The position numbers and the translations under genes were made by a program. From NCBI RefSeq assembly GCF_000213975.1, contig NZ_GL892076.1, forward strand, positions 1,377,337 to 1,441,336: a stretch of 64,000 nucleotides of DNA, given 5' to 3'. Shown piece after piece: positions 1-64,000 of the stretch. Every line of letters starts with the position of its first letter. Position 1 is the stretch's first letter. The stretch comes from Centipeda periodontii DSM 2778 (lineage in GTDB: Bacteria; Bacillota; Negativicutes; Selenomonadales; Selenomonadaceae). The notes below the pieces were generated by a model that saw only the letters and a list, made by a program, of their open reading frames with translations, was not told the origin of the DNA and ran no database searches.

Positions 1-27
1 GGGGAAGCTAAGATGCCATAATTCTAG

Positions 28-67
28 CCTTCCCCGTTTGACGGGGAAGGGGGACCGCGCAAGCGGT
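28..67. repeat. Two adjacent hairpins at the window edge
   Basis: A 10-bp stem (28-37 with 41-50, loop TTG) is followed by a second hairpin with stem ACCGC/GCGGT (54-58 and 63-67) and a GCAA loop. There is no T-run, so it is not a plain terminator. It could be the end of a dispersed repeat or a structured RNA whose remainder lies outside the window. Confidence 0.35.
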
Positions 68-84
68 GGAAGGGGCACAAAGAA

Positions 85-130
85 GGGGCGTTGTACGAAG
101 TTTTAGCTTCGTGCAACAGCCCCATTTTGT
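85..130 (+). terminator. Rho-independent terminator, GCTGTTGCACGAA family
   Basis: A 16-17 bp stem (85-100 with 107-123) is followed by a T-rich stretch. It shares its stem with five other hairpins in this window and presumably ends a gene lying left of the window. Confidence 0.75.
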
Positions 131-154
131 ATTTGGAAAAGATTTTGTTATAAT
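127..154 (+). promoter_or_regulatory. Candidate promoter of the sensor kinase operon
   Basis: A perfect -10 TATAAT lies at 149-154, with a weak -35 TTGTAT at 127-132 (16-bp spacing). It sits just after the upstream terminator and 38 bases before the kinase start. The -35 is the weak part of the call. Confidence 0.45.
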
Positions 155-191
155 GAATTGAAATTGACTGAATGAGCGGAAAGGAGGGACT

Positions 192-1922
192 ATGCGGCGC
201 TTTCAGGATGAAGTGCGCTCTGCACTCTTAAAATATGCACTCATACCGGGCTTTCTCATCGCCTTCATCTGCATCCTGCTTGCCGCCGTCTATTGGCAGC
301 GGAATGTGGCGGCGCGCACGGAGGAGGAAGCGCGGATCGCGGGCGAAATCTTTACGGAACTGACGCATGACTATGAGTCGCGTGCGGCTGTGATCGCGAT
401 GCATGGCATCGGGGGCCTCTATGCGAATGGGGAAGGGCGCCGTGTATTCTTTGAAAATTTATATGCAGAGCTGAATTTACACGGCGAGCTCCCGCGTTTT
501 TATCTCCTCGATCAGGAGCGCCGCGTCCTCTTTCAGACGCGCTCCGATGTCCCTGCATATCTTGCACTGCCGACCGCGCGTTGGGGTGTTTTTTCACGCA
601 TGGAGGAACAGGCGGGCAGTGTGCAGGAGTTTGTCCCGCAGAATGAACGTGAGTGGGACTACGTTGTCGGTCAGGCAATCCGCGCACCGCAGACGAGCGG
701 GCAGACAACTGCGGAAACAGAGGGGTATGCAGTCTTTGTCCTATCCGTACGCGAGCTTGAGAAACGACTCCAGACCGGAGAGAAGATGCACTTCGTCATC
801 GCCGACCGCGAGGGACGTGCGCCGTTTTCCACGATGACAATCTTTCGCGATGCAGTCTTTCATAAGGTCGTGCCGAAACTCGTGAACGCGCATGGATTGA
901 TCGAGTTGGACGGGCAGCAGTTCTATGTGGCGCAGGAATCCGTGCTTGACGGGGCGTTCATCGTCTACGCCATTCTGCCTGTCGGCAACCGCATTGCCCA
1001 GTTTGCGACGGGGGCGGCGATCCTCTTCGCCGTGCTCCTCCTCATGGTGCCGCTCATCTTCTTTCGCGTGCGCCGCGATATGGCGGAGAAGACACGTGCG
1101 ATGGATGAAATCGTCGAGGCGTTCCGCGCCGTACGGCATGGAGAATTGGATCGTGAACTAGCCATTCGTACGGGCAATGAATTCGAGGAGATCGCGGGCG
1201 AGTACAACCGCATGGTACGAAGTCTTGTTCGCCTGATGCAGGAAAATGAAGAAAAGGCGCGTGCAAGCGTAATTTCTGAATTGCGGCAGCTTGAGTCGCA
1301 GTTCAACCCGCATTTTCTCTTCAACACACTTGAGAACATCAAATTTATGACGAAACTTGAGCCGGATGCGGCGGTTCGCATGATTACGGCACTCTCCGCA
1401 CTCCTGCGCTACAGCATTGACAATCGCGTGCAACGTGTGAGGCTCGCAGAGGACATTCGCCACCTCGGCAGCTACATTGAGATCCAGCGCCAGCGTTTCG
1501 GTGCGCGTCTCATCTATCGGCAGGAGATCGCCGAGGAGGCGATGCACTGCCTCGTGCCGAAGCTTTTGCTGCAGCCCATCGTGGAGAACGCCATCCACTA
1601 TGGGGCGAATGCGGAGGGCGAGATTCATATATTCACGTGCGTTGCGATTGATGATGGGCAGCTGCACATCGTGATTGAGGATGCGGGTACGGGGATGGCG
1701 GAGGAAACGCTGCAGCATCTGCGTACGATGATGCAGCGCGGTGAGAACTGCTCTGTGCACACAGGGGTATACAATATACATCGGCGTATTCAGCTGCTTT
1801 TTGGAATGGAATACGGGATGCAGATTGAACGGCGCGCGGAGGGCGGGATGCGCGTAACGATGGTTTTACCCGTAACGATGGGGAAGGGGGCTGAGGGAGA
1901 TGCTGCGCATTCTGATTGTTGA
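192..1922 (+). CDS. Two-component sensor histidine kinase, LytS/YesM type
   Basis: A 576-residue membrane kinase. TM1 is at about residues 16-36, followed by an extracytoplasmic sensor region of about 220 residues and TM2 at about 265-292, then a HAMP-like linker. The His_kinase domain carries the motif QFNPHFLFNTLE with the phospho-accepting His at about 374. The N-box (VENAIHYG, about 460) and G-box (DAGTGM, about 497) of the ATPase domain are present. The start follows a strong AGGAGG site. It overlaps the response regulator gene by 23 bases, so the pair is translationally coupled. YesM/YesN-like pairs usually control carbohydrate uptake or utilisation genes; no target is visible in the window and the signal is unknown. 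Confidence 0.93.
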   Translation: MRRFQDEVRSALLKYALIPGFLIAFICILLAAVYWQRNVAARTEEEARIAGEIFTELTHDYESRAAVIAMHGIGGLYANGEGRRVFFENLYAELNLHGELPRFYLLDQERRVLFQTRSDVPAYLALPTARWGVFSRMEEQAGSVQEFVPQNEREWDYVVGQAIRAPQTSGQTTAETEGYAVFVLSVRELEKRLQTGEKMHFVIADREGRAPFSTMTIFRDAVFHKVVPKLVNAHGLIELDGQQFYVAQESVLDGAFIVYAILPVGNRIAQFATGAAILFAVLLLMVPLIFFRVRRDMAEKTRAMDEIVEAFRAVRHGELDRELAIRTGNEFEEIAGEYNRMVRSLVRLMQENEEKARASVISELRQLESQFNPHFLFNTLENIKFMTKLEPDAAVRMITALSALLRYSIDNRVQRVRLAEDIRHLGSYIEIQRQRFGARLIYRQEIAEEAMHCLVPKLLLQPIVENAIHYGANAEGEIHIFTCVAIDDGQLHIVIEDAGTGMAEETLQHLRTMMQRGENCSVHTGVYNIHRRIQLLFGMEYGMQIERRAEGGMRVTMVLPVTMGKGAEGDAAHSDC

Positions 1923-2682
1923 GGATGAGGAGATCATTCGGCGGGGGCTGCTCTCCACGATCGACTGGGCGGGGATGGACTGCTGCGTTGTCGGGGATGC
2001 ACCCGACGGCAGGGCAGGACTCGAACTCCTGCGCAGGGAGCGTCCCGACGTTGTGCTGACGGATATCCGCATGCCGTGCATGGACGGCATCGAGATGGCA
2101 GAGCGTGCATGGACGGAGGGAATTCTGCCGCAGCTCGTTTTTCTCACGAGCTATGCGGAGTTTGATTACGCGCAGAAGGCTCTTCGTCTGCATGCGGCGG
2201 ACTATCTGTTGAAACCCGTCGATGAGGCGGAGCTTGCCGCACTCATGCGAAGATTGGCAAAAGAGAGCGCATCACCGGGGGCGGAACCCGTTGTGGAGGG
2301 CGTTGATTGGCGGCGCTATTTTGCGGACGATGGGCTCAATCCCTATGTGCTGCACGCAATGAAGCGGATTCAGCAAGATTATCGTGAGAAGCTGAGCATT
2401 GAAGTGCTTGCCGAAGAGGCAGGTGTGAGTGCGAGCTACCTCAGCCGCAAATTCAAGGAAGCGACGGGGCAGACCTTCCTCGAACTTCTGACGCGCACAC
2501 GTCTGCAGAACGCCATCCTGCAGCTTTCCTCGGGAAAATATCGCGTCTACGAGGTCGCGGAGGAAAACGGCTTTGGCGACTACAAGAATTTCTGTACGGT
2601 CTTCAAGAAATATATGAAGTGTTCGCCGCGCATTTTTTTGCAGCAGGAAAAGGGGGCTGCACTGCGGCGGGAGGATGAATAG
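1900..2682 (+). CDS. Response regulator, AraC-type DNA-binding output (YesN-like)
   Basis: A 260-residue cognate partner of the upstream kinase. The N-terminal receiver domain (about 1-120) has acidic residues in LIVEDEE, the phospho-acceptor Asp55 in TDIRMP and the conserved Lys in YLLKPVDE. A C-terminal AraC helix-turn-helix pair spans about 155-255 (VSASYLSRKFKE, then VAEENGFGDYKNFCTVFKKY). The length is short for YesN-type regulators because the linker between the domains is minimal. The gene ends just before a strong bidirectional hairpin. Confidence 0.93.
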   Translation: MLRILIVEDEEIIRRGLLSTIDWAGMDCCVVGDAPDGRAGLELLRRERPDVVLTDIRMPCMDGIEMAERAWTEGILPQLVFLTSYAEFDYAQKALRLHAADYLLKPVDEAELAALMRRLAKESASPGAEPVVEGVDWRRYFADDGLNPYVLHAMKRIQQDYREKLSIEVLAEEAGVSASYLSRKFKEATGQTFLELLTRTRLQNAILQLSSGKYRVYEVAEENGFGDYKNFCTVFKKYMKCSPRIFLQQEKGAALRREDE

Positions 2683-2690
2683 GAAAGCAA

Positions 2691-2720
2691 AACACCCGTG
2701 GCTCTTCTGCCACGGGTGTT
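2691..2720. terminator. Bidirectional terminator between convergent genes
   Basis: A perfect 11-bp stem (2691-2701 with 2710-2720) with an 8-base loop. Read on the minus strand it is followed by TTTTGCTTT, so it best serves the cupin gene; on the plus strand it can end the two-component operon. Confidence 0.8.
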
Positions 2721-2756
2721 GATATCAGGGAGAAATGTATCGTATTGGCGTATATA

Positions 2757-3101
2757 TTACGCCTCGGGGAATGCGACGACGAGCATCATTTTGAATGGTG
2801 TTTCCTTCGCCGCATAGACCGAGTGCGGGTGATTTGCAGGCATGACGATGCTCTCACAGGCCTTGAGCGTATAGGTTTCATCGTCAATCTTGATGACGCC
2901 CTCACCGTCGAGCGCCGTGACGAGCGCATCGCCCTTCGACTCATGTGTGCTGATGCCCTCGCCCTTGGCAAAGGCGAAGAGTGTGACACCGAGCCCCTTG
3001 TTCTGGACGAGCGTCTTGCTGACGACCTGTCCCTCTACGTATGCGACCTGCTCCTTGAGCAGAAGTGCCTGTTGATGCGGAATATTGTTCAGGATTGCCA
3101 T
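2757..3101 (-). CDS. Small cupin-domain protein
   Basis: A 114-residue single-domain cupin. The start at 3101 (MAILNNIPHQ) is chosen because an AGGAGG site sits 7-8 bases upstream; a longer reading frame to 3146 lacks such a site. Cupin motif 1 is recognisable around GEGISTHESKGDALVTALDGEG and motif 2 around MPANHPHSVYA. The beta-barrel normally binds a metal through His/Glu residues, and the visible candidates (H in STHES, H in NHPHSV) fit. Small cupins of this type act as sugar- or metabolite-binding proteins or enzymes; the substrate cannot be inferred. It is monocistronic with its own terminator. Confidence 0.85.
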   Translation of the reverse strand: MAILNNIPHQQALLLKEQVAYVEGQVVSKTLVQNKGLGVTLFAFAKGEGISTHESKGDALVTALDGEGVIKIDDETYTLKACESIVMPANHPHSVYAAKETPFKMMLVVAFPEA

Positions 3102-3231
3102 AGCTGTTCCTCCTCTGTGTGCTTTAACTCTTTCTGTGCATAGCATACATGGAATCCATCAAAAAAACTGTGACTTGAGCCACAAATTATGAGAAAAACA
3201 GATAGGGGGTGAAAATCAAAAATTTTTTCAG

Positions 3232-3260
3232 TTGTCAAACCTCGTGTATTGCCCTATAAT
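3232..3260 (+). promoter_or_regulatory. Sigma-70-type promoter upstream of the 3485 gene
   Basis: -35 TTGTCA (3232-3237) and -10 TATAAT (3255-3260) are separated by 17 bp. Transcription would begin near 3267 and run through the dispersed repeat at 3278-3441 before reaching the gene at 3485. Confidence 0.65.
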
Positions 3261-3277
3261 ATCCACTAGATTGTTTT

Positions 3278-3441
3278 AGGAAGCACTGATAAATTCAGCC
3301 GCGCCATCTTGACGCATCTTTTTTGCCCGAACTTTGTCGGCAAATCCTCCACATAGCCCTTGCTATGCGTCCGGTTTGCCTCCTTGTTCGGACGAAAAAA
3401 TCTACGCCAATTTGACGGACTTCATTTTATCAGCGATTCCT
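3278..3441 (-). repeat. MITE-like dispersed repeat, full copy 1
   Basis: About 164 bp bounded by imperfect terminal inverted repeats (GGAAGCACTGATAAA at the left, TTTATCAGCGATTCC at the right). A central hairpin is built on CATAGC/GCTATG. It matches, in inverted orientation, the copies at 16327-16490 and 21910-22073, and in the same orientation the copy at 56088-56252. No transposase is encoded, and a short reading frame inside the element is broken by an early stop in this copy. It lies in the presumed 5' leader of the 3485 gene. Confidence 0.85.
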
Positions 3442-3484
3442 TTATAAATTCGAATATTTGAGAACTGAGCGGAGGCGGATGGAT

Positions 3485-3841
3485 ATGGCAGCGGATCGCG
3501 ACTATGTGATCGAACGGGTACACAGACTGAGTGAGGCGCCGATGACCTATGAGGGGCTCAAGGAAAAGGCAGATGCCTTCCTCGGTGCAGTGGACACGGC
3601 GGAGGAGAAATCTGCGTTTCGGGCACTCATCGAGGAGATCAAGAGCGATGTGCTGACGATTGATCAGGTTATCAGCTTCACAGAGTCGCCAGACGGCATT
3701 GCTCTGTTCGGCGCGCAGAGAGCAGGAGAGTATAATGCTGCGGCAAAGCAGGCGAAGGAGCAGGGAGAAGATACCTGCATATGTCCCGCATGTCAGGCAT
3801 GCAAGGAAATTCTTGCGAATCAGGCGGCGATTGCCTCATAG
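3485..3841 (+). CDS. Hypothetical protein with C-terminal cysteine motif
   Basis: A 118-residue soluble, acidic protein that I do not recognise. The ATG at 3485 lies 9 bases after GGAGG (3471-3475); an ATG at 3479 is too close to it, and a TTG at 3458 has no site. The sequence is mostly alpha-helical in character. Near the C-terminus the segment CICPACQACKEIL has four Cys in a CxCxxCxxC arrangement, suggesting metal binding or redox activity. It is the only gene between a promoter at 3232-3260 and the terminator at 3858-3893, so it appears to be a single-gene transcript with a repeat element in its leader. Confidence 0.7.
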   Translation: MAADRDYVIERVHRLSEAPMTYEGLKEKADAFLGAVDTAEEKSAFRALIEEIKSDVLTIDQVISFTESPDGIALFGAQRAGEYNAAAKQAKEQGEDTCICPACQACKEILANQAAIAS

Positions 3842-3857
3842 TAATGTATGGAAAGGA

Positions 3858-3893
3858 GCTGTTGCACGAAATGTTTCGTGTGACGGCTTTTTT
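3858..3893 (+). terminator. Terminator after the 3485 gene, GCTGTTGCACGAA family
   Basis: A 14-bp stem (3858-3871 with 3874-3887, including G-T pairs) is followed by six T. It ends only 18 bases before priA begins, so priA relies on read-through or on a promoter that I cannot identify. Confidence 0.8.
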
Positions 3894-3910
3894 AATGAGA
3901 AAGTGAACAT

Positions 3911-6328
3911 ATGACCGTTGCGGATGTCTATATCAATATTCCAGTCAAGAGCATCGCGCAGGAGTTCACCTATGTTCTACCGGAACATCTCGCACGGGTC
4001 GACGCAGGATGGCGCGTGTTCGTGCCGTTTGGCAACGTGCGCAAGGAGGGATTCATCACACGCGTGCGTCCCTATGACGCCGCGCGGGACGGAGGACATC
4101 GTCTGCGGGAGATCATCGAGGCGGTGGATGAGGAGGCGTGGTTTTCGCCCGAGCTCCTTGCTGCTGCGCAGGAGCTCGCAGCGTTCTATCTCTGTTCGCC
4201 GGCGGAGATCATGCGGCTCTTTATGCCGGGTAAGAGCGGATTGCGCATCTTTCCCGTCTATGCAGCGGCGGAGGATGCAGATCCGGCACACCCCATCCTT
4301 GCGGATGGGAACATGAACGCCGTCTATCGATATCTGTGCAAGAGCGGCAGCCAACGGATGGCGGAGCTGCGTCGTGCACTTCCTGCCATGTTGGTGGAGG
4401 CGTGTATAGAAAAACTCCTGCGCTACCATCTCATACGCAAGGAGTATCGCGCCGATAAGCGTGACAAGGCGCGCTATGAAAAGTTCTACACGGCGGGCAC
4501 GGTCACGGATGAAGCGCTCGCAGGGCTTACCAAGAAACGTGCACAGGCGCGGGCGCTTGCACTCTTTCGCGTGCGGAACGAATACACGCGCGGCGAACTC
4601 GACGCACAGGACGTTTCGCTCGCGACCATCAAGAATCTCGTTGCAGCAGGATATTTGACGGAGCACATGCGCCGTAAACTGCGTTCCAGCTATACTGCGG
4701 GGACGGCAGAAAAAAGTGCAGAGGATCTGACGGAGGCACAGGCGGCTGTGGTTACGGCTGTGCAGGCGGGGCTTGCAGGCGGCGGCTTTCATGGGTATCT
4801 GCTCCACGGTGTGACGGGTAGCGGCAAGACGCGCGTCTACATCGAGACGGCGCGTGTCGTGCGTGCGGAGGGGCGGCAGGTCGTTGTGCTCGTGCCGGAG
4901 ATCGCTCTCACCGGACAGCTCATCACGGCGTTTCAAGAAGTGTTCACGGACGACATCGTCGTTTTTCACAGTCAGCTCTCGCACGCGGAGCGGAATGATT
5001 CGATCTTTCGTGTGCGGCGTGGGGAGGCGGGCATCATCATCGGAGCGCGTTCGGCGCTCTTCACACCTGCTGAGAATGTCGGTGCCATCATTCTCGACGA
5101 AGAGCAGGATATGTCCTACAAGCAGGATGAGTCACCGCGCTATCATGCACGCGTGGTCGCGGAGGTTCTGGCGCGGCGGTATGGGGCGATCCTCGTGCTC
5201 GGCAGCGCAACTCCATCGCTTGAGTCCTATGCGCGCGCGTGTGCGGGGGAGCTGACACTCCTCCGGATGCCGGATCGCATCGGCAGTCAGCCGCTACCAG
5301 AGGTGCGTGCCGTCGATATGCGCGAGGAGCTGCGGCACGGACAGCGTACGGTCATCTCGCTCCCCCTGCGTGAGCTCCTCACGGAGACCCTTGCACGCCA
5401 TGAGCAGGCGATCATCATGCTGAATCGACGCGGCTATTCGACCTTCATCATGTGTCGTTCCTGCGGCGCGGTCATGACCTGCACGCAGTGTTCGATGCCG
5501 CTCGTCTACCACGTAAACGGGGAGCTCCTTTGCCATCACTGCGATCTGCGCGCCCCCGTACCCGAGACCTGTCCGCAGTGCGGGAGCCGCTACATCAAAT
5601 ACTTCGGCTCAGGTACGGAAAAGCTCGAAGAGGAACTCGGGCAATTGCTTCCCGCAGCACGCATCGTACGCATGGATCGTGACACGACAGGACGCAAGCT
5701 TGCGCATGAGGAGATTCTGACGAAGTTTCGCAGGCGTGATTTCGACATCCTGCTCGGCACGCAAATGGTCGCAAAGGGACATGATCTCCCGGGTGTGCAG
5801 TCGGTCGGCATCATCAGCGCCGACGCGAGTCTCAATCTGCCGGACTTTCGTGCGGCAGAACGCTGCTTCATGCTCATCACGCAGACGGCAGGACGTGCGG
5901 GGCGGCACGGTGGCGCGCGCGGGGAGGTCATCGTACAGACCTATAACCCTGCGCACTATGCCGTGTGCGCTGCCATGCGGCAGGACTACGAGGCGTTTGC
6001 AGAGCAGGAGCTTGCGCTGCGCCGTGAACTCTTCTATCCACCGTTCAGCCGCCTTGTAAAGCTGCTCTTTCACGATCCGAACCGCGATCGCGCATGGAAC
6101 GAGGCAAATACTTTTGCTGCATCCTTTCAAGATACATTTGCGGGGCGTGCGGGCTGTATGGTGATCGGACCATCGCCCGCCCTGATCGAAAAGGAACGCG
6201 GCGCTTATCGTTTCATCGTACTCATTAAGACCGATGCGCTTGCGGACGTACGAGTGTTTCTGCGGAATCAGGGGATTCATCTGCGCGATGATATTGCAAT
6301 CGACATTGATCCCGTCGCAATTTTTTGA
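3911..6328 (+). CDS. priA: Primosomal protein N' (replication restart helicase PriA)
   Basis: An 805-residue superfamily 2 DNA helicase that recognises stalled forks and reloads the replisome. The N-terminal 3'-DNA-binding domain (VYINIPVKSIAQEFTYVLP) is followed by a winged-helix region. The Walker A motif GVTGSGKT is near residue 303 and the Walker B motif DEEQD near 396. The PriA-specific zinc-binding insertion has CRSCG, CTQC, CHHC and CPQCG around 515-560, and helicase motifs V/VI include QTAGRAGRHG. Full length for the family. The ribosome-binding site is weak (GAGAAAG), and the gene starts 18 bases after a terminator. Confidence 0.97.
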   Translation: MTVADVYINIPVKSIAQEFTYVLPEHLARVDAGWRVFVPFGNVRKEGFITRVRPYDAARDGGHRLREIIEAVDEEAWFSPELLAAAQELAAFYLCSPAEIMRLFMPGKSGLRIFPVYAAAEDADPAHPILADGNMNAVYRYLCKSGSQRMAELRRALPAMLVEACIEKLLRYHLIRKEYRADKRDKARYEKFYTAGTVTDEALAGLTKKRAQARALALFRVRNEYTRGELDAQDVSLATIKNLVAAGYLTEHMRRKLRSSYTAGTAEKSAEDLTEAQAAVVTAVQAGLAGGGFHGYLLHGVTGSGKTRVYIETARVVRAEGRQVVVLVPEIALTGQLITAFQEVFTDDIVVFHSQLSHAERNDSIFRVRRGEAGIIIGARSALFTPAENVGAIILDEEQDMSYKQDESPRYHARVVAEVLARRYGAILVLGSATPSLESYARACAGELTLLRMPDRIGSQPLPEVRAVDMREELRHGQRTVISLPLRELLTETLARHEQAIIMLNRRGYSTFIMCRSCGAVMTCTQCSMPLVYHVNGELLCHHCDLRAPVPETCPQCGSRYIKYFGSGTEKLEEELGQLLPAARIVRMDRDTTGRKLAHEEILTKFRRRDFDILLGTQMVAKGHDLPGVQSVGIISADASLNLPDFRAAERCFMLITQTAGRAGRHGGARGEVIVQTYNPAHYAVCAAMRQDYEAFAEQELALRRELFYPPFSRLVKLLFHDPNRDRAWNEANTFAASFQDTFAGRAGCMVIGPSPALIEKERGAYRFIVLIKTDALADVRVFLRNQGIHLRDDIAIDIDPVAIF

Positions 6329-6451
6329 GAAATAATAAAAAAACCTATTGAATATAATTGCAAATCCTGTTAATCTGAGAACAGAAGGAAAGAGTGATGA
6401 CATGCAAGGCAGCATACATCTTTTTCCAAGAAAATGGAGGAATGACTTCCT

Positions 6452-7315
6452 ATGGTAACGATTCTCGGGCGGGCGAAAATCAATCTGACGCTCGACATTC
6501 TGGGGCTTCGGGATGACGGCTATCACGAGATCGCGACTGTCATGCAGTCCCTTGCGCTCGCCGACACGCTTACGCTGACGCGGCAGGAGGAGGGAATCAC
6601 GCTGACCGTGGATCTGCCGGGACTGGAGGCAGATGAGCGCAATCTCGCCCATCGTGCGGCGGCACTCGTCATGAAAGAGTGCGGTGTTCGCGGCGGTGTC
6701 CATATCGACATTGCAAAGCGTATCCCTGTCGCTGCGGGGCTTGCGGGAGGCAGTGCCGATGCGGCAGCGACCCTGCGCGGGATGAATGAACTCTATGGAC
6801 TTGGACGATCGGACGCGGAACTCTGTGCGCTGGGTGCACAGATCGGTTCTGACATTCCCTTTTCCCTCATGGGCGGTACCATTTTTGCGACGGGACGCGG
6901 TGAGATTATGCGGCGGCTTACGGACTTTCCGGAGATGCCCGTTGTGCTCGCAAAGCCGCCCTTTGCCGTGTCGACTCCATGGGCATACCGCAGCTATGAT
7001 GCGAATCCGCCGGAGGAGCATCCGGACAATGCAGCGTTCTTGGATGCGATTGCCGCAGGCGATACAGCTGCCTGTATTCGCCTTGCCGGCAATGTGCTCG
7101 AACCTGTGACGGAGGCGGCACATCCCGTAATCGGTGACTATCGCGCACGAATGTATGCGTGTGGGGCACTTTGCGCGATGATGTCGGGCAGCGGGCCGAC
7201 CGTATTCGGACTCTTTGCGGATGTGCAGACGGCGCGTGCAGCGGCAGAGGAGTTCCGCAGCGCAACCGACGCTGCGGTGCATTTGACGCAAACAGCAGGC
7301 AGATACGGGAAGTAA
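6452..7315 (+). CDS. ispE: 4-diphosphocytidyl-2-C-methyl-D-erythritol kinase
   Basis: A 287-residue GHMP-family kinase that phosphorylates the 2-hydroxyl of CDP-methylerythritol in the MEP isoprenoid pathway. The N-terminal motif GRAKINLTLDI, the ATP-binding glycine-rich motif PVAAGLAGGSADAAATL (about 90-107) and the C-terminal MMSGSGPTVFGLF are all present. A GGAGG site sits 10-15 bases upstream. It heads an ispE-regulator-glmU-prs cluster that parallels the Bacillus ispE-purR-spoVG-glmU-prs neighbourhood. Confidence 0.96.
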   Translation: MVTILGRAKINLTLDILGLRDDGYHEIATVMQSLALADTLTLTRQEEGITLTVDLPGLEADERNLAHRAAALVMKECGVRGGVHIDIAKRIPVAAGLAGGSADAAATLRGMNELYGLGRSDAELCALGAQIGSDIPFSLMGGTIFATGRGEIMRRLTDFPEMPVVLAKPPFAVSTPWAYRSYDANPPEEHPDNAAFLDAIAAGDTAACIRLAGNVLEPVTEAAHPVIGDYRARMYACGALCAMMSGSGPTVFGLFADVQTARAAAEEFRSATDAAVHLTQTAGRYGK

Positions 7316-7331
7316 GACAGAGGGAATTTGT

Positions 7332-8063
7332 ATGCAAGGAAAACTATCGCCAGTCGTTGTGAACAGTTATCAGCCGCTTCGTGAAATTGTCTGTGAGGTA
7401 CTGCGTGATGCTATCCGTGGCGGAGTGTTAAAACCGGGAGAGTGGCTGAAGGAGAACGATCTCGCGGACGAACTGCTCGTCAGTCGTACACCTGTACGCG
7501 AGGCAATCCGAAAGCTTGAGCAGGAGGGCTATGTCGTCACCGTTCCGCGGCGCGGTGCCTACGTTGCGAGTGTATCCATCCGTGACATCAATGAGATCTT
7601 TGAGATTCGTTCAGCGCTTGAGGCACTCGCCTGTGAGCTCGCTGCAGAGCGTATTACCGATGAGGAGCAGGAGCGGCTTGAACGTCTCCTCGTTGCCATT
7701 GGACGTGCCATTGAGGAGCGTGATATGGACCGTATCGTGCAGACGGATATCGAGTTTCACGAACTCCTCTACCAAGCTGCACGCAATGAGCGCCTGCTTG
7801 CGATCATCGGCAATCTACGGGAACAACTCACACGTTTTCGTACGATTTCCATGTCTTATCCGGGACGCCTAAAGGCGACACTCGAAGAACATCGCGCCAT
7901 TGTGGATGCGATTGGCTCGGGTGATGCTCGCCATGCACGCAAGGTCGGTGCAAAGCACATGGAAAATTCGGAACAGACATTGCTTTACGCCATTGAGGAG
8001 CAGGAAAAAAAGACAGGAACGACCATTATAAAACATAAGAAAAATAAGGAAAGTGCAAAGTAG
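7332..8063 (+). CDS. GntR-family regulator, FadR/FCD subfamily
   Basis: A 243-residue DNA-binding regulator. A winged helix lies at about 12-78 (LREIVCEVLRDAIRGGVLKPGEWL, then LLVSRTPVREAIRKLEQEGYV), followed by an all-helical FCD ligand domain (FEIRSALEALACELAAERIT, later DIEFHELLYQAARNERLL). FCD domains bind small carboxylic acids or sugar acids, often with a metal held by Asp/His residues. It begins 16 bases after ispE and lies 27 bases before glmU, in the slot where purR sits in Bacillus. The Lys-rich tail (KKTGTTIIKHKKNKESAK) is unusual. Effector and targets are unknown. Confidence 0.9.
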   Translation: MQGKLSPVVVNSYQPLREIVCEVLRDAIRGGVLKPGEWLKENDLADELLVSRTPVREAIRKLEQEGYVVTVPRRGAYVASVSIRDINEIFEIRSALEALACELAAERITDEEQERLERLLVAIGRAIEERDMDRIVQTDIEFHELLYQAARNERLLAIIGNLREQLTRFRTISMSYPGRLKATLEEHRAIVDAIGSGDARHARKVGAKHMENSEQTLLYAIEEQEKKTGTTIIKHKKNKESAK

Positions 8064-8090
8064 ACATTTCCGGAGAATGGGAGGAGCATA

Positions 8091-9455
8091 ATGTTGGATT
8101 TTGTTACGGTTATATTGGCAGCGGGCAAGGGGACGCGCATGAAGTCAAAGCTGCCGAAAGTCCTGCACCATGCGGCAGGAAAGTCCATGTTGCAGCATGT
8201 CATCGATGCGGCGAACGCGGCAGGTGCGCGGCGCAACATCGTTGTGACGGGCTTTGGCGGTGAAGTGGTTCGCGCCGCGATTGGGGACAGCGTTGAGTAT
8301 GTTGAGCAGCGCGAGCAGCTCGGCACAGGGCATGCAGTCCTGCAGACGAAGGATCTGCTTGCGGGCGAGCACGGGACGATCATGGTGCTCTGCGGGGATA
8401 CGCCGCTTCTGACTGCAGAGCTTCTGGCGCGTTTTCACGAGGAGCATGTGAATGCGGGCGCAAAGGCGACGGTGCTCACAGCGATCATGCCAAACGCAAA
8501 GGGCTACGGGCGCATTGTTCGCCGAGAGAGCGGCGAGGTTCTGAAAATCGTCGAGCACAAGGATGCGAGCCCCGAGGAACGCGAGATCCATGAGGTTAAT
8601 GCCGGAATTTACTGCTTTGATGCGCAGGCGCTCTTTTCGGCGCTTGCAAAGGTGACAAACGACAATGCGCAGGGGGAGTATTATCTTCCCGATGTTCTCA
8701 GCATTCTGCGCGATGCGGGTGAAAAAATCTGGGCAGTCGTTGCAGATAACTACGAGAGCACACTCGGCATCAACTCGCGCAGTCAGCTCGCCGTCGCAGA
8801 ACGTATTCTGCGTCGCCGCAAGGTCGAGGAACTGATGGCGGACGGCGTGACAATCATAGATCCGCATACGACATTCATCGACGCGGAGGTGCGCGTCGGT
8901 ATGGACACCATCATCTATCCCTTTACATTCTTAGAGGGGGTCACGGTGATTGGCGAGGATTGCCGCATCGGACCGAATGTACGTTTTCAGGACATGGTCA
9001 TCGGCGACGGGGTCAAGGCACACTATGTCTATGCCCATGATGCCGAGATCGAAAACGGAACAGATCTCGGACAGTTCAACCACATTCGTCCGGACAGCCA
9101 CATTGGCGCCGGCGTAAAGATGGGAAATTTCGTCGAGGTCAAGAACTCCAACATCGGCGCGGGATCGAAGCTGCCCCATCTCTCCTACATCGGGGACTGT
9201 GATCTCGGCGCGAACGTCAACATGGGCTGCGGTACGATCACGGTCAACTATGACGGGAAGAAGAAATTCCGTACGGTCATCGAGGACAATGCCTTTGTCG
9301 GCTGCAACTCGAACCTTGTCGCGCCTGTCACGGTGGGTGAGGGTGCCTATATTGCGGCGGGCTCCACCATCACGCGTAATGTCCCGGCGGGTATGCTTTC
9401 CGTTGCGCGCGCGCGTCAGAAGGAGATCGAAGGCTGGGCTGATAAACGAAAATGA
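8091..9455 (+). CDS. glmU: Bifunctional UDP-N-acetylglucosamine pyrophosphorylase / glucosamine-1-phosphate acetyltransferase
   Basis: A 454-residue cytoplasmic enzyme making UDP-GlcNAc for peptidoglycan and lipopolysaccharide. The N-terminal uridyltransferase domain has the nucleotide loop LAAGKGTRMKSKLPKVLH and GTGHAVLQ. The C-terminal left-handed beta-helix (from about 250) has hexapeptide repeats with FVEVKNSNIGAGSKLPHLSYIGDC and the acetyl-CoA region NYDGKKKFRT. Full length. It lies directly upstream of prs, as is common in Firmicutes. Confidence 0.97.
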   Translation: MLDFVTVILAAGKGTRMKSKLPKVLHHAAGKSMLQHVIDAANAAGARRNIVVTGFGGEVVRAAIGDSVEYVEQREQLGTGHAVLQTKDLLAGEHGTIMVLCGDTPLLTAELLARFHEEHVNAGAKATVLTAIMPNAKGYGRIVRRESGEVLKIVEHKDASPEEREIHEVNAGIYCFDAQALFSALAKVTNDNAQGEYYLPDVLSILRDAGEKIWAVVADNYESTLGINSRSQLAVAERILRRRKVEELMADGVTIIDPHTTFIDAEVRVGMDTIIYPFTFLEGVTVIGEDCRIGPNVRFQDMVIGDGVKAHYVYAHDAEIENGTDLGQFNHIRPDSHIGAGVKMGNFVEVKNSNIGAGSKLPHLSYIGDCDLGANVNMGCGTITVNYDGKKKFRTVIEDNAFVGCNSNLVAPVTVGEGAYIAAGSTITRNVPAGMLSVARARQKEIEGWADKRK

Positions 9456-9581
9456 GATTCGTGCATAGTTCTGAACACTGTGAAAAAGCAGAGACAACGC
9501 TCTTCCCAAAATAAACGGTGCGTGTTATACTATAAATAGATTTGTGTGTTGACGCATCTGGCTTTTAGGAGGAACAGAGCA

Positions 9582-10535
9582 ATGAGTTTTCCGACCGACA
9601 ACGTGTGCATCCTGACGGGGAATGCAAATCCCCAATTGGCGAAGGATATTGCTGAACGTATCGGCATCCCTCTCTGCGAGGCATTCGTTGGACAATTCAA
9701 CAACGGTGAAATTCAGGTGATGATCGAAGAGAGCATTCGCGGAAAGGACATCTTCATCATTCAGTCGACGAGCTTTCCCGTGAACGACAATCTCATGGAG
9801 CTGCTGATTCTCACGGATGCGTGCAAGCGGGCGTCCGCACACAGTATTACGGCGGTCGTTCCGTACTATGCCTATGCACGTCAGGATCGCAAGACGCGCG
9901 GGCGCGAGCCGATTTCGGCAAAACTCGTTGCCAACCTCATGACGACGGCGGGGGTTACCCGCGTTGTCACTGTCGATCTCCATGCAGGGCAGATTCAGGG
10001 GTTTTTTGATATCCCCGTGGATCATCTTGCCGCTGCTCCCGTACTTGCCAATTACTTCCGCGAGCAGGAGATCGAGGACCTCGTTGTGGTTTCGCCGGAT
10101 CTCGGCGGCGTCACACGCGCACGGATCATGGCAGACTTCCTCCATGCGCCGATCGCCATCATTGAGAAGCGTCGCCCCTGCCCCGGATGTGCAGAGGTCA
10201 TGAACCTCATCGGTGAGGTCGAGGGCAAGACAGCCCTCCTCATCGATGACATTGTCGATACGGCAGGTTCGCTCTGCGAGGGGGCAAAGGCACTTAAGGA
10301 ACGCGGAGCCAAGCGTGTGCTCGCTGCGTGCTCGCATGCCATTCTGAGCGATCCCGCGATCGAACGGCTTAGTGCCTCTGTGATCGATCAGCTTGTCATT
10401 ACCGACTCGATTCCGCTTTCACCGGAGAAGCAGTCCGATAAACTCGTCACACTCTCTCTCGCACAGTCCCTCGCAGATGTCATTGTGCGTATTCAAAGCC
10501 ATCGTTCGGTGAGCCTGCTCTTTAACCATCATTGA
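9582..10535 (+). CDS. prs: Ribose-phosphate pyrophosphokinase
   Basis: A 317-residue PRPP synthetase transferring pyrophosphate from ATP to ribose 5-phosphate, feeding nucleotide, histidine and tryptophan synthesis. The start at 9582 ([17 protein letters not shown]) follows TAGGAGGAA; a GTG 36 bases further upstream has no such site. Family motifs are [41 protein letters not shown] and the PRPP loop [12 protein letters not shown]. Full length. A TATACT hexamer at 9526-9531 may be its -10. Confidence 0.97.
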
Positions 10536-10542
10536 TCAAGCA

Positions 10543-10586
10543 AGGGAATCGCTGATAAATGGCGCTGAATTTATCAGTGCTTTCCA
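10543..10586 (+). repeat. Short deletion derivative of the MITE-like repeat (mini-copy)
   Basis: A left terminal repeat (AGGGAATCGCTGATAAA) is joined almost directly to the right sub-terminal part (GCGCTGAATTTATCAGTGC), with about 120 bp of the full element missing. It lies between the prs stop codon and its terminator and can itself fold into a hairpin. Confidence 0.7.
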
Positions 10587-10605
10587 AGTTCCCCGCAGAC
10601 AGAGA

Positions 10606-10635
10606 AAGAGGCGTCGAAGGGACGCCTCTTTTTTC
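10606..10635 (+). terminator. Terminator after prs
   Basis: A 10-bp stem AAGAGGCGTC/GACGCCTCTT with a 5-base loop, followed by a run of T. Confidence 0.85.
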
Positions 10636-10652
10636 ATACATTAGGAGTATCT

Positions 10653-11516
10653 ATGCACGTCATCATCATCGGTTCCGGTCCCGCAGGCGTCTCCGCCGCA
10701 CTCTATGCTCGGCGCGGCGGTGCCGACGTGACCGTCATCACCAAGGAATCGGGTGCGCTTGCAGCCGCTGAGTGGATTGAGAACTACTACGGCTTTGCTG
10801 AACCGATTTCAGGTGCAGAGCTGGAGCGGCGCGGTATCGCGGGAGCACAGCGGCTTGGTGTCCGTTTCGAAACGGATGAGGCGATGGCGATTCTCCCTGT
10901 GGACGATGGACATGGATTTCGGGTCGAGGGCGTGCAAAAAGATTACAATGGGGATGCGGTTATCCTTGCAGCAGGAGCTCCGCGCAAGACGCTCTCCATA
11001 CAGGGGCTTAGGGAATTTGAGGGGCGCGGTGTCAGTTTCTGCGCGATCTGTGATGCATTCTTCTATCGCGGCAAACGCGTTGCGGTCATCGGTGCGGGTG
11101 ACTATGCTCTGCATGAGGCAGAGATCCTACGTCCGCATGTGGAACATCTCACCATCCTGACGAATGGCGAGAAGACACACGTCATGGTTCCGGATGGCGC
11201 TACGGTGGAGCAGCGCCCGCTTGCGCGCGTTGAGGGTACGCGTCGTGTGGAGCGAATCGTCTTTGATGATGGCGCACAGATGGCAGTGGACGGTATCTTT
11301 ATGGCGGTCGGCACAGCAGGAAGTTCAGAGCTTGCGCGGAAACTCGGTGTATTGCTTAACAATGATAAAATTATCGTGAGTGCGCAGATGGAGACAAATG
11401 TGCTAGGAGTCTACGCTGCGGGGGACTGCACGGGAGGGCTCCTACAGATTGCCAAGGCGGTCTATGAAGGAGCAGTGGCAGGCCTTTCTGCTGTGCGTGA
11501 TCTGCGCGAACAGTAA
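10653..11516 (+). CDS. Thioredoxin-reductase-like FAD/NAD(P)-dependent oxidoreductase
   Basis: A 287-residue two-dinucleotide-fold flavoprotein. The FAD motif GSGPAGVSAALYARR is at the very N-terminus. The redox-active CxxC is CAICD at about residue 130, the second dinucleotide site is VIGAGDYALHEAE, and the C-terminal FAD motif is GVYAAGDCTGG. The usual TrxB active site is CATCD; here it is CAIC. At 287 residues it is shorter than typical TrxB (about 310-320), and GDYA replaces the GGGNSA-type motif that supports NADPH binding, so it may be a paralogue using a different electron donor. It is preceded by a good TAGGAG site. Confidence 0.85.
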   Translation: MHVIIIGSGPAGVSAALYARRGGADVTVITKESGALAAAEWIENYYGFAEPISGAELERRGIAGAQRLGVRFETDEAMAILPVDDGHGFRVEGVQKDYNGDAVILAAGAPRKTLSIQGLREFEGRGVSFCAICDAFFYRGKRVAVIGAGDYALHEAEILRPHVEHLTILTNGEKTHVMVPDGATVEQRPLARVEGTRRVERIVFDDGAQMAVDGIFMAVGTAGSSELARKLGVLLNNDKIIVSAQMETNVLGVYAAGDCTGGLLQIAKAVYEGAVAGLSAVRDLREQ

Positions 11517-11546
11517 AGGGAATAGGGGGATAGAAAAAGGGGGGGG

Positions 11547-12245
11547 ATGGATATGTCGGTACATGATTTGGAAGGCTGTCAATTTCGAGATTACATCGAA
11601 CAGTTTGATCTATGGAATGCACTGACTGACGCACAACGGGAAGATTTGATTACCCACACGCGCTATAGTCACTTTACAAAAGGAGAATTTCTTCATCGCG
11701 GCTCACTCGCACGTGCGGGAACACTTCACATCATATCCGGCTCCCTGCGCGTCTATATCCTCTCTGAGGAAGGGCGTGAGTTCACGCTCTACTTCCTGCG
11801 TGACGGAGAGATCGCCCTCCTTGCGAGCACTGCATTCCTCGGGACGATCTCATGTGATATCTCGATCGAGGCAGCAAAGGACACCGCACTCTTTATCTCG
11901 GATACGGAGGTTGTGCGCGGCATCCTCGACGCGAATATCCCCGTGCGTGCGCGTGCATATGAGTATGCGGTCGTGCGTCTTTCGGAAATGCTGTGGAAGT
12001 TTCAACAGATGCTCTTCACATCTGCAGATCGACGACTTGCGAAATTTCTGCTCACAGAGTCCGCGCGCATGCAGGGAGATGAGATCCGACTGACCCACGA
12101 GGAAACCGCGCAGTACCTTGGTACGGCGCGCGAGGTGGTCAGCCGTCTCATCCGCGAGTTCAGTCAAGAGGGGCTGGTGCAGACCTCTCGGGGGCGCATT
12201 CATATACTCGATCGTGCGGCGCTCAAAGAACGTGCAGGAATCTGA
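11547..12245 (+). CDS. Crp/Fnr-family transcriptional regulator
   Basis: A 232-residue protein with an N-terminal cyclic-nucleotide-binding-type beta-roll (about 30-140, including KGEFLHRGSLARAGTLHIISGSLRVY) and a C-terminal Crp winged helix (about 160-228) whose recognition helix is around GTAREVVSRLIREFSQEGLV. There is a single N-terminal Cys, so the four-Cys iron-sulfur cluster of FNR is absent. Effector unknown. The ATG at 11547 follows a run of G; an ATG at 11553 is an alternative. It sits beside the thioredoxin-reductase-like gene, which could hint at a redox or oxygen response; this is inference only. Confidence 0.9.
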   Translation: MDMSVHDLEGCQFRDYIEQFDLWNALTDAQREDLITHTRYSHFTKGEFLHRGSLARAGTLHIISGSLRVYILSEEGREFTLYFLRDGEIALLASTAFLGTISCDISIEAAKDTALFISDTEVVRGILDANIPVRARAYEYAVVRLSEMLWKFQQMLFTSADRRLAKFLLTESARMQGDEIRLTHEETAQYLGTAREVVSRLIREFSQEGLVQTSRGRIHILDRAALKERAGI

Positions 12246-12263
12246 ATATATTCGGAGGAGTTT

Positions 12264-12962
12264 ATGCTGATCTATGTACTGATGGTCGGTGTCATTCTGC
12301 TGCTCATCATTCTGTTTCGCTATCTTCCACGCCGTGTCTTTCTGATCTTTGTCACCCTGCTCGCAGTGCTCAGCGGGATCGTTTTTCGGATACAGACGGC
12401 AGAGCGTGCACCGGAGCCTCTGACCATCGAGGAGCGTGCGACCATTGCGCGTGATCAGGAATTATTTACGCCATGGTGGGGGACATATCAGAAGCAGATC
12501 GCGGAATTGGATCGCAACTGGACGCGCTATCATCAGATCCTCACGGATGCCAAGGAGGGGGAGAGCAATCTGGCGATCACCTATGCACGTCTCGTCGATC
12601 TCGAACGGGACACACAGGATCTGCGTACGGACATCGAAAAAAATGCTCCACCGACGGAGCTCTCGAACCGTGTCTACGATCCGATCGCGGTCATCGTGCG
12701 CAAGACGAATGACTATGCGGCAGCAGAACAGAAGGCGATTACACTCACGCGTGCCGCAGCAGACCCCGCGACCATGCGGGAGCAGAATCCAGCCGAACAG
12801 GCACGGCTGTTGGAACTTGTCATGCTGCGCGAGTCGCCGGTCGCTCTCTTTATCAGCGATGAGGTTGGTATCATTCGCCGCTACTTCGCTCCCATTTCGC
12901 CGGTGCATGAGGAGAGTGCGGCTAAGGCAGAGAAGAACGATGAAAAAGCACTCGACAAATAG
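12264..12962 (+). CDS. Hypothetical membrane-anchored protein
   Basis: A 232-residue protein with no recognised family. Residues about 3-40 form one or two closely spaced membrane segments (IYVLMVGVILLLIILF and VFLIFVTLLAVLSGIVF) separated by a basic RYLPRR turn. The rest (about 48-232) is hydrophilic, charged and probably helical. It begins 19 bases after the Crp-family gene behind GGAGGAG and may be co-transcribed with it. The last codons overlap the tRNA-Arg promoter. Confidence 0.7.
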   Translation: MLIYVLMVGVILLLIILFRYLPRRVFLIFVTLLAVLSGIVFRIQTAERAPEPLTIEERATIARDQELFTPWWGTYQKQIAELDRNWTRYHQILTDAKEGESNLAITYARLVDLERDTQDLRTDIEKNAPPTELSNRVYDPIAVIVRKTNDYAAAEQKAITLTRAAADPATMREQNPAEQARLLELVMLRESPVALFISDEVGIIRRYFAPISPVHEESAAKAEKNDEKALDK

Positions 12963-12980
12963 CATCTTTTAAGCTATAAT
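12952..12980 (+). promoter_or_regulatory. Promoter of tRNA-Arg
   Basis: -35 TCGACA (12952-12957) and -10 TATAAT (12975-12980) have an optimal 17-bp spacer. The -35 lies inside the end of the upstream coding sequence. Transcription would begin around 12987, about 11 bases before the mature tRNA. Confidence 0.8.
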
Positions 12981-12997
12981 GCGGATTATGCTTTTAT

Positions 12998-13072
12998 GCG
13001 CTCGTAGTCCAGTGGATAGGACGTTAGCCTCCGGAGCTGAAAGCGTGGGTTCGACTCCCGCCGAGCGCACCA
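12998..13072 (+). tRNA. tRNA-Arg (anticodon CCG)
   Basis: The 7-bp acceptor stem GCGCTCG/CGAGCGC pairs perfectly, followed by discriminator A and an encoded CCA. The D stem is GTCC/GGAC, the anticodon loop is CTCCGGA with anticodon CCG (reads CGG), and the T arm is GCGGG-type with the GTTCGA loop sequence. A short transcript is bounded by its own promoter and terminator. Confidence 0.96.
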
Positions 13073-13084
13073 TTTCGATCGAAT

Positions 13085-13113
13085 GCCCTGTGAATTTTTC
13101 GTAGGGCTTTTTT
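13085..13113 (+). terminator. Terminator after tRNA-Arg
   Basis: A short stem GCCCT/AGGGC (13085-13089 with 13103-13107) with an AT-rich loop, followed by six T. Confidence 0.65.
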
Positions 13114-13183
13114 CGTACGTGAAAATATGAAAAAGGATTTTGATTGACTGTGAAGAATATTTAGCGTAAGGGGATCATTGCGT

Positions 13184-13230
13184 GGGAATCACTTGATAAA
13201 ATGAAGTTTGTCAGTTTATCAGCGTTTCCC
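13184..13230 (+). repeat. Short deletion derivative of the MITE-like repeat (mini-copy)
   Basis: A 47-bp piece keeping the left end with its sub-terminal ATGAAGTTTGTCAG, joined directly to the right terminal repeat TTTATCAGCGTTTCCC. It lies 22 bases upstream of the Hsp70-like gene, so it is in that gene's leader. The deletion joint differs from the mini-copy at 10543. Confidence 0.7.
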
Positions 13231-13252
13231 CTGTTCGATAGGAGATGAATGA

Positions 13253-15928
13253 ATGGCGCGAAAAGAGATGCAGGCAGCGGTACGTCCGGTGCTTATGCGC
13301 AGCTTACATTTGAAAAAGGATGCATTTCGGCAGTTCTTTTACGAGAGCTCGTTTTGCTTTGGACAGCAGATAGGAAGGGATATTGCTGCGCTCAAGGATG
13401 AGACCGCTTCCATTGTCAATAAGAAGTATATGTTCTCGCTCGCTACGGAGAAGAGCGGTGCACAGAGCTTTTTGAAGTGGATCGCAGACGAGTTCAATGC
13501 GGAGGATGTTTCACATGAGCAGGAGGAGCGGCTGCGCCGTTTCGTTGCGGAGTATCCGAAGATTCGCTCCTACATCCGCATTGAGGAGGATCAGCTGCTC
13601 TTCGATCATGAACGCTTTGCCGAGGATGTTGTTGCCGGGCGTTTCAAAGAGACGATCTTTGGCATGACCTTTGACATCCAGGGCGTGATCGAGACGGCGA
13701 TCAACACCGGTTCCGTGGCGCTGGACTTCTCCATTGAACCGTTTAAAAAGCAGCTTCTCTATGCCGATCACGTACGTGCAAACATTCAGCCCTATGCAGA
13801 GCGCCTCCTGACGGATATGAGCTTGGGGCACTGGGATCTCTATGAGGAGCTGACGGAGGAGGGGCGTGAGGACAGCGTGTGCCTGCGACTGCCGTCGACG
13901 GATTTCCTCGTTGCCCGCCCACCGCAGCTGGACGTTATCATGAACGGCACCTGCGCCATCGACTTCGGTACGCGCAGCACCGTTGTTGTCTGCCGTGATC
14001 GTGAGGCGCGTCTTCTGCGCATCGGCAAGGGAGACTACGAGAACGAACCGACGATTCAGGACTACGAGAACCCGACGGCGATCGAGCTGATCGACATCGA
14101 AAAGTTCAAGCAACTTTACCGCGCGCGAGAGGGGCGCCCCTATACAGAGTGGGCGCAGGTCACTGCGTCCCATCAGGCGGCGGATGCGATCTTCGAGCGG
14201 CAGTCCACGGAGGGCATTGCTGTCTATTACTCCGTGTTCAGCGAGCTCAAGCGCTGGACGCGCGACACGGCGAACTCGCCGATTCTAAAAGACCGACGCG
14301 GCTACATTCAGGAGGTCAAGCCGTACGCGGAGACGCAGCCCCTCGATGCAGGCGGCTTCGATCCGATCGAGATCTACGCGTACTATCTCGGCCTCTACAT
14401 CAACAACATGCACCGCAACATCTACCTCGACTACATCCTGTCCTTCCCCGTGGGCTATGAGAAGAACTTGCGTGAACACATCCGCATGAGCTTTGAACGC
14501 GGTCTCAGAAAGACGCTGCCGAAGGCACTGCTCGATGATCCGGAGATGATGCGACGGTTCCGTGTGTACGATGGTGCGAACGAGCCGGCAGCGTATGCAA
14601 TCAGCGCACTTGAGGCGTATGGGCTCGAGCCGAAGCGCGTGGGCGAGGAGGTCGCCTATGGCGTATTTGACTTTGGCGGCGGCACGACAGACTTTGACTT
14701 CGGAGTGGAATATGTGCCGGAGAACGGGCGGCGGAAGTTTGTCATCGAGCAGTTCGGCTTTGGCAGCGACATGTATCTCGGCGGCGAAAACATCCTTGAG
14801 CTGCTTGCCTATGATGTGTTCAAGGACAATCTTGCGGAGATGCGCCTGCACAAGATCACCTTTGCCCTGCCGCCCGAGAGCGAGACGTTCGCGGGTGCGG
14901 AGGCTCTTGTGCGTGAGACACGCGATGCGGCATCGCATCTGAACAATAAGATCCTTGCCGAGCGCCTGCGTCCCTTCTGGGAGCGCCGTGAGGGCTATGA
15001 GGAGTTCGCGGCGGGAGACAGCTTCGATACAAAGATCACCTTGTTCTCCTCGGAAAAGACAGGAAATGCAGGCAACCGTGCAGAAATCCGTCTGCACATC
15101 GACGTGCGAAAGCTCGAACGTACGCTTGAGGATCGCATTCGGCGCGGCGTCGAGAACTTCTTCCAGGCGATGGCTGCGGCGTTCAAGGGACGCAATGTGC
15201 GTCAGGTGCACATCTTCCTTGCCGGCAACTCGTGCAAGGCGCCCATGGTACGCAAGCTCTTCGATGAGTATATCGCGCGTCAGATCAATACCATGCACCA
15301 GATGACTCCCGAACGTCCCACGGACAAGCCCGATGTTGCCGGAGGGAAGAAGCCGGAGAATCCAACAAAGGGATTGACCATGCAGCAGCGCAAGGATGCG
15401 CCTTTCGTCCTCTATCTCCCGCTCGGTATGGAGAATGAAGAGAAGGAGCGAAAAATTCTCCATGACGGATTCGATCGCCTGCGTACGGGCAAGACGGGCG
15501 TGGCGTTTGGACTCCTGCGCTGCCGCAAGGGCGGGAAGGATGTCAAGATCATCAACAAGAACGTGGATGAGCATGATGAGCTCCTCTTCCCGTACTTCCT
15601 CGGCAGTCTGAACGAGCGTGGCTGCTTTAAGGTGGACATCGACGCGCACGTCGACTATGGCGTGTGGACGTACTTCACCTATGCGGATGAGGATGAGTTT
15701 GAGCTCTACTATACACAGGAGCCGCGTGCACTGAAGGGGCATATGAAGGCGGCTGAGGTGCGTATGGTGCGCTGTATGATCGATGCAGATGACGTGAATG
15801 ATGATGATGAGGTCGGTGTCTATATCCGCAAGCGCTCGCCGAATACGATTGAATACACCGTCGCTTCGGAAAAGAGCCTTGAGGAAAAGAGCTGCAAAGG
15901 GACGATCTACACCGTTCGCCTCGGCTGA
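13253..15928 (+). CDS. Hsp70/actin-fold ATPase-like protein with a novel N-terminal region
   Basis: An 891-residue protein. Residues about 1-230 match no family I recognise. From about 232 the Hsp70/actin ATPase signatures appear: phosphate-1 loop AIDFGTRSTVVV, phosphate-2 loop VFDFGGGTTDFDFG near 472, and an adenosine-type motif IFLAGNSCKAPMVRKL near 655. DnaK itself begins with phosphate-1, so this protein carries an N-terminal extension. It lacks a recognisable DnaK substrate-binding domain; the C-terminal approximately 200 residues are acidic and unassigned. It is followed 24 bases later by a ComFB-domain gene. A chaperone-like or cytoskeletal ATPase role is inference; the specific function is unknown. 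Confidence 0.75.
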   Translation: MARKEMQAAVRPVLMRSLHLKKDAFRQFFYESSFCFGQQIGRDIAALKDETASIVNKKYMFSLATEKSGAQSFLKWIADEFNAEDVSHEQEERLRRFVAEYPKIRSYIRIEEDQLLFDHERFAEDVVAGRFKETIFGMTFDIQGVIETAINTGSVALDFSIEPFKKQLLYADHVRANIQPYAERLLTDMSLGHWDLYEELTEEGREDSVCLRLPSTDFLVARPPQLDVIMNGTCAIDFGTRSTVVVCRDREARLLRIGKGDYENEPTIQDYENPTAIELIDIEKFKQLYRAREGRPYTEWAQVTASHQAADAIFERQSTEGIAVYYSVFSELKRWTRDTANSPILKDRRGYIQEVKPYAETQPLDAGGFDPIEIYAYYLGLYINNMHRNIYLDYILSFPVGYEKNLREHIRMSFERGLRKTLPKALLDDPEMMRRFRVYDGANEPAAYAISALEAYGLEPKRVGEEVAYGVFDFGGGTTDFDFGVEYVPENGRRKFVIEQFGFGSDMYLGGENILELLAYDVFKDNLAEMRLHKITFALPPESETFAGAEALVRETRDAASHLNNKILAERLRPFWERREGYEEFAAGDSFDTKITLFSSEKTGNAGNRAEIRLHIDVRKLERTLEDRIRRGVENFFQAMAAAFKGRNVRQVHIFLAGNSCKAPMVRKLFDEYIARQINTMHQMTPERPTDKPDVAGGKKPENPTKGLTMQQRKDAPFVLYLPLGMENEEKERKILHDGFDRLRTGKTGVAFGLLRCRKGGKDVKIINKNVDEHDELLFPYFLGSLNERGCFKVDIDAHVDYGVWTYFTYADEDEFELYYTQEPRALKGHMKAAEVRMVRCMIDADDVNDDDEVGVYIRKRSPNTIEYTVASEKSLEEKSCKGTIYTVRLG

Positions 15929-15952
15929 CCGTCATCGGAAAGGAGCGCTGTG

Positions 15953-16246
15953 ATGCCATACCTGCCGTTTAAGAACTACATGGAGGATGCTGTAGAACGA
16001 ATGCTGGATCGGCTGGCTCCGCAGTATCCCGAGATCTGTATGTGCGATCGTTGTCGTACGGATATGATGATGATTGCGCTGAACAATTTGCCGCCGCGCT
16101 ACGTTTCCACGCATAAGGGCGCCGTGCTCCTCCGCGTTGAGGGCATGGAGATCCAATATGAGGTGGAGGTGATGACCGAAACCATGCGCGCGATGCAGAT
16201 TGTCGGCAGTCAGCCGCATCATGGCCGCAACGAAGAGGGACTGTAA
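15953..16246 (+). CDS. ComFB-domain protein
   Basis: A 97-residue protein resembling late competence protein ComFB. An N-terminal NYMEDAVERMLDRL helix is followed by the signature CMCDRCRTDMMMIALNNLPPRYVST, whose CxCxxC can bind zinc. The ATG at 15953 lies 7 bases after AGGAG; a GTG immediately before it is less likely. ComFB-type domains have been reported to bind cyclic dinucleotides. It forms an apparent two-gene operon with the Hsp70-like ATPase, and no other competence genes are near. A terminator follows at 16263. Confidence 0.8.
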   Translation: MPYLPFKNYMEDAVERMLDRLAPQYPEICMCDRCRTDMMMIALNNLPPRYVSTHKGAVLLRVEGMEIQYEVEVMTETMRAMQIVGSQPHHGRNEEGL

Positions 16247-16262
16247 CTCTTGTGTCAACGAA

Positions 16263-16304
16263 AACACCCGCAGATAAAAAAATTTGTCTAGCGGGTGTTT
16301 TTTT
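16263..16304 (+). terminator. Terminator after the ComFB gene
   Basis: A 9-bp stem AACACCCGC/GCGGGTGTT (16263-16271 with 16291-16299) closed by an inner AGA/TCT pairing, then a run of T. Confidence 0.85.
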
Positions 16305-16326
16305 GTTACAATAAAGAAGAAATCAA

Positions 16327-16490
16327 AGGAATCGCTGATAAAATGAAGTCTGTCAGATTGGTGCGGATTTTTTGTCCTGCCAAGGAGACAAACCGGACGC
16401 ATAGCAAAGGCTATGTGGAGGATTTGTCGACACAGGCAGGGCGAAAACAGATGCATCAAGATGGCAGTGCTGAATTTATCAGTGCTTCCC
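16327..16490 (+). repeat. MITE-like dispersed repeat, full copy 2
   Basis: About 164 bp with ends AGGAATCGCTGATAAA and TTTATCAGTGCTTCCC and the central CATAGC/GCTATG hairpin. This is the only copy in which an internal frame (ATG at 16343, MKSVRLVRIF...) stays open through the element; the same frame is interrupted in the other copies, so it is not treated as a gene. It lies between the ComFB terminator and cysE, and no further gene is seen in 16305-16572. Confidence 0.85.
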
Positions 16491-16572
16491 AAAGGCGATC
16501 TGCGCGTCGGCGTCTCTGAAGAGGCGCAGGCGCATTTCTTTTGTTGCTGTGTACTGTGGAGAGGAAGCTGTT

Positions 16573-17295
16573 ATGTTCGCGAGGATCAAACGTGATATTC
16601 GCGTTATCTTTGAGCGTGACCCTGCGGCGCGGAGCACGATCGAGGTCTTGCTCTGTTACGGCGGTCTGCATGCCATCTGGCTTCATCGTATATCGCACGC
16701 ACTCTATGTGCGCGGCTGGGTGCTCCTCCCGCGCCTGATCTCCAACTTCGGACGATTTCTGACGGGCATTGAGATCCACCCCGGGGCAAAGATCGGCGAG
16801 GGGCTCTTCATCGACCACGGCACGGGCATTGTCATCGGCGAGACAGCGGAGCTTGGCAAAAATGTTACGCTCTATCAGGGCGTGACACTCGGCGGCACGG
16901 GCAAGGAGAAGGGCAAGCGCCATCCGACACTCGGCAGCAATGTCGTTGTCGCCTCGGGCGCGAAGGTGCTCGGCTCGTTCACCGTGGGCGACCATGCGAA
17001 AATCGGCGCAGGCTCTGTCGTGCTGAAGCCCGTGCCGGCACATGCGACCGTCGTCGGCATCCCGGGGCGGATTGTCATGATGAACGGACAGCGCGTTCGT
17101 ACGGAGGAGGATTTTCTCAGAGCACGGGAACTTTCGCTTGAATGCGAGGAGAGCGCGGAGGAGATCGCAAGCGAGCTGGATGTCGATCTTGATCACGACA
17201 TGCTGCCCGATCCCGAGGCGGAGATAATCGAGCAGATGCGGCAGGAGATCGAGGTGCTGAAAGCGCGCCTCTCCGAACTGGAAGAACGAAAATAG
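16573..17295 (+). CDS. cysE: Serine O-acetyltransferase
   Basis: A 240-residue enzyme acetylating L-serine with acetyl-CoA as the first step of cysteine synthesis. It has the N-terminal SATase helix region and a left-handed beta-helix of hexapeptide repeats: [49 protein letters not shown]. The start at 16573 (MFARIKRDI) follows AGAGGAAG; an in-frame ATG 24 bases upstream has no site. The acidic, coiled tail (about 185-240) is longer than the minimal enzyme. It heads the cysE-cysS-mrnC cluster typical of Firmicutes, here without gltX in front and with no T-box leader that I can see. Confidence 0.95.
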
Positions 17296-17307
17296 AGGAG
17301 AGTTATC

Positions 17308-18735
17308 ATGCTTACCGTATACAATACAATGACGCGAAAAAAGGAAGCGTTTCATCCGCTGCATGCGGGCGAAGTCAGCATCTACTGTTGCGGCGTGACG
17401 CCGTACAACGATCCGCACATCGGGAACGCGCGCCCCTTTGTCACATGGGATGTCATCCGCCGCTATCTTGCACGCAAAGGGTACAAGGTACGCTATATCC
17501 AGAACTTTACGGATGTGGACGATAAGATCATCCATGCCGCGAATCGCGAAGGCGTGACGTGGAAGGAGATCTCTGATCGCTACATCGCCGCATATTTCAA
17601 GGCGATGGACGCGCTCAATGTACGCCGTGCCGATGTGTTCCCGCGCGTCTCCGAGACGATGGAGGACATCATCCGCATGATCGAGACACTGATTGCGCGC
17701 GGCTATGCGTATGTGACGGAGGCGGGCGATGTCTACTATCGCGTGGAGGCGTTCGCGCATTACGGTCGCCTCAGTGGGCGCAGCCTCGATGATATGGAGG
17801 CAGGTGCGCGCGTCGAGGTCAACGAAACGAAGGAGCACCCGATGGACTTCGCCCTCTGGAAGGCGGCAAAGCCCGGTGAACCCTCATGGGAGAGCCCGTG
17901 GGGGCAGGGGCGTCCCGGCTGGCACATCGAGTGCTCGGCGATGTCCGTGAAATACCTCGGTGATGCCTTCGACTTCCACGGCGGCGGCAACGACCTCATC
18001 TTCCCGCACCACGAGAATGAGATTGCGCAGGCGGAGCCGTGCATTGACGGCGATGAGAAATTTGCGCGCTATTGGTTGCACAACGGCTTTATTACGATCG
18101 ACAACGAGAAGATGTCGAAGTCGAAGAACAACTTCTTTACGGTCAAGGACATCCTCAAGGAATTCCCGGGCGAGGTCATCCGCTTCTTCATCCTCCAGAC
18201 CCACTACCGCAGCCCGCTCGACTTCAGTGACGAGCGTCTGCATGAGGCGCAGACGGCACTGGATCGTCTTCGGAATGCGAACACGGTCATTGCAGAGCTC
18301 TCACAGCGCGAGGGGACATCGGACACGGCGGCAGAGCTGGCGGTGCAGGCTGAGACATTCCTGCGTGACTTCGACGCAGCAATGGACGACGATTTCAACA
18401 CGGCGCTTGCGATCAGCCAGATGTTCGGACTTGCGAAGGAGATCAACCGCTACCATCAGGAGATCGAGCGCGGCGTTGCATTCGATGCGGCAAACTTTAA
18501 GAAGGCGGCGGATGACTATCACGCGATGGCGGCGATCATCGGCATCTTTGAGCAGGAGGAGACGCAGGCAGACGATGGGCTTGCCGATGCCCTCATGGAG
18601 CTCATCATTGGCATTCGTCAGGAGGCGCGTGCAGCGAAGAACTGGGCGGTCGCGGACAGGATTCGCGACGGGCTCAAGGAGGCGGGCGTCATTATCGAGG
18701 ATACGCCGACGGGCGTACGCTGGAAAAGGGCTTGA
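17308..18735 (+). CDS. cysS: Cysteinyl-tRNA synthetase
   Basis: A 475-residue class I aminoacyl-tRNA synthetase. The zinc/HIGH region is [18 protein letters not shown], further zinc ligands lie in WHIECSAMS and the HHENE motif, and the KMSKS loop is EKMSKSKNN near residue 270. A C-terminal DALR-type anticodon-binding domain is present. Full length. It begins 12 bases after cysE, coupling cysteine synthesis to its charging. Confidence 0.97.
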
Positions 18736-18741
18736 GCGCAC

Positions 18742-19236
18742 ATGAAGTTTGAACGCTTTCAGCATCTCGTGCGCATGATGTTCCTGCCCGATGCAGCGGG
18801 TAATATCCGCACACGCTATGAGCATGTGGATGCGACGCATATACATCCGCTCGTTCTCGCCTATGTGGGTGACGCCTACTTTCACCTCTACGTGCGCATG
18901 CGCCTCCTCTCCTACGAACAGGCACAGGTGCAGGCACTTCATTCGTTCAGTGCGCAGATCGTTTCGGCACTCTGGCAGGCGCATGCCTATCGCGCCATTT
19001 CGGATATGCTCACGGAGGAGGAGCAGACGATCTATCGGCGCGCGCGCAATACAAAGAGCCACGCACCGCGCAGCGCGTCCGTCGCGGACTATCATACGAG
19101 CACGGGCTTCGAGGCGCTGCTCGGGAGCCTTTACATACGTAAGGAGCACGAGCGCCTTGAGGAGATCGCGGAGGCGGCATTTCAGATCATCGCCAAAGAG
19201 ATGATGAATCAGCAGGAGCAAACGCATGGAAATTAA
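18742..19236 (+). CDS. mrnC: Mini-ribonuclease III
   Basis: A 164-residue RNase III-type catalytic domain without a dsRNA-binding domain, involved in 23S rRNA 3'-end maturation in Firmicutes. The signature LVLAYVGDAYFHLYVRMRLL contains the catalytic acidic residue, and NTKSHAPRSASVADYHTSTGFEALLGSLYI is the second conserved block. Slightly longer at the N-terminus than the Bacillus protein. It starts 6 bases after cysS and overlaps thyX by 11 bases. Confidence 0.93.
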   Translation: MKFERFQHLVRMMFLPDAAGNIRTRYEHVDATHIHPLVLAYVGDAYFHLYVRMRLLSYEQAQVQALHSFSAQIVSALWQAHAYRAISDMLTEEEQTIYRRARNTKSHAPRSASVADYHTSTGFEALLGSLYIRKEHERLEEIAEAAFQIIAKEMMNQQEQTHGN

Positions 19237-19864
19237 ACTGATTGCAAAGACACCGAACTATCTAAAGACATGCTGGACGGCGGCACGGACATGCTACAGT
19301 GCGGACTCGCCGATCGAACTTCTTGCACAGGAAAAGACGGATGAAGAGATGTTGCGCCTCCTCGAACGCATCATGACGAGCAAGCATCTTTCGGTGGTGG
19401 AGCACTGCACCATGACCTTCGCTGTCAAGGATGTTTCGCGCACGCTGCTCGCGCAGTACAGCCGCCACCGCATCGGCGTTTCACTGAGCGTGCAGAGCCA
19501 GCGCTACGTTTCCGAGCAGTCCGCGAAGCAGACGGACGGACTCTTCGGTCACGTCGTCCCGCAGACGATCGCCGACAACAATGAAGCCTATGTACGTTAT
19601 ATGGCGTGCATGCGCGAGATTCAGGCGGCGTATGACGACCTGCTCGCGATGGGCGTTGCAAAGCAGGATGCGCGTTTTGTCCTGCCGGGCGGTGCGTGTA
19701 CGAATTTCGTCACGACACTCAACCTGCGCTCCTTTATGGATGTGTATGAGAAACGCGTACGGACACCCGGTGCACAGTGGGAGATCAAGGAGATGATGCT
19801 CCGCATGCGTGATCTCATTGTTGCCGAGGAATCATGGCTTGAGCGCTTTATCCCGCGCGGATGA
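19226..19864 (+). CDS. thyX: Flavin-dependent thymidylate synthase
   Basis: A 212-residue FAD enzyme that methylates dUMP using methylenetetrahydrofolate and NADPH, replacing ThyA. The ThyX motif is SRHRIGVSLSVQSQRY; the spacing from RHR to the second Ser is 8 residues, the longer form of the RHRx7-8S signature. VVEHCTMTF and LRSFMDVYEKRVRTPGAQWEIKEM are further family blocks. It overlaps mrnC by 11 bases and sits inside a cluster where Firmicutes usually pass directly from mrnC to rlmB. Confidence 0.95.
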   Translation: MEIKLIAKTPNYLKTCWTAARTCYSADSPIELLAQEKTDEEMLRLLERIMTSKHLSVVEHCTMTFAVKDVSRTLLAQYSRHRIGVSLSVQSQRYVSEQSAKQTDGLFGHVVPQTIADNNEAYVRYMACMREIQAAYDDLLAMGVAKQDARFVLPGGACTNFVTTLNLRSFMDVYEKRVRTPGAQWEIKEMMLRMRDLIVAEESWLERFIPRG

Positions 19865-19879
19865 TGTAGGGGGCGCGCA

Positions 19880-20731
19880 ATGAAAGCGAAAGAACAGCGC
19901 ACGGAAAAGCGCAGAGAAAAACACGCTGAGAAGAACCTTGCAAAACATGCGGAAGCGCGCACAGCAGAACAGCCCGCCCATATTCTTGCCGGACGCCACG
20001 CGATTGTCGAGGCAATCAAGGCGGGGCGCGGCATCAACCGCATCCTGCTCGCGGACGGACTGCACGGAAACTCCGTGCATGAGCTGCGCGATCTTGCGCG
20101 CGAGCACGGCATTACGGTAGATGTTGTGGGGCGTGCAAAGCTGGACGCCGCCGTGCCCGAGGGCGTGCGTCATCAGGGGGCACTTGCCTACGTCGCGCCC
20201 GTCGCCTATGTCGCTGTCGAGGAGATTATCGCGTCGGCGCGGGAGCGCGGCGAGGATCCTCTGCTGCTCCTCTTGGACGGCATCGAGGATCCGCAAAACC
20301 TAGGTGCTCTCCTCCGAACGGCGGACGCCGCGGGCGTGCACGGCATTCTCCTGCCGCGACGTCACAGTGTACCGCTCACGGAGACCGTCGCGCGCGTCTC
20401 GGCGGGAGCACTCGAATACGTACCCGTCGCGCGCATCGGCAACATTGCGCAGACCATGCGCGCGCTGAAGGAGCAGGGCTTTTGGATTGCAGGCACGGAT
20501 ATGGCGGGCGAGGAGATGTATGACCGTGCAAACCTCACGGGTGCGCTCGTGCTCGTGATCGGCAGCGAGGGGCGCGGCATGAGCCGCCTCACGCGCGACC
20601 TCTGCGACTTCACCGTGCGCCTGCCGATGCACGGAAAGATCAACTCGCTCAACGCCTCGGTCGCGGGTGCAATCCTCATGTACGAAGCATTGCGCCAGCG
20701 CACGGCAAAGGCTGCGGTGCAGCATGGCTAG
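19880..20731 (+). CDS. rlmB: 23S rRNA (guanosine-2'-O-)-methyltransferase RlmB (TrmH/SpoU family)
   Basis: A 283-residue SPOUT-fold SAM-dependent methyltransferase. A basic, probably disordered leader (residues 1-32, rich in Lys/Glu/Ala) precedes a substrate-binding domain starting at HILAGRHAIVEAIKAGRGINRILL. The catalytic knot motifs are LDGIEDPQNLGALLRTADAAG, IGSEGRGMSRLT and LPMHGKINSLNASVAGAI. It overlaps the next gene by 8 bases. The order mrnC-(thyX)-rlmB-rae1 supports the assignment. Confidence 0.94.
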   Translation: MKAKEQRTEKRREKHAEKNLAKHAEARTAEQPAHILAGRHAIVEAIKAGRGINRILLADGLHGNSVHELRDLAREHGITVDVVGRAKLDAAVPEGVRHQGALAYVAPVAYVAVEEIIASARERGEDPLLLLLDGIEDPQNLGALLRTADAAGVHGILLPRRHSVPLTETVARVSAGALEYVPVARIGNIAQTMRALKEQGFWIAGTDMAGEEMYDRANLTGALVLVIGSEGRGMSRLTRDLCDFTVRLPMHGKINSLNASVAGAILMYEALRQRTAKAAVQHG

Positions 20732-21257
20732 GCAGCGCGAGAGCGAGTACTACCTCATCGACGGCTACAACGTTATCAACGCATGGCCGGAGCTCATGCG
20801 CCTGCGCAGCAATCTCGACGAGGCGCGTGATGTCCTCGTCCACATCCTCACAGAGTACGGTGCCTTCGAGAACTACGAGATGACCGTCGTGTTCGATGCG
20901 TTTTTTACCGAGGACGAGGAGCACGAGCTGCAGATCACGGATCGGATGAAGGTCATTTACACGGGGGCGGGGGAGACGGCGGACAGCTGTATCGAGCGCC
21001 TTGCCTATACGGCGGTGCGCGCGGGACGCGAGGTGCATGTCGTTACCTCCGACGGCGCGGAGCAGAGCGTCATCCTCGGCGCGGGCGCCTACCGCATCAC
21101 CTCGCCCGAGCTGCGCCGCTCCGTGAAAAAGGCGAAGAAGCTGATGAAGGCGGAGTACATGAATCCGCACATTCAGCCGCTTGCGCGCAGCGAACTGCAC
21201 GAGCGAATCGACAGCGACACACTCGCACGCCTTGAAGAACTGCGGCGGAGAAAATAG
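20724..21257 (+). CDS. rae1: NYN-domain ribosome-associated endoribonuclease (Rae1/YacP)
   Basis: A 177-residue PIN-like NYN nuclease. The opening YYLIDGYNVINAWPEL contains the first catalytic Asp, VVFDAFFTEDEE the second acidic cluster, and VVTSDGAEQSVILGAGAYRITSPEL the third. In Bacillus, Rae1 cleaves mRNA in the ribosomal A site and lies after rlmB, as here. The start at 20724 overlaps the rlmB stop; the reading frame extends further upstream without support. It is the last gene of the cluster; sigH, which follows in Bacillus, is absent. Confidence 0.9.
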   Translation: MARQRESEYYLIDGYNVINAWPELMRLRSNLDEARDVLVHILTEYGAFENYEMTVVFDAFFTEDEEHELQITDRMKVIYTGAGETADSCIERLAYTAVRAGREVHVVTSDGAEQSVILGAGAYRITSPELRRSVKKAKKLMKAEYMNPHIQPLARSELHERIDSDTLARLEELRRRK

Positions 21258-21317
21258 AAATGCAGAAAACGATCATCACAATGATGTAATGGGCAAAACT
21301 CTATCTGGAGGCACCTT

Positions 21318-21704
21318 GTGATACATGCCATTTGCAAAATAGACCTTGCCCTATATCGTGTTGTAGCTCCTGATGTTGCCACCGATGATGTTATTATTAC
21401 AAGTGAGCGAATCGAGCATATTCGCGCAAGGCATCCAAGTGATTTCGATGACTATAGGAAGTATTTTGCAGAGATTCTGCAGAAGCCGGACTATATTTTG
21501 GAGAGTAAACCGTATACGGCAGAGGTGCTGAAAGAGATTTCGCATAACGGGAAGAAATGCAAGTTGATTTTACGGTTGCAGACCAGCAAGGATCCGGAAG
21601 GACGCAAGAATGCAATCATCACGTTCTTACACATACGTGACAGCGAGTGGAGGCGACTTCTTCGCAATAAGAAAATCCTTTACAAAAGAGAGGGAGAAGT
21701 ATAA
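21318..21704 (+). CDS. PBECR-type nuclease-fold protein (orphan toxin-like)
   Basis: A 128-residue protein resembling the phage barnase-EndoU-ColicinE5/D-RelE-like (PBECR2-type) nuclease domain. Conserved-looking blocks are VIITSERIEHIRARHP, EILQKPDYILESKP, LILRLQTSKDPEGRKNAIITFLHI and LRNKKILYKRE; the HIRARH and Arg/Thr/His positions are the likely catalytic set. A GTG start at 21318 lies 6 bases after GGAGG. Base composition is visibly more AT-rich than its neighbours, suggesting transfer. Such domains occur in phage polyproteins and toxins; no protein antitoxin is adjacent. Its end overlaps a promoter for the downstream structured RNA. Confidence 0.75.
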   Translation: MIHAICKIDLALYRVVAPDVATDDVIITSERIEHIRARHPSDFDDYRKYFAEILQKPDYILESKPYTAEVLKEISHNGKKCKLILRLQTSKDPEGRKNAIITFLHIRDSEWRRLLRNKKILYKREGEV

Positions 21705-21707
21705 AAT
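21679..21707 (+). promoter_or_regulatory. Candidate promoter of the structured RNA
   Basis: -35 TTTACA (21679-21684) and -10 TAAAAT (21702-21707) are separated by 17 bp, placing the start of transcription near 21714, a few bases before the RNA's closing helix. It overlaps the end of the nuclease gene. Confidence 0.5.
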
Positions 21708-21717
21708 AAAGATGTAT

Positions 21718-21856
21718 TAATAGTAATTTGAGGTGGGAGATTTCGTCCAGCCCACACGCCGATGGCACGACAGGGGAAACCCGAGTAGATGCAGGAGAAC
21801 TGGACGCCTGCCAAATTACTATTATCGGAGAGCCGCCCGGCAACGGGCGGCTTTTT
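21718..21856 (+). ncRNA. Candidate structured small RNA of unknown class
   Basis: A perfect 13-bp closing helix (21718-21730 with 21812-21824) encloses a second perfect 7-bp helix CGTCCAG/CTGGACG (21744-21750 with 21800-21806). Inside this are two small hairpins: GCC-GAT-GGC (21758-21766) and GGG-GAAA-CCC (21773-21782, a GNRA tetraloop). A strong terminator follows at 21832-21856, and a promoter lies just upstream. No gene in the same direction follows before 22110, so it is a free-standing RNA rather than a leader. I compared it by eye with common riboswitch, SRP and ribozyme consensus motifs without a match. Confidence 0.6.
21832..21856 (+). terminator. Terminator of the structured RNA
   Basis: A perfect 8-bp stem GCCGCCCG/CGGGCGGC with a GCAA loop, followed by five T. 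Confidence 0.9.
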
Positions 21857-21909
21857 GCTGGCGAATTGTCAAGTCAAGTGCAACTTTTTCTTCTTGAGTT
21901 TACAATCTA

Positions 21910-22073
21910 AGGAACCACTGATAAAATGAAGTCCGTCAGATTGGCGCAGATTTTTTCGTCCGATTGAGGCAGCAAACCGGACGCATAGCCAAAGCTATGT
22001 GGAGGATTTGCTAACGAAAAGCGGACAAAAAAGATGTGCTAAGATGGCGGTGCTGAATTTATCAGTGATTCCC
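21910..22073 (+). repeat. MITE-like dispersed repeat, full copy 3
   Basis: About 164 bp, ends AGGAACCACTGATAAA and TTTATCAGTGATTCCC, flanked on both sides by TA (CTAAGG at left, CCCTAAG at right), compatible with a TA target duplication. Central CATAGCC/GCTATG hairpin present. The internal frame seen in copy 2 ends here at an early TGA. Together with the RNA gene it fills the 406-base interval between coding genes. Confidence 0.85.
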
Positions 22074-22110
22074 TAAGTGCAACAACCCCCGGAAATTTTG
22101 TGCGCCGTTA

Positions 22111-23559
22111 TTACCACCGCTTCGTCTTGCGCCAGAACGAGGGGCGCAGGAGGATCAGCAGGGTGAATATTTCAAGGCGGCCGAGCAGCATGGAGATACA
22201 GAGCACCGCCTTTACAAAGTCGGAGAGCGGCGCATAGGTGGAGGTCGCGCTTACGATGCCAAACGCGGGGCCGATGTTGCCGATGGTTGTGATGGCGACG
22301 GCGATCGCGTCGAACGGGAGCAGACCGTCCATCGTGAGGAGGAACGCGGTCACGAAGATGATCGCGAAGTAGAGGAAGAAGAACGTCCCTACGCGCAGGA
22401 GCATCGCACTGTCCACATGTGCGCCGCCAAGCGAGATGTCGACAACGCGATACGGGTTCAGCTTCTGGAGGATGACAGCGCGTGCATTGCGTACGAGAAG
22501 GATGATGCGCGCAACTTTGATGCCGCTTGCCGTCGATCCTGCACAGCCGCCGATCGCCATGAGGAGGAGCAGGAGGAGTTTCGAGAATGTCGGCCACGTT
22601 TCAAAGTCTGCCGATACAAAGCCTGTCGTGGAGAGCGATGTCACCTGAAATATGACGAAGCGTACAGCTGTCGCGAAATCCATCCCCATCTCAATGATGA
22701 GGTTGAGAGCGACGAGCAGCATGGCAACGAGGATCATGCAGAGATAGGTGCGGAACTCCGTATTCCGCAGAATGACGGACGGGCCCTTGACCCACGCACG
22801 GTAGTAGAGGGAGAAGCTGCCGCCTGCAAGGAACATGAAGAGGGCAGTCCACAGTTCGAACGGCAGACTGTGAAAGTGCATTGTGCTGTCGTCGTATGTC
22901 GAAAAACCGCACGTTCCAATCGTCGACATTGCGTGTGTGAGGGCGATGCTGAAGTCCACGCCGCAGAGCATGAAGATCGCTGTTGTAAACGTCGTAAATA
23001 TGAGGTAAATCTTGAAGAGTGCCATCGTCATATCGCGCAGGCGCGGCATGACGCGATCCATCGTCGGGCCCGCCCCCTCGGCGTTATACATATAGATGGT
23101 ACTTGCGCCGGACTGCGGCAGGAGCGCGATAAAGATCACGATGATACCGAGGCCCCCAATCCACGCCGTCATCATGCGCCAGAAGAGGAGGCTGTAGGGG
23201 AGGGAGCCGAGCGAGGCAAAGACCGTTGCCCCCGTTCCCGTGAAACCGGAGATGCTTTCAAAGAGCGCGTCGAGAAAGCCGAGATAATTGCCGAGCAGGT
23301 AGGGGAGCATACCGAGAAACGTCCCCGTGAACCAACCGAACGCCGTGATGGCGATGCCCTCGCGCGCCGTCAGCTCCTCGGCAGGCTTTCCGTAGCGGCG
23401 GAAGCCGACGCCGACAAATGCGCTGACGAGTACGGACAGCGTGAACGCCTCACGGGTCGGCTCGTCGCCTGCGACTGCAAGAATGAGCGGGATCACAAGC
23501 GCCGCCGCCATTGCGAATGAGAGGCGCGAGAGAATGTAGTTGACGGTGTAGATATTCAT
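22111..23559 (-). CDS. trkH: TrkH/KtrB-type potassium channel subunit 1
   Basis: A 482-residue polytopic membrane protein of the Trk/Ktr/HKT superfamily. Four membrane-pore-membrane repeats carry filter glycines in GFTGTGATV, IGTCGFSTY, LSTTGFVSA and IGNIGPAFG. KtrB/TrkH channels pass K+ (or Na+) and are gated by a cytoplasmic TrkA/KtrA ring, encoded upstream in this operon. Length fits the family. It begins 6 bases after the second channel gene, as the last gene of the trkA-channel-channel operon. Confidence 0.93.
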   Translation of the reverse strand: MNIYTVNYILSRLSFAMAAALVIPLILAVAGDEPTREAFTLSVLVSAFVGVGFRRYGKPAEELTAREGIAITAFGWFTGTFLGMLPYLLGNYLGFLDALFESISGFTGTGATVFASLGSLPYSLLFWRMMTAWIGGLGIIVIFIALLPQSGASTIYMYNAEGAGPTMDRVMPRLRDMTMALFKIYLIFTTFTTAIFMLCGVDFSIALTHAMSTIGTCGFSTYDDSTMHFHSLPFELWTALFMFLAGGSFSLYYRAWVKGPSVILRNTEFRTYLCMILVAMLLVALNLIIEMGMDFATAVRFVIFQVTSLSTTGFVSADFETWPTFSKLLLLLLMAIGGCAGSTASGIKVARIILLVRNARAVILQKLNPYRVVDISLGGAHVDSAMLLRVGTFFFLYFAIIFVTAFLLTMDGLLPFDAIAVAITTIGNIGPAFGIVSATSTYAPLSDFVKAVLCISMLLGRLEIFTLLILLRPSFWRKTKRW

Positions 23560-23565
23560 AGCGTT

Positions 23566-25005
23566 CTACCACCTGTGTCCCGTGTCTTCGAGGAGGGAGC
23601 CGATGAAGAGAAAGAAAGCAAAGATCTCGATGCGCCCGAGGATCATGAGGAGAGCGCAGAGGAGCTTCGTCCAGATGGGCAGGCTCGTGACCGTATCCAG
23701 ATCTGCGAGCGAGGCGACGCCGCCCGTTGTCGTCAGGCAGGAGACCGTCAGAGTGATCGTTTCGATGGGGCTGAGTCCGGCGAGGGCGATGAAAAGGCTG
23801 CTGATGGAAAAGACCGTCGCGGAGATGAATGCAAGCACGAGAATGCGCCCCGCAGAGTGCAGAGGTACAATTCCACCGCCCTGCCGCACGGCAAACACCA
23901 TGCGCGGATGCAGTGTCCGCAGCAGTTCCGTCCACGAAAGTGAGATGAGGACGAGCACGCGCGATATGCGGAAACCGCCCGCCGAAGAACCCATGCAGCC
24001 GCCGATGACGGCGAGCAGGATGAGCAGCAGTTCGGAGCCACTATGAAACGAGATTTCCTCCTGCAACATGAGCCCGTTCGTCGAAAGAAAGGAAATGGCG
24101 TAGAAGAAACCGTAGCTGACGGCACGCGCAATCGTCTGCGTACCGTGTAATATGGGCAGAATTGAAAGCAATGTTCCCGCACAGAGAAAGAGCGCGAAAA
24201 AGGAGCGCAGCTCCATATGCTGTGTGAGTTCGGTGTTCGACCTGCGGTGCAGCATCTGCCAGAGTGTGAGGAGCGGCAGCGCCGAGAGCAGGGCGACGAG
24301 ACCGCTGCCCAGCATGAGCAGCGGAGTGGGAGGAAGTCCGCCGGTAACCGGACCCGCGCCCGAGGAGATGGTAAAGAGCGCGAGGATGAGCGCGGGAAAA
24401 ATCTCATCGCCCGCCGCGAGGTAGATGATGACAGCGATGACTGTGATTGCAATGTAGATCAGTGTCATCTCGCACATGGGGCGCATCATTCGGTTCCAGA
24501 GCGGACTGAAGAGTCGTTCCTGCCGTACGGTGAAGTCAACGCCGAAACAGCCGCTCACGACGGGCAGCACCGATACGAGGATTACGATGAAGAGTAGACC
24601 ACCGAACCAGCTCATCAGTGCACGCCAAAGGATGAGTGAGGGCGGAAGCGTCTCGTTGAGCGCCGTCATGCCCGTTGTCGTGAGCGCGGAGATGCACTCG
24701 AAGAACGTGTCCACGGGCGAGAGGTGCAGCCCCGCCAGATGAAACGGCAGCATGCCGAGCACAGCGAGCAGGAACCAGACGGAAAGGAGGAAGAGCGTCC
24801 CCTCCTCGACCGAGAGCTGACGCATATGGCTGCGCCCCATATTGCCGAACACCATGCCGAGGATCGCGGTCAGAACGCCGAGCGCGAGAAACGATCCCGC
24901 AAGCGGATCGCCGAGCACAAAGCCATAGCCGAACGGGATGAGGTAGATCGGCGCAAAGACATATGCCGTACGTCCCATGAGCACCCAGAACAAATCGAAA
25001 CGCAT
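23566..25005 (-). CDS. TrkH/KtrB-type potassium channel subunit 2 (divergent paralogue)
   Basis: A 479-residue paralogue of the adjacent channel. Its four predicted filter segments are TTTGMTALN, SGAGPVTG, STNGLMLQ and TTTGGVAS: the glycines are kept but the surroundings differ from the first copy, so selectivity or gating may differ. The first approximately 45 residues form hydrophobic segments. The start codon shares one base with the trkA stop (TGATG), indicating tight translational coupling. Confidence 0.9.
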   Translation of the reverse strand: MRFDLFWVLMGRTAYVFAPIYLIPFGYGFVLGDPLAGSFLALGVLTAILGMVFGNMGRSHMRQLSVEEGTLFLLSVWFLLAVLGMLPFHLAGLHLSPVDTFFECISALTTTGMTALNETLPPSLILWRALMSWFGGLLFIVILVSVLPVVSGCFGVDFTVRQERLFSPLWNRMMRPMCEMTLIYIAITVIAVIIYLAAGDEIFPALILALFTISSGAGPVTGGLPPTPLLMLGSGLVALLSALPLLTLWQMLHRRSNTELTQHMELRSFFALFLCAGTLLSILPILHGTQTIARAVSYGFFYAISFLSTNGLMLQEEISFHSGSELLLILLAVIGGCMGSSAGGFRISRVLVLISLSWTELLRTLHPRMVFAVRQGGGIVPLHSAGRILVLAFISATVFSISSLFIALAGLSPIETITLTVSCLTTTGGVASLADLDTVTSLPIWTKLLCALLMILGRIEIFAFFLFIGSLLEDTGHRW

Positions 25006-26354
25006 CAGTCGTCTCCAAAATAGGCAAGCGCCTTTTTCGCGAAACTCTTAAGGACGAAAAGGATCACGCGGTCACCCGGCAGGAGCTCCGTCATGCCGTT
25101 CGGGATCGCTGCCTCCTCGTTGCGTACATAGGCACAGACGAGGCATTCACGCGGGAGATTCGCATTCATCAATTTCTTTCCGACAACGGAAGCGCCGGAA
25201 CTGACAATCACCTCGAGCGCCTCCGCACGGGCTCCCTCAAGGAGAGTCACGCGCGTCACATCGCCGCCGCGCGCGTAGGCAAGCACCTCGCTCGCCGAGA
25301 GCAAACGCGCCGAAAGCGCGATGTTGACGCCGACCTTCTCCATGAGATCGATGTACTCATTGCGGTCGACGCGCACGACCGTCTTGATCTTATTGTCCGA
25401 GAGGTGGCGCGCGAGGAGGGCAAGCATCAGGTTCAGCTTGTCATCCTCCGTCAGGCAGACGATGACATCCGCCTCTGCGACACCCTCCTCCGTCAGCAGG
25501 TCGATGTCTGTGCCGTCCCCGCAGATCGCGAGTCCCGCCGTCAGCTTTTCCGCGAGCAACTCGCAGCGTTCGCGGTCCCGGTCGATGACCTTTACCTGCA
25601 CGCCCTGCTGTTCGAGGAGGAGAGCGAGCCCACGCCCCGTTCGTCCTGCGCCGATGATGGCGGCACGTTTCAATTTGTGCGTGTCGCTCGGTACGAGGCT
25701 CTGACTGAACTCTTCGATGCGGTCGGGCAGACCGATGAAGTAGGCATTGTCCCCGGGGAGGAACATATCGTCGCCGTGCGGGATAATCATGCGGTGATCA
25801 CGGAAGATCAGCCCTGCGAGCACGCCGTGCGGGAGTTTCAGCTCCTTGAGCGGCTTGCGAGCGATGACCGAGCGGCGGCGGATGCGCGTCTCGAAGAGGC
25901 GCACCTTACCCTGCGCGAAATCCTCCACGTTGAGCGCGGCGGGCGTCATGAGGATGCGGTTGATTTCATTTGCCGTGATGAGCTCCGGATTGAGTACAAG
26001 GTCGATATCAAAATTTTCCTTGAGGTATCTGCCTGCCTCCACGGTAAAGCCCATGTCGCGGATGCGTGCAATCGTATGCGTGATGCCGTGCTTCTTTGCG
26101 AGCACACAGGCGACAATGTTCACCTCGTCGCTGTCTGTGACGGCGATGAGGATGTCCGCGCTCCTGATATCGGGATCGTTCATCGTGAGCGGGCTGGCGA
26201 TATTCGCCTCGATCGTCAGCACGTCGAGCGTCGTCTTTGCCGCCTCGAGCTGGCTTTCCTCGCCGTCCACCACGACGACATCCATGCCCTCCTCTGAGAG
26301 CAGCGCGGCAATGCTGTAGCCAAGCCTCCCCGCTCCCGCAATTACGATACGCAC
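25005..26354 (-). CDS. trkA: Trk system potassium uptake regulatory protein TrkA
   Basis: A 449-residue cytoplasmic gating protein with two RCK units in tandem. The first NAD-binding fold is at the N-terminus (RIVIAGAGRLGYSIAALL), the second near 230 (AAIIGAGRTGRGLALLL), and each is followed by a TrkA-C domain. The GTG at 26354 is chosen because AGGAGG lies just upstream; the longer open frame to 26420 has no support. It is the first gene of the operon with two channel subunits. Divergent from rpsF across about 200 bases; a TATACT hexamer upstream may be its -10. Confidence 0.94.
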   Translation of the reverse strand: MRIVIAGAGRLGYSIAALLSEEGMDVVVVDGEESQLEAAKTTLDVLTIEANIASPLTMNDPDIRSADILIAVTDSDEVNIVACVLAKKHGITHTIARIRDMGFTVEAGRYLKENFDIDLVLNPELITANEINRILMTPAALNVEDFAQGKVRLFETRIRRRSVIARKPLKELKLPHGVLAGLIFRDHRMIIPHGDDMFLPGDNAYFIGLPDRIEEFSQSLVPSDTHKLKRAAIIGAGRTGRGLALLLEQQGVQVKVIDRDRERCELLAEKLTAGLAICGDGTDIDLLTEEGVAEADVIVCLTEDDKLNLMLALLARHLSDNKIKTVVRVDRNEYIDLMEKVGVNIALSARLLSASEVLAYARGGDVTRVTLLEGARAEALEVIVSSGASVVGKKLMNANLPRECLVCAYVRNEEAAIPNGMTELLPGDRVILFVLKSFAKKALAYFGDD

Positions 26355-26425
26355 AATGATTCCCTCCTGCGTCTGATAAATATAAAGAAGTATATCATAG
26401 ATTGCCCGCAAGTGAAACAAAAGTC

Positions 26426-26454
26426 TTGCGTGTGACGTTCAAACATGTTATACT
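26426..26454 (+). promoter_or_regulatory. Candidate promoter of rpsF-ssb-rpsR
   Basis: -10 TATACT (26449-26454) with -35 TTGCGT (26426-26431), spacing 17 bp. This leaves a leader of roughly 90 bases before rpsF, long enough to hold the S6:S18 autoregulatory site found in other bacteria, which I cannot confirm by eye. Confidence 0.5.
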
Positions 26455-26550
26455 AACCCCTGTCGCGTGAGCGTCTATTCGTGCGCGCTCGCAAAGAATA
26501 ACTCTGCCACACGTCAAGTGATGGCCACAGACCGAAGAGGAGGTGATTTC

Positions 26551-26844
26551 GTGAGATTGTACGAAGTCATATTTATTGTGAAGCCGATGGAGGAAGAAGC
26601 GACAAACGCCGTCATCGAGAAGTTCACAAAGCTCATTCAGGCAAACGGCGGTAAGATTGAGAAAGAGGACCGCTGGGGCAAGAAGCGCCTCGCCTATGAG
26701 ATCAAGGACAACAGTGAAGGATACTACGTTCTGCTGTACGTCAATGCAGAGCCCGCCTGCGTCGCTGAGTGCGACCGCGTGATGAAGATCACGGACGAGC
26801 TTTTGAAGCACATGATCGTCCGCGCGGACGGCGTCGAGGAGTAA
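26551..26844 (+). CDS. rpsF: 30S ribosomal protein S6
   Basis: A 97-residue small-subunit protein that pairs with S18 on the platform. The family opening [15 protein letters not shown], the central [21 protein letters not shown] and the end [15 protein letters not shown] are clear. The GTG at 26551 is chosen: it follows GAGGAGGTG at good spacing, whereas the longer frame has none. Operon with ssb and rpsR, the usual bacterial arrangement. Confidence 0.97.
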
Positions 26845-26880
26845 TCGACTGACGGGAATCCATGCAGGAGAGAGAAATCC

Positions 26881-27327
26881 ATGAACAGAGTCATATTGAT
26901 CGGTCGCCTTGCACGCGACCCTGAGATTCGCTACACACAGAGCGGAAAGGCGTTCTGCCGCTTCACGATCGCGGTGGATCGGCGCTTTTCGCGGGCCGCG
27001 CAGCAGGAAGGGCAGCAGACGGCGGACTTCATTCCCGTCACCTGCTGGGAAAAACTTGCCGAGATCTGCGGAAACAATCTGACGAAGGGGCGCCGTGTCG
27101 GCGTCGAGGGGCGCATTCAGGTGCGCAGCTACGACGGCAATGACGGACAGCGCAAGTACGCGACGGACGTTGTGGCGGACAATGTGGAGTTTCTCGATTC
27201 GAAGAATGCCGGAGGCTCATCGGGCGGCTATAACGCGCCAATGGGCAGCAGTACCGCGCCCGCTGCGGGCGGCGGCGCTCCGGGCATGATGGGGCCCGTA
27301 ATTCCTGACGACGACATTCCATTCTGA
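26881..27327 (+). CDS. ssb: Single-stranded DNA-binding protein
   Basis: A 148-residue protein. An N-terminal OB fold ([34 protein letters not shown]..., about 1-108) is followed by a Gly/Ala-rich flexible linker and the conserved acidic tip DDDIPF that recruits repair and replication proteins. It sits between rpsF and rpsR as in most Firmicutes. Confidence 0.97.
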
Positions 27328-27370
27328 GCGCGAACGCTCAGCACATCCCGTAATAAGGAGGGACAGCGAA

Positions 27371-27604
27371 ATGATGAAACGAGATCGAGGTCGCAAGCCT
27401 CGTCGTAAGGTCTGCTCGTTCTGCGTGGACAAGGTGGATCATATCGACTACAAGGATGCCGCAAAGCTGCGCCGCTTCACGACGGAGCGTGGCAAGATTC
27501 TGCCGCGCCGCATTTCCGGCAACTGCGCGAAGCATCAGCGTCAGGTGACGCTGGCGATCAAGCGCGCGCGCAACATTGCGCTTCTTCCGTTCACAGCGGA
27601 GTAA
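27371..27604 (+). CDS. rpsR: 30S ribosomal protein S18
   Basis: A 77-residue basic protein ([17 protein letters not shown], then [29 protein letters not shown]) that binds S6. Three Cys (C in VCSFC and GNCAKH) suggest the zinc-binding variant of S18. The start is preceded by AAGGAGGGA. It is the last gene of the operon before a mini-repeat and terminator. Confidence 0.97.
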
Positions 27605-27614
27605 AGGGAGATCT

Positions 27615-27647
27615 GAGGAATCACTGATTTTTATCCGTGATTCCTTC
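27615..27647 (+). repeat. Minimal remnant of the MITE-like repeat
   Basis: Only the two ends remain: GGAATCAC (27617-27624) and GTGATTCC (27637-27644) form a perfect 8-bp hairpin separated by 12 bases. It stands between rpsR and its terminator. Because it is so short, a chance hairpin cannot be excluded. Confidence 0.5.
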
Positions 27648-27648
27648 A

Positions 27649-27681
27649 GCGTCGCACCTCATGGGTGCGGCGCTTTTTTTT
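27649..27681 (+). terminator. Terminator after rpsR
   Basis: A 10-bp stem GCGTCGCACC/GGTGCGGCGC (one G-T pair), followed by eight T. Confidence 0.9.
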
Positions 27682-27692
27682 AAGGGGGATAT

Positions 27693-28316
27693 ATGGATCC
27701 GAAGAAGAAAGCAAAACGCGTCGGGATTGTATTCATCGCGCTCTTTATCATCGCAGGGCTTGTGCTCATGTATACGGGCAACGATGCCGTTGTGCTTGCC
27801 GTGCGGCAGAAGGAAGGCATTCTGACGGCGGAGCAGGTGAAGATGTCGTTCGACTCCGTGAGCGGGCGTCTTGTGCGCGAGGCGCAGCGCGATGCGCTCC
27901 TCGTGCAGAAAAAAGAGCTGGAAGTGGCGCGGGAACGCCTCGTTCTTCGTGCGCCCGAAGATGGAAAAGTCCTGAAGCTGCTCGCGAAGGAGGGCGAGAT
28001 GGTATCGCCGTCGCGTCCCGTCGTGCTCCTTGAGAGCAGCCGCAGCTACTATGATATCTATGTCAGCGAGGAGCAGGTGCAGAACCTCAAAGAGGGCGCA
28101 CGCATTACGGGCAAAACCGTCGCGGGTGACCGCAGCGTGACGGGCACTGTGCGCCTTGTGACGAAGGCGGCGGGCTTTGCCGACCTCAAGATGACGCGCG
28201 AAAAGAGTCAGGCGGATCTCTCCTCGTTCCAGATCCGTATCTACATCGATCCGACCGAGGGCGTTATCCCGGGCATGACGATTGGGGTGAATGAGCGTGA
28301 ATTCACTCAAAGCTGA
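27693..28316 (+). CDS. Short HlyD-like periplasmic adaptor protein
   Basis: A 207-residue protein. A cytoplasmic basic start and one membrane helix (about 10-28) are followed by a single short coiled segment and one lipoyl/barrel-sandwich half (LRAPEDGKVLKLLAKEGEMVSPSRPVVLLE), then a beta-barrel region (YYDIYVSEEQVQNLKEGARI). Normal HlyD proteins are about 300-400 residues, with a first lipoyl half before the coiled-coil hairpin; here VSGRL runs straight into the descending helix, so that part seems to be missing. It overlaps the ABC-2 permease gene by 26 bases, supporting a joint export function. Confidence 0.75.
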   Translation: MDPKKKAKRVGIVFIALFIIAGLVLMYTGNDAVVLAVRQKEGILTAEQVKMSFDSVSGRLVREAQRDALLVQKKELEVARERLVLRAPEDGKVLKLLAKEGEMVSPSRPVVLLESSRSYYDIYVSEEQVQNLKEGARITGKTVAGDRSVTGTVRLVTKAAGFADLKMTREKSQADLSSFQIRIYIDPTEGVIPGMTIGVNEREFTQS

Positions 28317-29475
28317 AATACGTTACCTTTTCTCAGGCCAGGGAATGCCGTACGAGAAAGTTTCGATCATGGTCGCGATGGTGGTCTCCCTCCTGCTCTC
28401 CGTCATGCTCGCGGGTAACTACTCGAAGGATGCGCCCGTCGTCATCATCGACCTCGACAACTCCGTCTATACACGGGAACTGGCGACGAGGATCGACGCG
28501 TCTGAGTATATGGAGGTCACGGCGATTGTCAACACGCCCGCCGATCCCGAGAGCTTCCTCTACCGCGATCAGGCGGTTGCCGTTATCTTCTTTCCGCAGG
28601 GAATCGAGAAGGATCGCTTCACGGGCACGGAGAACCACATCGGTGTCTTCTACGACAATACGAATGTGGCACAGACCGCTGAGATCAAGGAAGCGCTGAA
28701 CGAGCTTGCCGTGCTTGACAACGCCGCCGCGAATGGGGACACGGGCAGCACGAACGACGGCATTGACGGCGGCATACAGATTGCCGACCGAAACCTTTTC
28801 AGTCCGAATGCATCGACGAGCAACGCCATGGCGCTCGGTTTCCTCTTCTTCTTCGGTTCAATGTTCTATACCTTTGCGACCATCGGTATGATTCCACGTC
28901 TGCGCCTGACGGGGGAGCTTGATACGATTCTTCGCACGGGCACGCCGTGGGATCTCATCCTGCGGACACTGCCGTACGGGGCTCTTCTCATCGTTTCGTT
29001 CGCAGTCGGGCTTGCCGTACTGCGTATCTGGGGGGATCTGATCTTCTCCGGGCATCTCGTCAACTTCGTCTTTGTTCAGATCTTCTACGTCTTTGTCCTC
29101 GGCATGGTGACAACACTGACGGGATGGACGGCGGCGAACCCCGGTGTTGCAGCGAGCCGTATGATCCTCATCATCCCCGGCGGATTCATCTTCGGTGGGA
29201 CGACGGGGCCGCTCGGACACTTCTCCGACTGGGTGGTCGCTGTCTCGCATATCTGGCCGCTGACGTGGGAGTTCCACTTTACGCGCGACATCATCACGCG
29301 CGGCGCGGACTTCATGGGGTACGCCGCGACATTTGGTGCGTTCCTCATCTACATCGCCATGATCGGTATCCTCTACACGCTGAAATTTTACAGCGCAAAG
29401 AAGGAGCTCATGGAACGTGAGGCGGAAGAGCACGCGCATAAAGGCGCGAAACTCGCTCTGGAGGAGGCTGTGTGA
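28291..29475 (+). CDS. ABC-2-type transporter permease
   Basis: A 394-residue membrane protein of the ABC-2/YhgE-like class. One N-terminal membrane helix (about 25-42) precedes an extracytoplasmic domain of about 140 residues (starting APVVIIDLDNSVYTRELATRI), then five or six helices from about 190 (ALGFLFFFGSMFYTFATIGM... to FLIYIAMIGILYTLKFY). Such permeases normally need a separate ATPase; none is adjacent. It overlaps the HlyD-like gene in front by 26 bases and shares one base with the UspA gene behind (TGATG). Substrate unknown. Confidence 0.82.
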   Translation: MSVNSLKAEIRYLFSGQGMPYEKVSIMVAMVVSLLLSVMLAGNYSKDAPVVIIDLDNSVYTRELATRIDASEYMEVTAIVNTPADPESFLYRDQAVAVIFFPQGIEKDRFTGTENHIGVFYDNTNVAQTAEIKEALNELAVLDNAAANGDTGSTNDGIDGGIQIADRNLFSPNASTSNAMALGFLFFFGSMFYTFATIGMIPRLRLTGELDTILRTGTPWDLILRTLPYGALLIVSFAVGLAVLRIWGDLIFSGHLVNFVFVQIFYVFVLGMVTTLTGWTAANPGVAASRMILIIPGGFIFGGTTGPLGHFSDWVVAVSHIWPLTWEFHFTRDIITRGADFMGYAATFGAFLIYIAMIGILYTLKFYSAKKELMEREAEEHAHKGAKLALEEAV

Positions 29476-29954
29476 TGGATACGACATCCTTGATTTCTGA
29501 AATTCAAAGCCGTCCGGCACAGACGATTGTCTGTGACCGCATCCTCGTTCCGATTGACGGGTCGCCGGCGTCCATGCACGCGGTCGAGTGGGCGATCGAG
29601 CTCGCGCGTGCGGCAGATGCCGAGCTGACGATCTTAATGGTGATCGACTATGACGCACACGTCTCCGCATTCGAGCAGGTCAGCATGAGCGGCTATCTGC
29701 CCGCAGAGCTGAAGATCTCGGCATATCGCTTCCTCGCGGAGCTGATGCACGAAATTCCGCGCAGTGTTCACGCACATACACGCGTGGAGGAGGGGGACCC
29801 CGGCGAGGTCACGGTCGCCGTTGCGGCAGAGGAGGAGAGTCATCTCATCGTCATGGGCTCACGCGGCTTCGGGACATTTGAGAGCATCGCGTTCGGCAGC
29901 GTCTCCACCCATGTCAGCCGACACGCGCACTGCCCCGTGCTGCTCGCGAAATAA
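29475..29954 (+). CDS. Universal stress protein, UspA family
   Basis: A 159-residue single-domain protein. The opening DRILVPIDGSPASMHAVEWAIELA and the nucleotide motif VMGSRGFGTFESIAFGSVSTHVSRHAHCPVLL match the ATP-binding G-2x-G-9x-G(S/T) signature of the ATP-binding UspA subclass. The ATG at 29475 shares one base with the permease stop; a GTG one codon earlier is possible. Coupling to an ABC-2 permease operon is uncommon and suggests a stress or energy-linked export unit (inference). Confidence 0.9.
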   Translation: MDTTSLISEIQSRPAQTIVCDRILVPIDGSPASMHAVEWAIELARAADAELTILMVIDYDAHVSAFEQVSMSGYLPAELKISAYRFLAELMHEIPRSVHAHTRVEEGDPGEVTVAVAAEEESHLIVMGSRGFGTFESIAFGSVSTHVSRHAHCPVLLAK

Positions 29955-30044
29955 TGAATTCCTCACCTGCTCTTAAATACGCTCCAACGAAAAAGCGTTA
30001 GGGTAGTACCGAACATAAGACAAGAAGTAAAGGAGAGAACGCTC

Positions 30045-30365
30045 ATGAAGAACAAGAAATATATCGCGGGTGTCATGGCTGCGGCTCTGGGGCTTGGCAT
30101 TGCAGCGGCGTCTCCCGCTGCACAGGCGGCACCCGTTCATCAGCCGCTTGCGTATATTGACGGCGCGACGAACGAGTACAGCTTCCGCATGAAGGAAGAG
30201 GATCGCATTCACGATGAGAACGTGCGCAAGATCCGCTTCGAGTTTCAGCGCGACGGCGATCAGGCAAAGTACGACCGCGCAATGAAGGAGGAGCAGAAAC
30301 GCCACGATCAGGCGGTGAAGAAGATCAAACGGGATTACCAAAATCGGACACCATGGCGTCACTAA
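30045..30365 (+). CDS. Small secreted charged protein
   Basis: A 106-residue precursor. A clear Sec signal peptide (basic start MKNKKY, hydrophobic core, cleavage after AQA at about residue 29) leaves a mature chain of about 77 residues rich in Lys, Glu, Asp and Arg (KYDRAMKEEQKRHDQAVKKIKRDYQNR), likely a single long helix. No family recognised. A strong site (AAAGGAGAG) precedes the ATG. It ends at a strong terminator and lies in front of the giant adhesin; a role in the envelope is likely but unproven. Confidence 0.75.
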   Translation: MKNKKYIAGVMAAALGLGIAAASPAAQAAPVHQPLAYIDGATNEYSFRMKEEDRIHDENVRKIRFEFQRDGDQAKYDRAMKEEQKRHDQAVKKIKRDYQNRTPWRH

Positions 30366-30370
30366 GACAG

Positions 30371-30411
30371 AGGGGCTGTTGTACGAAACTTTCGTGCAGC
30401 AGCCCCTTTTA
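30371..30411 (+). terminator. Terminator, GCTGTTGCACGAA family
   Basis: A long stem AGGGGCTGTTGTACGAA with its complement ending in CAGCAGCCCC, followed by TTTTATT. It shares its stem with five other hairpins in the window. Confidence 0.85.
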
Positions 30412-30499
30412 TTCATAATAAGGGCGAGAAATGAGATGTTATCTATTTAATGTAAGACATTCGTCCTATTTTAATCAATCCAATGCTGTGCTAAAATAA

Positions 30500-30566
30500 A
30501 GGAACCATTGATTAAACAGGGGTTGGTGGCAGATTCTTAAAATGAATGTTTTATCAGTCTGTCCCT
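30500..30566 (+). repeat. Diverged short copy of the MITE-like repeat in the adhesin leader
   Basis: The left end AGGAACCATTGATTAAAC and right end TTTTATCAGTCTGTCCCT resemble the terminal repeats with several substitutions, about 67 bp apart. It ends 36 bases before the adhesin start codon, inside the leader region. The rest of 30412-30602 holds no gene. Confidence 0.5.
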
Positions 30567-30602
30567 ATCATGGATGGTGGCAATACGCAGGGAGGAATAC
30601 TT

Positions 30603-33600
30603 ATGTCAAGAGAATCGCAAGCGCGTCGGTTGGCTCTTTCCGTCGCAGTCGCTCTGTCCGCAGGAGGAGGCGCACTGTTCCCGGTTATGCCGCACGCATC
30701 CGCTGCCGATGTGACGGGGAACAATGTAACAGTGAACAGCCCGTCAGATCCGCTGTTGACGGCGCCCGGCATCTCGGGCGGCGAGATCAGCTCGTATACG
30801 GATGCGGGAAACGTGACGGGCAATATACTGACGCTGGACGGCGTCACGTATAACTTGGGCGGTCCTGTTCATGGCGGTGTTACCATCGGCACGGGCAACG
30901 CACAGGGCAACAAACTCTACCTCCAAAACGGTGCCGATGTCCTTGGAAGCACACTGGGCGGAACGGCGCAGAGCGGCGGCAATGCCACCGGCAACGAAAT
31001 CCATATTACAGGGGCAACAACAAACGCCAGAGGACTCTATATCGCCGGTGGTATGACCTATGGACCAAGCGGGGATGTCGAAACGAACAAGGCGGTCATG
31101 AGCGACGGGACAGCCGCCCGACTCTACGGCGGTCTTGTTGCCGGCGCCAATTCGACGGGCAACGCCACGGGCAATATAGTAGAGCTTTCGGGCGGTACCG
31201 TGAACAACAATGTGGCGGGCGGTACAATCATGGGTCCGAGCGCAAATTCGCAGGGGACGGGCAATGTTGCATCCAATACGGTGACCATCACAAATGGTAC
31301 TGTGAATGGTAAGACGTATGGCGGTACGACACAGGGCACTGGCTCCGTGACGAGCAATACGGTTACGGTCAGCGGAACGAGCACCATTCTGCATGATGTC
31401 CTTGGCGGACGCTCGCAGACAGGCGATGCTTCGACCAATATCCTGAACTTCCAAGGTGCGACGGCGGACAATCTGATTGGCGGTCGCGTTGCGGGCACGA
31501 ATGCGGCGGGCAATGCTGCGACGAATACCGTCACCGTTACGAGCGGCACAATCAATAATGACGTACGCGGCGGCGAGATCGTTGCACCCTCGGCGACCGG
31601 AAACGTCTCCGGGAACATCGTCAACATCAATGGCGGTACCATTGGCGGGACAGTCACTGCCGGCCACAATATGGGCACGGGCAAGGCTGATGGGAACGAG
31701 ATCCACATTACAAACGGCTCGATCACGGGCGTTGTCACGGGCGGTCATGGTACCCATGCGGGCGAGGTGTCGGGCAACAAGGTCAACGTCACGAACGGTA
31801 CGCTCTCGGATAATATCATCGGTGGGTTTGCCGAAGATACGGGGACGGCATCGGCGAACAAGGTCACCATCACGGGCGGTACGCTTGGCGGCAATACGAT
31901 TGACGGCGGCTTCAGCGTCAATGGAGCGGCGTCCGGCAATACGGCGACCGTCGGCGGCATCTCCTTTGCCGGTGTGGTTACGGGCGGACGCGGCGGTGCG
32001 GGCGCAGATACGAACAAGGTATTCCTCAAGAACAGCGCCGGTATCACAGGGAATGCGTACGGCGGTCGTGTTCTGAGCAACGGCAATGTCACGGGCAACG
32101 AACTGACCATTGAGGCGAGCGGTGCGACGGTGTCCGGTGTTGCTGTCGGCGGACAGAACGACGTTGCGGCTGGCGACGTTACGGACAACAAGGCATATAT
32201 GAACGCCGGATCGGCGGCTCGGCTCATCGGCGGTGTGGTCAATGGCGTCAGCGCAACGGGCAAGGCATCGGGCAACCGTGCCGAGGTGTCGGGCGGCTCA
32301 AGTGCCTTTATTGCAGGCGCTTTGATCAGTGATACCGGAGCGACGGGCGAGGCTTCGGACAACCACGCCGTTGTCAGCGGCGCGAATGCCCCACTTGGCA
32401 GCATCTATGGCGGCATCACGAACGGTTCGGGTGCGGCGAAGGACAATACAGCAACGATCAGCGGTTCCATCACCGCCAATGATGTTGTCGGCGGGCAGTC
32501 CGTGACGGGCAATGCCGAGGGGAATAAAGCCAGCTTTACACAGGCGACGGTGACCAATGTGCGCGGCGCACGCATCACAGGAAGCGGCACGGGCAGTGCC
32601 ATCAATAACGAGGCAACGATTGCGGGCGGCTGGGTGACGGGCGCTGCGGCAGGTGCCGAGATTCAGGGTGCTGCGACCGGCGCCGTGCAGGACAATACAC
32701 TGACGGTCACGGGCGGCACGGTCAGCGGCGACAGCTACGGCGGCGTCACGAGCGGTACGGGTGATGCCGTCGGCAACGGGGTCGTTGTGAGCGGCGGCAG
32801 TACGAGCCTGAACGATGTATACGGCGGGTCTTCTGCCGGAGGAAACGCCAAAAAGAACTATGTGACCTATAGTGAGGCGACTGCCGTGAATCTTACGGGC
32901 GGTCGTGCTCAGAGCGGCGCGGGTGCTGTCTCGGACAATAAGGTCGAGATGACGGGCGGTTCGGTTACGAATGACGTTACCGGAGGTCTGAGCTATGGGT
33001 CCGGCACGGTGGAAAAGAATGAGGTCAAGATCTCTGGCGGTATGGTCGGCGGGACTATCCTTGGCGGACAAAATATCGGCACGGGCGCGGCATCGTCGAA
33101 TATTGTAGAGCTGACAGGCGGCACGATCAATGCGGCTGTTTACGGCGGCTGGGCGAACAGCGGAGTTGCTGACAGCAACAAAGTTACGGTCAAGAAGGAT
33201 GTTACGGGCAATATCTTTGGCGGAAATGCAAGCGGCAGTGCCTCTGGGAACACGGTTGACCTCGTCGGCACTGTGACAGTTTCGGGATCTGTTGTTGGCG
33301 GTCAGGGAAGCACGGCAAACAACAATACGGTCAACCTCGGCGCCGCGAGTGTTTCGAGCGCTGTTACGGGCGGCTCAGGCTCTGCGACGGGCAACAATAC
33401 GGTCAATATGGATGGCTCCACGGTCGGCGGTGTCATTACCGTCGGCTCTGGGGGCGGTACGGGCAATACGCTGACGGTGAAGGGCACGAACAGTGCCGGC
33501 AATATCACGGGCTTCCAAAAGGTCAGCTTCGACCTTTCCACAGCGTCCACGACCAATCCGATGCTGAACATTACGAACGGTTGGGGAACCTCATTTAACT

Positions 33601-36600
33601 GGGGCGCACTCGAAGTGTCGAACGCGGAGCAGCCCAACCGGCTCGTTCTGATGCAGAATACGGCGTGGATCTCGCTCGGCGGCTATACGGGCGCAAAGAG
33701 CGTAAGCAATTCCGATGATACGACGGAGTTCAACATCGACACGGAGAACCATACGAGTTCGAGTCAGCGCATCGTCTCCGAGAGCTATAAGTATCGTCTG
33801 CAGGACACTCCTGTGACACCGTCGTTCGATCCGAGCAGTGTCTACGGCGGTATTTCGAAGGTCGCCAACTCGACGCGCGAGAACGACATCACCGTAGCGA
33901 GCGGCAGCCATACGAATGCCTACGGCGGGTATACGGACGTTCCTCTGACCGGCACGGGTACGACGAAGTCGGACAGGGACAACAGCTATAACAACAAGAT
34001 TACCCTCTCCGGCGGCAGCGTTACGAATACCATCTATGGCGGCTATACGTGGGCACCGACGGGTACGACGACGAACAACACGGTCAACATCACGGGCGGC
34101 GCTGCGGCGAACGTCGTCGGCGCGTACTCTGCGGGCAGTGCAACGGCGAACAAGGTGAACGTTACGGGCGGCAGCGTGACGAATGTCACGGGCTCGATCT
34201 CCACGGGCGGCGCAGCCTCGGACAATGAGATCACGCTTGGCACGGGGGCTGTCGTTACGGGATATGTCATGGGTGGCTTGGGTGCAACCGCAACGAACAA
34301 CAACAAGGTCACGCTGGAAGGCAATACCACGGTCACGGGCATCCTCAGCGGCGCTAATATGGTCGGTACGGGCAACACGCTGACGGTCAAGGGAAACAAC
34401 ACTGCGGGCAATATCACAATGTTCCAGAAGGTGAAGTTTGACCTCGACAGCGCATCGACTCCTGCCAATGCAATGCTTGCCCTCACGGGCGGTTCCACCG
34501 CTATCGACTGGACAGCGCTTGAGGCAATCGGCACGGCGACGGGAGCACGCACGCTTCTGTCGAACACGAGCGGCTTCGGTATCTCCGGATACACGACCGA
34601 CGGAACCTTTGTATCCGAGACGGACGAGCACGAATATTTCATCGATACCGACACGCATACGGCTACCGGCGCAACGAAGATCAACCTGGACGACTATCAG
34701 TTCAAGAACGCCAATGTCACCACTCTGGCAGATCCGAATGATACGTGGGCAGGGCGCTCCAAGCGCGGCAACACGACGCAGGACAATACGCTGACCATAA
34801 CGGGCGGCACGGGAACGAACGCCTACGGCGGCTGGACGTCGACCGGTTCCACCACGACACCGCATGCGGATAGATTTGACAGCAAGAACAACACGGTGAA
34901 CCTGAACGGCGGCTCGATCACGAATGTCTACGGCGGCTACACCACCTCGGCGGGCGGCAAGGCGACGGGCAATACCGTCAATGTCGCGGGCGGCACGGCA
35001 ACGAATGTTGTGGGTGGTGAGTCCATCGGCGATGCGACGAAGAACACGGTCAACGTGAGAAGCGGCAACGTGACGAATGTCACGGGCGGCGTGTCCACGG
35101 GCGCAGCCTCGGATAACACGATCAACCTCGGTTCCGTATACATTGCGGGCAATGTCCTCGGCGGTCAGGGTACCGTAACGAACGACAATAAGGTCAACGT
35201 GGAAGGAACGACCGTAGCCGGCAGCATTACGGCGGGATCTACGAGCGGCACGGGGAATAAGCTGACAGTCAAGAGTGCGAACACGGCGGGCAGCATCGCA
35301 GGGTTCAACAAGGTGATCTTTGACACGGACAGCGCAACGACGAATCCAATGCTCACACTGAACGGCGGTACATCTTTCCTTGATTGGCAGACGCTTGAGG
35401 CGACCGGCACATCTGCAGGTCCCATTACGTTGATGCACAACGGTGCGGGGCTCTCGTTCGGCGGCACCTATAACGGCGCACACAGCCGAAGCGATTCGGA
35501 TGATACGACGGAGTTCAACATTGATACGGTAAGCCATACGGCTTCGGACAACGATGTCATCGCCGAGAGCTACAAGTATCGCGGGCAGACAAATCCCGTG
35601 GTGTCACCAGCGTTCGCTCCGGGGAATGTCTACGGCGGCATCTCGAAGGTGGGCAATGCGACCCGTGAAAATGAGATCACCGTGTCGAGTGGTGGCTATA
35701 CGGATGCGTTCGGCGGCTATACGGAAGTTCCCTCGTTTGGTTCCGGCAAGGCACGGTCGTCGGAGAAGGAAAACAGCCACGACAACAAGATCACGATTGC
35801 CGGCGCAAACGTCTCCGGCACGGTCTACGGCGGCTATACAACATCGACGACGGGATCGGCGACCAAGAACAAGGTCGAAGTCACGAGCGGTACGGTCAAC
35901 AATATCGTTGGCGGCTACTCTGCGGGCGGCGCAGCCTCGAACAACGAGATTACGCTCAAGGGTGGCGTGACCGTGGGCAGTGTTCTCGGCGGTCAGGGTG
36001 CGACCACAACGGATAACAAGGTCAATCTGGAAGGTGCGACTGTTATCGGTGCCGTTACGGGCGGCTCTGCGGGGGGCACGGGTCATGAACTGACGGTCAG
36101 GAATACAAACGCGGCGGGCAGCCTCGTGGGCTTTGGCAAGCTGAAATTCGATGTCGGCACTGCGGCGACGAATCCGATGCTCACGCTCACGGGCGGTGCA
36201 TCCGCATTTGACTGGCAGACGCTTGAGGCAATCGGCACGACCGCAGGTCCCGTCACACTGATGGAGAACAGTGCAGGTATTTCCTTTGGCGGCACCTATG
36301 ACGGCGCGCACAGCGGAATTGACTCTGCCGATACAACGGAGTTCAATATCGACACCGAGAACCGTACGGCTTCGGACAATAAGGTCATTGCACAGAGCTA
36401 TCAGTATCGCGGACAGACGAACGCCGTGACCTCGATCGGCACGGATGTGTACGGCGGTATCTCGCGGGTTGCCAACGCGACGCGGGAGAACAATATCACC
36501 GTGTCGAGCGGAAGCTACACGAATGCCTACGGCGGCTATACGGACTCTGTTCCGCCGCTGCCCGGCTCGGATGCGAAGGCAAACTCGGCAGAGAAGAACA

Positions 36601-39110
36601 ACAGCCACGATAATACGATCACGATTGCCGGCGCAAACGTCTCCGGCACCGTCTACGGCGGCTACACGAACGCGGCGGCGGGCACGGCGACAAAGAACAC
36701 GGTCAATGTGACGAGCGGCACGGTCGCCAACGTGGTCGGCGGTTCCTCTGCGGCGGGCGCTGCCTCTGACAACACGATTAATCTCGGTGCCGTGACCGTC
36801 ACGGGCAATGTCACTGGCGGTGAGGGTACTGCCACGAATGACAACAAGGTCAATGTGGAAGGCACAACCGTAAACGGCGTGATCTCCGGCGGCAGCAATG
36901 CCACCTCGGGCAATACGCTGACGGTGAAGGGCACAAACAGCGCCGGCAATATCACGGCGTTCCAGCACGTGAACTTCGATGCCTCCACGGCGAATGCGGG
37001 AACTTCGATGCTCACGTTCACGGGCGGCGCAAATGCGCTCGACTGGCAGACGCTGGATGCGACCGGCACATCGACGACCCCGATCACGCTGATGGAGAAC
37101 GGCGCAGGTATTTCCTTCGGCGGCACCTATGACGGTGCGCGCAGCAAGATCAATGGGGACGATACGACCGAGTACAATATCGACACGGAGAATCGTACCG
37201 CATCGGATACGAAGGTCATTGCGCAGAGCTATCAGTACAGAGGCGTGACGGCTCCTGTGACACCGTCGGGTTCGACGGATGTCTACGGCGGCATCTCGAA
37301 GGTGGGCAACGCGACGCGCGAGAACAATATCACCGTGTCGAGCGGCAGCTACACGAATGCCTACGGCGGCTACACGGATGTTCCCCTGTCCGGCACGGAT
37401 GCAAAAGCTCTGTCGGCAGAGAAGAATGACAGCCATGACAACAGTGTCACGATTGATGGCGCTACGGTGGGTACTGTCTACGGCGGCTATGCAACATCGC
37501 CGACGGGCAAGGCGACCAAGAACACGGTCAACATCACAAGCGGCACGGTTGCCAATGCGGTCGGCGGTTATTCCACCGGCGATGCAAAGGAGAACACCGT
37601 CAACGTCAAGTCCAATGTCTCGGGCGACGTGACGGGTTCTGTGTCCACGAGCGGCGCGGCTTCGGCGAACGTCGTAAGCCTTGACAATATCACGGTCGGG
37701 GGCAATGTCACGGGCGGCAGCGGCGCGACGACGGAGGACAACTTCATCCATCTGAACCGTACGATCGTTACGGGCAGCATCACGGGCGGCACGGCTGCGT
37801 CCGGTACGGGCAACACGCTCGTCGTGCATCCCGGCGTATCGAAGGCGCAGAGCCTCGCGGGCATCCAGAACATCAATTTCTTCCTCGATCAGACACATGA
37901 CAAGACGGCTCCGATTCTCGAACTCACCACGACGGGGACGCAGAATCTGCAGGGCGTAGGCATCGGCGTCGGCGTTATCGACGGCGCGCATCCCGCATTC
38001 CGCGTGAGCGAGCAGTTCAGCCTGATCAAGGCGCCCGGCGGCACGATCCAGACCGATCCCACGATTCAGAATACGTCGTCGGCAATGCAGGGCGTATCGC
38101 TCCGCTATGAGTTCGATGTCGCACAGACGGCGACGAACGAGGTCTCTGCCGTTGTCAAGAAGGCAGAGCTGATCGAGCAGACGAAGTCCTTTGTCGAGAC
38201 GCGCGTCGGAGCAACGGCGTTCATCAATCAGGGCGTGGACTTCCTCGTTGCCAACAATATTAAGGCGGCAAAAGACGCCGCTTCTGCCGGAAAGGCGGAT
38301 GAGGCGACTGCACCCAAGGGCTATCAGCTCTGGGCAGGCATCGGCGGCAGCCATATGCACTCTGAGACCGGTTCCTATGTCGATACGAACGGCTTGAATG
38401 TCGGTGTCGGCTGGGCGCGTGAGGAGTCGCTGAAGAATGGAAATGTGGTCTATGGTCCCTTCCTCTCCTACGGCAATGCTAGCTACGACTCCTACCTCAA
38501 CGACAACACACACGGCAGCGGCAAGTTCCGTACATACGGTCTTGGTCTCATGGTGCGTGTTGACAGGAAGGATGGCATGTGGTATGAGGGCTCGCTGCAG
38601 GGCGGTCGCGTGAAGAGTGACTACGACGGCAGCATCTATGCCGGCATCAATTCCTCGTACGATGTCTCAAACACCTACTGGGCAGGTCATTTTGCTGCTG
38701 GCAAGGACATTCAGCTCAAGGAGAATGCGAAGATCACGCCGTACCTGCGTTATTTCTGGTCGCATCAGGGCGATGTGACGGCGCATCTGAATACAGGTGA
38801 GGACTACGACTTCTCCGAGGTCAACTCGCACAGAACGCGCCTCGGCTTCCGCTACACGAAGCAGAGCAATGCAGGCGGTGAGTTCTACACGGGTCTTGCA
38901 TTGGAGTACGAGTTCAGCGGTAATGCGCATGCGTCCTACCAGGGCTATGAGACGCCCAGCCCGAGCCTCAAGGGGGCGAGCGGAATGCTCGAACTTGGCT
39001 ATCGGTTTATGCCCGCAGACGGCAACATGCGCTATGACCTGCGCCTGATGGGATGGCAGGGCAAGCGCCGTGGTCTCAGCGGCGACTTGGGCGTCAAGTG
39101 GATGTTCTAA
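30603..39110 (+). CDS. Giant modular autotransporter adhesin-like protein
   Basis: A 2835-residue outer-membrane protein. A Sec signal peptide ends after ASA (about residue 34). The first approximately 930 residues are short repeats of a TGNxVTVTGGTV-YGG type. From about 966 five long modules of about 275-305 residues follow, each opening with a (I/L)xxFxKVxFD-(T/S)xxxMLTxTGG block and containing TEFNIDTE-T and DVYGGISKVxNATREN-like blocks. A sixth, shorter opening block at about 2416 leads to a helical linker (KKAELIEQTKSFVETRVGA). From about 2573 an autotransporter beta-barrel (YQLWAGIGGSHMHSE...) runs to the terminal Phe. The ATG at 30603 follows GGGAGGA; the open frame extends further upstream without support. 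The passenger probably forms a beta-solenoid used for adhesion; the ligand is unknown. Confidence 0.92.
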   Translation: MSRESQARRLALSVAVALSAGGGALFPVMPHASAADVTGNNVTVNSPSDPLLTAPGISGGEISSYTDAGNVTGNILTLDGVTYNLGGPVHGGVTIGTGNAQGNKLYLQNGADVLGSTLGGTAQSGGNATGNEIHITGATTNARGLYIAGGMTYGPSGDVETNKAVMSDGTAARLYGGLVAGANSTGNATGNIVELSGGTVNNNVAGGTIMGPSANSQGTGNVASNTVTITNGTVNGKTYGGTTQGTGSVTSNTVTVSGTSTILHDVLGGRSQTGDASTNILNFQGATADNLIGGRVAGTNAAGNAATNTVTVTSGTINNDVRGGEIVAPSATGNVSGNIVNINGGTIGGTVTAGHNMGTGKADGNEIHITNGSITGVVTGGHGTHAGEVSGNKVNVTNGTLSDNIIGGFAEDTGTASANKVTITGGTLGGNTIDGGFSVNGAASGNTATVGGISFAGVVTGGRGGAGADTNKVFLKNSAGITGNAYGGRVLSNGNVTGNELTIEASGATVSGVAVGGQNDVAAGDVTDNKAYMNAGSAARLIGGVVNGVSATGKASGNRAEVSGGSSAFIAGALISDTGATGEASDNHAVVSGANAPLGSIYGGITNGSGAAKDNTATISGSITANDVVGGQSVTGNAEGNKASFTQATVTNVRGARITGSGTGSAINNEATIAGGWVTGAAAGAEIQGAATGAVQDNTLTVTGGTVSGDSYGGVTSGTGDAVGNGVVVSGGSTSLNDVYGGSSAGGNAKKNYVTYSEATAVNLTGGRAQSGAGAVSDNKVEMTGGSVTNDVTGGLSYGSGTVEKNEVKISGGMVGGTILGGQNIGTGAASSNIVELTGGTINAAVYGGWANSGVADSNKVTVKKDVTGNIFGGNASGSASGNTVDLVGTVTVSGSVVGGQGSTANNNTVNLGAASVSSAVTGGSGSATGNNTVNMDGSTVGGVITVGSGGGTGNTLTVKGTNSAGNITGFQKVSFDLSTASTTNPMLNITNGWGTSFNWGALEVSNAEQPNRLVLMQNTAWISLGGYTGAKSVSNSDDTTEFNIDTENHTSSSQRIVSESYKYRLQDTPVTPSFDPSSVYGGISKVANSTRENDITVASGSHTNAYGGYTDVPLTGTGTTKSDRDNSYNNKITLSGGSVTNTIYGGYTWAPTGTTTNNTVNITGGAAANVVGAYSAGSATANKVNVTGGSVTNVTGSISTGGAASDNEITLGTGAVVTGYVMGGLGATATNNNKVTLEGNTTVTGILSGANMVGTGNTLTVKGNNTAGNITMFQKVKFDLDSASTPANAMLALTGGSTAIDWTALEAIGTATGARTLLSNTSGFGISGYTTDGTFVSETDEHEYFIDTDTHTATGATKINLDDYQFKNANVTTLADPNDTWAGRSKRGNTTQDNTLTITGGTGTNAYGGWTSTGSTTTPHADRFDSKNNTVNLNGGSITNVYGGYTTSAGGKATGNTVNVAGGTATNVVGGESIGDATKNTVNVRSGNVTNVTGGVSTGAASDNTINLGSVYIAGNVLGGQGTVTNDNKVNVEGTTVAGSITAGSTSGTGNKLTVKSANTAGSIAGFNKVIFDTDSATTNPMLTLNGGTSFLDWQTLEATGTSAGPITLMHNGAGLSFGGTYNGAHSRSDSDDTTEFNIDTVSHTASDNDVIAESYKYRGQTNPVVSPAFAPGNVYGGISKVGNATRENEITVSSGGYTDAFGGYTEVPSFGSGKARSSEKENSHDNKITIAGANVSGTVYGGYTTSTTGSATKNKVEVTSGTVNNIVGGYSAGGAASNNEITLKGGVTVGSVLGGQGATTTDNKVNLEGATVIGAVTGGSAGGTGHELTVRNTNAAGSLVGFGKLKFDVGTAATNPMLTLTGGASAFDWQTLEAIGTTAGPVTLMENSAGISFGGTYDGAHSGIDSADTTEFNIDTENRTASDNKVIAQSYQYRGQTNAVTSIGTDVYGGISRVANATRENNITVSSGSYTNAYGGYTDSVPPLPGSDAKANSAEKNNSHDNTITIAGANVSGTVYGGYTNAAAGTATKNTVNVTSGTVANVVGGSSAAGAASDNTINLGAVTVTGNVTGGEGTATNDNKVNVEGTTVNGVISGGSNATSGNTLTVKGTNSAGNITAFQHVNFDASTANAGTSMLTFTGGANALDWQTLDATGTSTTPITLMENGAGISFGGTYDGARSKINGDDTTEYNIDTENRTASDTKVIAQSYQYRGVTAPVTPSGSTDVYGGISKVGNATRENNITVSSGSYTNAYGGYTDVPLSGTDAKALSAEKNDSHDNSVTIDGATVGTVYGGYATSPTGKATKNTVNITSGTVANAVGGYSTGDAKENTVNVKSNVSGDVTGSVSTSGAASANVVSLDNITVGGNVTGGSGATTEDNFIHLNRTIVTGSITGGTAASGTGNTLVVHPGVSKAQSLAGIQNINFFLDQTHDKTAPILELTTTGTQNLQGVGIGVGVIDGAHPAFRVSEQFSLIKAPGGTIQTDPTIQNTSSAMQGVSLRYEFDVAQTATNEVSAVVKKAELIEQTKSFVETRVGATAFINQGVDFLVANNIKAAKDAASAGKADEATAPKGYQLWAGIGGSHMHSETGSYVDTNGLNVGVGWAREESLKNGNVVYGPFLSYGNASYDSYLNDNTHGSGKFRTYGLGLMVRVDRKDGMWYEGSLQGGRVKSDYDGSIYAGINSSYDVSNTYWAGHFAAGKDIQLKENAKITPYLRYFWSHQGDVTAHLNTGEDYDFSEVNSHRTRLGFRYTKQSNAGGEFYTGLALEYEFSGNAHASYQGYETPSPSLKGASGMLELGYRFMPADGNMRYDLRLMGWQGKRRGLSGDLGVKWMF
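33499..37900 (+). repeat. Tandem long modules within the adhesin gene
   Basis: Opening blocks recur at about 33499, 34411, 35290, 36119, 36948 and 37850, giving periods of about 912, 879, 829, 829 and 902 bases. Modules 3-5 are the most alike, including near-identical DNA stretches. Such arrays can expand or shrink by recombination, changing adhesin length. Confidence 0.85.
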
Positions 39111-39133
39111 AATTTAATAGGTAGATTTCTATC

Positions 39134-39170
39134 GACTCTGCACGGGATTTCCTGTGCAGAGTCTTTTTTT
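39134..39170 (+). terminator. Terminator after the adhesin gene
   Basis: A 10-bp stem GACTCTGCAC/GTGCAGAGTC followed by seven T. Confidence 0.9.
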
Positions 39171-39205
39171 GCAATAAAATAGGGGCTGCACTCCGAGTGC
39201 CCCTA

Positions 39206-39712
39206 TCATAGATATGTGGCTAGGAGGCGTTCAATCTCCGCCGTCAGTTCCGCAATGCTGTGACGGCGGCTGCGCGCACAGTTCTGTGCCTGCTCCGTAC
39301 AGAGGAGGCAGCGGCGCGGGACGGAGCGCGAGAGCTTTGTGCCGTCCGCACTTAGAACGTCCATATCGAAAAGCCGTCCCAGTGGATGCTCCTCCTCAAT
39401 GCGCGTGGCAATCTCCTTGATTGCCTCCGCATCGCCGTCGATGGCAAGCAGTCCCTCATCGCCCGTTGGCGCATGGATTTCTGTCCGCGCCGTGGGGGAC
39501 AGCCCTGCCGCTCCCAGTGCGTCCTCCAATGCAAGGAGTCCCGCATCAAACGCGCGCCGCAGATCGGGCGATGTCTTGACGGGACCCGGGATGTTGAGCG
39601 TGAAGGAGAGGAGGGGGACGGCGTATTTTTCGAGCCATGCAGCTTGACGTGCCGCGCGCTCCTCGCGTGCGGCGAGCATGGCGGCGAGTTCGACAGGAAT
39701 ACCGCTGAACAT
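39206..39712 (-). CDS. citX: Citrate lyase holo-ACP synthase CitX (apo-citrate lyase phosphoribosyl-dephospho-CoA transferase)
   Basis: A 168-residue enzyme that transfers the phosphoribosyl-dephospho-CoA prosthetic group onto the CitD acyl carrier protein. Family features: an N-terminal helix with RxERxARQ, then PLLSFTLNIPGPVKTSP, HPLGRLFDMDVL, SRSVPRRCLLCTEQAQNCARSRRHS. The start at 39712 (MFSGIPVEL) follows AAAGGAGG; the longer frame to 39832 runs into citC. It lies 11 bases downstream of citC. Confidence 0.93.
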   Translation of the reverse strand: MFSGIPVELAAMLAAREERAARQAAWLEKYAVPLLSFTLNIPGPVKTSPDLRRAFDAGLLALEDALGAAGLSPTARTEIHAPTGDEGLLAIDGDAEAIKEIATRIEEEHPLGRLFDMDVLSADGTKLSRSVPRRCLLCTEQAQNCARSRRHSIAELTAEIERLLATYL

Positions 39713-39722
39713 AATGCCTCCT

Positions 39723-40760
39723 TTAGTAGTGGACGACATCTGTCGTCTCTGCAATCTTTTGGCGAATGGCAGCGCTCTCCTCACTTTGGAGGAAGGCGAG
39801 CGTTGCGGGCGGCACGAGGGAGGGAAGGGCATCCATGTCGCCGCACTTTATTGCGCGCCGCACGGTGGAGGCGCTGATCGGCATGCCCGCGTGCTCCTTG
39901 CGCGGGATGATCCTGCACGCAATGCCTGCGCGCGGAAGTTCCTTCAACATCGTTTCGTTGTAGAGGCGTGTGACGCGGCTCGCCTCCTCCGCACCGACGT
40001 AGCGCCGCGTGATGGAGAGTGCCTGTGCGATGCGCGAGAACACGGCGATATCGAGCTGTGCGTGACTCAGGATAACGGTGTCCTCGTCCTTTTGGAAATA
40101 GCTGGGAAAGGTTGCCTGACTGATGATGTAGGGGCCCGTCCGATGATAGACAATGTTTTTGAGATGCGCCGTTCCCTCGCGTATGAGGCGTTCCCGCACA
40201 GAAAAGGGAAAGAGGCTCACATCCTCGCTCACGATAAAGAGATGCAGCCATTCGTTTTCCGCAGCAGCCTGCTCTACGAGATAGAGGTGTCCGAGGGTAA
40301 ACGGATTCGCATTCATCACAACTGCCGCCGTGTTTTTTGCGTTCGCGGGACTTTCGCGCTGCAATGCGCTCAGATAGTCGGAAAATCCCCAGCGGCGATT
40401 TTCGAGAAAGACGATCGTGTCCGAGACACGGGCAATCTCATGGAAGCCGAGGTCGCGGAAGAAGCGGACGGAGCTGCCCTTCGTATAGAGGAAGACAGCG
40501 GCGTTCCCACGCTCCTGCTGCACTGTCATGAGATGGGAGAGGACTTCGTTCAGCAGCCCCTCGCCCTGATGCGCATGGTCGACGGCGAAGCAGCGCAGTG
40601 TGTTCCCACAGCAGCTGCCTGTCGCGATGGGGTTGTAAGCCTCGTCAAGGATGGCGCAGGTGTAGTCGAGGTTTGCGTCCATGCGCAAGTCTTCCTTTTC
40701 GAGTAAGGCACGCACGCGTTCCATGCCCATGCGGTCGGATGGATAAATGGTCGTGATCAT
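39723..40760 (-). CDS. citC: [Citrate (pro-3S)-lyase] ligase
   Basis: A 345-residue enzyme that acetylates the CitD prosthetic group with ATP and acetate, switching citrate lyase on. An N-terminal GNAT-like domain (about 1-130) is followed by a nucleotidyltransferase domain with the (H/N)xGH-type motif NANPFTLGHLYLVE near 152 and ISASTVRRAI near the end. The start at 40760 (MITTIYPSDR) overlaps the LysR stop in ATGA and follows AGGAG. Full length. Confidence 0.95.
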   Translation of the reverse strand: MITTIYPSDRMGMERVRALLEKEDLRMDANLDYTCAILDEAYNPIATGSCCGNTLRCFAVDHAHQGEGLLNEVLSHLMTVQQERGNAAVFLYTKGSSVRFFRDLGFHEIARVSDTIVFLENRRWGFSDYLSALQRESPANAKNTAAVVMNANPFTLGHLYLVEQAAAENEWLHLFIVSEDVSLFPFSVRERLIREGTAHLKNIVYHRTGPYIISQATFPSYFQKDEDTVILSHAQLDIAVFSRIAQALSITRRYVGAEEASRVTRLYNETMLKELPRAGIACRIIPRKEHAGMPISASTVRRAIKCGDMDALPSLVPPATLAFLQSEESAAIRQKIAETTDVVHY

Positions 40761-41623
40761 AGGCTCTCCTTTGTTTCGGCAAGCAGGTCGATAAAGGCGC
40801 GAATCTGCGGCAGGGCGGCGGTCTGTTCCGTGTAGAGGAGATAGGTGGAGCGCACGAGCGGACGCCCGTCTGCAAAGCACATGGGACGGATGCAGCCATC
40901 GAAGTGCGCAAGACAGATCTCGGGCACGATGCCCCAACCGAGTCCCTGCCGCACCATCTCGATGCAGGTAGCGGTGCTGTTCGCAAAGACTTGATTCTTT
41001 GCCGTGGGGATCTTGTGCTCTCTGCGCCAGAGCGCCGTGTCGCGCTCCATCTCCGTGTCCGACTTGCGGATGACCTGCGGCAGTTCGTCCAGCGGCAGAT
41101 GTTCGTGGGCGCGGCAGGTAATGACGCAGATCGGCTCGCGACCCAAGAGCATGCGCGGCCCGTCCCAGTCGGAGTATTCGCCGCGCACAATGACAAGCTC
41201 CATCTGTCCCGCGATGAACATGGAGTAGATCTTCTGGCTGACCTCGATGATCGTCTGTGTATGTACGAGCGGGTAATATTCCTGATAGCGTCGGAGGATG
41301 GGCGGCAGACGGTACATCGCGTAGTTGATCGACACGCCGACACGCAGCGTGCCGGAGATAATGCCCTGCGTATCGTTGAGTTCCTGATTCATCGTGCGAA
41401 GTTCACGCGCGATCGCACTGACGTGGCGCAGCACGATCTCACCCGCCGGCGTGAACTGGATGCCGAGCCGTGAGCGCAGGACAAGGATGATGCCAAGCTC
41501 CTTTTCGAGCTGGCGGATGCGCTTTGACACCGAGGACTGTGTCGTATAGAGTTCCTCGGCTGTGCGCGTGATATTGCTTGTACGGTGCAGCGTCATGAGC
41601 AGCTGGATATCCTGCGTATCCAT
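40757..41623 (-). CDS. LysR-family transcriptional regulator of the citrate lyase locus
   Basis: A 288-residue regulator with an N-terminal winged helix (DIQLLMTLHRTSNITRTAEELYTTQSSVSKRIRQLEKELG) and a C-terminal periplasmic-binding-like effector domain (from about 90). It is coupled to citC through an ATGA overlap and is divergent from citD. It probably senses citrate or a related tri/dicarboxylate and controls both arms; this comes from the context. A T-N11-A palindrome typical of LysR sites lies at 41708-41724. Confidence 0.92.
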   Translation of the reverse strand: MDTQDIQLLMTLHRTSNITRTAEELYTTQSSVSKRIRQLEKELGIILVLRSRLGIQFTPAGEIVLRHVSAIARELRTMNQELNDTQGIISGTLRVGVSINYAMYRLPPILRRYQEYYPLVHTQTIIEVSQKIYSMFIAGQMELVIVRGEYSDWDGPRMLLGREPICVITCRAHEHLPLDELPQVIRKSDTEMERDTALWRREHKIPTAKNQVFANSTATCIEMVRQGLGWGIVPEICLAHFDGCIRPMCFADGRPLVRSTYLLYTEQTAALPQIRAFIDLLAETKESL

Positions 41624-41707
41624 CGGCTTCCACCCCTTTCAAAGAATATGATTCGTTTATTATACCATGACTATCATCGCTTTTACGATTGAAAAACGCA
41701 AGACTGA

Positions 41708-41724
41708 CATTCCTTTTTGGAATG
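41708..41724. promoter_or_regulatory. Candidate LysR-type regulator box
   Basis: A perfect inverted repeat CATTCC-TTTTT-GGAATG containing the T-N11-A core of LysR-family operators. It lies in the 186-base interval between the divergent LysR gene and citD, about 24 bases upstream of the -35 of the citD promoter. Confidence 0.6.
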
Positions 41725-41747
41725 GCATGTGTGGAAAAATGAGTGCA

Positions 41748-41788
41748 TTTACAGAGAATCCCTCTTCCTGTTATTATGGTACCATAAT
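41748..41788 (+). promoter_or_regulatory. citD promoter with an overlapping palindrome
   Basis: -35 TTTACA (41748-41753) and -10 TATTAT (41772-41777), spacing 18 bp. A perfect 16-bp palindrome ATTATGGTACCATAAT (41773-41788) covers the -10 and the start of transcription, a classic repressor position. A related half-site TACCAT recurs near 41661. Confidence 0.55.
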
Positions 41789-41809
41789 TGAAAGTTAGGA
41801 GGAAGCGTT

Positions 41810-42112
41810 ATGCAGATCGAAAAAATGGCGATGGCGGGGACGTTGGAGTCCAGCGATGCGCAAGTCACGGTCGAGCCGGGCACGGGCGGCATCGAGCTTC
41901 ATCTGGAGAGCAGCGTCATGAACCAGTACGGTCGCGCCATTCAAAAGACTGTGCTCGAAACGCTGGAACGCCTCGGCGTTTCGTCCGCGCGTGTGCAGGT
42001 GGTGGACAAGGGCGCACTGGACTGCACGATCCGTGCGCGTGTGGAGTGTGCGGTATTCCGCAGTGCGGGTGTATCGGACAAGAATGTTCCGTGGGGAGGT
42101 GTGATTCAATGA
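41810..42112 (+). CDS. citD: Citrate lyase acyl carrier protein (gamma subunit)
   Basis: A 100-residue ACP subunit that carries the acetyl/citryl thioester. The prosthetic-group attachment segment AGTLESSDAQV places the modified Ser at residue 14, as in the Klebsiella protein. Preceded by TTAGGAGGAAG. It overlaps citE by ATGA. It is modified by CitX and CitG products and acetylated by CitC, all encoded here. Confidence 0.96.
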   Translation: MQIEKMAMAGTLESSDAQVTVEPGTGGIELHLESSVMNQYGRAIQKTVLETLERLGVSSARVQVVDKGALDCTIRARVECAVFRSAGVSDKNVPWGGVIQ

Positions 42113-43020
42113 TTCCAAGACCCAGACCGGAGCGGTTCCGTCTGCGCCGCACGATGATGTTCATGAATGCGCAGCGGCCGGGACTCATCAAGGACGCGTA
42201 TATCTACGGCGTCGACAGCATCATGCTCGATCTTGAGGATGCCGTGGCGGAGAACCAGAAGGATGCGGCACGGTTCTCGCTCTATCATGCGCTGAAGAGC
42301 ATCGACTACGGTGATACCGAGGTCATTGTACGCATCAACGGGCTTGATACGCCGCATTGGCAGGAGGATGTGCGCGTCTGCGTTGCGGGCGGTGCGGACG
42401 GCGTACGCATCGCCAAATGCGAGAGTGCGGACGATGTTCGGCTGATCGAGGAGCACGTGCTCGCAGCGGAGAAGGAGTTCGGTGTCGAGGAGGGGCGGAC
42501 GCTGCTCATGGCGGCACTCGAAAGCCCGAAGGGGATTCTGAATGCGCGCGAGATCTGTCAGGCATCGGAGCGTATGCTCGGCGTGGCGATCTCGGGCGGT
42601 GACTTCCGCAAGAGTATGCATGTCCGCCCCGAGCGCAGCGGCATCGAGATCAATACGGCGCGCAGCCTCATGCTGCTCGCGGCGCGTGAGGCGGGCATTC
42701 AGTGCTTTGACACGGTGTTCACCGCGCTCGACGACGAGGAGGGCTTTCGCTCGGAGGTGGAACTCGATCACGCGATGGGCTTTGACGGCAAGAGCCTCAT
42801 CAACCCGCGCCAGATTGCATATGTGCACAAGACCTTTGCCCCGACGGAGAAGGAGATCGCAACGGCGGAACTCTATGTGCGCAGCTACGAGGAGCAGTCG
42901 AAGCTGGGCGTCGGTGTCTACACGGTGAACGGCAAGATGGTCGACATTGCCTTCATTGAGGACGCAAGGCGCATACTCGCCCTTGCGAAGGCGTGCGGCG
43001 TCTACCACGGGGATTTGTAA
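42109..43020 (+). CDS. citE: Citrate lyase beta subunit (citryl-ACP lyase)
   Basis: A 303-residue TIM-barrel lyase that splits citryl-ACP into acetyl-ACP and oxaloacetate. Motifs: LRRTMMFMNAQRPGLIKDA, DSIMLDLEDAVAENQKDAAR with the metal-binding acidic residues, VRINGLDTPHWQED, MAALESPKGILNA and GFDGKSLINPRQI. The ATG at 42109 overlaps the citD stop; the reading frame upstream of it is out of register with a real gene. Confidence 0.96.
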   Translation: MIPRPRPERFRLRRTMMFMNAQRPGLIKDAYIYGVDSIMLDLEDAVAENQKDAARFSLYHALKSIDYGDTEVIVRINGLDTPHWQEDVRVCVAGGADGVRIAKCESADDVRLIEEHVLAAEKEFGVEEGRTLLMAALESPKGILNAREICQASERMLGVAISGGDFRKSMHVRPERSGIEINTARSLMLLAAREAGIQCFDTVFTALDDEEGFRSEVELDHAMGFDGKSLINPRQIAYVHKTFAPTEKEIATAELYVRSYEEQSKLGVGVYTVNGKMVDIAFIEDARRILALAKACGVYHGDL

Positions 43021-43036
43021 AAGGGGGTGCAGTGAT

Positions 43037-44596
43037 ATGAAAAACGCAGTGGGCAGAGAGATTCCCGACGAACTTCTCACGGGGGGCAAGGAGGTCTATC
43101 AGGGCAAATTCTATATGGACGGCAAGTCCTATAAAAAGGCGGGAGCGACCGTACGACGCGCAGAGAAGCCACAGGCGTCGAAGGTGGTCGGCTCGATCCG
43201 TGAGGCGTGCGAGAAATGCGGCGCGCATGACGGCATGACGGTATCCTTCCATCATGCCTTTCGCAACGGCGACTATGTGACGAGCATGGTCATGAAGGTG
43301 CTCGTCGAGGAGATGGGGCTGAAGGATCTGACGGTTGCGACGACCTCCCTCGGCAGTGCACAGGATCTCCTTGCGGACTACATCGAGGAGGGCAAGATCA
43401 TCGGCGTCCAGTCCTCGGGGGTGCGCGGACGGATCGGCGAGGTCATCTCGGCGGGCAAGCTCAAAACGCCCGCGATCATCCGCAGTCACGGCGGGCGGCC
43501 GCGTGCCATCGAGACGGGGGAACTCTCCATCGACATCACGTTTATCGCGGCATCGGCGGCGGACGACTACGGCAATGCGAACGGTACGGGCGGCAAGAAC
43601 AACTGCGGTACGCTCGGCTATGCCGTCGCGGACGCTCGCTATGCCAACAATGTCGTCGTGGTGACGGACACGCTCGTCCCGTTCCCGAATATGCCCGCCG
43701 CCATTCCGTCCATCGACGTGGACTATGTTGTCGTTGTGGATGAGATCGGCGATCCGAAGAAGATCGGCACGAAGGAGGCGCGTGTCACCGAGGATCCGCG
43801 CAACCTCATGATGGCGGAGAACTGTGCGAAGATCATGGCGGCGACGCCGTACTTTAAGGACGGCTTCTCGTTTCAGACGGGCGTCGGCGGTCCGTCGCTC
43901 GCGGTCAACCGCTACCTTGAGGACTATATGCGCGAGCGGGGGATTGTGATGGGATTCGCGCTCGGCGGTATGGGCGGCAATATCTGCGACCTCATGGACA
44001 AGGGACTTGTGCGCAAGCTGCTCGATACGCAGGACTTTGATACGAAGGCGATTGCGCATCTCGCAGCGCATCCCGACAAGCATCTTGAGATCTCCACGAG
44101 TGAATATGCGAATCCCGCGAACAAGGGCGCATACGTCAACAAGCTCGACTTCGTCGTGCTTGCGGCGCTGGAGATTGACACGGATTTCAACGTCAACGTG
44201 CTGACCGGCTCGGACGGGGTGCTGCGCGGTGCGCCGGGCGGGCATCCGGACACGGCGGCGGGGAGCAAGTGCTGCATCATTGTCACGCCACTCGTGCGCG
44301 GGCGCATGGCAACGGTCTGCAAGAAGGTCGTCACCGTGACGACGCCGGGGGACTGTGTGGATGTGCTCGTGACGGACTACGGCATCGCCGTCAATCCCGC
44401 GCGCAGGGATCTGATCGAGTGTCTCGACGCGGCGGGGATTGCCCATACGACGATCGAGGCGCTCCAAGAGAAGGCGTACAGCCTTGTCGGTGAGCCGGAC
44501 GAACTCGAATGGGAGGATCAGGTGATCGCCGTCCTGGAGGCGCGTGACGGTACGATTCTCGATGTCGTACGCAAGATCAAACCGCTCGTGCTTTGA
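43037..44596 (+). CDS. citF: Citrate lyase alpha subunit (citrate:acetyl-ACP transferase)
   Basis: A 519-residue CoA-transferase-like subunit that swaps citrate for acetate on the ACP. Recognisable blocks are SVSFHHAFRNGDYV-type (here TVSFHHAFRNGDYVTSMVM), GVRGRIGEVISAGKL, RSHGGRPRAIETGE and DVLVTDYGIAVNPAR. The start at 43037 (MKNAVGREI) follows AAGGGGGTG. Full length. It overlaps citG by 4 bases (TTGA) if citG uses its TTG. Confidence 0.96.
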   Translation: MKNAVGREIPDELLTGGKEVYQGKFYMDGKSYKKAGATVRRAEKPQASKVVGSIREACEKCGAHDGMTVSFHHAFRNGDYVTSMVMKVLVEEMGLKDLTVATTSLGSAQDLLADYIEEGKIIGVQSSGVRGRIGEVISAGKLKTPAIIRSHGGRPRAIETGELSIDITFIAASAADDYGNANGTGGKNNCGTLGYAVADARYANNVVVVTDTLVPFPNMPAAIPSIDVDYVVVVDEIGDPKKIGTKEARVTEDPRNLMMAENCAKIMAATPYFKDGFSFQTGVGGPSLAVNRYLEDYMRERGIVMGFALGGMGGNICDLMDKGLVRKLLDTQDFDTKAIAHLAAHPDKHLEISTSEYANPANKGAYVNKLDFVVLAALEIDTDFNVNVLTGSDGVLRGAPGGHPDTAAGSKCCIIVTPLVRGRMATVCKKVVTVTTPGDCVDVLVTDYGIAVNPARRDLIECLDAAGIAHTTIEALQEKAYSLVGEPDELEWEDQVIAVLEARDGTILDVVRKIKPLVL

Positions 44597-45483
44597 ATAC
44601 GGTATTGGATGGGAAAATGAGGGGCGTGGATCACATTGCCGCGCTTGCCGTGGAGGCTCTGCTTGTCGAGGTGGCGGCAACGCCGAAGCCGGGGCTTGTC
44701 GATCGTGCGAACAATGGGGCGCACGACGATATGGACTTCTTCACCTTTCAGGCATCGGCGGCGGCGCTTGCGCCGTATTTTGCGGAATTCGCGCGTGCGG
44801 GTGCGGGGCATGAGCACCTCGATACCCTACTCGCGCAGCTGCGTCCGATCGGATGTCGTGCAGAAGCCGCCATGTATGCACGCACGGGGGGCGTGAATAC
44901 GCACAAGGGCGCGGTGTTCAGCTTTGGCGTTTTGCTCGGTGCGGCTGGGTGGCTCATGGCGCATGGCGGGCGTCTGACCGCCGATGCCGTTCTGGATGCG
45001 GCGAGAACGATCTGCACGGGACTTTGCCGCGCGGACTATGGAGCGCTCGCAAAGGATGCCGTGCCCGCAACGAAAGGGCAGGCGGCGTATCTCGCGTACG
45101 GTCTGACGGGCGTGCGCGGCGAGGCGGAGGCAGGATTCCCGCTCGTACGGGCGTATGCCCTGCCGCTCTACCGCGCGCGCAGGGCGGCGCATACACCGTT
45201 GAACGATGCTCTCGTTGACGTGCTCCTCGTGCTTATGGCACACAATATGGACACGAATATCCTCGGTCGTCACGATCTTGCGATGCTTCATCGCGTGCAG
45301 GGCGATGCCGCCCGAATCCTCACGCTGGGGGGCATGGGGACGGCGGCGGGACGCGCAGCAGTCGAGGCCTTTGACGCGCAGTTGATCGCCGCATGGGTCA
45401 GCCCCGGCGGCTCGGCGGACCTCGTTGCGGTTACACACTTTCTATACGAAATGGAACAGTCCGATATGCTCAGATCAATGTGA
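44593..45483 (+). CDS. citG: Triphosphoribosyl-dephospho-CoA synthase
   Basis: A 296-residue enzyme that joins ATP and dephospho-CoA to make the precursor of the citrate lyase prosthetic group. Motifs: LVEVAATPKPGLVDRANNGAHDDMD, GGVNTHKGAVFSFG, and the end blocks HNMDTNILGRH and GGMGTAAGRAA. The start is uncertain: a TTG at 44593 overlapping citF, or an ATG at 44617 that leaves 288 residues. Both keep the conserved core. The usual final piece of the citD-E-F-G order. Confidence 0.94.
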   Translation: MNTVLDGKMRGVDHIAALAVEALLVEVAATPKPGLVDRANNGAHDDMDFFTFQASAAALAPYFAEFARAGAGHEHLDTLLAQLRPIGCRAEAAMYARTGGVNTHKGAVFSFGVLLGAAGWLMAHGGRLTADAVLDAARTICTGLCRADYGALAKDAVPATKGQAAYLAYGLTGVRGEAEAGFPLVRAYALPLYRARRAAHTPLNDALVDVLLVLMAHNMDTNILGRHDLAMLHRVQGDAARILTLGGMGTAAGRAAVEAFDAQLIAAWVSPGGSADLVAVTHFLYEMEQSDMLRSM

Positions 45484-45509
45484 AATCACTTTGGGAATGG
45501 AGGTTTTTC

Positions 45510-46835
45510 ATGTTACTCGCTGTTACTGGTTTTGTGATGATCTTTTTGATCATCTTTCTGCTTTTGCAGTCCAAGGCGCATCCGACGCCGATCTTCGTCA
45601 TTGTCCCGATTCTCTGCGCTGTGGTCTGCGGCTTTGACTTCACGCAGATTGCGGAGTTCATGAAAACGGGTGTGGCGACGACCATGCCGGTCGCCGTGCT
45701 CTTTATCTTCTCCATCGTCTACTTTTCGATCATGTCGGAGGTCGGGCTCTTCGACCCACTCGTCGACTTCCTCGTGAAACACGCAGGCTCCAACGTCATC
45801 CTCGTTACGGTGGCGACCGCGTGTATTGCGACGATCGCTCACCTCGACGGCGCGCTTGCCGCGACACTCCTTGTGACAATTCCCGCGATGCTGCCGATTT
45901 ACAAGAAACTGCATATCCGTCCTGTCGTGCTCTGTGTTATCATCGGCGCGGCAATGAGTATCATGAACCTCCTGCCGTGGGGCGGTCCCGTTGCGCGCGT
46001 CGGCGTTATCCTGAACACGGATGTCAATGCGCTCTGGCACACACTCATCCCACTACAGATTGTCGGAATCATCATGGTGCTTGTCTTTGCCGCATTTATG
46101 GGCGTGTTGGAAAAGCGGCGCGGTGCGGGCATACATCCGACAGGCAAGGCGGCGGAGCTGGATGAGGATGCGTCCTCGGCACATCAGATCTCCGATGAGG
46201 AAGCCGCCGCACTCAAGCGCCCGAAGCTCTTCTGGTTCAATCTTCTCCTCACGGTCGGCGTGATCGCACTTCTCTGCTTCACGAAGATTCAGCTGTACGC
46301 CGCATTCATGATTGGTCTTTCATTTGCACTCATCGTGAATTTTCCCGATCCGAAGATGCAGGGCAAGCGCATCAAGGCGCATGCGGGTGAGGCGCTCGGC
46401 GTGCCGATGATCCTGCTTGCCTCCGGTGTCTTCCTCGGTGTTCTCACGGGCACAAAGATGATGGACGCGATGGCAGAGACGCTCGTCATGCTTATCCCGA
46501 CCGTGCTTGGTCCGTATTTCCACATCATCATGGGCATCTTTGCCGTACCGATCGGTATGATGCTCGGTACGAGTCCGTACTTCTTCGGGCTTATGCCGCT
46601 TGCCATCGGTGTCGGTGAGCAGTATGGCATTACCCCGGAGAATATGTCGAATGCGATGCTCGTCGGCAAGAATTTTGCCGTTCTCGTCACGCCGCACGCG
46701 GCGACGACATTCCTCTGCTGCGGACTTGCGGGTGTCTCCATCAAGGAGCTTCTGCGCTTCTGCGCGCCGTGGCTCTGGGGACTTTCGATCATCTCCCTGT
46801 TCTTTGCCATTGTCTTGGGGATTGTGACCATATAA
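45510..46835 (+). CDS. CitMHS-family metal-citrate:proton symporter
   Basis: A 441-residue polytopic transporter with about 12 membrane helices, two halves joined by a cytoplasmic loop near 215-245 (KRRGAGIHPTGKAAELDEDAS). Blocks: IAHLDGALAATLLVTIPAMLPIYKKL, MNLLPWGGPVARVG, MLGTSPYFFGLMPLAIGVGEQYGI, VTPHAATTFLCCGLAGV. CitM-type proteins import citrate complexed with Mg2+, Ca2+ or heavier ions. The start at 45510 follows GGAGG. Last gene of the plus-strand citrate operon; supplies the lyase's substrate. Confidence 0.9.
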   Translation: MLLAVTGFVMIFLIIFLLLQSKAHPTPIFVIVPILCAVVCGFDFTQIAEFMKTGVATTMPVAVLFIFSIVYFSIMSEVGLFDPLVDFLVKHAGSNVILVTVATACIATIAHLDGALAATLLVTIPAMLPIYKKLHIRPVVLCVIIGAAMSIMNLLPWGGPVARVGVILNTDVNALWHTLIPLQIVGIIMVLVFAAFMGVLEKRRGAGIHPTGKAAELDEDASSAHQISDEEAAALKRPKLFWFNLLLTVGVIALLCFTKIQLYAAFMIGLSFALIVNFPDPKMQGKRIKAHAGEALGVPMILLASGVFLGVLTGTKMMDAMAETLVMLIPTVLGPYFHIIMGIFAVPIGMMLGTSPYFFGLMPLAIGVGEQYGITPENMSNAMLVGKNFAVLVTPHAATTFLCCGLAGVSIKELLRFCAPWLWGLSIISLFFAIVLGIVTI

Positions 46836-46846
46836 TCCATTTCAAA

Positions 46847-46894
46847 AAGAAAGACAGACAGCGTAATCTCTGCGCCGTCTGTCTTTCTTATTTT
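46847..46894. terminator. Bidirectional terminator between the citrate operon and the phosphoesterase gene
   Basis: A perfect 13-bp stem AAGAAAGACAGAC (46847-46859) with its complement (46877-46889). ATTTTT follows on the plus strand and TTTTT on the minus strand. It contains the stop codon of the convergent minus-strand gene. Confidence 0.85.
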
Positions 46895-48123
46895 TGCAGA
46901 TCGACCGTATCGAGCACCGCTCCGCTCGTTGTTTCACAGCGAATATGGAGGTGCTGTGCATCCGCCTCCAGATAGAGGTAGTTGGACGGTGTGGGATCGG
47001 GACCGGCGATGATGTCGTATGTCTCTGCGGGGACGTTGAAGTACTCGTTCCCCGCAGGTCCCGCGAGGAGGTAGAGAGTTCCATTCTTGTCCGTCTGACG
47101 TGCGCGCATTTGGCGGCGGCGGTAGGCGTGAACGTGTCCTGAGACGACGAGATCGATGCCGAGATGATCGAATGTGTCCAAAAAAACCTGTCCCACGTCG
47201 CTGATGCCGTGATTTGTATTCTGCTCGACCTGATAGTCACCGTAGGCGAGAATATCCTTGTGCATGAGGACGAGCTTCCACGGTGCTGTGCTTGCCGCAG
47301 CATCCTTTCTTAGCCAGTCCATCTGCTCTGCCCTCAGTGCCGCGCCGCGTTCCTCCGCCTCAAGGAACTGGGTATCGAGGACCATGCAGTGCACCGCGCC
47401 GAGGTCAAAGGAGTAGTAGTGTCCGCGAAAATCACGGCTGCCGTTGTCGGGCAGGGCAAAGGTGCGGAGATAGCGGACGGGCGGCACGGCAGTCCACTGC
47501 AATCCGTAGTATTCGTGATTGCCGAGGACGGGGATGTGGGGATGGCGGGCGAGCGGTGCACCTGCCGCCTCCATCGCCTCGAAGAATGAGCGCCAGTGCC
47601 ATGCGGACTCCCCGTTGTCCGTGAGGTCGCCGACGATGGCGACAGCGTCAGCGTCCGGATGACGCTGCCATGCCGTCTGATAGGTCGTGCGCCACACATC
47701 GTAGCTCTCGCCGCACTGACTGTCCGAGAAGAGCAGGGCACGTACCGGATTACCCACACCGAGTAGTGGGATCCATTCCGTCGCACTTCCCGCATGCGTG
47801 ACGCGGTAGGCACTGTCCTCAGCGAAAGAAATCTCTGCATGATAGATAAACTGTACCTCGTCGTCCATCGAAAGATAGGTGTAGGCGGGGATCAGGCTCT
47901 CCACTTGCTTGTGGGGGCTGCGCAGCTCAACGCGCACATTTTGGAGCAGCTGCGGGCTGTCCCACTGAATCATGCGCGTGCGTGCGGGATTCGCCGTCAC
48001 GATCTGGCGCAGATGATGGATGCCGTCAGCAGCGGCGTGGGCAGAGCGGGACGAAAAGAGACCGCCGAAGCTCATCGTGAAGATGGTCTTGGCGGCAGCC
48101 TGCAAAAACGAGCGTCGCGTCAT
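46888..48123 (-). CDS. Tat-exported purple-acid-phosphatase-like metallophosphoesterase
   Basis: A 411-residue exported hydrolase. The N-terminus TRRSFLQAAAKTIFTMSFGG is a twin-arginine signal with cleavage near AHA (about 30). A fibronectin-like domain (about 40-125) precedes the calcineurin-like metal-binding domain: GDLTDNG, GNHEYYG, LVLMHKDILAYG and VSGHVHAYRRR supply Asp/Asn/His ligands of the two-metal centre. Likely removes phosphate from organic phosphates outside the cytoplasm. Its start overlaps the upstream TVP38 gene by 4 bases. Confidence 0.88.
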   Translation of the reverse strand: MTRRSFLQAAAKTIFTMSFGGLFSSRSAHAAADGIHHLRQIVTANPARTRMIQWDSPQLLQNVRVELRSPHKQVESLIPAYTYLSMDDEVQFIYHAEISFAEDSAYRVTHAGSATEWIPLLGVGNPVRALLFSDSQCGESYDVWRTTYQTAWQRHPDADAVAIVGDLTDNGESAWHWRSFFEAMEAAGAPLARHPHIPVLGNHEYYGLQWTAVPPVRYLRTFALPDNGSRDFRGHYYSFDLGAVHCMVLDTQFLEAEERGAALRAEQMDWLRKDAAASTAPWKLVLMHKDILAYGDYQVEQNTNHGISDVGQVFLDTFDHLGIDLVVSGHVHAYRRRQMRARQTDKNGTLYLLAGPAGNEYFNVPAETYDIIAGPDPTPSNYLYLEADAQHLHIRCETTSGAVLDTVDLQK

Positions 48124-48845
48124 TCTTTTTTCTCCATTTCGTGCTCCGCAGCTTCGGCATGCATCAGGCGCTTTTCGTAGTGGATGGCAGCGTAGATCAG
48201 AATGCCGGCGGCGATGATGACAATGATGAGGCGCGTGTTGTTCTCCTGCTGCATGATGATGTCATGCCCGATGATTGCCTCGATGCCCGTCGAGGGGAAT
48301 TTGCCGACGAGCGAGGCGAGCACATAGTCGCGGAAGCGAATCGAGGAGAGGGCACCGACGGCGTTCATGATGGCAGAGGGGAGATAGGGCACCATACGTC
48401 CGATCAGCATGATGAAGAAGCCCTTGCTGCCGCTGTATTGATCAACCTTTGCGAGGAAGGGGCTCTTCGCGATTGCCTTTTCCGCCGCTTCGCGGAAGTA
48501 GAAGCGCATGAGGACGAAGGCGATTGTCACGCCGACCGTCTCTGCCACGCAGGAGAGAATGATGCCGGGGATGATGCCGAAGAGAATGACGTTCGCCGTC
48601 GAGAAGATGACGGCGGGCGGGAAGCCAAGCGCGTTCGTAAAGAGGGTAAGGAGAAACGCAAAGACGACTGCCCACTCCCCGAATGAGCGAATGTATTCAA
48701 CTGTTGCGGGAATGTCGCCGCTGGCAAGCAGTGTGAACAGCTCGGGCAGAAATCCCGGTGCGATGAGGTGAATGATGACGAAGAGCAGGACAATCGCGAG
48801 AGCCGCGCCGATCTTGAGGACGCCCATCCCCATTTGCTGCTTCAT
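48120..48845 (-). CDS. TVP38/TMEM64 (VTT-domain) membrane protein
   Basis: A 241-residue polytopic protein of the DedA/TVP38 superfamily. Hydrophobic helices surround the VTT core: GEWAVVFAFLLTLFTNALGFPPAVIFSTANVILFG, then GFFIMLIGRMVPYLPSAIMNAVGALSSIRFRDYVLASLVGKFP, a signature region with the conserved Gly/Arg-Pro elements. Members act in envelope lipid handling (undecaprenyl-phosphate or phospholipid flipping in relatives). Coupled by overlap to the metallophosphoesterase, which may point to lipid phosphate turnover; this is inference. Confidence 0.9.
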   Translation of the reverse strand: MKQQMGMGVLKIGAALAIVLLFVIIHLIAPGFLPELFTLLASGDIPATVEYIRSFGEWAVVFAFLLTLFTNALGFPPAVIFSTANVILFGIIPGIILSCVAETVGVTIAFVLMRFYFREAAEKAIAKSPFLAKVDQYSGSKGFFIMLIGRMVPYLPSAIMNAVGALSSIRFRDYVLASLVGKFPSTGIEAIIGHDIIMQQENNTRLIIVIIAAGILIYAAIHYEKRLMHAEAAEHEMEKKE

Positions 48846-48856
48846 GTAAATGCCTC

Positions 48857-49204
48857 CTAGGTGCTGAGAACCATGGCAAGTGCGCCGATGACCAGCGCGA
48901 TGCTGAAACCCTGCATGGCATTTGCAATACTCTTTCCATACGTGCGGGAGAAGCGCTGCACAATTTTTCGGAGTTCAAAGATCAGGAAGGAGAGGCAGAA
49001 GAACACGAGCGAGAGATCGCCTTCCGTCCAACCGTAAGCAAAGATCACGGAGGAGAGGACAATGCCGGTCTGTTCGCCGCGTGAGAAGATCCGCTCGGGC
49101 TCCTTACTGTGTTCACGCGCGTCAAGTTCTGCACGTGTCAATGGTATCCCCATCTCGTCGATTTTTTCTTGGTCGCGGTCAAACCAGCGGTAATGAAATC
49201 CCAT
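48857..49204 (-). CDS. Hypothetical membrane protein
   Basis: A 115-residue protein, no recognised family. The first approximately 45 residues are hydrophilic and charged (YRWFDRDQEKIDEMGIPLTRAELDAREHSKEPERIF). They are followed by two or three short hydrophobic segments (GIVLSSVIFAYGW, LSLVFFCLSFLIFEL and MQGFSIALVIGALAMVL). It lies between the TVP38 gene and the amidase on the minus strand, with an 11-base gap to the former, so it is likely co-transcribed. Confidence 0.7.
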   Translation of the reverse strand: MGFHYRWFDRDQEKIDEMGIPLTRAELDAREHSKEPERIFSRGEQTGIVLSSVIFAYGWTEGDLSLVFFCLSFLIFELRKIVQRFSRTYGKSIANAMQGFSIALVIGALAMVLST

Positions 49205-49230
49205 CGTTCTTCACCTCCATAATCTTTCGG

Positions 49231-50082
49231 CTATGTTGCGATGCGTCGCTGCGTGGGGCGCGGATTCGGCTCCGGTAAATCTGGTCTCTTTTGGGGCTTG
49301 ATCGACGGCTTTTCCGGCGGGGGCTGTACCGGTGGGTTGGGCGTGCTTGGTGCCGGATGTGAGGGGCGCGTCATGCCGTTTCTGCGCTGTTCCTCCTCCA
49401 TTCGTTCGCGGATCTGTGTGCGTCGGCGCTCTTCCTCCTCGCGTTCGAGCTGTGCGATACGCAGGCGCTCGGTCTGCATTTCCTGTGAGGTATAGTAGAT
49501 GCGCGCCTGCTGGACGATGTCGGGCAGATCGGCATAGAGGTAACGACCGGGGCAGGCAGTCGCGTTTAGATCGCGATGCCCTTTCACAGTACCCTGCCAC
49601 TGGGGATCGAACTGATAGACGGTGCAGAGCGAGGCAATGAGGAGTGCCGCCGAGGCTTCTTGTTCCTCGGTTGGGGTGCCCATCTCGAAATTTCCGGCGA
49701 GGTTGATCCCAACGGTATGGCGGTTCTCGCCATAGACATGTGCGCCCACCGCGCCGAGCGGACGCCCCTGTTCGATTGTACCGTCCTTGCGGATGAGAAA
49801 GTGATAGCCAATGCCCGACCAACCTTGGTTCAGATGCCACTGATGAACCGTCTCTGCCGAGACATCGTCGTTATTTGCCATGCCGATGTGATGGACGACA
49901 ATGCAGTCGGTCACCAAACGATTTTCAAGTGTGCCAAACTTCAGATATGTGGGGCGAACTGCCACGCCCGGTAGAGTCGTCGGGATATACCACGATGCCT
50001 CCACGGCGGCGGGGAAGAACGGAAAAAATGTGGCGCCGATGCCGACGAGGGCGAGGCGGCGCAGAAATTCTCTACGATTCAT
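49231..50082 (-). CDS. Tat-exported N-acetylmuramoyl-L-alanine amidase (Amidase_2/PGRP fold)
   Basis: A 283-residue cell-wall hydrolase. The start at 50082 (MNRREFLRRLALVGIGATFFPFF) gives a twin-arginine signal peptide and follows AGGAGA; the longer frame to 50358 overlaps the ABC transporter gene. The amidase domain (about 55-190) has the zinc ligands in IVVHHIG, the conserved GYHFLI and VGINLAGNFE, and HRDLNATACPGRYL with the second His and the Cys. A long charged helix and a Pro-rich tail (about 200-283) may anchor or dock it. It splits the MurNAc-L-Ala bond. It overlaps the upstream ABC transporter by 11 bases. Confidence 0.9.
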   Translation of the reverse strand: MNRREFLRRLALVGIGATFFPFFPAAVEASWYIPTTLPGVAVRPTYLKFGTLENRLVTDCIVVHHIGMANNDDVSAETVHQWHLNQGWSGIGYHFLIRKDGTIEQGRPLGAVGAHVYGENRHTVGINLAGNFEMGTPTEEQEASAALLIASLCTVYQFDPQWQGTVKGHRDLNATACPGRYLYADLPDIVQQARIYYTSQEMQTERLRIAQLEREEEERRRTQIRERMEEEQRRNGMTRPSHPAPSTPNPPVQPPPEKPSIKPQKRPDLPEPNPRPTQRRIAT

Positions 50083-51784
50083 GGGAGATCTCCTGATAGG
50101 TATACGTCTGGTCTTGGAGGTGGAGCTCCGTGTCATGAAGGACAAAAAGTGTCGAACGGTGCCCGACGCTGATGATGCTTGCGGCGGGCAGTTCTTGATG
50201 GAGCACCTCATACAGTGTGCGCTCGCGCGGCTCGTCGAGGGCGGATGTCGCCTCGTCAAGGAAAATCCAGTCGGGGCGGATGAGCAGAATGCGCGCAAAG
50301 GCAAGCCTCTGCTGTTCGCCGAGTGAGAGGATGCGGCTCCAATCGTCCACATCATCAAGTCGTGCGGCGAAGTGTTCCAACCCGACCAGCTTTAGGATGC
50401 GTGCGATTTCTGTGTCCGGAGCCGCCGCCGTACGCGGATAAGAGAGCACGCGGCGCAGCGAACCGAGGACGAGATAGGGACGCTGGGGGAGAAAGAGGCG
50501 CTTCGCTCCTACGGGCAGTTCGATTGCGCCGCTGCCGTACGGCCATAGCCCTGCGAGTGTGCGCAACAGCGTACTCTTGCCTGCCCCCGAGGCTCCGGTC
50601 ACGAGCGTGTGGCTACCGCGCGGCAGGGTCAGCGTGCATGCCATGAGAAGCGGAGCACCGTCCGGCAGAGCGACGGAGAGCTTTTGAAGCACAAGCGCGT
50701 CGCTCGTGCCCTCGGCGCACATAATATCGCTCTTTACCTGAGCGGACTCTTCCATATGCTCCGTAAAGCCCGAGAGTCGCTGGATGACTGCCGCGAGCTC
50801 TGCGATGGAGCTGTAGGACTCGACGAAGAAGGACAGTGCATCCTGCACGCGCCCAAACGCCGAGAGCGTCTGCATCAGTCCACCGAGTGCAATCTCGCCG
50901 GCGTAGTAGCGCGGCGCTGCCATGATGAGCGGGAAGATGATGGCAAGCTGCGCGTAGCCGTTGACGTAGAAGTTCAGCAGCTTCGTCCGGCGCATGAGGC
51001 CCCAGTAGTTCTTGATGACGTTTGCAAAGCGCTCCTTGAAGCCAACGCCCTCTGCCATCTCGCCGCGATAGAACGCGATGCTCTCGCTGTTCTCGCGCAC
51101 GCGCATCATACTGAAACGGAAGTCCGCCTCATAGCGCTGCTGATTGAAATTCAGACCGATGAGTTTTTTTCCGACGATGTGAACAAAGTATGTGCCGAGC
51201 CCCGAGTAGAGGAGGGACAGCCAGAACATATAGCCGTAAATGGTAAACTCTGCGGTGCCGATGGGAACGGTGACGATGCCCGAGAGGTTCCAGAGCACGA
51301 CGGCAAATGCGCCGAGTGTCGTCAGCTGCTTGAGGATACCGACGAGGAGCGTCAGCGTGAGCGATACAAACTGATTGATGTCCTCGCTGATTCGCTGGTC
51401 GGGGTTGTCCGTATCACTGCGCAGTACTTGCAGACGATAGTAGACCTGCCCGTGCATCCAGCGCGCGAGATATTGCTCCGTCATCCACGTGCGCCAGTTG
51501 ATCGTCAGCATCTGACGGAGATAGACCGCGTAGACCGCGATCACGATGTAGATGAACGCGAGAGCCGTGAACTCACCGATGAGCGGCCAGAACGAATCCC
51601 AATCATATGCCTGCAGCGCGTCGTAGAAGATGCGGTACCAGTCGTTGATCCGTACGAGCAGGTATACCATGATGAGGTTGAGCGCAATGACCGAGGCAAG
51701 CAGCCCGCGCGCCTTCCATTTTTCGGGCGAACTCCAATAGCCTTTGAATAGCTGCCAAAAGCCGCGCAGGAGAGATAATTTCAA
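50072..51784 (-). CDS. SbmA/YddA-type ABC transporter, fused permease and ATPase
   Basis: A 570-residue half-transporter. The N-terminal ABC_membrane_2 domain (about 1-330, six membrane helices, with INWRTWMTEQYLARW and NPDQRISEDINQFV) is fused to an ABC ATPase. Walker A is VTGASGAGKSTLLRTL near 395, the signature is LSLGEQQRLAFAR, and Walker B is WIFLDEATSALDE. This family imports or exports peptides, cobalamin or long acyl chains. The coupled amidase downstream hints at a cell-wall link (inference). Own promoter presumably in 51785-51860. Confidence 0.92.
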   Translation of the reverse strand: MKLSLLRGFWQLFKGYWSSPEKWKARGLLASVIALNLIMVYLLVRINDWYRIFYDALQAYDWDSFWPLIGEFTALAFIYIVIAVYAVYLRQMLTINWRTWMTEQYLARWMHGQVYYRLQVLRSDTDNPDQRISEDINQFVSLTLTLLVGILKQLTTLGAFAVVLWNLSGIVTVPIGTAEFTIYGYMFWLSLLYSGLGTYFVHIVGKKLIGLNFNQQRYEADFRFSMMRVRENSESIAFYRGEMAEGVGFKERFANVIKNYWGLMRRTKLLNFYVNGYAQLAIIFPLIMAAPRYYAGEIALGGLMQTLSAFGRVQDALSFFVESYSSIAELAAVIQRLSGFTEHMEESAQVKSDIMCAEGTSDALVLQKLSVALPDGAPLLMACTLTLPRGSHTLVTGASGAGKSTLLRTLAGLWPYGSGAIELPVGAKRLFLPQRPYLVLGSLRRVLSYPRTAAAPDTEIARILKLVGLEHFAARLDDVDDWSRILSLGEQQRLAFARILLIRPDWIFLDEATSALDEPRERTLYEVLHQELPAASIISVGHRSTLFVLHDTELHLQDQTYTYQEISHES

Positions 51785-51872
51785 AACGAATCCTCCTTAT
51801 GTCAACGAACGGCTTTCATTATAATATTTTTTCACATAGTCCGCAAGACATCAGACGGAGATAAGAGAATTT

Positions 51873-51918
51873 AATGATAGTAACTATCGTTGACGCCACT
51901 AAAAATATATAGTAGAAT
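51873..51918 (+). promoter_or_regulatory. exbBD promoter with Fur-box-like operator
   Basis: A 9-1-9 near-palindrome, AATGATAGT-A-ACTATCGTT (51873-51891), holds the 7-1-7 core TGATAGT-A-ACTATCG, like the Fur box TGATAATNATTATCA. It overlaps -35 TTGACG (51890-51895), which is 17 bp from -10 TAGAAT (51913-51918). This position suits iron-dependent repression. Confidence 0.65.
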
Positions 51919-51979
51919 AAAGGCGCTCATCAGGGCAGACGTGTGTCGTCACCGTCAAAATGAAAGGAACGACTGTAGA

Positions 51980-52669
51980 ATGGACTTTATTGCACAGGGG
52001 ATTGATTTTTTTCGGCAGGGCGGCATCGTTATGTACTTCCTGCTTGCGATGTCGATCTTTGTCGTCTTTATCGGCATTGAGCGTGCGTTTTACTTTGCAC
52101 GTATGGATGCGGGGCGGGCGTTTGCACATGAGTTCATGTTGGACATTGCCAATGAGCGCTTTCAAGAGGCGGTTGAACTGACGAATACGCAACGCGGCGT
52201 GATCGCGGACATCCTGTTCAGCGCCGTCACAAAGAACAGCAAGAACTCGCGCAAGATGTCCTCCTATATGGAAATTCAGTCCGGCATTGCGCTCTCGAAG
52301 CTGCGCAACCGGATGTATTATCTGAGCGTTACGGTCACGATGGCGCCGCTCCTCGGTCTCTTGGGTACGATCAGCGGCATGATCTCGACGTTCAGCGTGT
52401 TCAATCTCGATGCGGGAGAGCCGAGCGCTATTACGGGCGGTGTCGGTGAGGCACTGATTGCTACAGCAATGGGGCTCTGCGTTGCGATCATTGCCCTCTC
52501 GGTGCATGCGTATTTCTCCCAGCGCATCGAGAACATCGTCACCGATATGGAGATGTGCTTCTCTGCTGCCGAGAACAGCCGTATCGAGCTCGCACGTGCG
52601 GCGGGCGTCAAGGGTGTGATCGATACATCTATACACAGTGGAGATACAGCAGAAGGTGATGAGGCATGA
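51980..52669 (+). CDS. exbB: ExbB/TolQ/MotA-type proton channel subunit
   Basis: A 229-residue inner-membrane protein using proton flow to drive an outer-membrane transporter partner. Three membrane helices: about 14-34 (GGIVMYFLLAMSIFVVFIG), about 113-133 (LSVTVTMAPLLGLLGTISGMI), about 155-178 (ALIATAMGLCVAIIALSVHA). The conserved pore region GLLGTISGMISTF and the GEALIATAMGL helix are typical. The start at 51980 has AAAGGA 11 bases upstream; the longer frame has no site. It overlaps exbD by 4 bases. No TonB gene is adjacent. Confidence 0.92.
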   Translation: MDFIAQGIDFFRQGGIVMYFLLAMSIFVVFIGIERAFYFARMDAGRAFAHEFMLDIANERFQEAVELTNTQRGVIADILFSAVTKNSKNSRKMSSYMEIQSGIALSKLRNRMYYLSVTVTMAPLLGLLGTISGMISTFSVFNLDAGEPSAITGGVGEALIATAMGLCVAIIALSVHAYFSQRIENIVTDMEMCFSAAENSRIELARAAGVKGVIDTSIHSGDTAEGDEA

Positions 52670-53064
52670 GACTGCGTGACAGAAGGGCATTCGAAAAGCC
52701 TGAGGTCATGATCATCCCCATGATCGACATCATGTTCTTCCTGCTCGTCTTCTTCATCATGAGCACGCTCTACATGGTGAACCTCAAGACTGTGGATGTG
52801 AATCTGCCGAAGGCGCAGACGGCACAGACACAGCTGAACGTGACCTATCTCGTCACCGTACGCAAGGATGGTTCGCTCTGGCTTGAGGATCAGCAGATCG
52901 ACGAGGCAACCCTCCTGAGCCGTGCGCGTGCGGAGAGTCAAAAGAATCCGCGCTTTGCCGTCGTGGTGCGTGCAGATGGGGATCTGAACTACAGCGGCGT
53001 CATGGAACTGCTGGACAAGTTCCGCAAGGAAGGAATCACGCGGTTCGGACTTGCGGCAGAGTAA
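52666..53064 (+). CDS. exbD: ExbD/TolR-type biopolymer transport subunit
   Basis: A 132-residue bitopic protein. A short cytoplasmic start precedes one membrane helix (about 18-40, VMIIPMIDIMFFLLVFFIMSTLY) that carries the essential proton-carrying Asp in PMIDIMF, followed by a periplasmic domain ending KFRKEGITRFGLAAE. Coupled to exbB through an overlap. Completes the motor unit expected for TonB-dependent uptake. Confidence 0.93.
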   Translation: MRLRDRRAFEKPEVMIIPMIDIMFFLLVFFIMSTLYMVNLKTVDVNLPKAQTAQTQLNVTYLVTVRKDGSLWLEDQQIDEATLLSRARAESQKNPRFAVVVRADGDLNYSGVMELLDKFRKEGITRFGLAAE

Positions 53065-53073
53065 GTATGTAAA

Positions 53074-53117
53074 AGAGGCTGTTGCACGAAGTTTTCTAGC
53101 TTCGTGCAACAGCCCCT
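53074..53117 (+). terminator. Terminator after exbD, GCTGTTGCACGAA family
   Basis: A 17-bp near-perfect stem (53075-53091 with 53100-53116), loop TTTTCTAG, then TTGCTTTTC. Nearly the same sequence as the hairpin at 85-130. It also sits in front of the minus-strand AbiE remnant. Confidence 0.85.
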
Positions 53118-53128
53118 TGCTTTTCGGT

Positions 53129-53509
53129 TCAACGAATTGAATCCATAATGTTGATAATGGTTTCGCAGGCCGAGGAAAATTCGACTCCTCTCGCATATTC
53201 ATAATCGCGCTGATATGTTTTCCAGTGCTGCAGCATAGCTGTACTCTTTACAACCTGTTCCACAATGCTCCGATACTGGGGGATTAGGTCATCGGAATGG
53301 CGCTTTTTGGCAGTTTCGGACAATGCCTTACGAAGAATATCACGATCAATCTCATGTCCTTTGAGGATGAAGTTCCCTTGATATTTTGAACGGGAGATGC
53401 GCTCCAACAGGCGTTCCAACATATAATTTTGCATCACAAGCTGGGCAGGAATGTGCTTTTCCTTTGCGATTTTGCTGATGGCCGACTTTAACTGCATGGC
53501 ATTCTTCAA
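53129..53509 (-). pseudogene. AbiEii-like nucleotidyltransferase toxin, internally deleted
   Basis: 126 residues where family members have roughly 280-300. The N-terminus (LKSAISKIAKEKHIPAQLVMQNYMLERLLERISRSKYQGNFILKG) and the C-terminal helices (DRDILRKALSETAKKR, then LQHWKTYQRDYEYARG) match the two ends of AbiEii. The nucleotidyltransferase core between them, with its GG motif continuation and catalytic Asp residues, is missing around 53352-53360, leaving an open frame. The TTG start overlaps the antitoxin stop (TTGA) with GGAGG at good spacing. As it stands it cannot be a working transferase. A naturally short relative is the alternative. Confidence 0.75.
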
Positions 53510-54099
53510 AGCAGGACCTCCAAATACGTCCGTATCTTTTTCTCTACACCGAGATCCTGTGCGTAATCAGAGAGCAGAGGAATGTTTTTTTGTGGACTGT
53601 TCGTATAGCGTTTGAATACCTCTGCGGTGATCTGAATGTCGCCAGCATGATGTGGGCGAAGAATGTCGCAGAGTGTCCGTTCCATGGAGTAGCAGTGCAC
53701 TGGGTTCCCTGCAGGTGAGTTTACCTCTGTTATACCGAGCGCATACCACTTCGGCTTCACCTGTGCGCAGCGAACGCCTTCCTTTTTCGGATTCGCCAGA
53801 TTGTAGTTCGTTGGGAAGGTCATATAGTAGGCGAGCGGCGTTCGATCCGTCAGATCCCAGAGGAAGAGAGCTGTTTCGTGTGAAAAGATGCCACGCTTGA
53901 ATCGTGTTTGCAGATTGAGAAATTCATCCTCCCATATTTCCGGCAGTGTGTATACGCCACGGGCGGGACGGAGCAAACGCCCACATTTGACGAGATGCGC
54001 CAACATGCTGCGGGATATGCCGGAAGACACAGCTTTCGCTGTTGTCAGCATACCGTTATTTTGATGGACGAGGTTCATGATAGCTGTCTGCTGGGTCAT
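53506..54099 (-). CDS. AbiEi-type antitoxin
   Basis: A 197-residue antitoxin of the type IV AbiE system. An N-terminal winged helix (AIMNLVHQNNGMLTTAKAVSSGISRSMLAHLVKCGRLLRPARGVYTLP, about 5-55) is followed by the AbiEi C-terminal domain (SHETALFLWDLTDRTPLAYYMTFP...). The ATG at 54099 lies 8 bases after AGGAGG; a GTG at 54108 is less likely. AbiEi proteins bind inverted repeats in their own promoter, and a suitable repeat is present at 54118-54158. Base composition is lower in GC than the neighbours, consistent with acquisition. Confidence 0.88.
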   Translation of the reverse strand: MTQQTAIMNLVHQNNGMLTTAKAVSSGISRSMLAHLVKCGRLLRPARGVYTLPEIWEDEFLNLQTRFKRGIFSHETALFLWDLTDRTPLAYYMTFPTNYNLANPKKEGVRCAQVKPKWYALGITEVNSPAGNPVHCYSMERTLCDILRPHHAGDIQITAEVFKRYTNSPQKNIPLLSDYAQDLGVEKKIRTYLEVLL

Positions 54100-54117
54100 G
54101 TGAATCACCTCCTATAA

Positions 54118-54161
54118 ACTTTCTTGCCTGTATTATATAGATAAACAAGCAAGAAAGTCAA
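54118..54161 (-). promoter_or_regulatory. AbiE promoter with operator-like inverted repeat
   Basis: Perfect 10-bp arms ACTTTCTTGC (54118-54127) and GCAAGAAAGT (54149-54158), 21 bases apart. They flank a minus-strand -10 TATAAT (54137-54132), with -35 TTGACT (54161-54156) and an 18-bp spacer. This matches negative autoregulation by AbiEi. Confidence 0.7.
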
Positions 54162-54183
54162 TAAAAATGAATGGCGCTTAAAA

Positions 54184-54219
54184 GGGGCTGTTGCACGAAA
54201 CAAACGTGCAGCAGCCTCC
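54184..54219 (-). terminator. Terminator of the DUF4127 gene, GCTGTTGCACGAA family
   Basis: The stem GGGGCTGTTGCACG pairs with CGTGCAGCAGCCTCC. On the minus strand it is followed by TTTT. Near-palindromic, so it can also block transcription from the other side. Confidence 0.75.
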
Positions 54220-54225
54220 TTTGTG

Positions 54226-55917
54226 TTATGGAGAAAATGCGATGGTTGGCTGGGCTTCCATCCGCACCTCGAACGTGCGCGGCCACGGGTAGTATGCGGT
54301 AATATTGCTGCGTTCGACACGCAGCTGCATATCATCCCACCGAAATGGTGCGCGGAATGCAGCGGCAGATTCATAACTTTTCACACGACGGTTCAGATCG
54401 TTTGCGAGCAAATCGTTTGCCCAACGCCAATTCCGTGTGAGATCGAGATCGGCAGTGTTCTGATAGCCTGCAAAGTGAAGCGTGTTGTTGATGCGATCGA
54501 TTGTTTCCTTTAGATAAAATTCGTCCTCTGCGATGCGTTCCGTGAGGAACGCGAGATTCGCAGCGGTTGCGCCCTCGCGTTCCTCTGGGTGAGCAGCCTC
54601 CTGCATGGCGCAGTGATAGAGAATGCCCTGTGCAAGTGCCGTGCCGATTGCGTTGCTCGCCGTATTCCAACCCGCGTATGCCGCAAGCGCGTTCACGGGG
54701 ACGTTTTTTTCAATCAGGATCGGGAGCAGTGTTTCCTCCGCGTGGAAATGATGCGAGAGGTCGACGAGCGCGACGTTGGTTCCTGCTGTAAGCATTGCGT
54801 TGATGTCGGTCGCTGCAGGGGTTCGTGTGCCGAGCGTGTCCGCCGTGTTGTCACCTGCCGAGATAAAGAGCGTCAGATCGCTGTGCATCTCACTCTCCGC
54901 GAGGGAGGATCCGAGCATCGCAATCTTCTCGCGTGCCGTCACATCGTTCGAAACCGCCATAAAGGGAAAGACCATATCTGCCATATCACCGCGTGCATAG
55001 CGAAGTGCAATGCGTGGCGGTGTCCCGCCGCGTGCGTGCAGTTCATCCACGGAGAGCCGCGCAAGCATGCAGAGTGCAATCTCATCTGCGCCGTGCACAA
55101 TCATCGCCCGCTCGGGGGCGATTTTTTTGTGTGTGAGCAGAGCAGCAAGTTCCATCTTTTTCAAATTACCGACGGAGTATTCTTCGCCGTCGTCCTGCCC
55201 GAGGATGAGACGTGTAAGCACACCTTCTTCTGTCAGTCCGATGAGCATGGCGGCAAGTGCCGTGCTCTCATCGAAGTGAGCGAGATATTTTTGTAAATAT
55301 TCGTCGGGGAACTGTGTACGCAGCCGCGCCATTTCCTCCGCATCGACAGGCAGTCCCTCGCCCGCGCGTCCGAGGAGGCGTGCATAGGCGAGGAGAGCGC
55401 GCCGCTCACGCCAGCCCTCGATCCCGTCCTGCGGAATCGCGCGCGGTAGGATGTAGAACGCGTGCAGGGGTACGTTCGGGTGTGCACGATGGAGTGCCCG
55501 CAGGTCATCTGCAAGCGATTTGATATCGGCGTTGGAGATATGCGCCTCACGCGCCGCAAGCAGCCCGCCTGAGAGCAGCTGATCGACGGAAAGAATGACT
55601 GCGGACGCGCTGCCTGCCTCCTGCGCGAGCCATCGTCGCATTGCCTTTGTATCGCCCGCCATTGAATAGTAGTCCATATACTCCGTCGGCGGTGTCACGA
55701 TCTCCCGCCCGATAATTTTTCCGCCGTTTATGACGAACTCCCGGCACGGCGGACGCGAATCCAGCGGCACGAGGAGAATGGGACGCCGCTGTGTGCCGCT
55801 TTCCGCCGTAGCGGGAAGCGTGCGCCACGCACCCTCGTACGTGGGATGGAAGAGGAGGTGAAAGAGCAGGAGGGAGAGCGCGAGAAAGAGGGCGGCAATC
55901 TCGATATTCTGCTTCAT
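54226..55917 (-). CDS. DUF4127-family exported or membrane-anchored protein
   Basis: A 563-residue protein matching the uncharacterised DUF4127 family by its opening mature segment RRPILLVPLDSRPPCREFV and the later ILSVDQLLSGGLLAAREAH, YSVGNLKKMELAALL and LVDLSHHFHAEE blocks. An N-terminal hydrophobic stretch (about 8-25) is a signal anchor. Asp, His and Glu in these blocks suggest metal-dependent hydrolase chemistry, possibly on sugars; this is not established. The start at 55917 follows GAGAGAGGTG; the longer frame to 55947 is unsupported. Single-gene unit with its own promoter and terminator. Confidence 0.82.
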   Translation of the reverse strand: MKQNIEIAALFLALSLLLFHLLFHPTYEGAWRTLPATAESGTQRRPILLVPLDSRPPCREFVINGGKIIGREIVTPPTEYMDYYSMAGDTKAMRRWLAQEAGSASAVILSVDQLLSGGLLAAREAHISNADIKSLADDLRALHRAHPNVPLHAFYILPRAIPQDGIEGWRERRALLAYARLLGRAGEGLPVDAEEMARLRTQFPDEYLQKYLAHFDESTALAAMLIGLTEEGVLTRLILGQDDGEEYSVGNLKKMELAALLTHKKIAPERAMIVHGADEIALCMLARLSVDELHARGGTPPRIALRYARGDMADMVFPFMAVSNDVTAREKIAMLGSSLAESEMHSDLTLFISAGDNTADTLGTRTPAATDINAMLTAGTNVALVDLSHHFHAEETLLPILIEKNVPVNALAAYAGWNTASNAIGTALAQGILYHCAMQEAAHPEEREGATAANLAFLTERIAEDEFYLKETIDRINNTLHFAGYQNTADLDLTRNWRWANDLLANDLNRRVKSYESAAAFRAPFRWDDMQLRVERSNITAYYPWPRTFEVRMEAQPTIAFSP

Positions 55918-55965
55918 GTGGTACACCTCTCTCCACGTCTGAATCATACGGGTTCAATCAGAAGT

Positions 55966-55994
55966 ATTTTACTGGATACCGCGCTGTTCTGCAA
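55966..55994 (-). promoter_or_regulatory. Promoter of the DUF4127 gene
   Basis: On the minus strand, -35 TTGCAG (55994-55989) and -10 TAAAAT (55971-55966), spacing 17 bp. Nothing else recognisable lies in 55995-56087 except a weak hairpin. The 473-base gap to rsmD is otherwise filled by repeat copy 4 and the rsmD promoter. Confidence 0.55.
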
Positions 55995-56087
55995 TCCGTT
56001 GTTTGTCATCTTTTTAATGTCCCGTGAAATTGTTACAAAACCTGCGAAAATGTGCATAGGGGACATTTTTTTATGCCTATAGATCTA

Positions 56088-56252
56088 GGGAAGCACTGAT
56101 AAATTCAGCCACGCTATCTTGATGCATCTGTTTTCATCCTGCCTGTGTCGACAAATCCTCCACATAGCCTTTGCTATGCGTCCGGTTTGCCTCCTTGCTC
56201 GGACGAAAAAATCTACGCCAATCTGATGAAGTTCATTTTATCAGCGATTCCC
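56088..56252 (-). repeat. MITE-like dispersed repeat, full copy 4
   Basis: About 165 bp with ends GGGAAGCACTGATAAA and TTTATCAGCGATTCCC. The element is framed by TA (CTAGGG at left, CCCTAG at right), consistent with a TA target duplication and extending the inverted repeat by CTA. Central CATAGC/GCTATG hairpin present. The internal frame is stopped early. It lies between the divergent DUF4127 and rsmD genes. Confidence 0.88.
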
Positions 56253-56304
56253 TAGATTTTTCATGGTTTGACGTATATTTTTGAGGTGCGAAGTTTGTGT
56301 AACA

Positions 56305-56356
56305 TTCAACAGAGTGTCGCGAACTGTTGAAATACGAATGGGAATTGTGGTAAAAT
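56305..56356 (+). promoter_or_regulatory. rsmD-coaD promoter with inverted repeat over the -35
   Basis: -35 TTGAAA (56327-56332) and -10 TAAAAT (56351-56356), spacing 18 bp. A perfect 8-bp inverted repeat TTCAACAG (56305-56312) and CTGTTGAA (56324-56331) covers the -35, a possible operator for an unidentified regulator. Confidence 0.5.
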
Positions 56357-56390
56357 AGGAAAGCCTATGGTAAGTAGCGGGGGGAATGCG

Positions 56391-56945
56391 ATGCGGATCA
56401 TTACTGGCAGTGCGCGCGGCACCCGTCTGAAATCCCCTGCGGGGGAGGGGACGCGTCCGACGGCTGACCGCACGCGCGAGGCTCTCTTCAGTATGCTGGG
56501 CGCACGCGTCTATGATGCGCACGTGCTCGATCTCTTTGCAGGGACGGGGGCGCTTGCGCTTGAGGCTCTTTCGCGCGGAGCAGAAAGTGCTGTACTCATC
56601 GATCGCGCAACATACGCGACACTCGCGGAGAATGCGCGACGAACGAAGCTAGAGGCGCGCGCCGAGATCCGTCGCGGTGATGTCTACGGACAGGTTGCCG
56701 CACTTGCGCACGATGGGCGCACGTTCAACCTCATCTTTGCCGATCCGCCGTACGCATGCGGCGATAATGTGCGTGTGCTCGCCGCTGTGGATGCGGGAGC
56801 GCTGCTCGCCGCAGGCGGTTTCTTCGTTCTCGAACAGGGAGCGGATGAACCGCTCATTACGCACAGCGGCAGACTTTCTCTCATGCGCGAGCGGTGCTAT
56901 GGTGCGGCACGTATTTGCTTTTACACGCAGGAGGTGCAGAAATGA
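56391..56945 (+). CDS. rsmD: 16S rRNA (guanine-966 N2)-methyltransferase RsmD
   Basis: A 184-residue SAM-dependent enzyme. Motifs: MRIITGSARGTRLKSP, RPTADRTREALFSML, the SAM loop VLDLFAGTGALALEALSRGA and the catalytic FADPPYA. The ATG at 56391 follows a G-rich site; the ATG 24 bases upstream is unlikely. It overlaps coaD (ATGA), the usual rsmD-coaD arrangement in Firmicutes. Confidence 0.96.
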   Translation: MRIITGSARGTRLKSPAGEGTRPTADRTREALFSMLGARVYDAHVLDLFAGTGALALEALSRGAESAVLIDRATYATLAENARRTKLEARAEIRRGDVYGQVAALAHDGRTFNLIFADPPYACGDNVRVLAAVDAGALLAAGGFFVLEQGADEPLITHSGRLSLMRERCYGAARICFYTQEVQK

Positions 56946-57433
56946 GACGCGCGGTTTTTGCCGGTAGCTTTGATCCCGTGACCACGGGGCATATTGATAT
57001 TGTGGAGCGTGCGGCAGCTATGTTTGATGAACTCATTGTCTGCATTTTTCACAATGTCCAAAAGGAAGGCTGTTTTCCTCTGAATGACCGTATACAGTTC
57101 CTGCGTGAGGCGACGGCTCATGTGCCGAATGCACGTGTGGACGTGTTCTCAGGCCTCTTGACGGACTATATGAAGCAGCAGAATGCGCGCGTGGTGGTAC
57201 GTGGACTGCGTTCGGTGAAGGACTTCGAGTATGAGGAGAATCATGCAGCGATGGTTCGTCATCTCATGCCCGAGAGTGATACGATATTTTTGCTGACGCG
57301 CCCCGATCTGACCTTTATCAGTTCCTCCGGCGTGCGTGAGCTGATCCGCTTCCGCGGACCGGTGCAGGGGATTGTACCGCCGTCGGTGGAGCTGGCAATC
57401 ATGAAATTGTATGGAAAACCCCCTCGGAGATAA
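56942..57433 (+). CDS. coaD: Phosphopantetheine adenylyltransferase
   Basis: A 163-residue hexameric nucleotidyltransferase making dephospho-CoA from phosphopantetheine and ATP. RRAVFAGSFDPVTTGHIDIVERA contains the TxGH motif, and VVRGLRSVKDFEYEE and SSSGVRELIRFRGPVQGIVP are conserved. The start at 56942 overlaps the rsmD stop. Confidence 0.97.
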   Translation: MRRAVFAGSFDPVTTGHIDIVERAAAMFDELIVCIFHNVQKEGCFPLNDRIQFLREATAHVPNARVDVFSGLLTDYMKQQNARVVVRGLRSVKDFEYEENHAAMVRHLMPESDTIFLLTRPDLTFISSSGVRELIRFRGPVQGIVPPSVELAIMKLYGKPPRR

Positions 57434-57469
57434 TGTACTCGAGGCTGCGAAGGAAAAGGAGATCAATTT

Positions 57470-58009
57470 ATGGCAGTAGTTGATACGCTGAAAAAGCTCG
57501 AAGATCTGGTTGCGGACGCGTCCCACCTCCCCTTCAGCGACAAAGCGCTTGTGAATGATGATGAGATTGTGCATCTCGTGGAGGAGCTGCGCATGGATCT
57601 CCCGAAGGAGCTGAACCGCGCAGCGGAGATTATGCAGGAGCAGGAGCGCATCATCAATCGTGCGCGCGAGGAGGCAAAGGAGATTGTCGACGCCGCACAG
57701 GTACGCGCGAATCAGATGCTTGAGGACAGTGAGATCGTCATTCAGGCGAAGGAGCGTGCACGCACGATTATGCAGCAGACGCAGGATCAGGCGCGCGAGA
57801 TCATGGAGGAGGCGCAGACGAGTGCCGTGCGTCTCCAGAGCGATGCGGATGCCTATGCGAATCAGGTGTTCGATCAGCTGATTGCCCACGTAGGCAGCAC
57901 GTTCAAGGGGGTGCAGCAGGCTGAGATGGGGCTGAATCAGGCGATGAATGTCCTGCGTACGGCAAAGGCACAGATGAATGCACCGCAGGAGGATGTACAG
58001 GAACTCTGA
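57470..58009 (+). CDS. Coiled-coil protein (ATPase-subunit-like annotation class)
   Basis: A 179-residue hydrophilic protein without a clear family. A short N-terminal region (VVDTLKKLEDLVADAS) is followed by a long coiled coil (about 35-165) rich in Glu, Ala, Gln and Arg: AAEIMQEQERIINRAREEAKEIVDAAQVRANQMLEDSE. It resembles V/F-type ATPase stalk-like and DivIVA-like proteins that sit after coaD in Negativicutes and Clostridia. Begins 36 bases after coaD. A scaffolding or division role is speculation. Confidence 0.65.
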   Translation: MAVVDTLKKLEDLVADASHLPFSDKALVNDDEIVHLVEELRMDLPKELNRAAEIMQEQERIINRAREEAKEIVDAAQVRANQMLEDSEIVIQAKERARTIMQQTQDQAREIMEEAQTSAVRLQSDADAYANQVFDQLIAHVGSTFKGVQQAEMGLNQAMNVLRTAKAQMNAPQEDVQEL

Positions 58010-58018
58010 AAACGCTCC

Positions 58019-58047
58019 TTGACAACGCCGAAAACCGCCGCTATAAT
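58019..58047 (+). promoter_or_regulatory. Consensus promoter of yceD-rpmF
   Basis: A perfect -35 TTGACA (58019-58024) and a perfect -10 TATAAT (58042-58047) with a 17-bp spacer: the best sigma-70-type promoter in the window. It starts 10 bases after the coiled-coil gene. Confidence 0.9.
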
Positions 58048-58064
58048 GTGAAAGGTCATGCGTG

Positions 58065-58565
58065 ATGATGAAGCTGGATGTTCTAGAGGGGACGTTTCCT
58101 CTTGGTGAGAACTGTACATTCTCATTCGCTGTTGTGCCGGAATCTCTCGATTTGGGGGACGATGCCGGACATTTTCGCGGAGAGATTTGTGTCGACGGCA
58201 CGGTGATGAACACGGGATCGGTTCTGCGTGTTACTGGAACGCTACATGCGTGCCGCAGCTATGTGTGTGACCGCTGCCTCGTGGAGGGAGAGCGGGAGAT
58301 CACGCTTGATTTTTCTGAGGACTATGCGAAGACTCCGGGAGAAACGGATGAGGCGGAAATCTATGATGGTGAGTCCATCATTCTGAACGATCTTGTGCGT
58401 GACACCCTCCTTGTGGCTGAGCCGCTGCGTGAGCTGTGTAAGTCTGATTGCAAGGGGCTCTGTCCCGTCTGTGGGCAGAACCTGAACGAGGGACGATGCG
58501 ACTGTGACACATTCGTGCCGGATCCCCGACTGGCGGCTTTAGAGAGCCTGCTCAAGAATGATTAA
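58065..58565 (+). CDS. yceD: YceD-family protein (DUF177)
   Basis: A 166-residue protein with a beta-rich N-terminal half. A CxxC pair occurs in YVCDRCLVEGE near 66, and there is a C-terminal Cys cluster (CKSDCKGLCPVCGQNLNEGRCDC, about 126-148) probably binding zinc. Members are encoded next to rpmF in nearly all bacteria and affect 23S rRNA accumulation. Three adjacent start codons (GTG 58062, ATG 58065, ATG 58068) lie behind a modest AAAGG site; the exact one is uncertain. Confidence 0.88.
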   Translation: MMKLDVLEGTFPLGENCTFSFAVVPESLDLGDDAGHFRGEICVDGTVMNTGSVLRVTGTLHACRSYVCDRCLVEGEREITLDFSEDYAKTPGETDEAEIYDGESIILNDLVRDTLLVAEPLRELCKSDCKGLCPVCGQNLNEGRCDCDTFVPDPRLAALESLLKND

Positions 58566-58580
58566 GGAGGTGTATCCAAA

Positions 58581-58760
58581 GTGGCAGTACCAAAGAGAAA
58601 GACATCGAAAGCGCGCCGCGATCGCCGTCGTGCAAACTGGAAACTCGAAGCGCCGCACTATGTATCGTGCCCGCAGTGTCATGAGCCGAAGCTTCCGCAT
58701 CATGTGTGCATGGAATGTGGCTATTATGACGGAAAGCCTGTGGCCGAGGCGGCTGAATGA
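58581..58760 (+). CDS. rpmF: 50S ribosomal protein L32
   Basis: A 59-residue basic protein. [19 protein letters not shown] is the L32 opening, and a zinc-ribbon-type set follows: CPQC and CMEC ([25 protein letters not shown]). A GTG start lies 8 bases after AAGGAGGTG. It follows yceD by 15 bases, the standard pairing, and ends before a terminator of the dispersed family. Confidence 0.96.
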
Positions 58761-58771
58761 GAATCTGTCAG

Positions 58772-58823
58772 GAGCTGTTGCAAGAAGTCAGTTGATTTTT
58801 TGCGGCGGCTCTTTTGTTTTTTT
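58772..58823 (+). terminator. Terminator after rpmF, divergent member of the GCTGTTGCACGAA family
   Basis: A 12-bp stem GAGCTGTTGCAA (58772-58783) with TTGCGGCGGCTC (58800-58811), including G-T pairs, then TTTTGTTTTTTT. It separates yceD-rpmF from the fatty-acid operon. Confidence 0.8.
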
Positions 58824-58835
58824 AATTAAATCCTC

Positions 58836-58864
58836 TTGTAAAAATACTTAGTACCTAGTATAAT
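58836..58864 (+). promoter_or_regulatory. Promoter with FapR operator for fapR-plsX-fabHKDG
   Basis: -35 TTGTAA (58836-58841) and -10 TATAAT (58859-58864), spacing 17 bp. The segment TTAGTACCTAGTATAA (58848-58863), overlapping the -10, closely matches the FapR operator known from Bacillus and Staphylococcus. FapR, encoded next, would bind here and be released by malonyl-CoA or malonyl-ACP. Confidence 0.8.
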
Positions 58865-58948
58865 GCGTCCATACTGATAGCAGCAGGTGCTAAAAATAAC
58901 AAATTTATGAACGCAGTACACGCATAAATTTGAGAGAGGGGTGGCGTG

Positions 58949-59503
58949 ATGACGGAGAAAAAGCGGCGACGGCAGGAGATGCTGGTCATGGCTGTACGGA
59001 AAGAACCATTTCTGACGGATGAAGCGCTTGCGAAAAAACTTGCCGTGAGTGTGCAGACGGTACGTCTTGACCGCACGGAGCTCGGAATTCCGGAACTGCG
59101 CGCGCGTGTGCGCACGCTTGCGGAGAACACACGCGAGAAGGTACGCGCCATTCCCCATACCGAGGTGGTCGGTGATCTCCTCTCGCTCGAACTGGGGGTG
59201 CGGGGGACATCGGCGCTCAGGGTCACGGATGATCTTCTATTTGCAGACTCGGAGATTGCACGCGGCACGGCGCTCTTTTCTCAGGCAAATTCTCTTGCTC
59301 TCGCGATTATTGACGCACCTGTCGCGATGACGGGGGTTGCCAATGTGAAATACAAGACTCCGATTCATAAAGGGGAGACAGTCATCGCGCATGCGGAGAT
59401 TGTGAAGGTGCGCGGCAATAAGATCTTTGTCTGGGTGAAGACCTATCGGGAAGACAAGGAAGTCTTTCGTGCAAAGTTTATTGTAGTATCGCTCCATAAG
59501 TGA
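58949..59503 (+). CDS. fapR: Fatty acid biosynthesis repressor FapR
   Basis: A 184-residue malonyl-CoA-responsive repressor. An N-terminal helix-turn-helix (RRQEMLVMAVRKEPFLTDEALAKKLAVSVQTVRLDRTELGIPE) joins through a linker helix to a hot-dog fold (from about 90) that binds malonyl-CoA (ANSLALAIIDAPVAMTGVANVKYKTPIHKGE). The start at 58949 follows GAGGGG; a GTG one codon earlier is possible. It is placed directly behind its own predicted operator and in front of plsX, as in Bacillus. Confidence 0.95.
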   Translation: MTEKKRRRQEMLVMAVRKEPFLTDEALAKKLAVSVQTVRLDRTELGIPELRARVRTLAENTREKVRAIPHTEVVGDLLSLELGVRGTSALRVTDDLLFADSEIARGTALFSQANSLALAIIDAPVAMTGVANVKYKTPIHKGETVIAHAEIVKVRGNKIFVWVKTYREDKEVFRAKFIVVSLHK

Positions 59504-59536
59504 GTGACGAAGCGGCATGGGAGAAGGGAGTGCAGG

Positions 59537-60550
59537 ATGCGTATAGCGGTCGATGCGATGGGCGGTGATTTTGCACCGAAGGAGATTGTGCAGGGTGCGG
59601 TGGATGCAGCGAAGAAATACGACTGCGAGATCGTGCTGATCGGCGATGAGGAGCAGATTCGCGCGGAGCTGCACGGGGCGGATCCGACGGCGTTGCGCAT
59701 CTCCATTGTGCACGCCTCCGAGGTCATTGGCATGAACGAGCACCCGGCAGAGGCGGTGCGTACGAAGAAGGATTCCTCCGTTGTTGTTGCGACACGTCTT
59801 GTAAAGGAAGGCAGCTGCGATGCGGTATTTTCCGCCGGTTCGACGGGGGCTGCCGTTGCGGCTGCGCAGCTGATCCTGCAGCGCATTCGCGGTGTCGGGC
59901 GTCCTTCCATTGCAACACCGATGCCGACGCCCGACGGTGTGACGCTTATGCTTGACTCAGGAGCGAATGTCGATTCCAAGCCCGAACATCTCGTGCAGAG
60001 TGCGGTGATGGGATCGCTCTACGCACAGTACGTCTTCGGGATCGCGCGTCCACGCGTCGGTCTCCTCAATATTGGCGAGGAGGATACGAAGGGGAACGAA
60101 CAGGCGAAGGAGACCTATCCTCTGCTCAAGGCTGAGCCAAATATACACTTTATGGGCAATGCTGAAGGGCGCGATGTGCCCAAGGGAAATTTCGATGTCG
60201 TCATTTGTGATGGATTTGTCGGCAATGTTGTGCTAAAATTTGCAGAGGGGCTTGCGAAAACCATTCTGGGACTCATTCAGGAGGAGATTCGCGGGGCGGG
60301 GCTGATGGCAAAACTGGGTGCCCTGCTCCTCATGCCGACGCTGCGTCGTCTCGGCAAGCGGCTGGATGTGAGGGAGTACGGTGGTGCGCCGCTCCTCGGT
60401 GTAAACGGCTGCTGCGTGATCGGGCATGGTTCATCGGACGCCAAGTCCGTCGCCAGCGCGATCGGCGTCACGGTGGACTACGTGAACGGGAAGGTGCTGG
60501 ATCAGATCCGTGATGCTCTGGCAAAGGAGAGGAAGAAGGATCATGCCTAA
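59537..60550 (+). CDS. plsX: Phosphate acyltransferase PlsX
   Basis: A 337-residue soluble or peripheral enzyme converting acyl-ACP to acyl-phosphate for phospholipid synthesis. MRIAVDAMGGDFAPKEIVQGAVDAA opens the protein, with DAVFSAGSTGAAVAAAQLIL, LLNIGEEDTKGNE and GGAPLLGVNGCCVIGHGSSDAKSV as family blocks. The start at 59537 follows AGGGAG. It overlaps fabH by 8 bases. Confidence 0.96.
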   Translation: MRIAVDAMGGDFAPKEIVQGAVDAAKKYDCEIVLIGDEEQIRAELHGADPTALRISIVHASEVIGMNEHPAEAVRTKKDSSVVVATRLVKEGSCDAVFSAGSTGAAVAAAQLILQRIRGVGRPSIATPMPTPDGVTLMLDSGANVDSKPEHLVQSAVMGSLYAQYVFGIARPRVGLLNIGEEDTKGNEQAKETYPLLKAEPNIHFMGNAEGRDVPKGNFDVVICDGFVGNVVLKFAEGLAKTILGLIQEEIRGAGLMAKLGALLLMPTLRRLGKRLDVREYGGAPLLGVNGCCVIGHGSSDAKSVASAIGVTVDYVNGKVLDQIRDALAKERKKDHA

Positions 60551-61547
60551 GATCAGTGCGGGCATCCTAGGAACAGGCTACTATGTTCCCGAGAAGGTGC
60601 TGACGAATTTCGACCTTGAGAAGATGGTTCAGACAAATGACGCGTGGATTGTTGAGCGCACGGGCATTCATGAGCGGCGAATCGCTGCCGAGGACGAGCC
60701 AGTCTCAGTGCTTGCACAGCGTGCGGCAGAGATGGCGCTGCGTGACGCACATGTCGACGCGGCGGATCTCGATCTCATCATCATGGCGACGCTTACCTCG
60801 GATCGCATTATCCCGTCGACGGCATGTGTGCTTCAGGATCGCCTCGGCGCAAAGAAGGCGGCGGCATTTGACCTCTCGGCGGCGTGCTCGGGCTTCGTCT
60901 ACGCCGCTTCTATTGCGACGCAGTTCATTGAAAGCGGTGTCTACCGCCGCGTTCTCGTGATCGGCGGTGAAACGCTGTCGAAGGTTATTGACTGGCAGGA
61001 TCGCAATACCTGTATCCTCTTTGGTGACGGTGCGGGCGCTGCTGTTTTTGGTGCTGTTGAGGACGGCTATGGCATGCTGTCTTTCGATCTTGGCAGTGAT
61101 GGCTCGGGCGGCGATGCTCTCGATATTCCGTCGAGCGGCAGCCTCTGTCCTGTGACGCCCGAGACAATCGAACAGCGTCTGAACTTCGTTCACATGGACG
61201 GCAAGGCGGTGTTCCGCTTTGCAACCAAGGTTATGGGACGAACGGTGGAGACATCCCTTGAGCGCGCGGGAATGCAACGCGAGGAACTCGACTACCTCGT
61301 CCCGCATCAGGCGAATATCCGTATTATCCAGGCGGCAGCGAAGCGTCTTGCGATGCCGATGGACAAAGTAATTATAAATATTCATCGTTACGGCAATATG
61401 TCTGCCGCATCCATCCCTGTCGCCCTCGCGGAGGCGGCGCACGCGCAGCAGTTCAAAAAGGGAGACAACATTGCCCTTGCAGGTTTCGGCGCGGGACTTA
61501 CATGGGCATCGTGTATTATGAAATGGGCGAAGGAGGAAAACGGTTAA
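60543..61547 (+). CDS. fabH: 3-oxoacyl-ACP synthase III
   Basis: A 334-residue condensing enzyme that starts fatty-acid synthesis from acetyl-CoA and malonyl-ACP. The active-site Cys is in FDLSAACSGFVYA (about 115), the His in VPHQANIRII and the Asn in HRYGNMSAASIP. The last motif usually reads GNTSAAS; here Met replaces Thr next to the catalytic Asn. It overlaps fabK by one base. Confidence 0.96.
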   Translation: MPKISAGILGTGYYVPEKVLTNFDLEKMVQTNDAWIVERTGIHERRIAAEDEPVSVLAQRAAEMALRDAHVDAADLDLIIMATLTSDRIIPSTACVLQDRLGAKKAAAFDLSAACSGFVYAASIATQFIESGVYRRVLVIGGETLSKVIDWQDRNTCILFGDGAGAAVFGAVEDGYGMLSFDLGSDGSGGDALDIPSSGSLCPVTPETIEQRLNFVHMDGKAVFRFATKVMGRTVETSLERAGMQREELDYLVPHQANIRIIQAAAKRLAMPMDKVIINIHRYGNMSAASIPVALAEAAHAQQFKKGDNIALAGFGAGLTWASCIMKWAKEENG

Positions 61548-62494
61548 TGTTTGAGAACAATCCGGTTTGTCGGATGCTTGGCATCAAGTATCCAATCTTC
61601 CAAGGTGGTATGGCATGGATCGGCACAGCCGAGCTTGCCTCTGCCGTCTCCAATGCCGGGGGGCTTGGGCTGATCGGTGCCGGACATATGCCGCCCGACG
61701 CACTCAGGAACGAGATTCACAAGGTTAAGGGCTGGACGGATAAGCCCTTCGGCGTGAATGTTATGCTCATGAGTCCCTTTGTTAAGGAGGTCATGCAGGT
61801 CGTGCTTGAGGAGCGCGTTCCCGTCATTACGACAGGCGCGGGCAATCCCGGTGAGTATGTACCGGCACTCAAGGAGATCGGCTCGAAGGTCATCCCCGTA
61901 GTGGCATCGGTGGCTCTGGCACGCCGTCTCGTGCGCACGGGTGTGGATGCCGTGATCGCCGAGGGCACGGAGTCCGGTGGTCACATCGGTGAGATTACGA
62001 CGATGGCGCTCCTGCCGCAGGTAGTGGATGCGGTCGATGTTCCCGTGATTGGTGCAGGCGGCATCGGTGACTCGCGCGGCATGGCGGCGGCGTTCGCGCT
62101 TGGTGCACAGGCAATCCAGATGGGCTCGCGTTTTGTACTGAGCGAGGAGTGTATTGCACATCCGAACTACAAGAAGGCTGTCCTGAAAGCAAAGGATCGC
62201 TCGACCGTCGTCACGGGGCGTTCACTCGGACATCCAGCACGCGTCCTTCAGAACAAGCTCTCCCGCAAGTACGAGGAAATGGAGGCGGCGGGCGCATCGA
62301 ACGAGGAGCTTGAGCAGCTCGGCGTCGGCAGCCTACATCGTGCAACACACGAGGGTGATGTTGAAAACGGCTCCGTCATGATCGGTGAGATCTCCGGCAT
62401 GCTCTCGGACATCAAGCCCGTTGCGCAGATCATCGAGGATATCGTAAGCGGTCTTCCGGGCGTGTTTGACGCCGCACGCAAGACCTACGAGTAA
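61547..62494 (+). CDS. fabK: Enoyl-ACP reductase II (FMN-dependent)
   Basis: A 315-residue TIM-barrel flavoprotein of the nitronate-monooxygenase-like family. KYPIFQGGMAWIGTAELASAVSNAGGLGLIGAGHM opens the FMN site, and EGTESGGHIGEITTMALLPQVVDAV and GAGGIGDSRGMAAAFALGAQAIQMGSRF continue it. It completes the elongation cycle; such organisms often lack FabI. The start at 61547 is supported by AAGGAGGAAAAC and the overlap with the fabH stop. Confidence 0.95.
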   Translation: MFENNPVCRMLGIKYPIFQGGMAWIGTAELASAVSNAGGLGLIGAGHMPPDALRNEIHKVKGWTDKPFGVNVMLMSPFVKEVMQVVLEERVPVITTGAGNPGEYVPALKEIGSKVIPVVASVALARRLVRTGVDAVIAEGTESGGHIGEITTMALLPQVVDAVDVPVIGAGGIGDSRGMAAAFALGAQAIQMGSRFVLSEECIAHPNYKKAVLKAKDRSTVVTGRSLGHPARVLQNKLSRKYEEMEAAGASNEELEQLGVGSLHRATHEGDVENGSVMIGEISGMLSDIKPVAQIIEDIVSGLPGVFDAARKTYE

Positions 62495-62505
62495 GGAGCA
62501 ATGCT

Positions 62506-63441
62506 ATGGGAAAACTTGCATTTTTGTTCCCCGGACAGGGGGCGCAGGTTGTCGGTATGGGAAAGGACTTTTTCGATGCCTATGATCTCGCAAAGAAGCG
62601 CTTTGCCGAGGCGGATGAGGCACTGGGATACTCCATCAGCAAACTCTGCTTTGAGGGGCCTGCCGATCAGCTGCGGCTGACCGAGCATACGCAGCCCGCC
62701 ATCCTCACGGTGGCAGTCATTGCTTCGGAGCTCCTGCGTGCGGAGGGCGTCGAGCCGGAGATTGCGGCGGGGCACAGCCTCGGTGAGTACGCGGCGCTTG
62801 TCGCTGCCGGCGTACTGTCGTTCCAAGACGCTGTTCTGCTCGTGCATAAGCGTGGCGCCTATATGCAGGAAGCTGTTCCCGTGGGCGAGGGCGCGATGGC
62901 TGCGGTCATCGGTCTCGACGATGAGACGATCATCTCCGCCTGTGCCGAGGCAAGCACCGTGGGCGCCGTTCAGGCGGTCAATTTCAACTGTCCCGGGCAG
63001 ACGGTCATTGCGGGTACTGCAAAGGGCGTGGAGCACGCAGTGACACTGCTACAGGAAAAGGGCGCAAAGAAGGCGGTCATTCTGCCGGTTTCCGCACCAT
63101 TCCATTCGACGCTCATGGAACCTGCCGCAAAGAAGCTCGCGGCAGAGCTCGACAAGGTGGAGCTGCACGATGCGGCGTTCCCTGTGGTTTCGAATTACAC
63201 GGGCGGACTTCAGCAGACGGCGGCAGAGATCAAGGCGAACCTCGTCGCGCAGGCAGATCATCCTGTGCGCTGGATTGCATGTGTCAACACGATGTGTGAC
63301 TTTGGTGCGGACACCTACGTCGAATGCGGTCCCGGCAAAACACTCGCGGGCTTTAACAAGCGCATCAACAAGGCGCTGAAGAGTCTGAACGTCGAGAATG
63401 TCGAATCCCTGCAAAAAACACTTGACACACTAAAGAAGTAA
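62506..63441 (+). CDS. fabD: Malonyl-CoA:ACP transacylase
   Basis: A 311-residue enzyme loading malonate onto ACP. LAFLFPGQGAQVVGMGKDF is the N-terminal motif, the nucleophile Ser91 is in AAGHSLGEYAAL, QAVNFNCPGQTVIAG follows, and VSAPFHSTLM provides the catalytic His. Full length. It lies 11 bases after fabK. Confidence 0.97.
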   Translation: MGKLAFLFPGQGAQVVGMGKDFFDAYDLAKKRFAEADEALGYSISKLCFEGPADQLRLTEHTQPAILTVAVIASELLRAEGVEPEIAAGHSLGEYAALVAAGVLSFQDAVLLVHKRGAYMQEAVPVGEGAMAAVIGLDDETIISACAEASTVGAVQAVNFNCPGQTVIAGTAKGVEHAVTLLQEKGAKKAVILPVSAPFHSTLMEPAAKKLAAELDKVELHDAAFPVVSNYTGGLQQTAAEIKANLVAQADHPVRWIACVNTMCDFGADTYVECGPGKTLAGFNKRINKALKSLNVENVESLQKTLDTLKK

Positions 63442-63478
63442 TGATTAAATGAATTCGGTGCAATTAAGGAGGAAATCC

Positions 63479-64000
63479 ATGCTTCTTGAGGGTAAAGTTG
63501 CTCTTGTTACGGGCGGCTCTCGTGGTATTGGGCGTGCAATCGCCATCCGGCTTGCACAGGAGGGCGCAAAGGTCGCCGTCAACTATGCGGGCAATCAGGC
63601 TGCTGCCGAGGAGGTCAAGGCGATCATTGAGGAGCAGGGCGGTACGGCAATGCTCATTCAGGCAGATGTGTCGGACAGTGCTGCTGCAGCCGAGATGGTC
63701 ACGCGCGTACATGGAGAGCTTGGCGGACTGGATATTCTCGTCAACAATGCGGGCATTACGCGTGATACGCTGCTCATCCGCATGAAGGATGAGGATTTTG
63801 ATGCGGTCATTGGAACGAACCTCAAGGGGATTTACGCCTGCACAAAGACTGCCGCGAAGTTTATGACGAAGCAGCGCAGCGGACGCATCGTGAATCTCTC
63901 CTCCGTAGTCGGCGAGATCGGAAACGTTGGACAGACGAACTATGCTGCGGCAAAGGCGGGCGTGATCGGCTTTTCGAAGGCAGCGGCGAAGGAATTTGCC
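63479..64000 (+). CDS. fabG: 3-oxoacyl-ACP reductase FabG (cut at the window end)
   Basis: The first 174 residues of a short-chain dehydrogenase. The NADP motif is VALVTGGSRGIGRAIAIRLA, the NNAG motif is DILVNNAGITRD, and the catalytic Ser-Tyr-Lys set is present (VNLSSVVGEIGNVGQTNYAAAKAGVIGFSKAAAKEF). The ATG at 63479 follows AAGGAGGAA. The remaining approximately 70 residues lie outside the window. Confidence 0.95.
   Translation, partial: MLLEGKVALVTGGSRGIGRAIAIRLAQEGAKVAVNYAGNQAAAEEVKAIIEEQGGTAMLIQADVSDSAAAAEMVTRVHGELGGLDILVNNAGITRDTLLIRMKDEDFDAVIGTNLKGIYACTKTAAKFMTKQRSGRIVNLSSVVGEIGNVGQTNYAAAKAGVIGFSKAAAKEFA

What the first reader, a model, noticed from the sequence alone, without database searches (positions are those of the whole stretch)
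13253..16246. Hsp70-like ATPase with a new N-terminal domain paired with a ComFB protein
The 891-residue protein has clear Hsp70/actin phosphate loops only after about 230 residues of unrecognised sequence, and lacks a recognisable substrate-binding domain. Its only operon partner is a ComFB-domain protein, a family linked to cyclic-dinucleotide binding and competence, with no other competence genes nearby. A two-gene ATPase plus second-messenger receptor module is an attractive hypothesis.
Basis: partly seen in the sequence, partly recalled or inferred. Interest (0 to 1): 0.55.

Follow-up and report, generated by a model that had tools for sequence, protein, structure and literature searches.

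The report
Stand-alone Hsp70-type ATPase beside ComFB
In mouth-dwelling Selenomonas bacteria an unusual Hsp70-type molecular switch, related to genes of mobile-looking cassettes where it sits with a GrpE-like helper, has become a permanent gene sharing an operon with the small signalling protein ComFB; whether the two work together is untested.

Summary
The 891-aa protein (13253-15928) carries the Hsp70 nucleotide-binding motifs from residue 236 on; its first 231 residues match no known domain. ComFB (best start 15953, end 16246) follows after 24 nt and ends in a strong terminator. The pair adjoins in 14 of 14 genomes of the genus.

Outside the genus the two were not neighbours in anything read: 47 distinct stretches with the ATPase held no ComFB, and 22 with ComFB no ATPase. 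The N-terminal region is shared with relatives. The ATPase family is patchy and recurs in at least three multi-gene settings. In two, a coiled-coil protein with a GrpE-like C-terminus usually lies directly upstream, with a HerA-type ATPase or a VgrG/toxin set further on. The window gene nests in the clade of the HerA-linked copies but lacks those partners: a stand-alone, strongly conserved derivative. ComFB is a class-wide gene; in the 7 loci read outside the family it adjoins a pilM-like gene.

Best reading: a domesticated, probably active Hsp70-type ATPase co-transcribed with a relocated ComFB. Functional coupling is plausible but unproven.

The parts
13253..15928 (+). Hsp70-type ATPase (HSP70L), 891 aa, stand-alone member of the cassette family
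13253..13945 (+). N-terminal region (residues 1-231), no known domain; residues 106-231 clearly shared with relatives, 1-105 more weakly
   Evidence: AF2 model of residues 1-233 only pLDDT 51.1
13946..15292 (+). Hsp70 nucleotide-binding domain (residues about 232-680): phosphate-1 (236-240), K333, E444, phosphate-2 (472-481), adenosine motif (654-662)
15293..15469 (+). Fast-evolving linker (residues 681-739)
   Evidence: mean dN 0.365 against 0.026 in the NBD
15470..15925 (+). Conserved C-terminal region (residues 740-891), in the place of an Hsp70 substrate-binding domain but not recognisable as one
15953..16246 (+). ComFB protein (97 aa from the ATG), CxCxxC motif and C-terminal histidines as in the published zinc site
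16259..16305 (+). Intrinsic terminator after ComFB (ends approximate)
   Evidence: -25.1 kcal/mol, z -8.0; not listed by the scan, which allows only short loops
12998..13072 (+). tRNA-Arg (ccg) directly upstream, found in 9 of 9 named sister loci

Best explanation
HSP70L is a domesticated, stand-alone member of a family of large Hsp70-type ATPases that mostly sit in multi-gene, patchily scattered cassettes beside a GrpE-like protein, probably a dedicated nucleotide exchange factor. In the ancestor of the oral Selenomonas group one copy related to the GrpE-like/HSP70L/HerA cassettes lost its partner genes, became fixed beside tRNA-Arg, and came to be co-transcribed with ComFB, which in this family no longer sits beside pilM. 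Shown: the family relation, the motif set, the absence of the partners at the locus, fixation in the genus, purifying selection and the operon layout. Inferred: that the partners were lost rather than never present; that the ATPase is active and cycles like Hsp70; that the family-specific N- and C-terminal regions bind clients or partners and move with nucleotide state; that exchange is now spontaneous or served by the cell's general GrpE; and that ComFB, of a family that binds c-di-AMP or c-di-GMP, regulates the same process. This last step is the weakest (about 0.35 on its own).
For: Profile match to DnaK; equivalents of DnaK D8, T11, K70, E171, D194, T199 and D201 identical in 27 of 27 rows (mapping). 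Tree: oral genes inside a 19-row clade (98/97) in which 9 of 15 non-oral rows have a HerA gene within 9 kb, and an 11-row subclade (100/100). GrpE-like gene directly upstream in 24 of 37 copies; its C-terminal profile finds 30 of 30 GrpE at E 3 or better and 0 of 30 antisense decoys; hhalign Prob 94.9 against at most 9.75 in 100 column shuffles. No such gene (E 1), HerA or F7 gene (E 1e-3) in the window or in 22 loci of 13 sister genomes; a whole-genome search of the own genome found, beside weak coiled-coil matches, only its ordinary GrpE. Pair adjacent in 14 of 14 genus genomes; gaps 23-29 nt, dN/dS 0.044 and 0.097. Diadenylate cyclase in 14 of 14 genus genomes.
Against: No structure: full-length AF2 failed (pLDDT 35.6), the N-terminal one is weak (51.1). 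GrpE-likeness covers about 48 columns, stays below Pfam's cut-off (18.3 against 25.8 bits), and the reverse search from GrpE is weak (best F1 E 0.0056). 13 of 37 copies fail the upstream rule. Stand-alone could be ancestral: roots are by midpoint and six of the 15 non-oral rows of the clade show no HerA in the stretch read. Genus-wide adjacency partly reflects general synteny (hyp232, tRNA-Arg and mostly cysE are kept too). HerA and F7 were not sought in whole sister genomes. Nothing shows contact between HSP70L and ComFB.
Confidence: 0.7

Rival explanations
1. First reader's module (a special case of the best reading): HSP70L and ComFB are a dedicated two-protein device in which ComFB senses a cyclic dinucleotide and gates the ATPase.
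For: Pair in 14 of 14 genus genomes, kept in the 2 of 9 loci without cysE-cysS nearby; ComFB binds c-di-AMP and c-di-GMP in Synechocystis (PMC12313861, part 1 of 3 of the text); diadenylate cyclase in 14 of 14 genomes; PilZ-DnaK proteins act with the c-di-GMP-binding CdbS in Myxococcus (PMC10313047, abstract and two passages).
Against: No linkage seen outside the genus; each protein exists widely without the other; the ATPase has a different recurrent neighbour elsewhere; deletion of comFB in B. subtilis did not change transformation (PMC4381287, passages).
Confidence: 0.3
2. Fortuitous operon (also compatible with the best reading's ancestry): ComFB was moved next to a stand-alone ATPase and only shares its promoter.
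For: Of 15 ComFB loci read in other genomes of the family none has a PilM-like gene or HSP70L beside it; pairing is confined to one genus; the flanks are also conserved.
Against: The pair keeps 23-29 nt spacing across species at near-saturated synonymous distance (mean dS about 1.3), and stays together where the flanks changed: an insertion between hyp232 and tRNA-Arg in L049, no cysE-cysS nearby in L050 and L051.
Confidence: 0.35
3. HSP70L stands in for PilM: the genus keeps T2SSE-type pilus genes, no canonical PilM was seen, and ComFB, beside pilM elsewhere, here adjoins another actin-superfold ATPase.
For: ComFB beside a PilM-like gene in 7 of 7 loci read outside the family, of 17 such matches (Pfam PilM in four; the profile was built from those four). 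The genus's PilM_2 matches above the cut-off lie in an 824-876-aa frame, FtsA-like by my reading of one translation. T2SSE, T2SSE and T2SSF genes adjoin in the own genome.
Against: HSP70L is a cassette Hsp70 relative, not a PilM; the pil genes are about 0.9 Mb away; G010 has a sub-threshold PilM_2 match in a 352-aa frame, so a divergent PilM may exist; ComFB has also left pilM in other genomes of the family without detected HSP70L.
Confidence: 0.06
4. Degenerate remnant: HSP70L is a decaying leftover of a lost cassette.
For: Partners are missing, and 235 residues precede IDFGT against 249-427 in the 34 other non-class-C copies that are not the short stand-alone type.
Against: Intact in 14 of 14 genomes, dN/dS about 0.04, catalytic residues kept.
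Confidence: 0.03

Closest known systems
DnaK/Hsp70 chaperones with GrpE
   Same: Nucleotide-binding domain motifs, catalytic residues and, in the cassettes, a GrpE-like neighbour
   Different: 231 residues before the NBD, no recognisable substrate-binding domain, sub-threshold Pfam score, no linked GrpE-like gene in the window
GAP1-N2 GTPase conflict systems with HSP70 and GrpE (PMC7159879, passages seen)
   Same: Conflict-type neighbourhoods coding for HSP70 and GrpE, some with a second HSP70 lacking the peptide-binding domain
   Different: Those centre on GAP1-N2 GTPases; here Pfam names HerA, WYL, VgrG and toxin-like neighbours. GAP1-N2 was not sought specifically
CoCoNuT Type III CnuD Hsp70-like proteins (PMC11090510, passages and section 10 seen)
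   Same: Hsp70-like ATPase in a defence-type operon with coiled coils, HEPN and HerA/FtsK-type ATPases
   Different: CnuD has an SBD, HEAT repeats, degenerate Walker A-like motifs and an McrB GTPase partner; HSP70L keeps the catalytic residues tested
Myxococcus PilZ-DnaK chaperones CsdK1 and CsdK2 with CdbS (PMC10313047, abstract and two passages seen)
   Same: Second-messenger-binding protein functionally tied to Hsp70-type proteins
   Different: PilZ domains, not ComFB; fused to DnaK; NBD-linker-SBD layout
ComFB/CdgR family
   Same: Pfam ComFB well above cut-off; CxCxxC plus C-terminal His as in the B. subtilis zinc site (PMC4381287, passages)
   Different: Below the NCBIfam Bacillus-type equivalog cut-off (39.4 against 120 bits); located beside an Hsp70-type gene

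Membership tests
Hsp70 | Phosphate-1, phosphate-2 and adenosine motifs in NBD order | tested here: met
Hsp70 | Catalytic residues (DnaK D8, K70, E171, D194, T199, D201) | tested here: met
   27 of 27 rows, mapped; the DnaK residue numbers are recalled
Hsp70 | Pfam HSP70 gathering score | tested here: not met
   12.6 against 20.6 bits; so called Hsp70-type, not filed as an Hsp70 family member
Hsp70 | Substrate-binding domain with lid | tested here: inconclusive
   No sequence match of the C-terminus; structure model failed
Hsp70 | ATP hydrolysis and client binding | not testable with these tools
   needs purified protein
ComFB | Pfam ComFB gathering score | tested here: met
   78.2 against 25 bits
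ComFB | Zinc-site residues (C25, C27, C30 and a C-terminal Cys or His in B. subtilis) | tested here: met
   C29, C31, C34 and His 89/90 in the window protein (site)
ComFB | Cyclic-dinucleotide binding | not testable with these tools
   binding residues not compared
GrpE (for the cassette neighbour F1) | C-terminal GrpE domain after a long coiled coil | tested here: met
   hhalign Prob 94.9, 100 shuffles at most 9.75; 30 of 30 GrpE at E 3 or better, 27 of them above the first unexplained ORF; 0 of 30 antisense; reverse search weak
GrpE (for the cassette neighbour F1) | Pfam GrpE gathering score | tested here: not met
   18.3 against 25.8 bits for the first member; called GrpE-like only
Known anti-phage system (PADLOC 2023) | HSP70L matched by a PADLOC model | tested here: not met
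   no hit for the window, G026, G020, G007 and two Acinetobacter copies
CoCoNuT | McrB-type NxD GTPase in the operon | not tested
   no dedicated search was made

The most novel reading that the evidence does not exclude
The GrpE-like/HSP70L/HerA and GrpE-like/HSP70L/VgrG-toxin cassettes are undescribed conflict systems built on a dedicated Hsp70-GrpE pair, and oral Selenomonas have domesticated the Hsp70 and wired it to c-di-AMP through ComFB. ComFB would then be a second-messenger partner of actin/Hsp70-fold ATPases in general: PilM in pilus operons, HSP70L here.
Probability: 0.15. Interest if true: 0.8.

Novelty: new variant of a known kind. Interest (0 to 1): 0.5.

Why it matters
It links a fixed gene of oral Selenomonas to a family of mobile-looking cassettes with their own Hsp70 and GrpE-like pair, for which my searches found no description, and shows two stand-alone lineages within that family. 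If ComFB does act on it, a cyclic dinucleotide would control an Hsp70-type switch, and the ComFB-PilM adjacency seen elsewhere would suggest what ComFB does in pilus operons.

Tried and rejected
AF2 on the full protein with 10 close sequences failed (pLDDT 35.6); on residues 1-233 it stayed weak (51.1). No fold search was run on either. A pattern-based scan of viral contigs gave 46 stretches and no relative; phage records gave none. PHROGs had no match for 8 proteins. F7, F2 and F9 families had no convincing PDB match. The PDB search with the GrpE-like family was swamped by coiled coils, and in Pfam many coiled-coil families match more members than GrpE does, so only the C-terminal region was compared afterwards. 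hyp232 as a lasting neighbour: one other stand-alone copy (L137) has a homologue upstream, but in six of seven further loci read hyp232 lies beside other genes of the window or none, so dropped. SrfB/SrfC (recalled lead): no SrfB match in Pfam, literature listing unhelpful. A first GrpE comparison used wrong-strand translations for 17 of 30 loci and is discarded; one search replaces it. One row of alignment A3 (L032) is a wrong-strand translation and was not used. Eleven family-F0 ORFs under 750 aa (fragments and ordinary DnaK-like proteins) were dropped before the counts and the trees. The second tree leaves out nine of the 47 rows of the first: six class C rows and three long-branch rows of G458. 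I called the unnamed genus g12 'rumen' in my notes; no call shows its habitat, so the word is not used here.
Full report
Observation. The window holds an 891-aa ORF at 13253-15928 and a ComFB ORF ending at 16246, same strand. The ribosome-binding site before ComFB favours the ATG at 15953, leaving a 24-nt gap; in 13 sister genomes the gap to the aligned ComFB start is 23-29 nt. A strong terminator follows ComFB (-25.1 kcal/mol, z -8.0, none of 200 shuffles as good); the scan, which allows only short loops, does not list it. Upstream lies tRNA-Arg(ccg) at 12998-13072, also in 9 of 9 named sister loci. Those nine, from a scan that reaches close relatives only, are all Selenomonas, oral species by recall.

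The ATPase. Alone, the protein gives only a sub-threshold Pfam HSP70 match (12.6 bits against 20.6) and weak PDB matches. A profile of 27 relatives matches 14 PDB sequences at E 0.001 or better, all DnaK/Hsp70, best 4.7e-6, in collinear pieces. hhalign against two DnaK sequences, the genome's own first, gives Prob 94.9, E 4.3e-8; beyond about residue 680 that alignment is not trustworthy. Equivalents of DnaK D8, T11, K70, E171, D194, T199 and D201 are identical in 27 of 27 rows. Between the window and 13 sister genomes mean dN/dS is 0.044 overall, 0.046 and 0.035 in the two parts of the N-terminal region, 0.023 in the NBD, 0.041 in the C-terminal region, 0.229 in the linker 681-739, and 0.097 in ComFB (dS is near saturation, so these are rough). 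So it is probably an active ATPase with conserved extra regions on both sides. The 'new N-terminal domain' is real in that nothing known matches it, but relatives share it, clearly from about residue 106 and more weakly before.

Distribution. A single-sequence search finds it in all 14 genus genomes and 2 of 46 others (G020, G026), with a distant second copy in G007. A profile finds 71 of 189 genomes of the family, 57 of them outside the genus, four of these only weakly (E above 1e-4, possibly ordinary Hsp70s), and 10 of 398 drawn from the phylum, four weakly. Two plasmids, of Acinetobacter and Helicobacter, carry relatives. No phage record did. The patchiness and the plasmids suggest mobility; this is inference.

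Cassettes. I read 39 non-window loci and clustered their ORFs. Three settings recur. A: coiled-coil gene (F1), HSP70L, then genes that in L058 are DUF4280 with a marginal AHH match, Imm11, F2 (about 730 aa, unnamed), a sub-threshold Hcp match, a VgrG-type gene, F9 and F8, sometimes with an ordinary DnaK-like gene (Pfam HSP70 in L120); 11 loci by the Hcp/VgrG rule. B: F1, one or two HSP70L, a HerA/DUF87 ATPase (F6) and, in 8 of 9 loci, F7; F6 in 9 loci. C: six distant copies; in G007 with OmpA, radical SAM and AAA genes. A WYL regulator lies near in G026, G020 and the Acinetobacter plasmid. The plasmid cassette also has HerA, a GrpE-like gene, two HSP70L, a gene annotated HEPN (Pfam sub-threshold) and a dynamin gene. 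In G458 a LeoA-like gene lies beside F1 and HSP70L (PADLOC E 1.4e-92). HSP70L itself has no PADLOC model. A defence or conflict role is an inference.

The usual neighbour is GrpE-like. F1 is a long coiled coil with a conserved C-terminus. That 125-aa region, as a profile, finds 30 of 30 GrpE proteins of relatives at E 3 or better (27 above the first ORF that is neither GrpE nor F1-like) and 0 of 30 antisense decoys; hhalign gives Prob 94.9 over 48 columns against at most 9.75 in 100 column shuffles. The reverse search, from GrpE to F1, is weak (best E 0.0056). Pfam GrpE hits the same place at 18.3 bits, below its 25.8; 8 of 17 members match at E 1 or better, fewer than some coiled-coil families. 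By an automatic rule F1 lies directly upstream of 24 of 37 HSP70L copies of 750 aa or more; the window copy and six class C copies, left out of the 37, have none. Of the 13 misses, four are second tandem copies, two overlap an F1 gene by 65 nt (just outside the rule), three are short stand-alone copies, and four others fail (one with a weak hit, one with an F1-like ORF further off). The window and 22 loci of 13 sister genomes (nine genomes counted twice, some loci only 1.5 kb either side) show no F1 (E 1), F6 or F7 (E 1e-3). The own genome as a whole yields five weak F1 matches, two of them in its ordinary GrpE. HerA and F7 were not sought in whole genomes.

Ancestry. In the 47-row tree and a careful 38-row tree the oral genes nest in a 19-row clade (98/97) and an 11-row subclade (100/100, inner order open). 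Nine of the 15 non-oral rows of the 19 have HerA within 9 kb; six show none in the stretch read. Of the six nearest rows, all of unnamed genus g12, five have F1 directly upstream. A separate stand-alone set in g12 (793-806 aa) nests in clade A. Residues before IDFGT: 235 in the window, 93-104 in that set, 249-427 in the 34 other non-class-C copies. Loss of partners in the oral line is the simplest reading; roots are by midpoint.

ComFB. It is a genuine family member with the published zinc-motif spacing. It occurs in 45 of 60 genomes searched, 31 of 46 outside the genus, with 32 matches there. I read 22 of the 32: none has HSP70L. Of the 22, 7 of 7 outside the family (of 17 such matches) have a PilM-like gene directly beside it on the same strand, and 0 of 15 inside the family do. 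The PilM profile was built from four of the seven, which Pfam confirms as PilM; the other three rest on the profile. In the genus ComFB adjoins HSP70L in 14 of 14 genomes. Of 56 HSP70L loci outside the pair, 48 are distinct stretches (one, a class C copy, in genus genome G007); none holds ComFB. The genus has a diadenylate cyclase and T2SSE genes in 14 of 14 genomes. PilM_2 matches above the cut-off lie in an 824-876-aa frame, FtsA-like by my reading; G010 adds a sub-threshold match in a 352-aa frame.

Mechanism. I take HSP70L to be an ATP-driven conformational switch whose N- and C-terminal regions hold partners. ComFB of Synechocystis binds c-di-AMP and c-di-GMP (PMC12313861, part 1 of 3 read), and Myxococcus has PilZ-DnaK proteins working with a c-di-GMP-binding protein (PMC10313047, abstract), so gating by ComFB is credible. 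Against it, the linkage is confined to one genus, and B. subtilis comFB is not needed for transformation (PMC4381287, passages). The listings of eight literature searches showed no description of this cassette or pairing; the closest are GAP1-N2 systems with HSP70 and GrpE (PMC7159879, passages) and CoCoNuT CnuD (PMC11090510, passages and section 10). The BREX survey PMC12839542 does not mention hsp70.

Verdict.

Noticed in passing
window 3419(-), 13195, 16337, 21920, 56230(-): Dispersed repeat with a common 20-base core: 69 matches (up to 2 mismatches) in the own genome, none for the reversed control; one copy lies on each side of the HSP70L-ComFB pair.
   Followed up: partly
L058, L120, L126, L127, L129, L131, L135, L141, L142, L143, L150: Cassette A: GrpE-like and HSP70L genes with, by Pfam in L058, DUF4280, Imm11, VgrG-type and sub-threshold Hcp genes plus three unnamed families; looks like a delivery or conflict cluster.
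   Followed up: partly
L117 7106-22973 (Acinetobacter piscicola plasmid NZ_CP048660): WYL, HerA, GrpE-like, two HSP70L, HEPN-annotated, dynamin and integrase genes in one run.
   Followed up: partly
L136, L137, L138: A second stand-alone HSP70L set in unnamed genus g12, nested in the cassette A clade, with most of the N-terminal region missing.
   Followed up: partly
L059 1243-14997 (G007): Distant class C HSP70L with OmpA, radical SAM, AAA and coiled-coil genes, in a genome of the window's genus.
   Followed up: no
L067, L069, L070, L071, L072, L073, L076: ComFB directly beside a PilM-like gene in the 7 loci read outside the family; may bear on the role of ComFB in pilus operons.
   Followed up: partly
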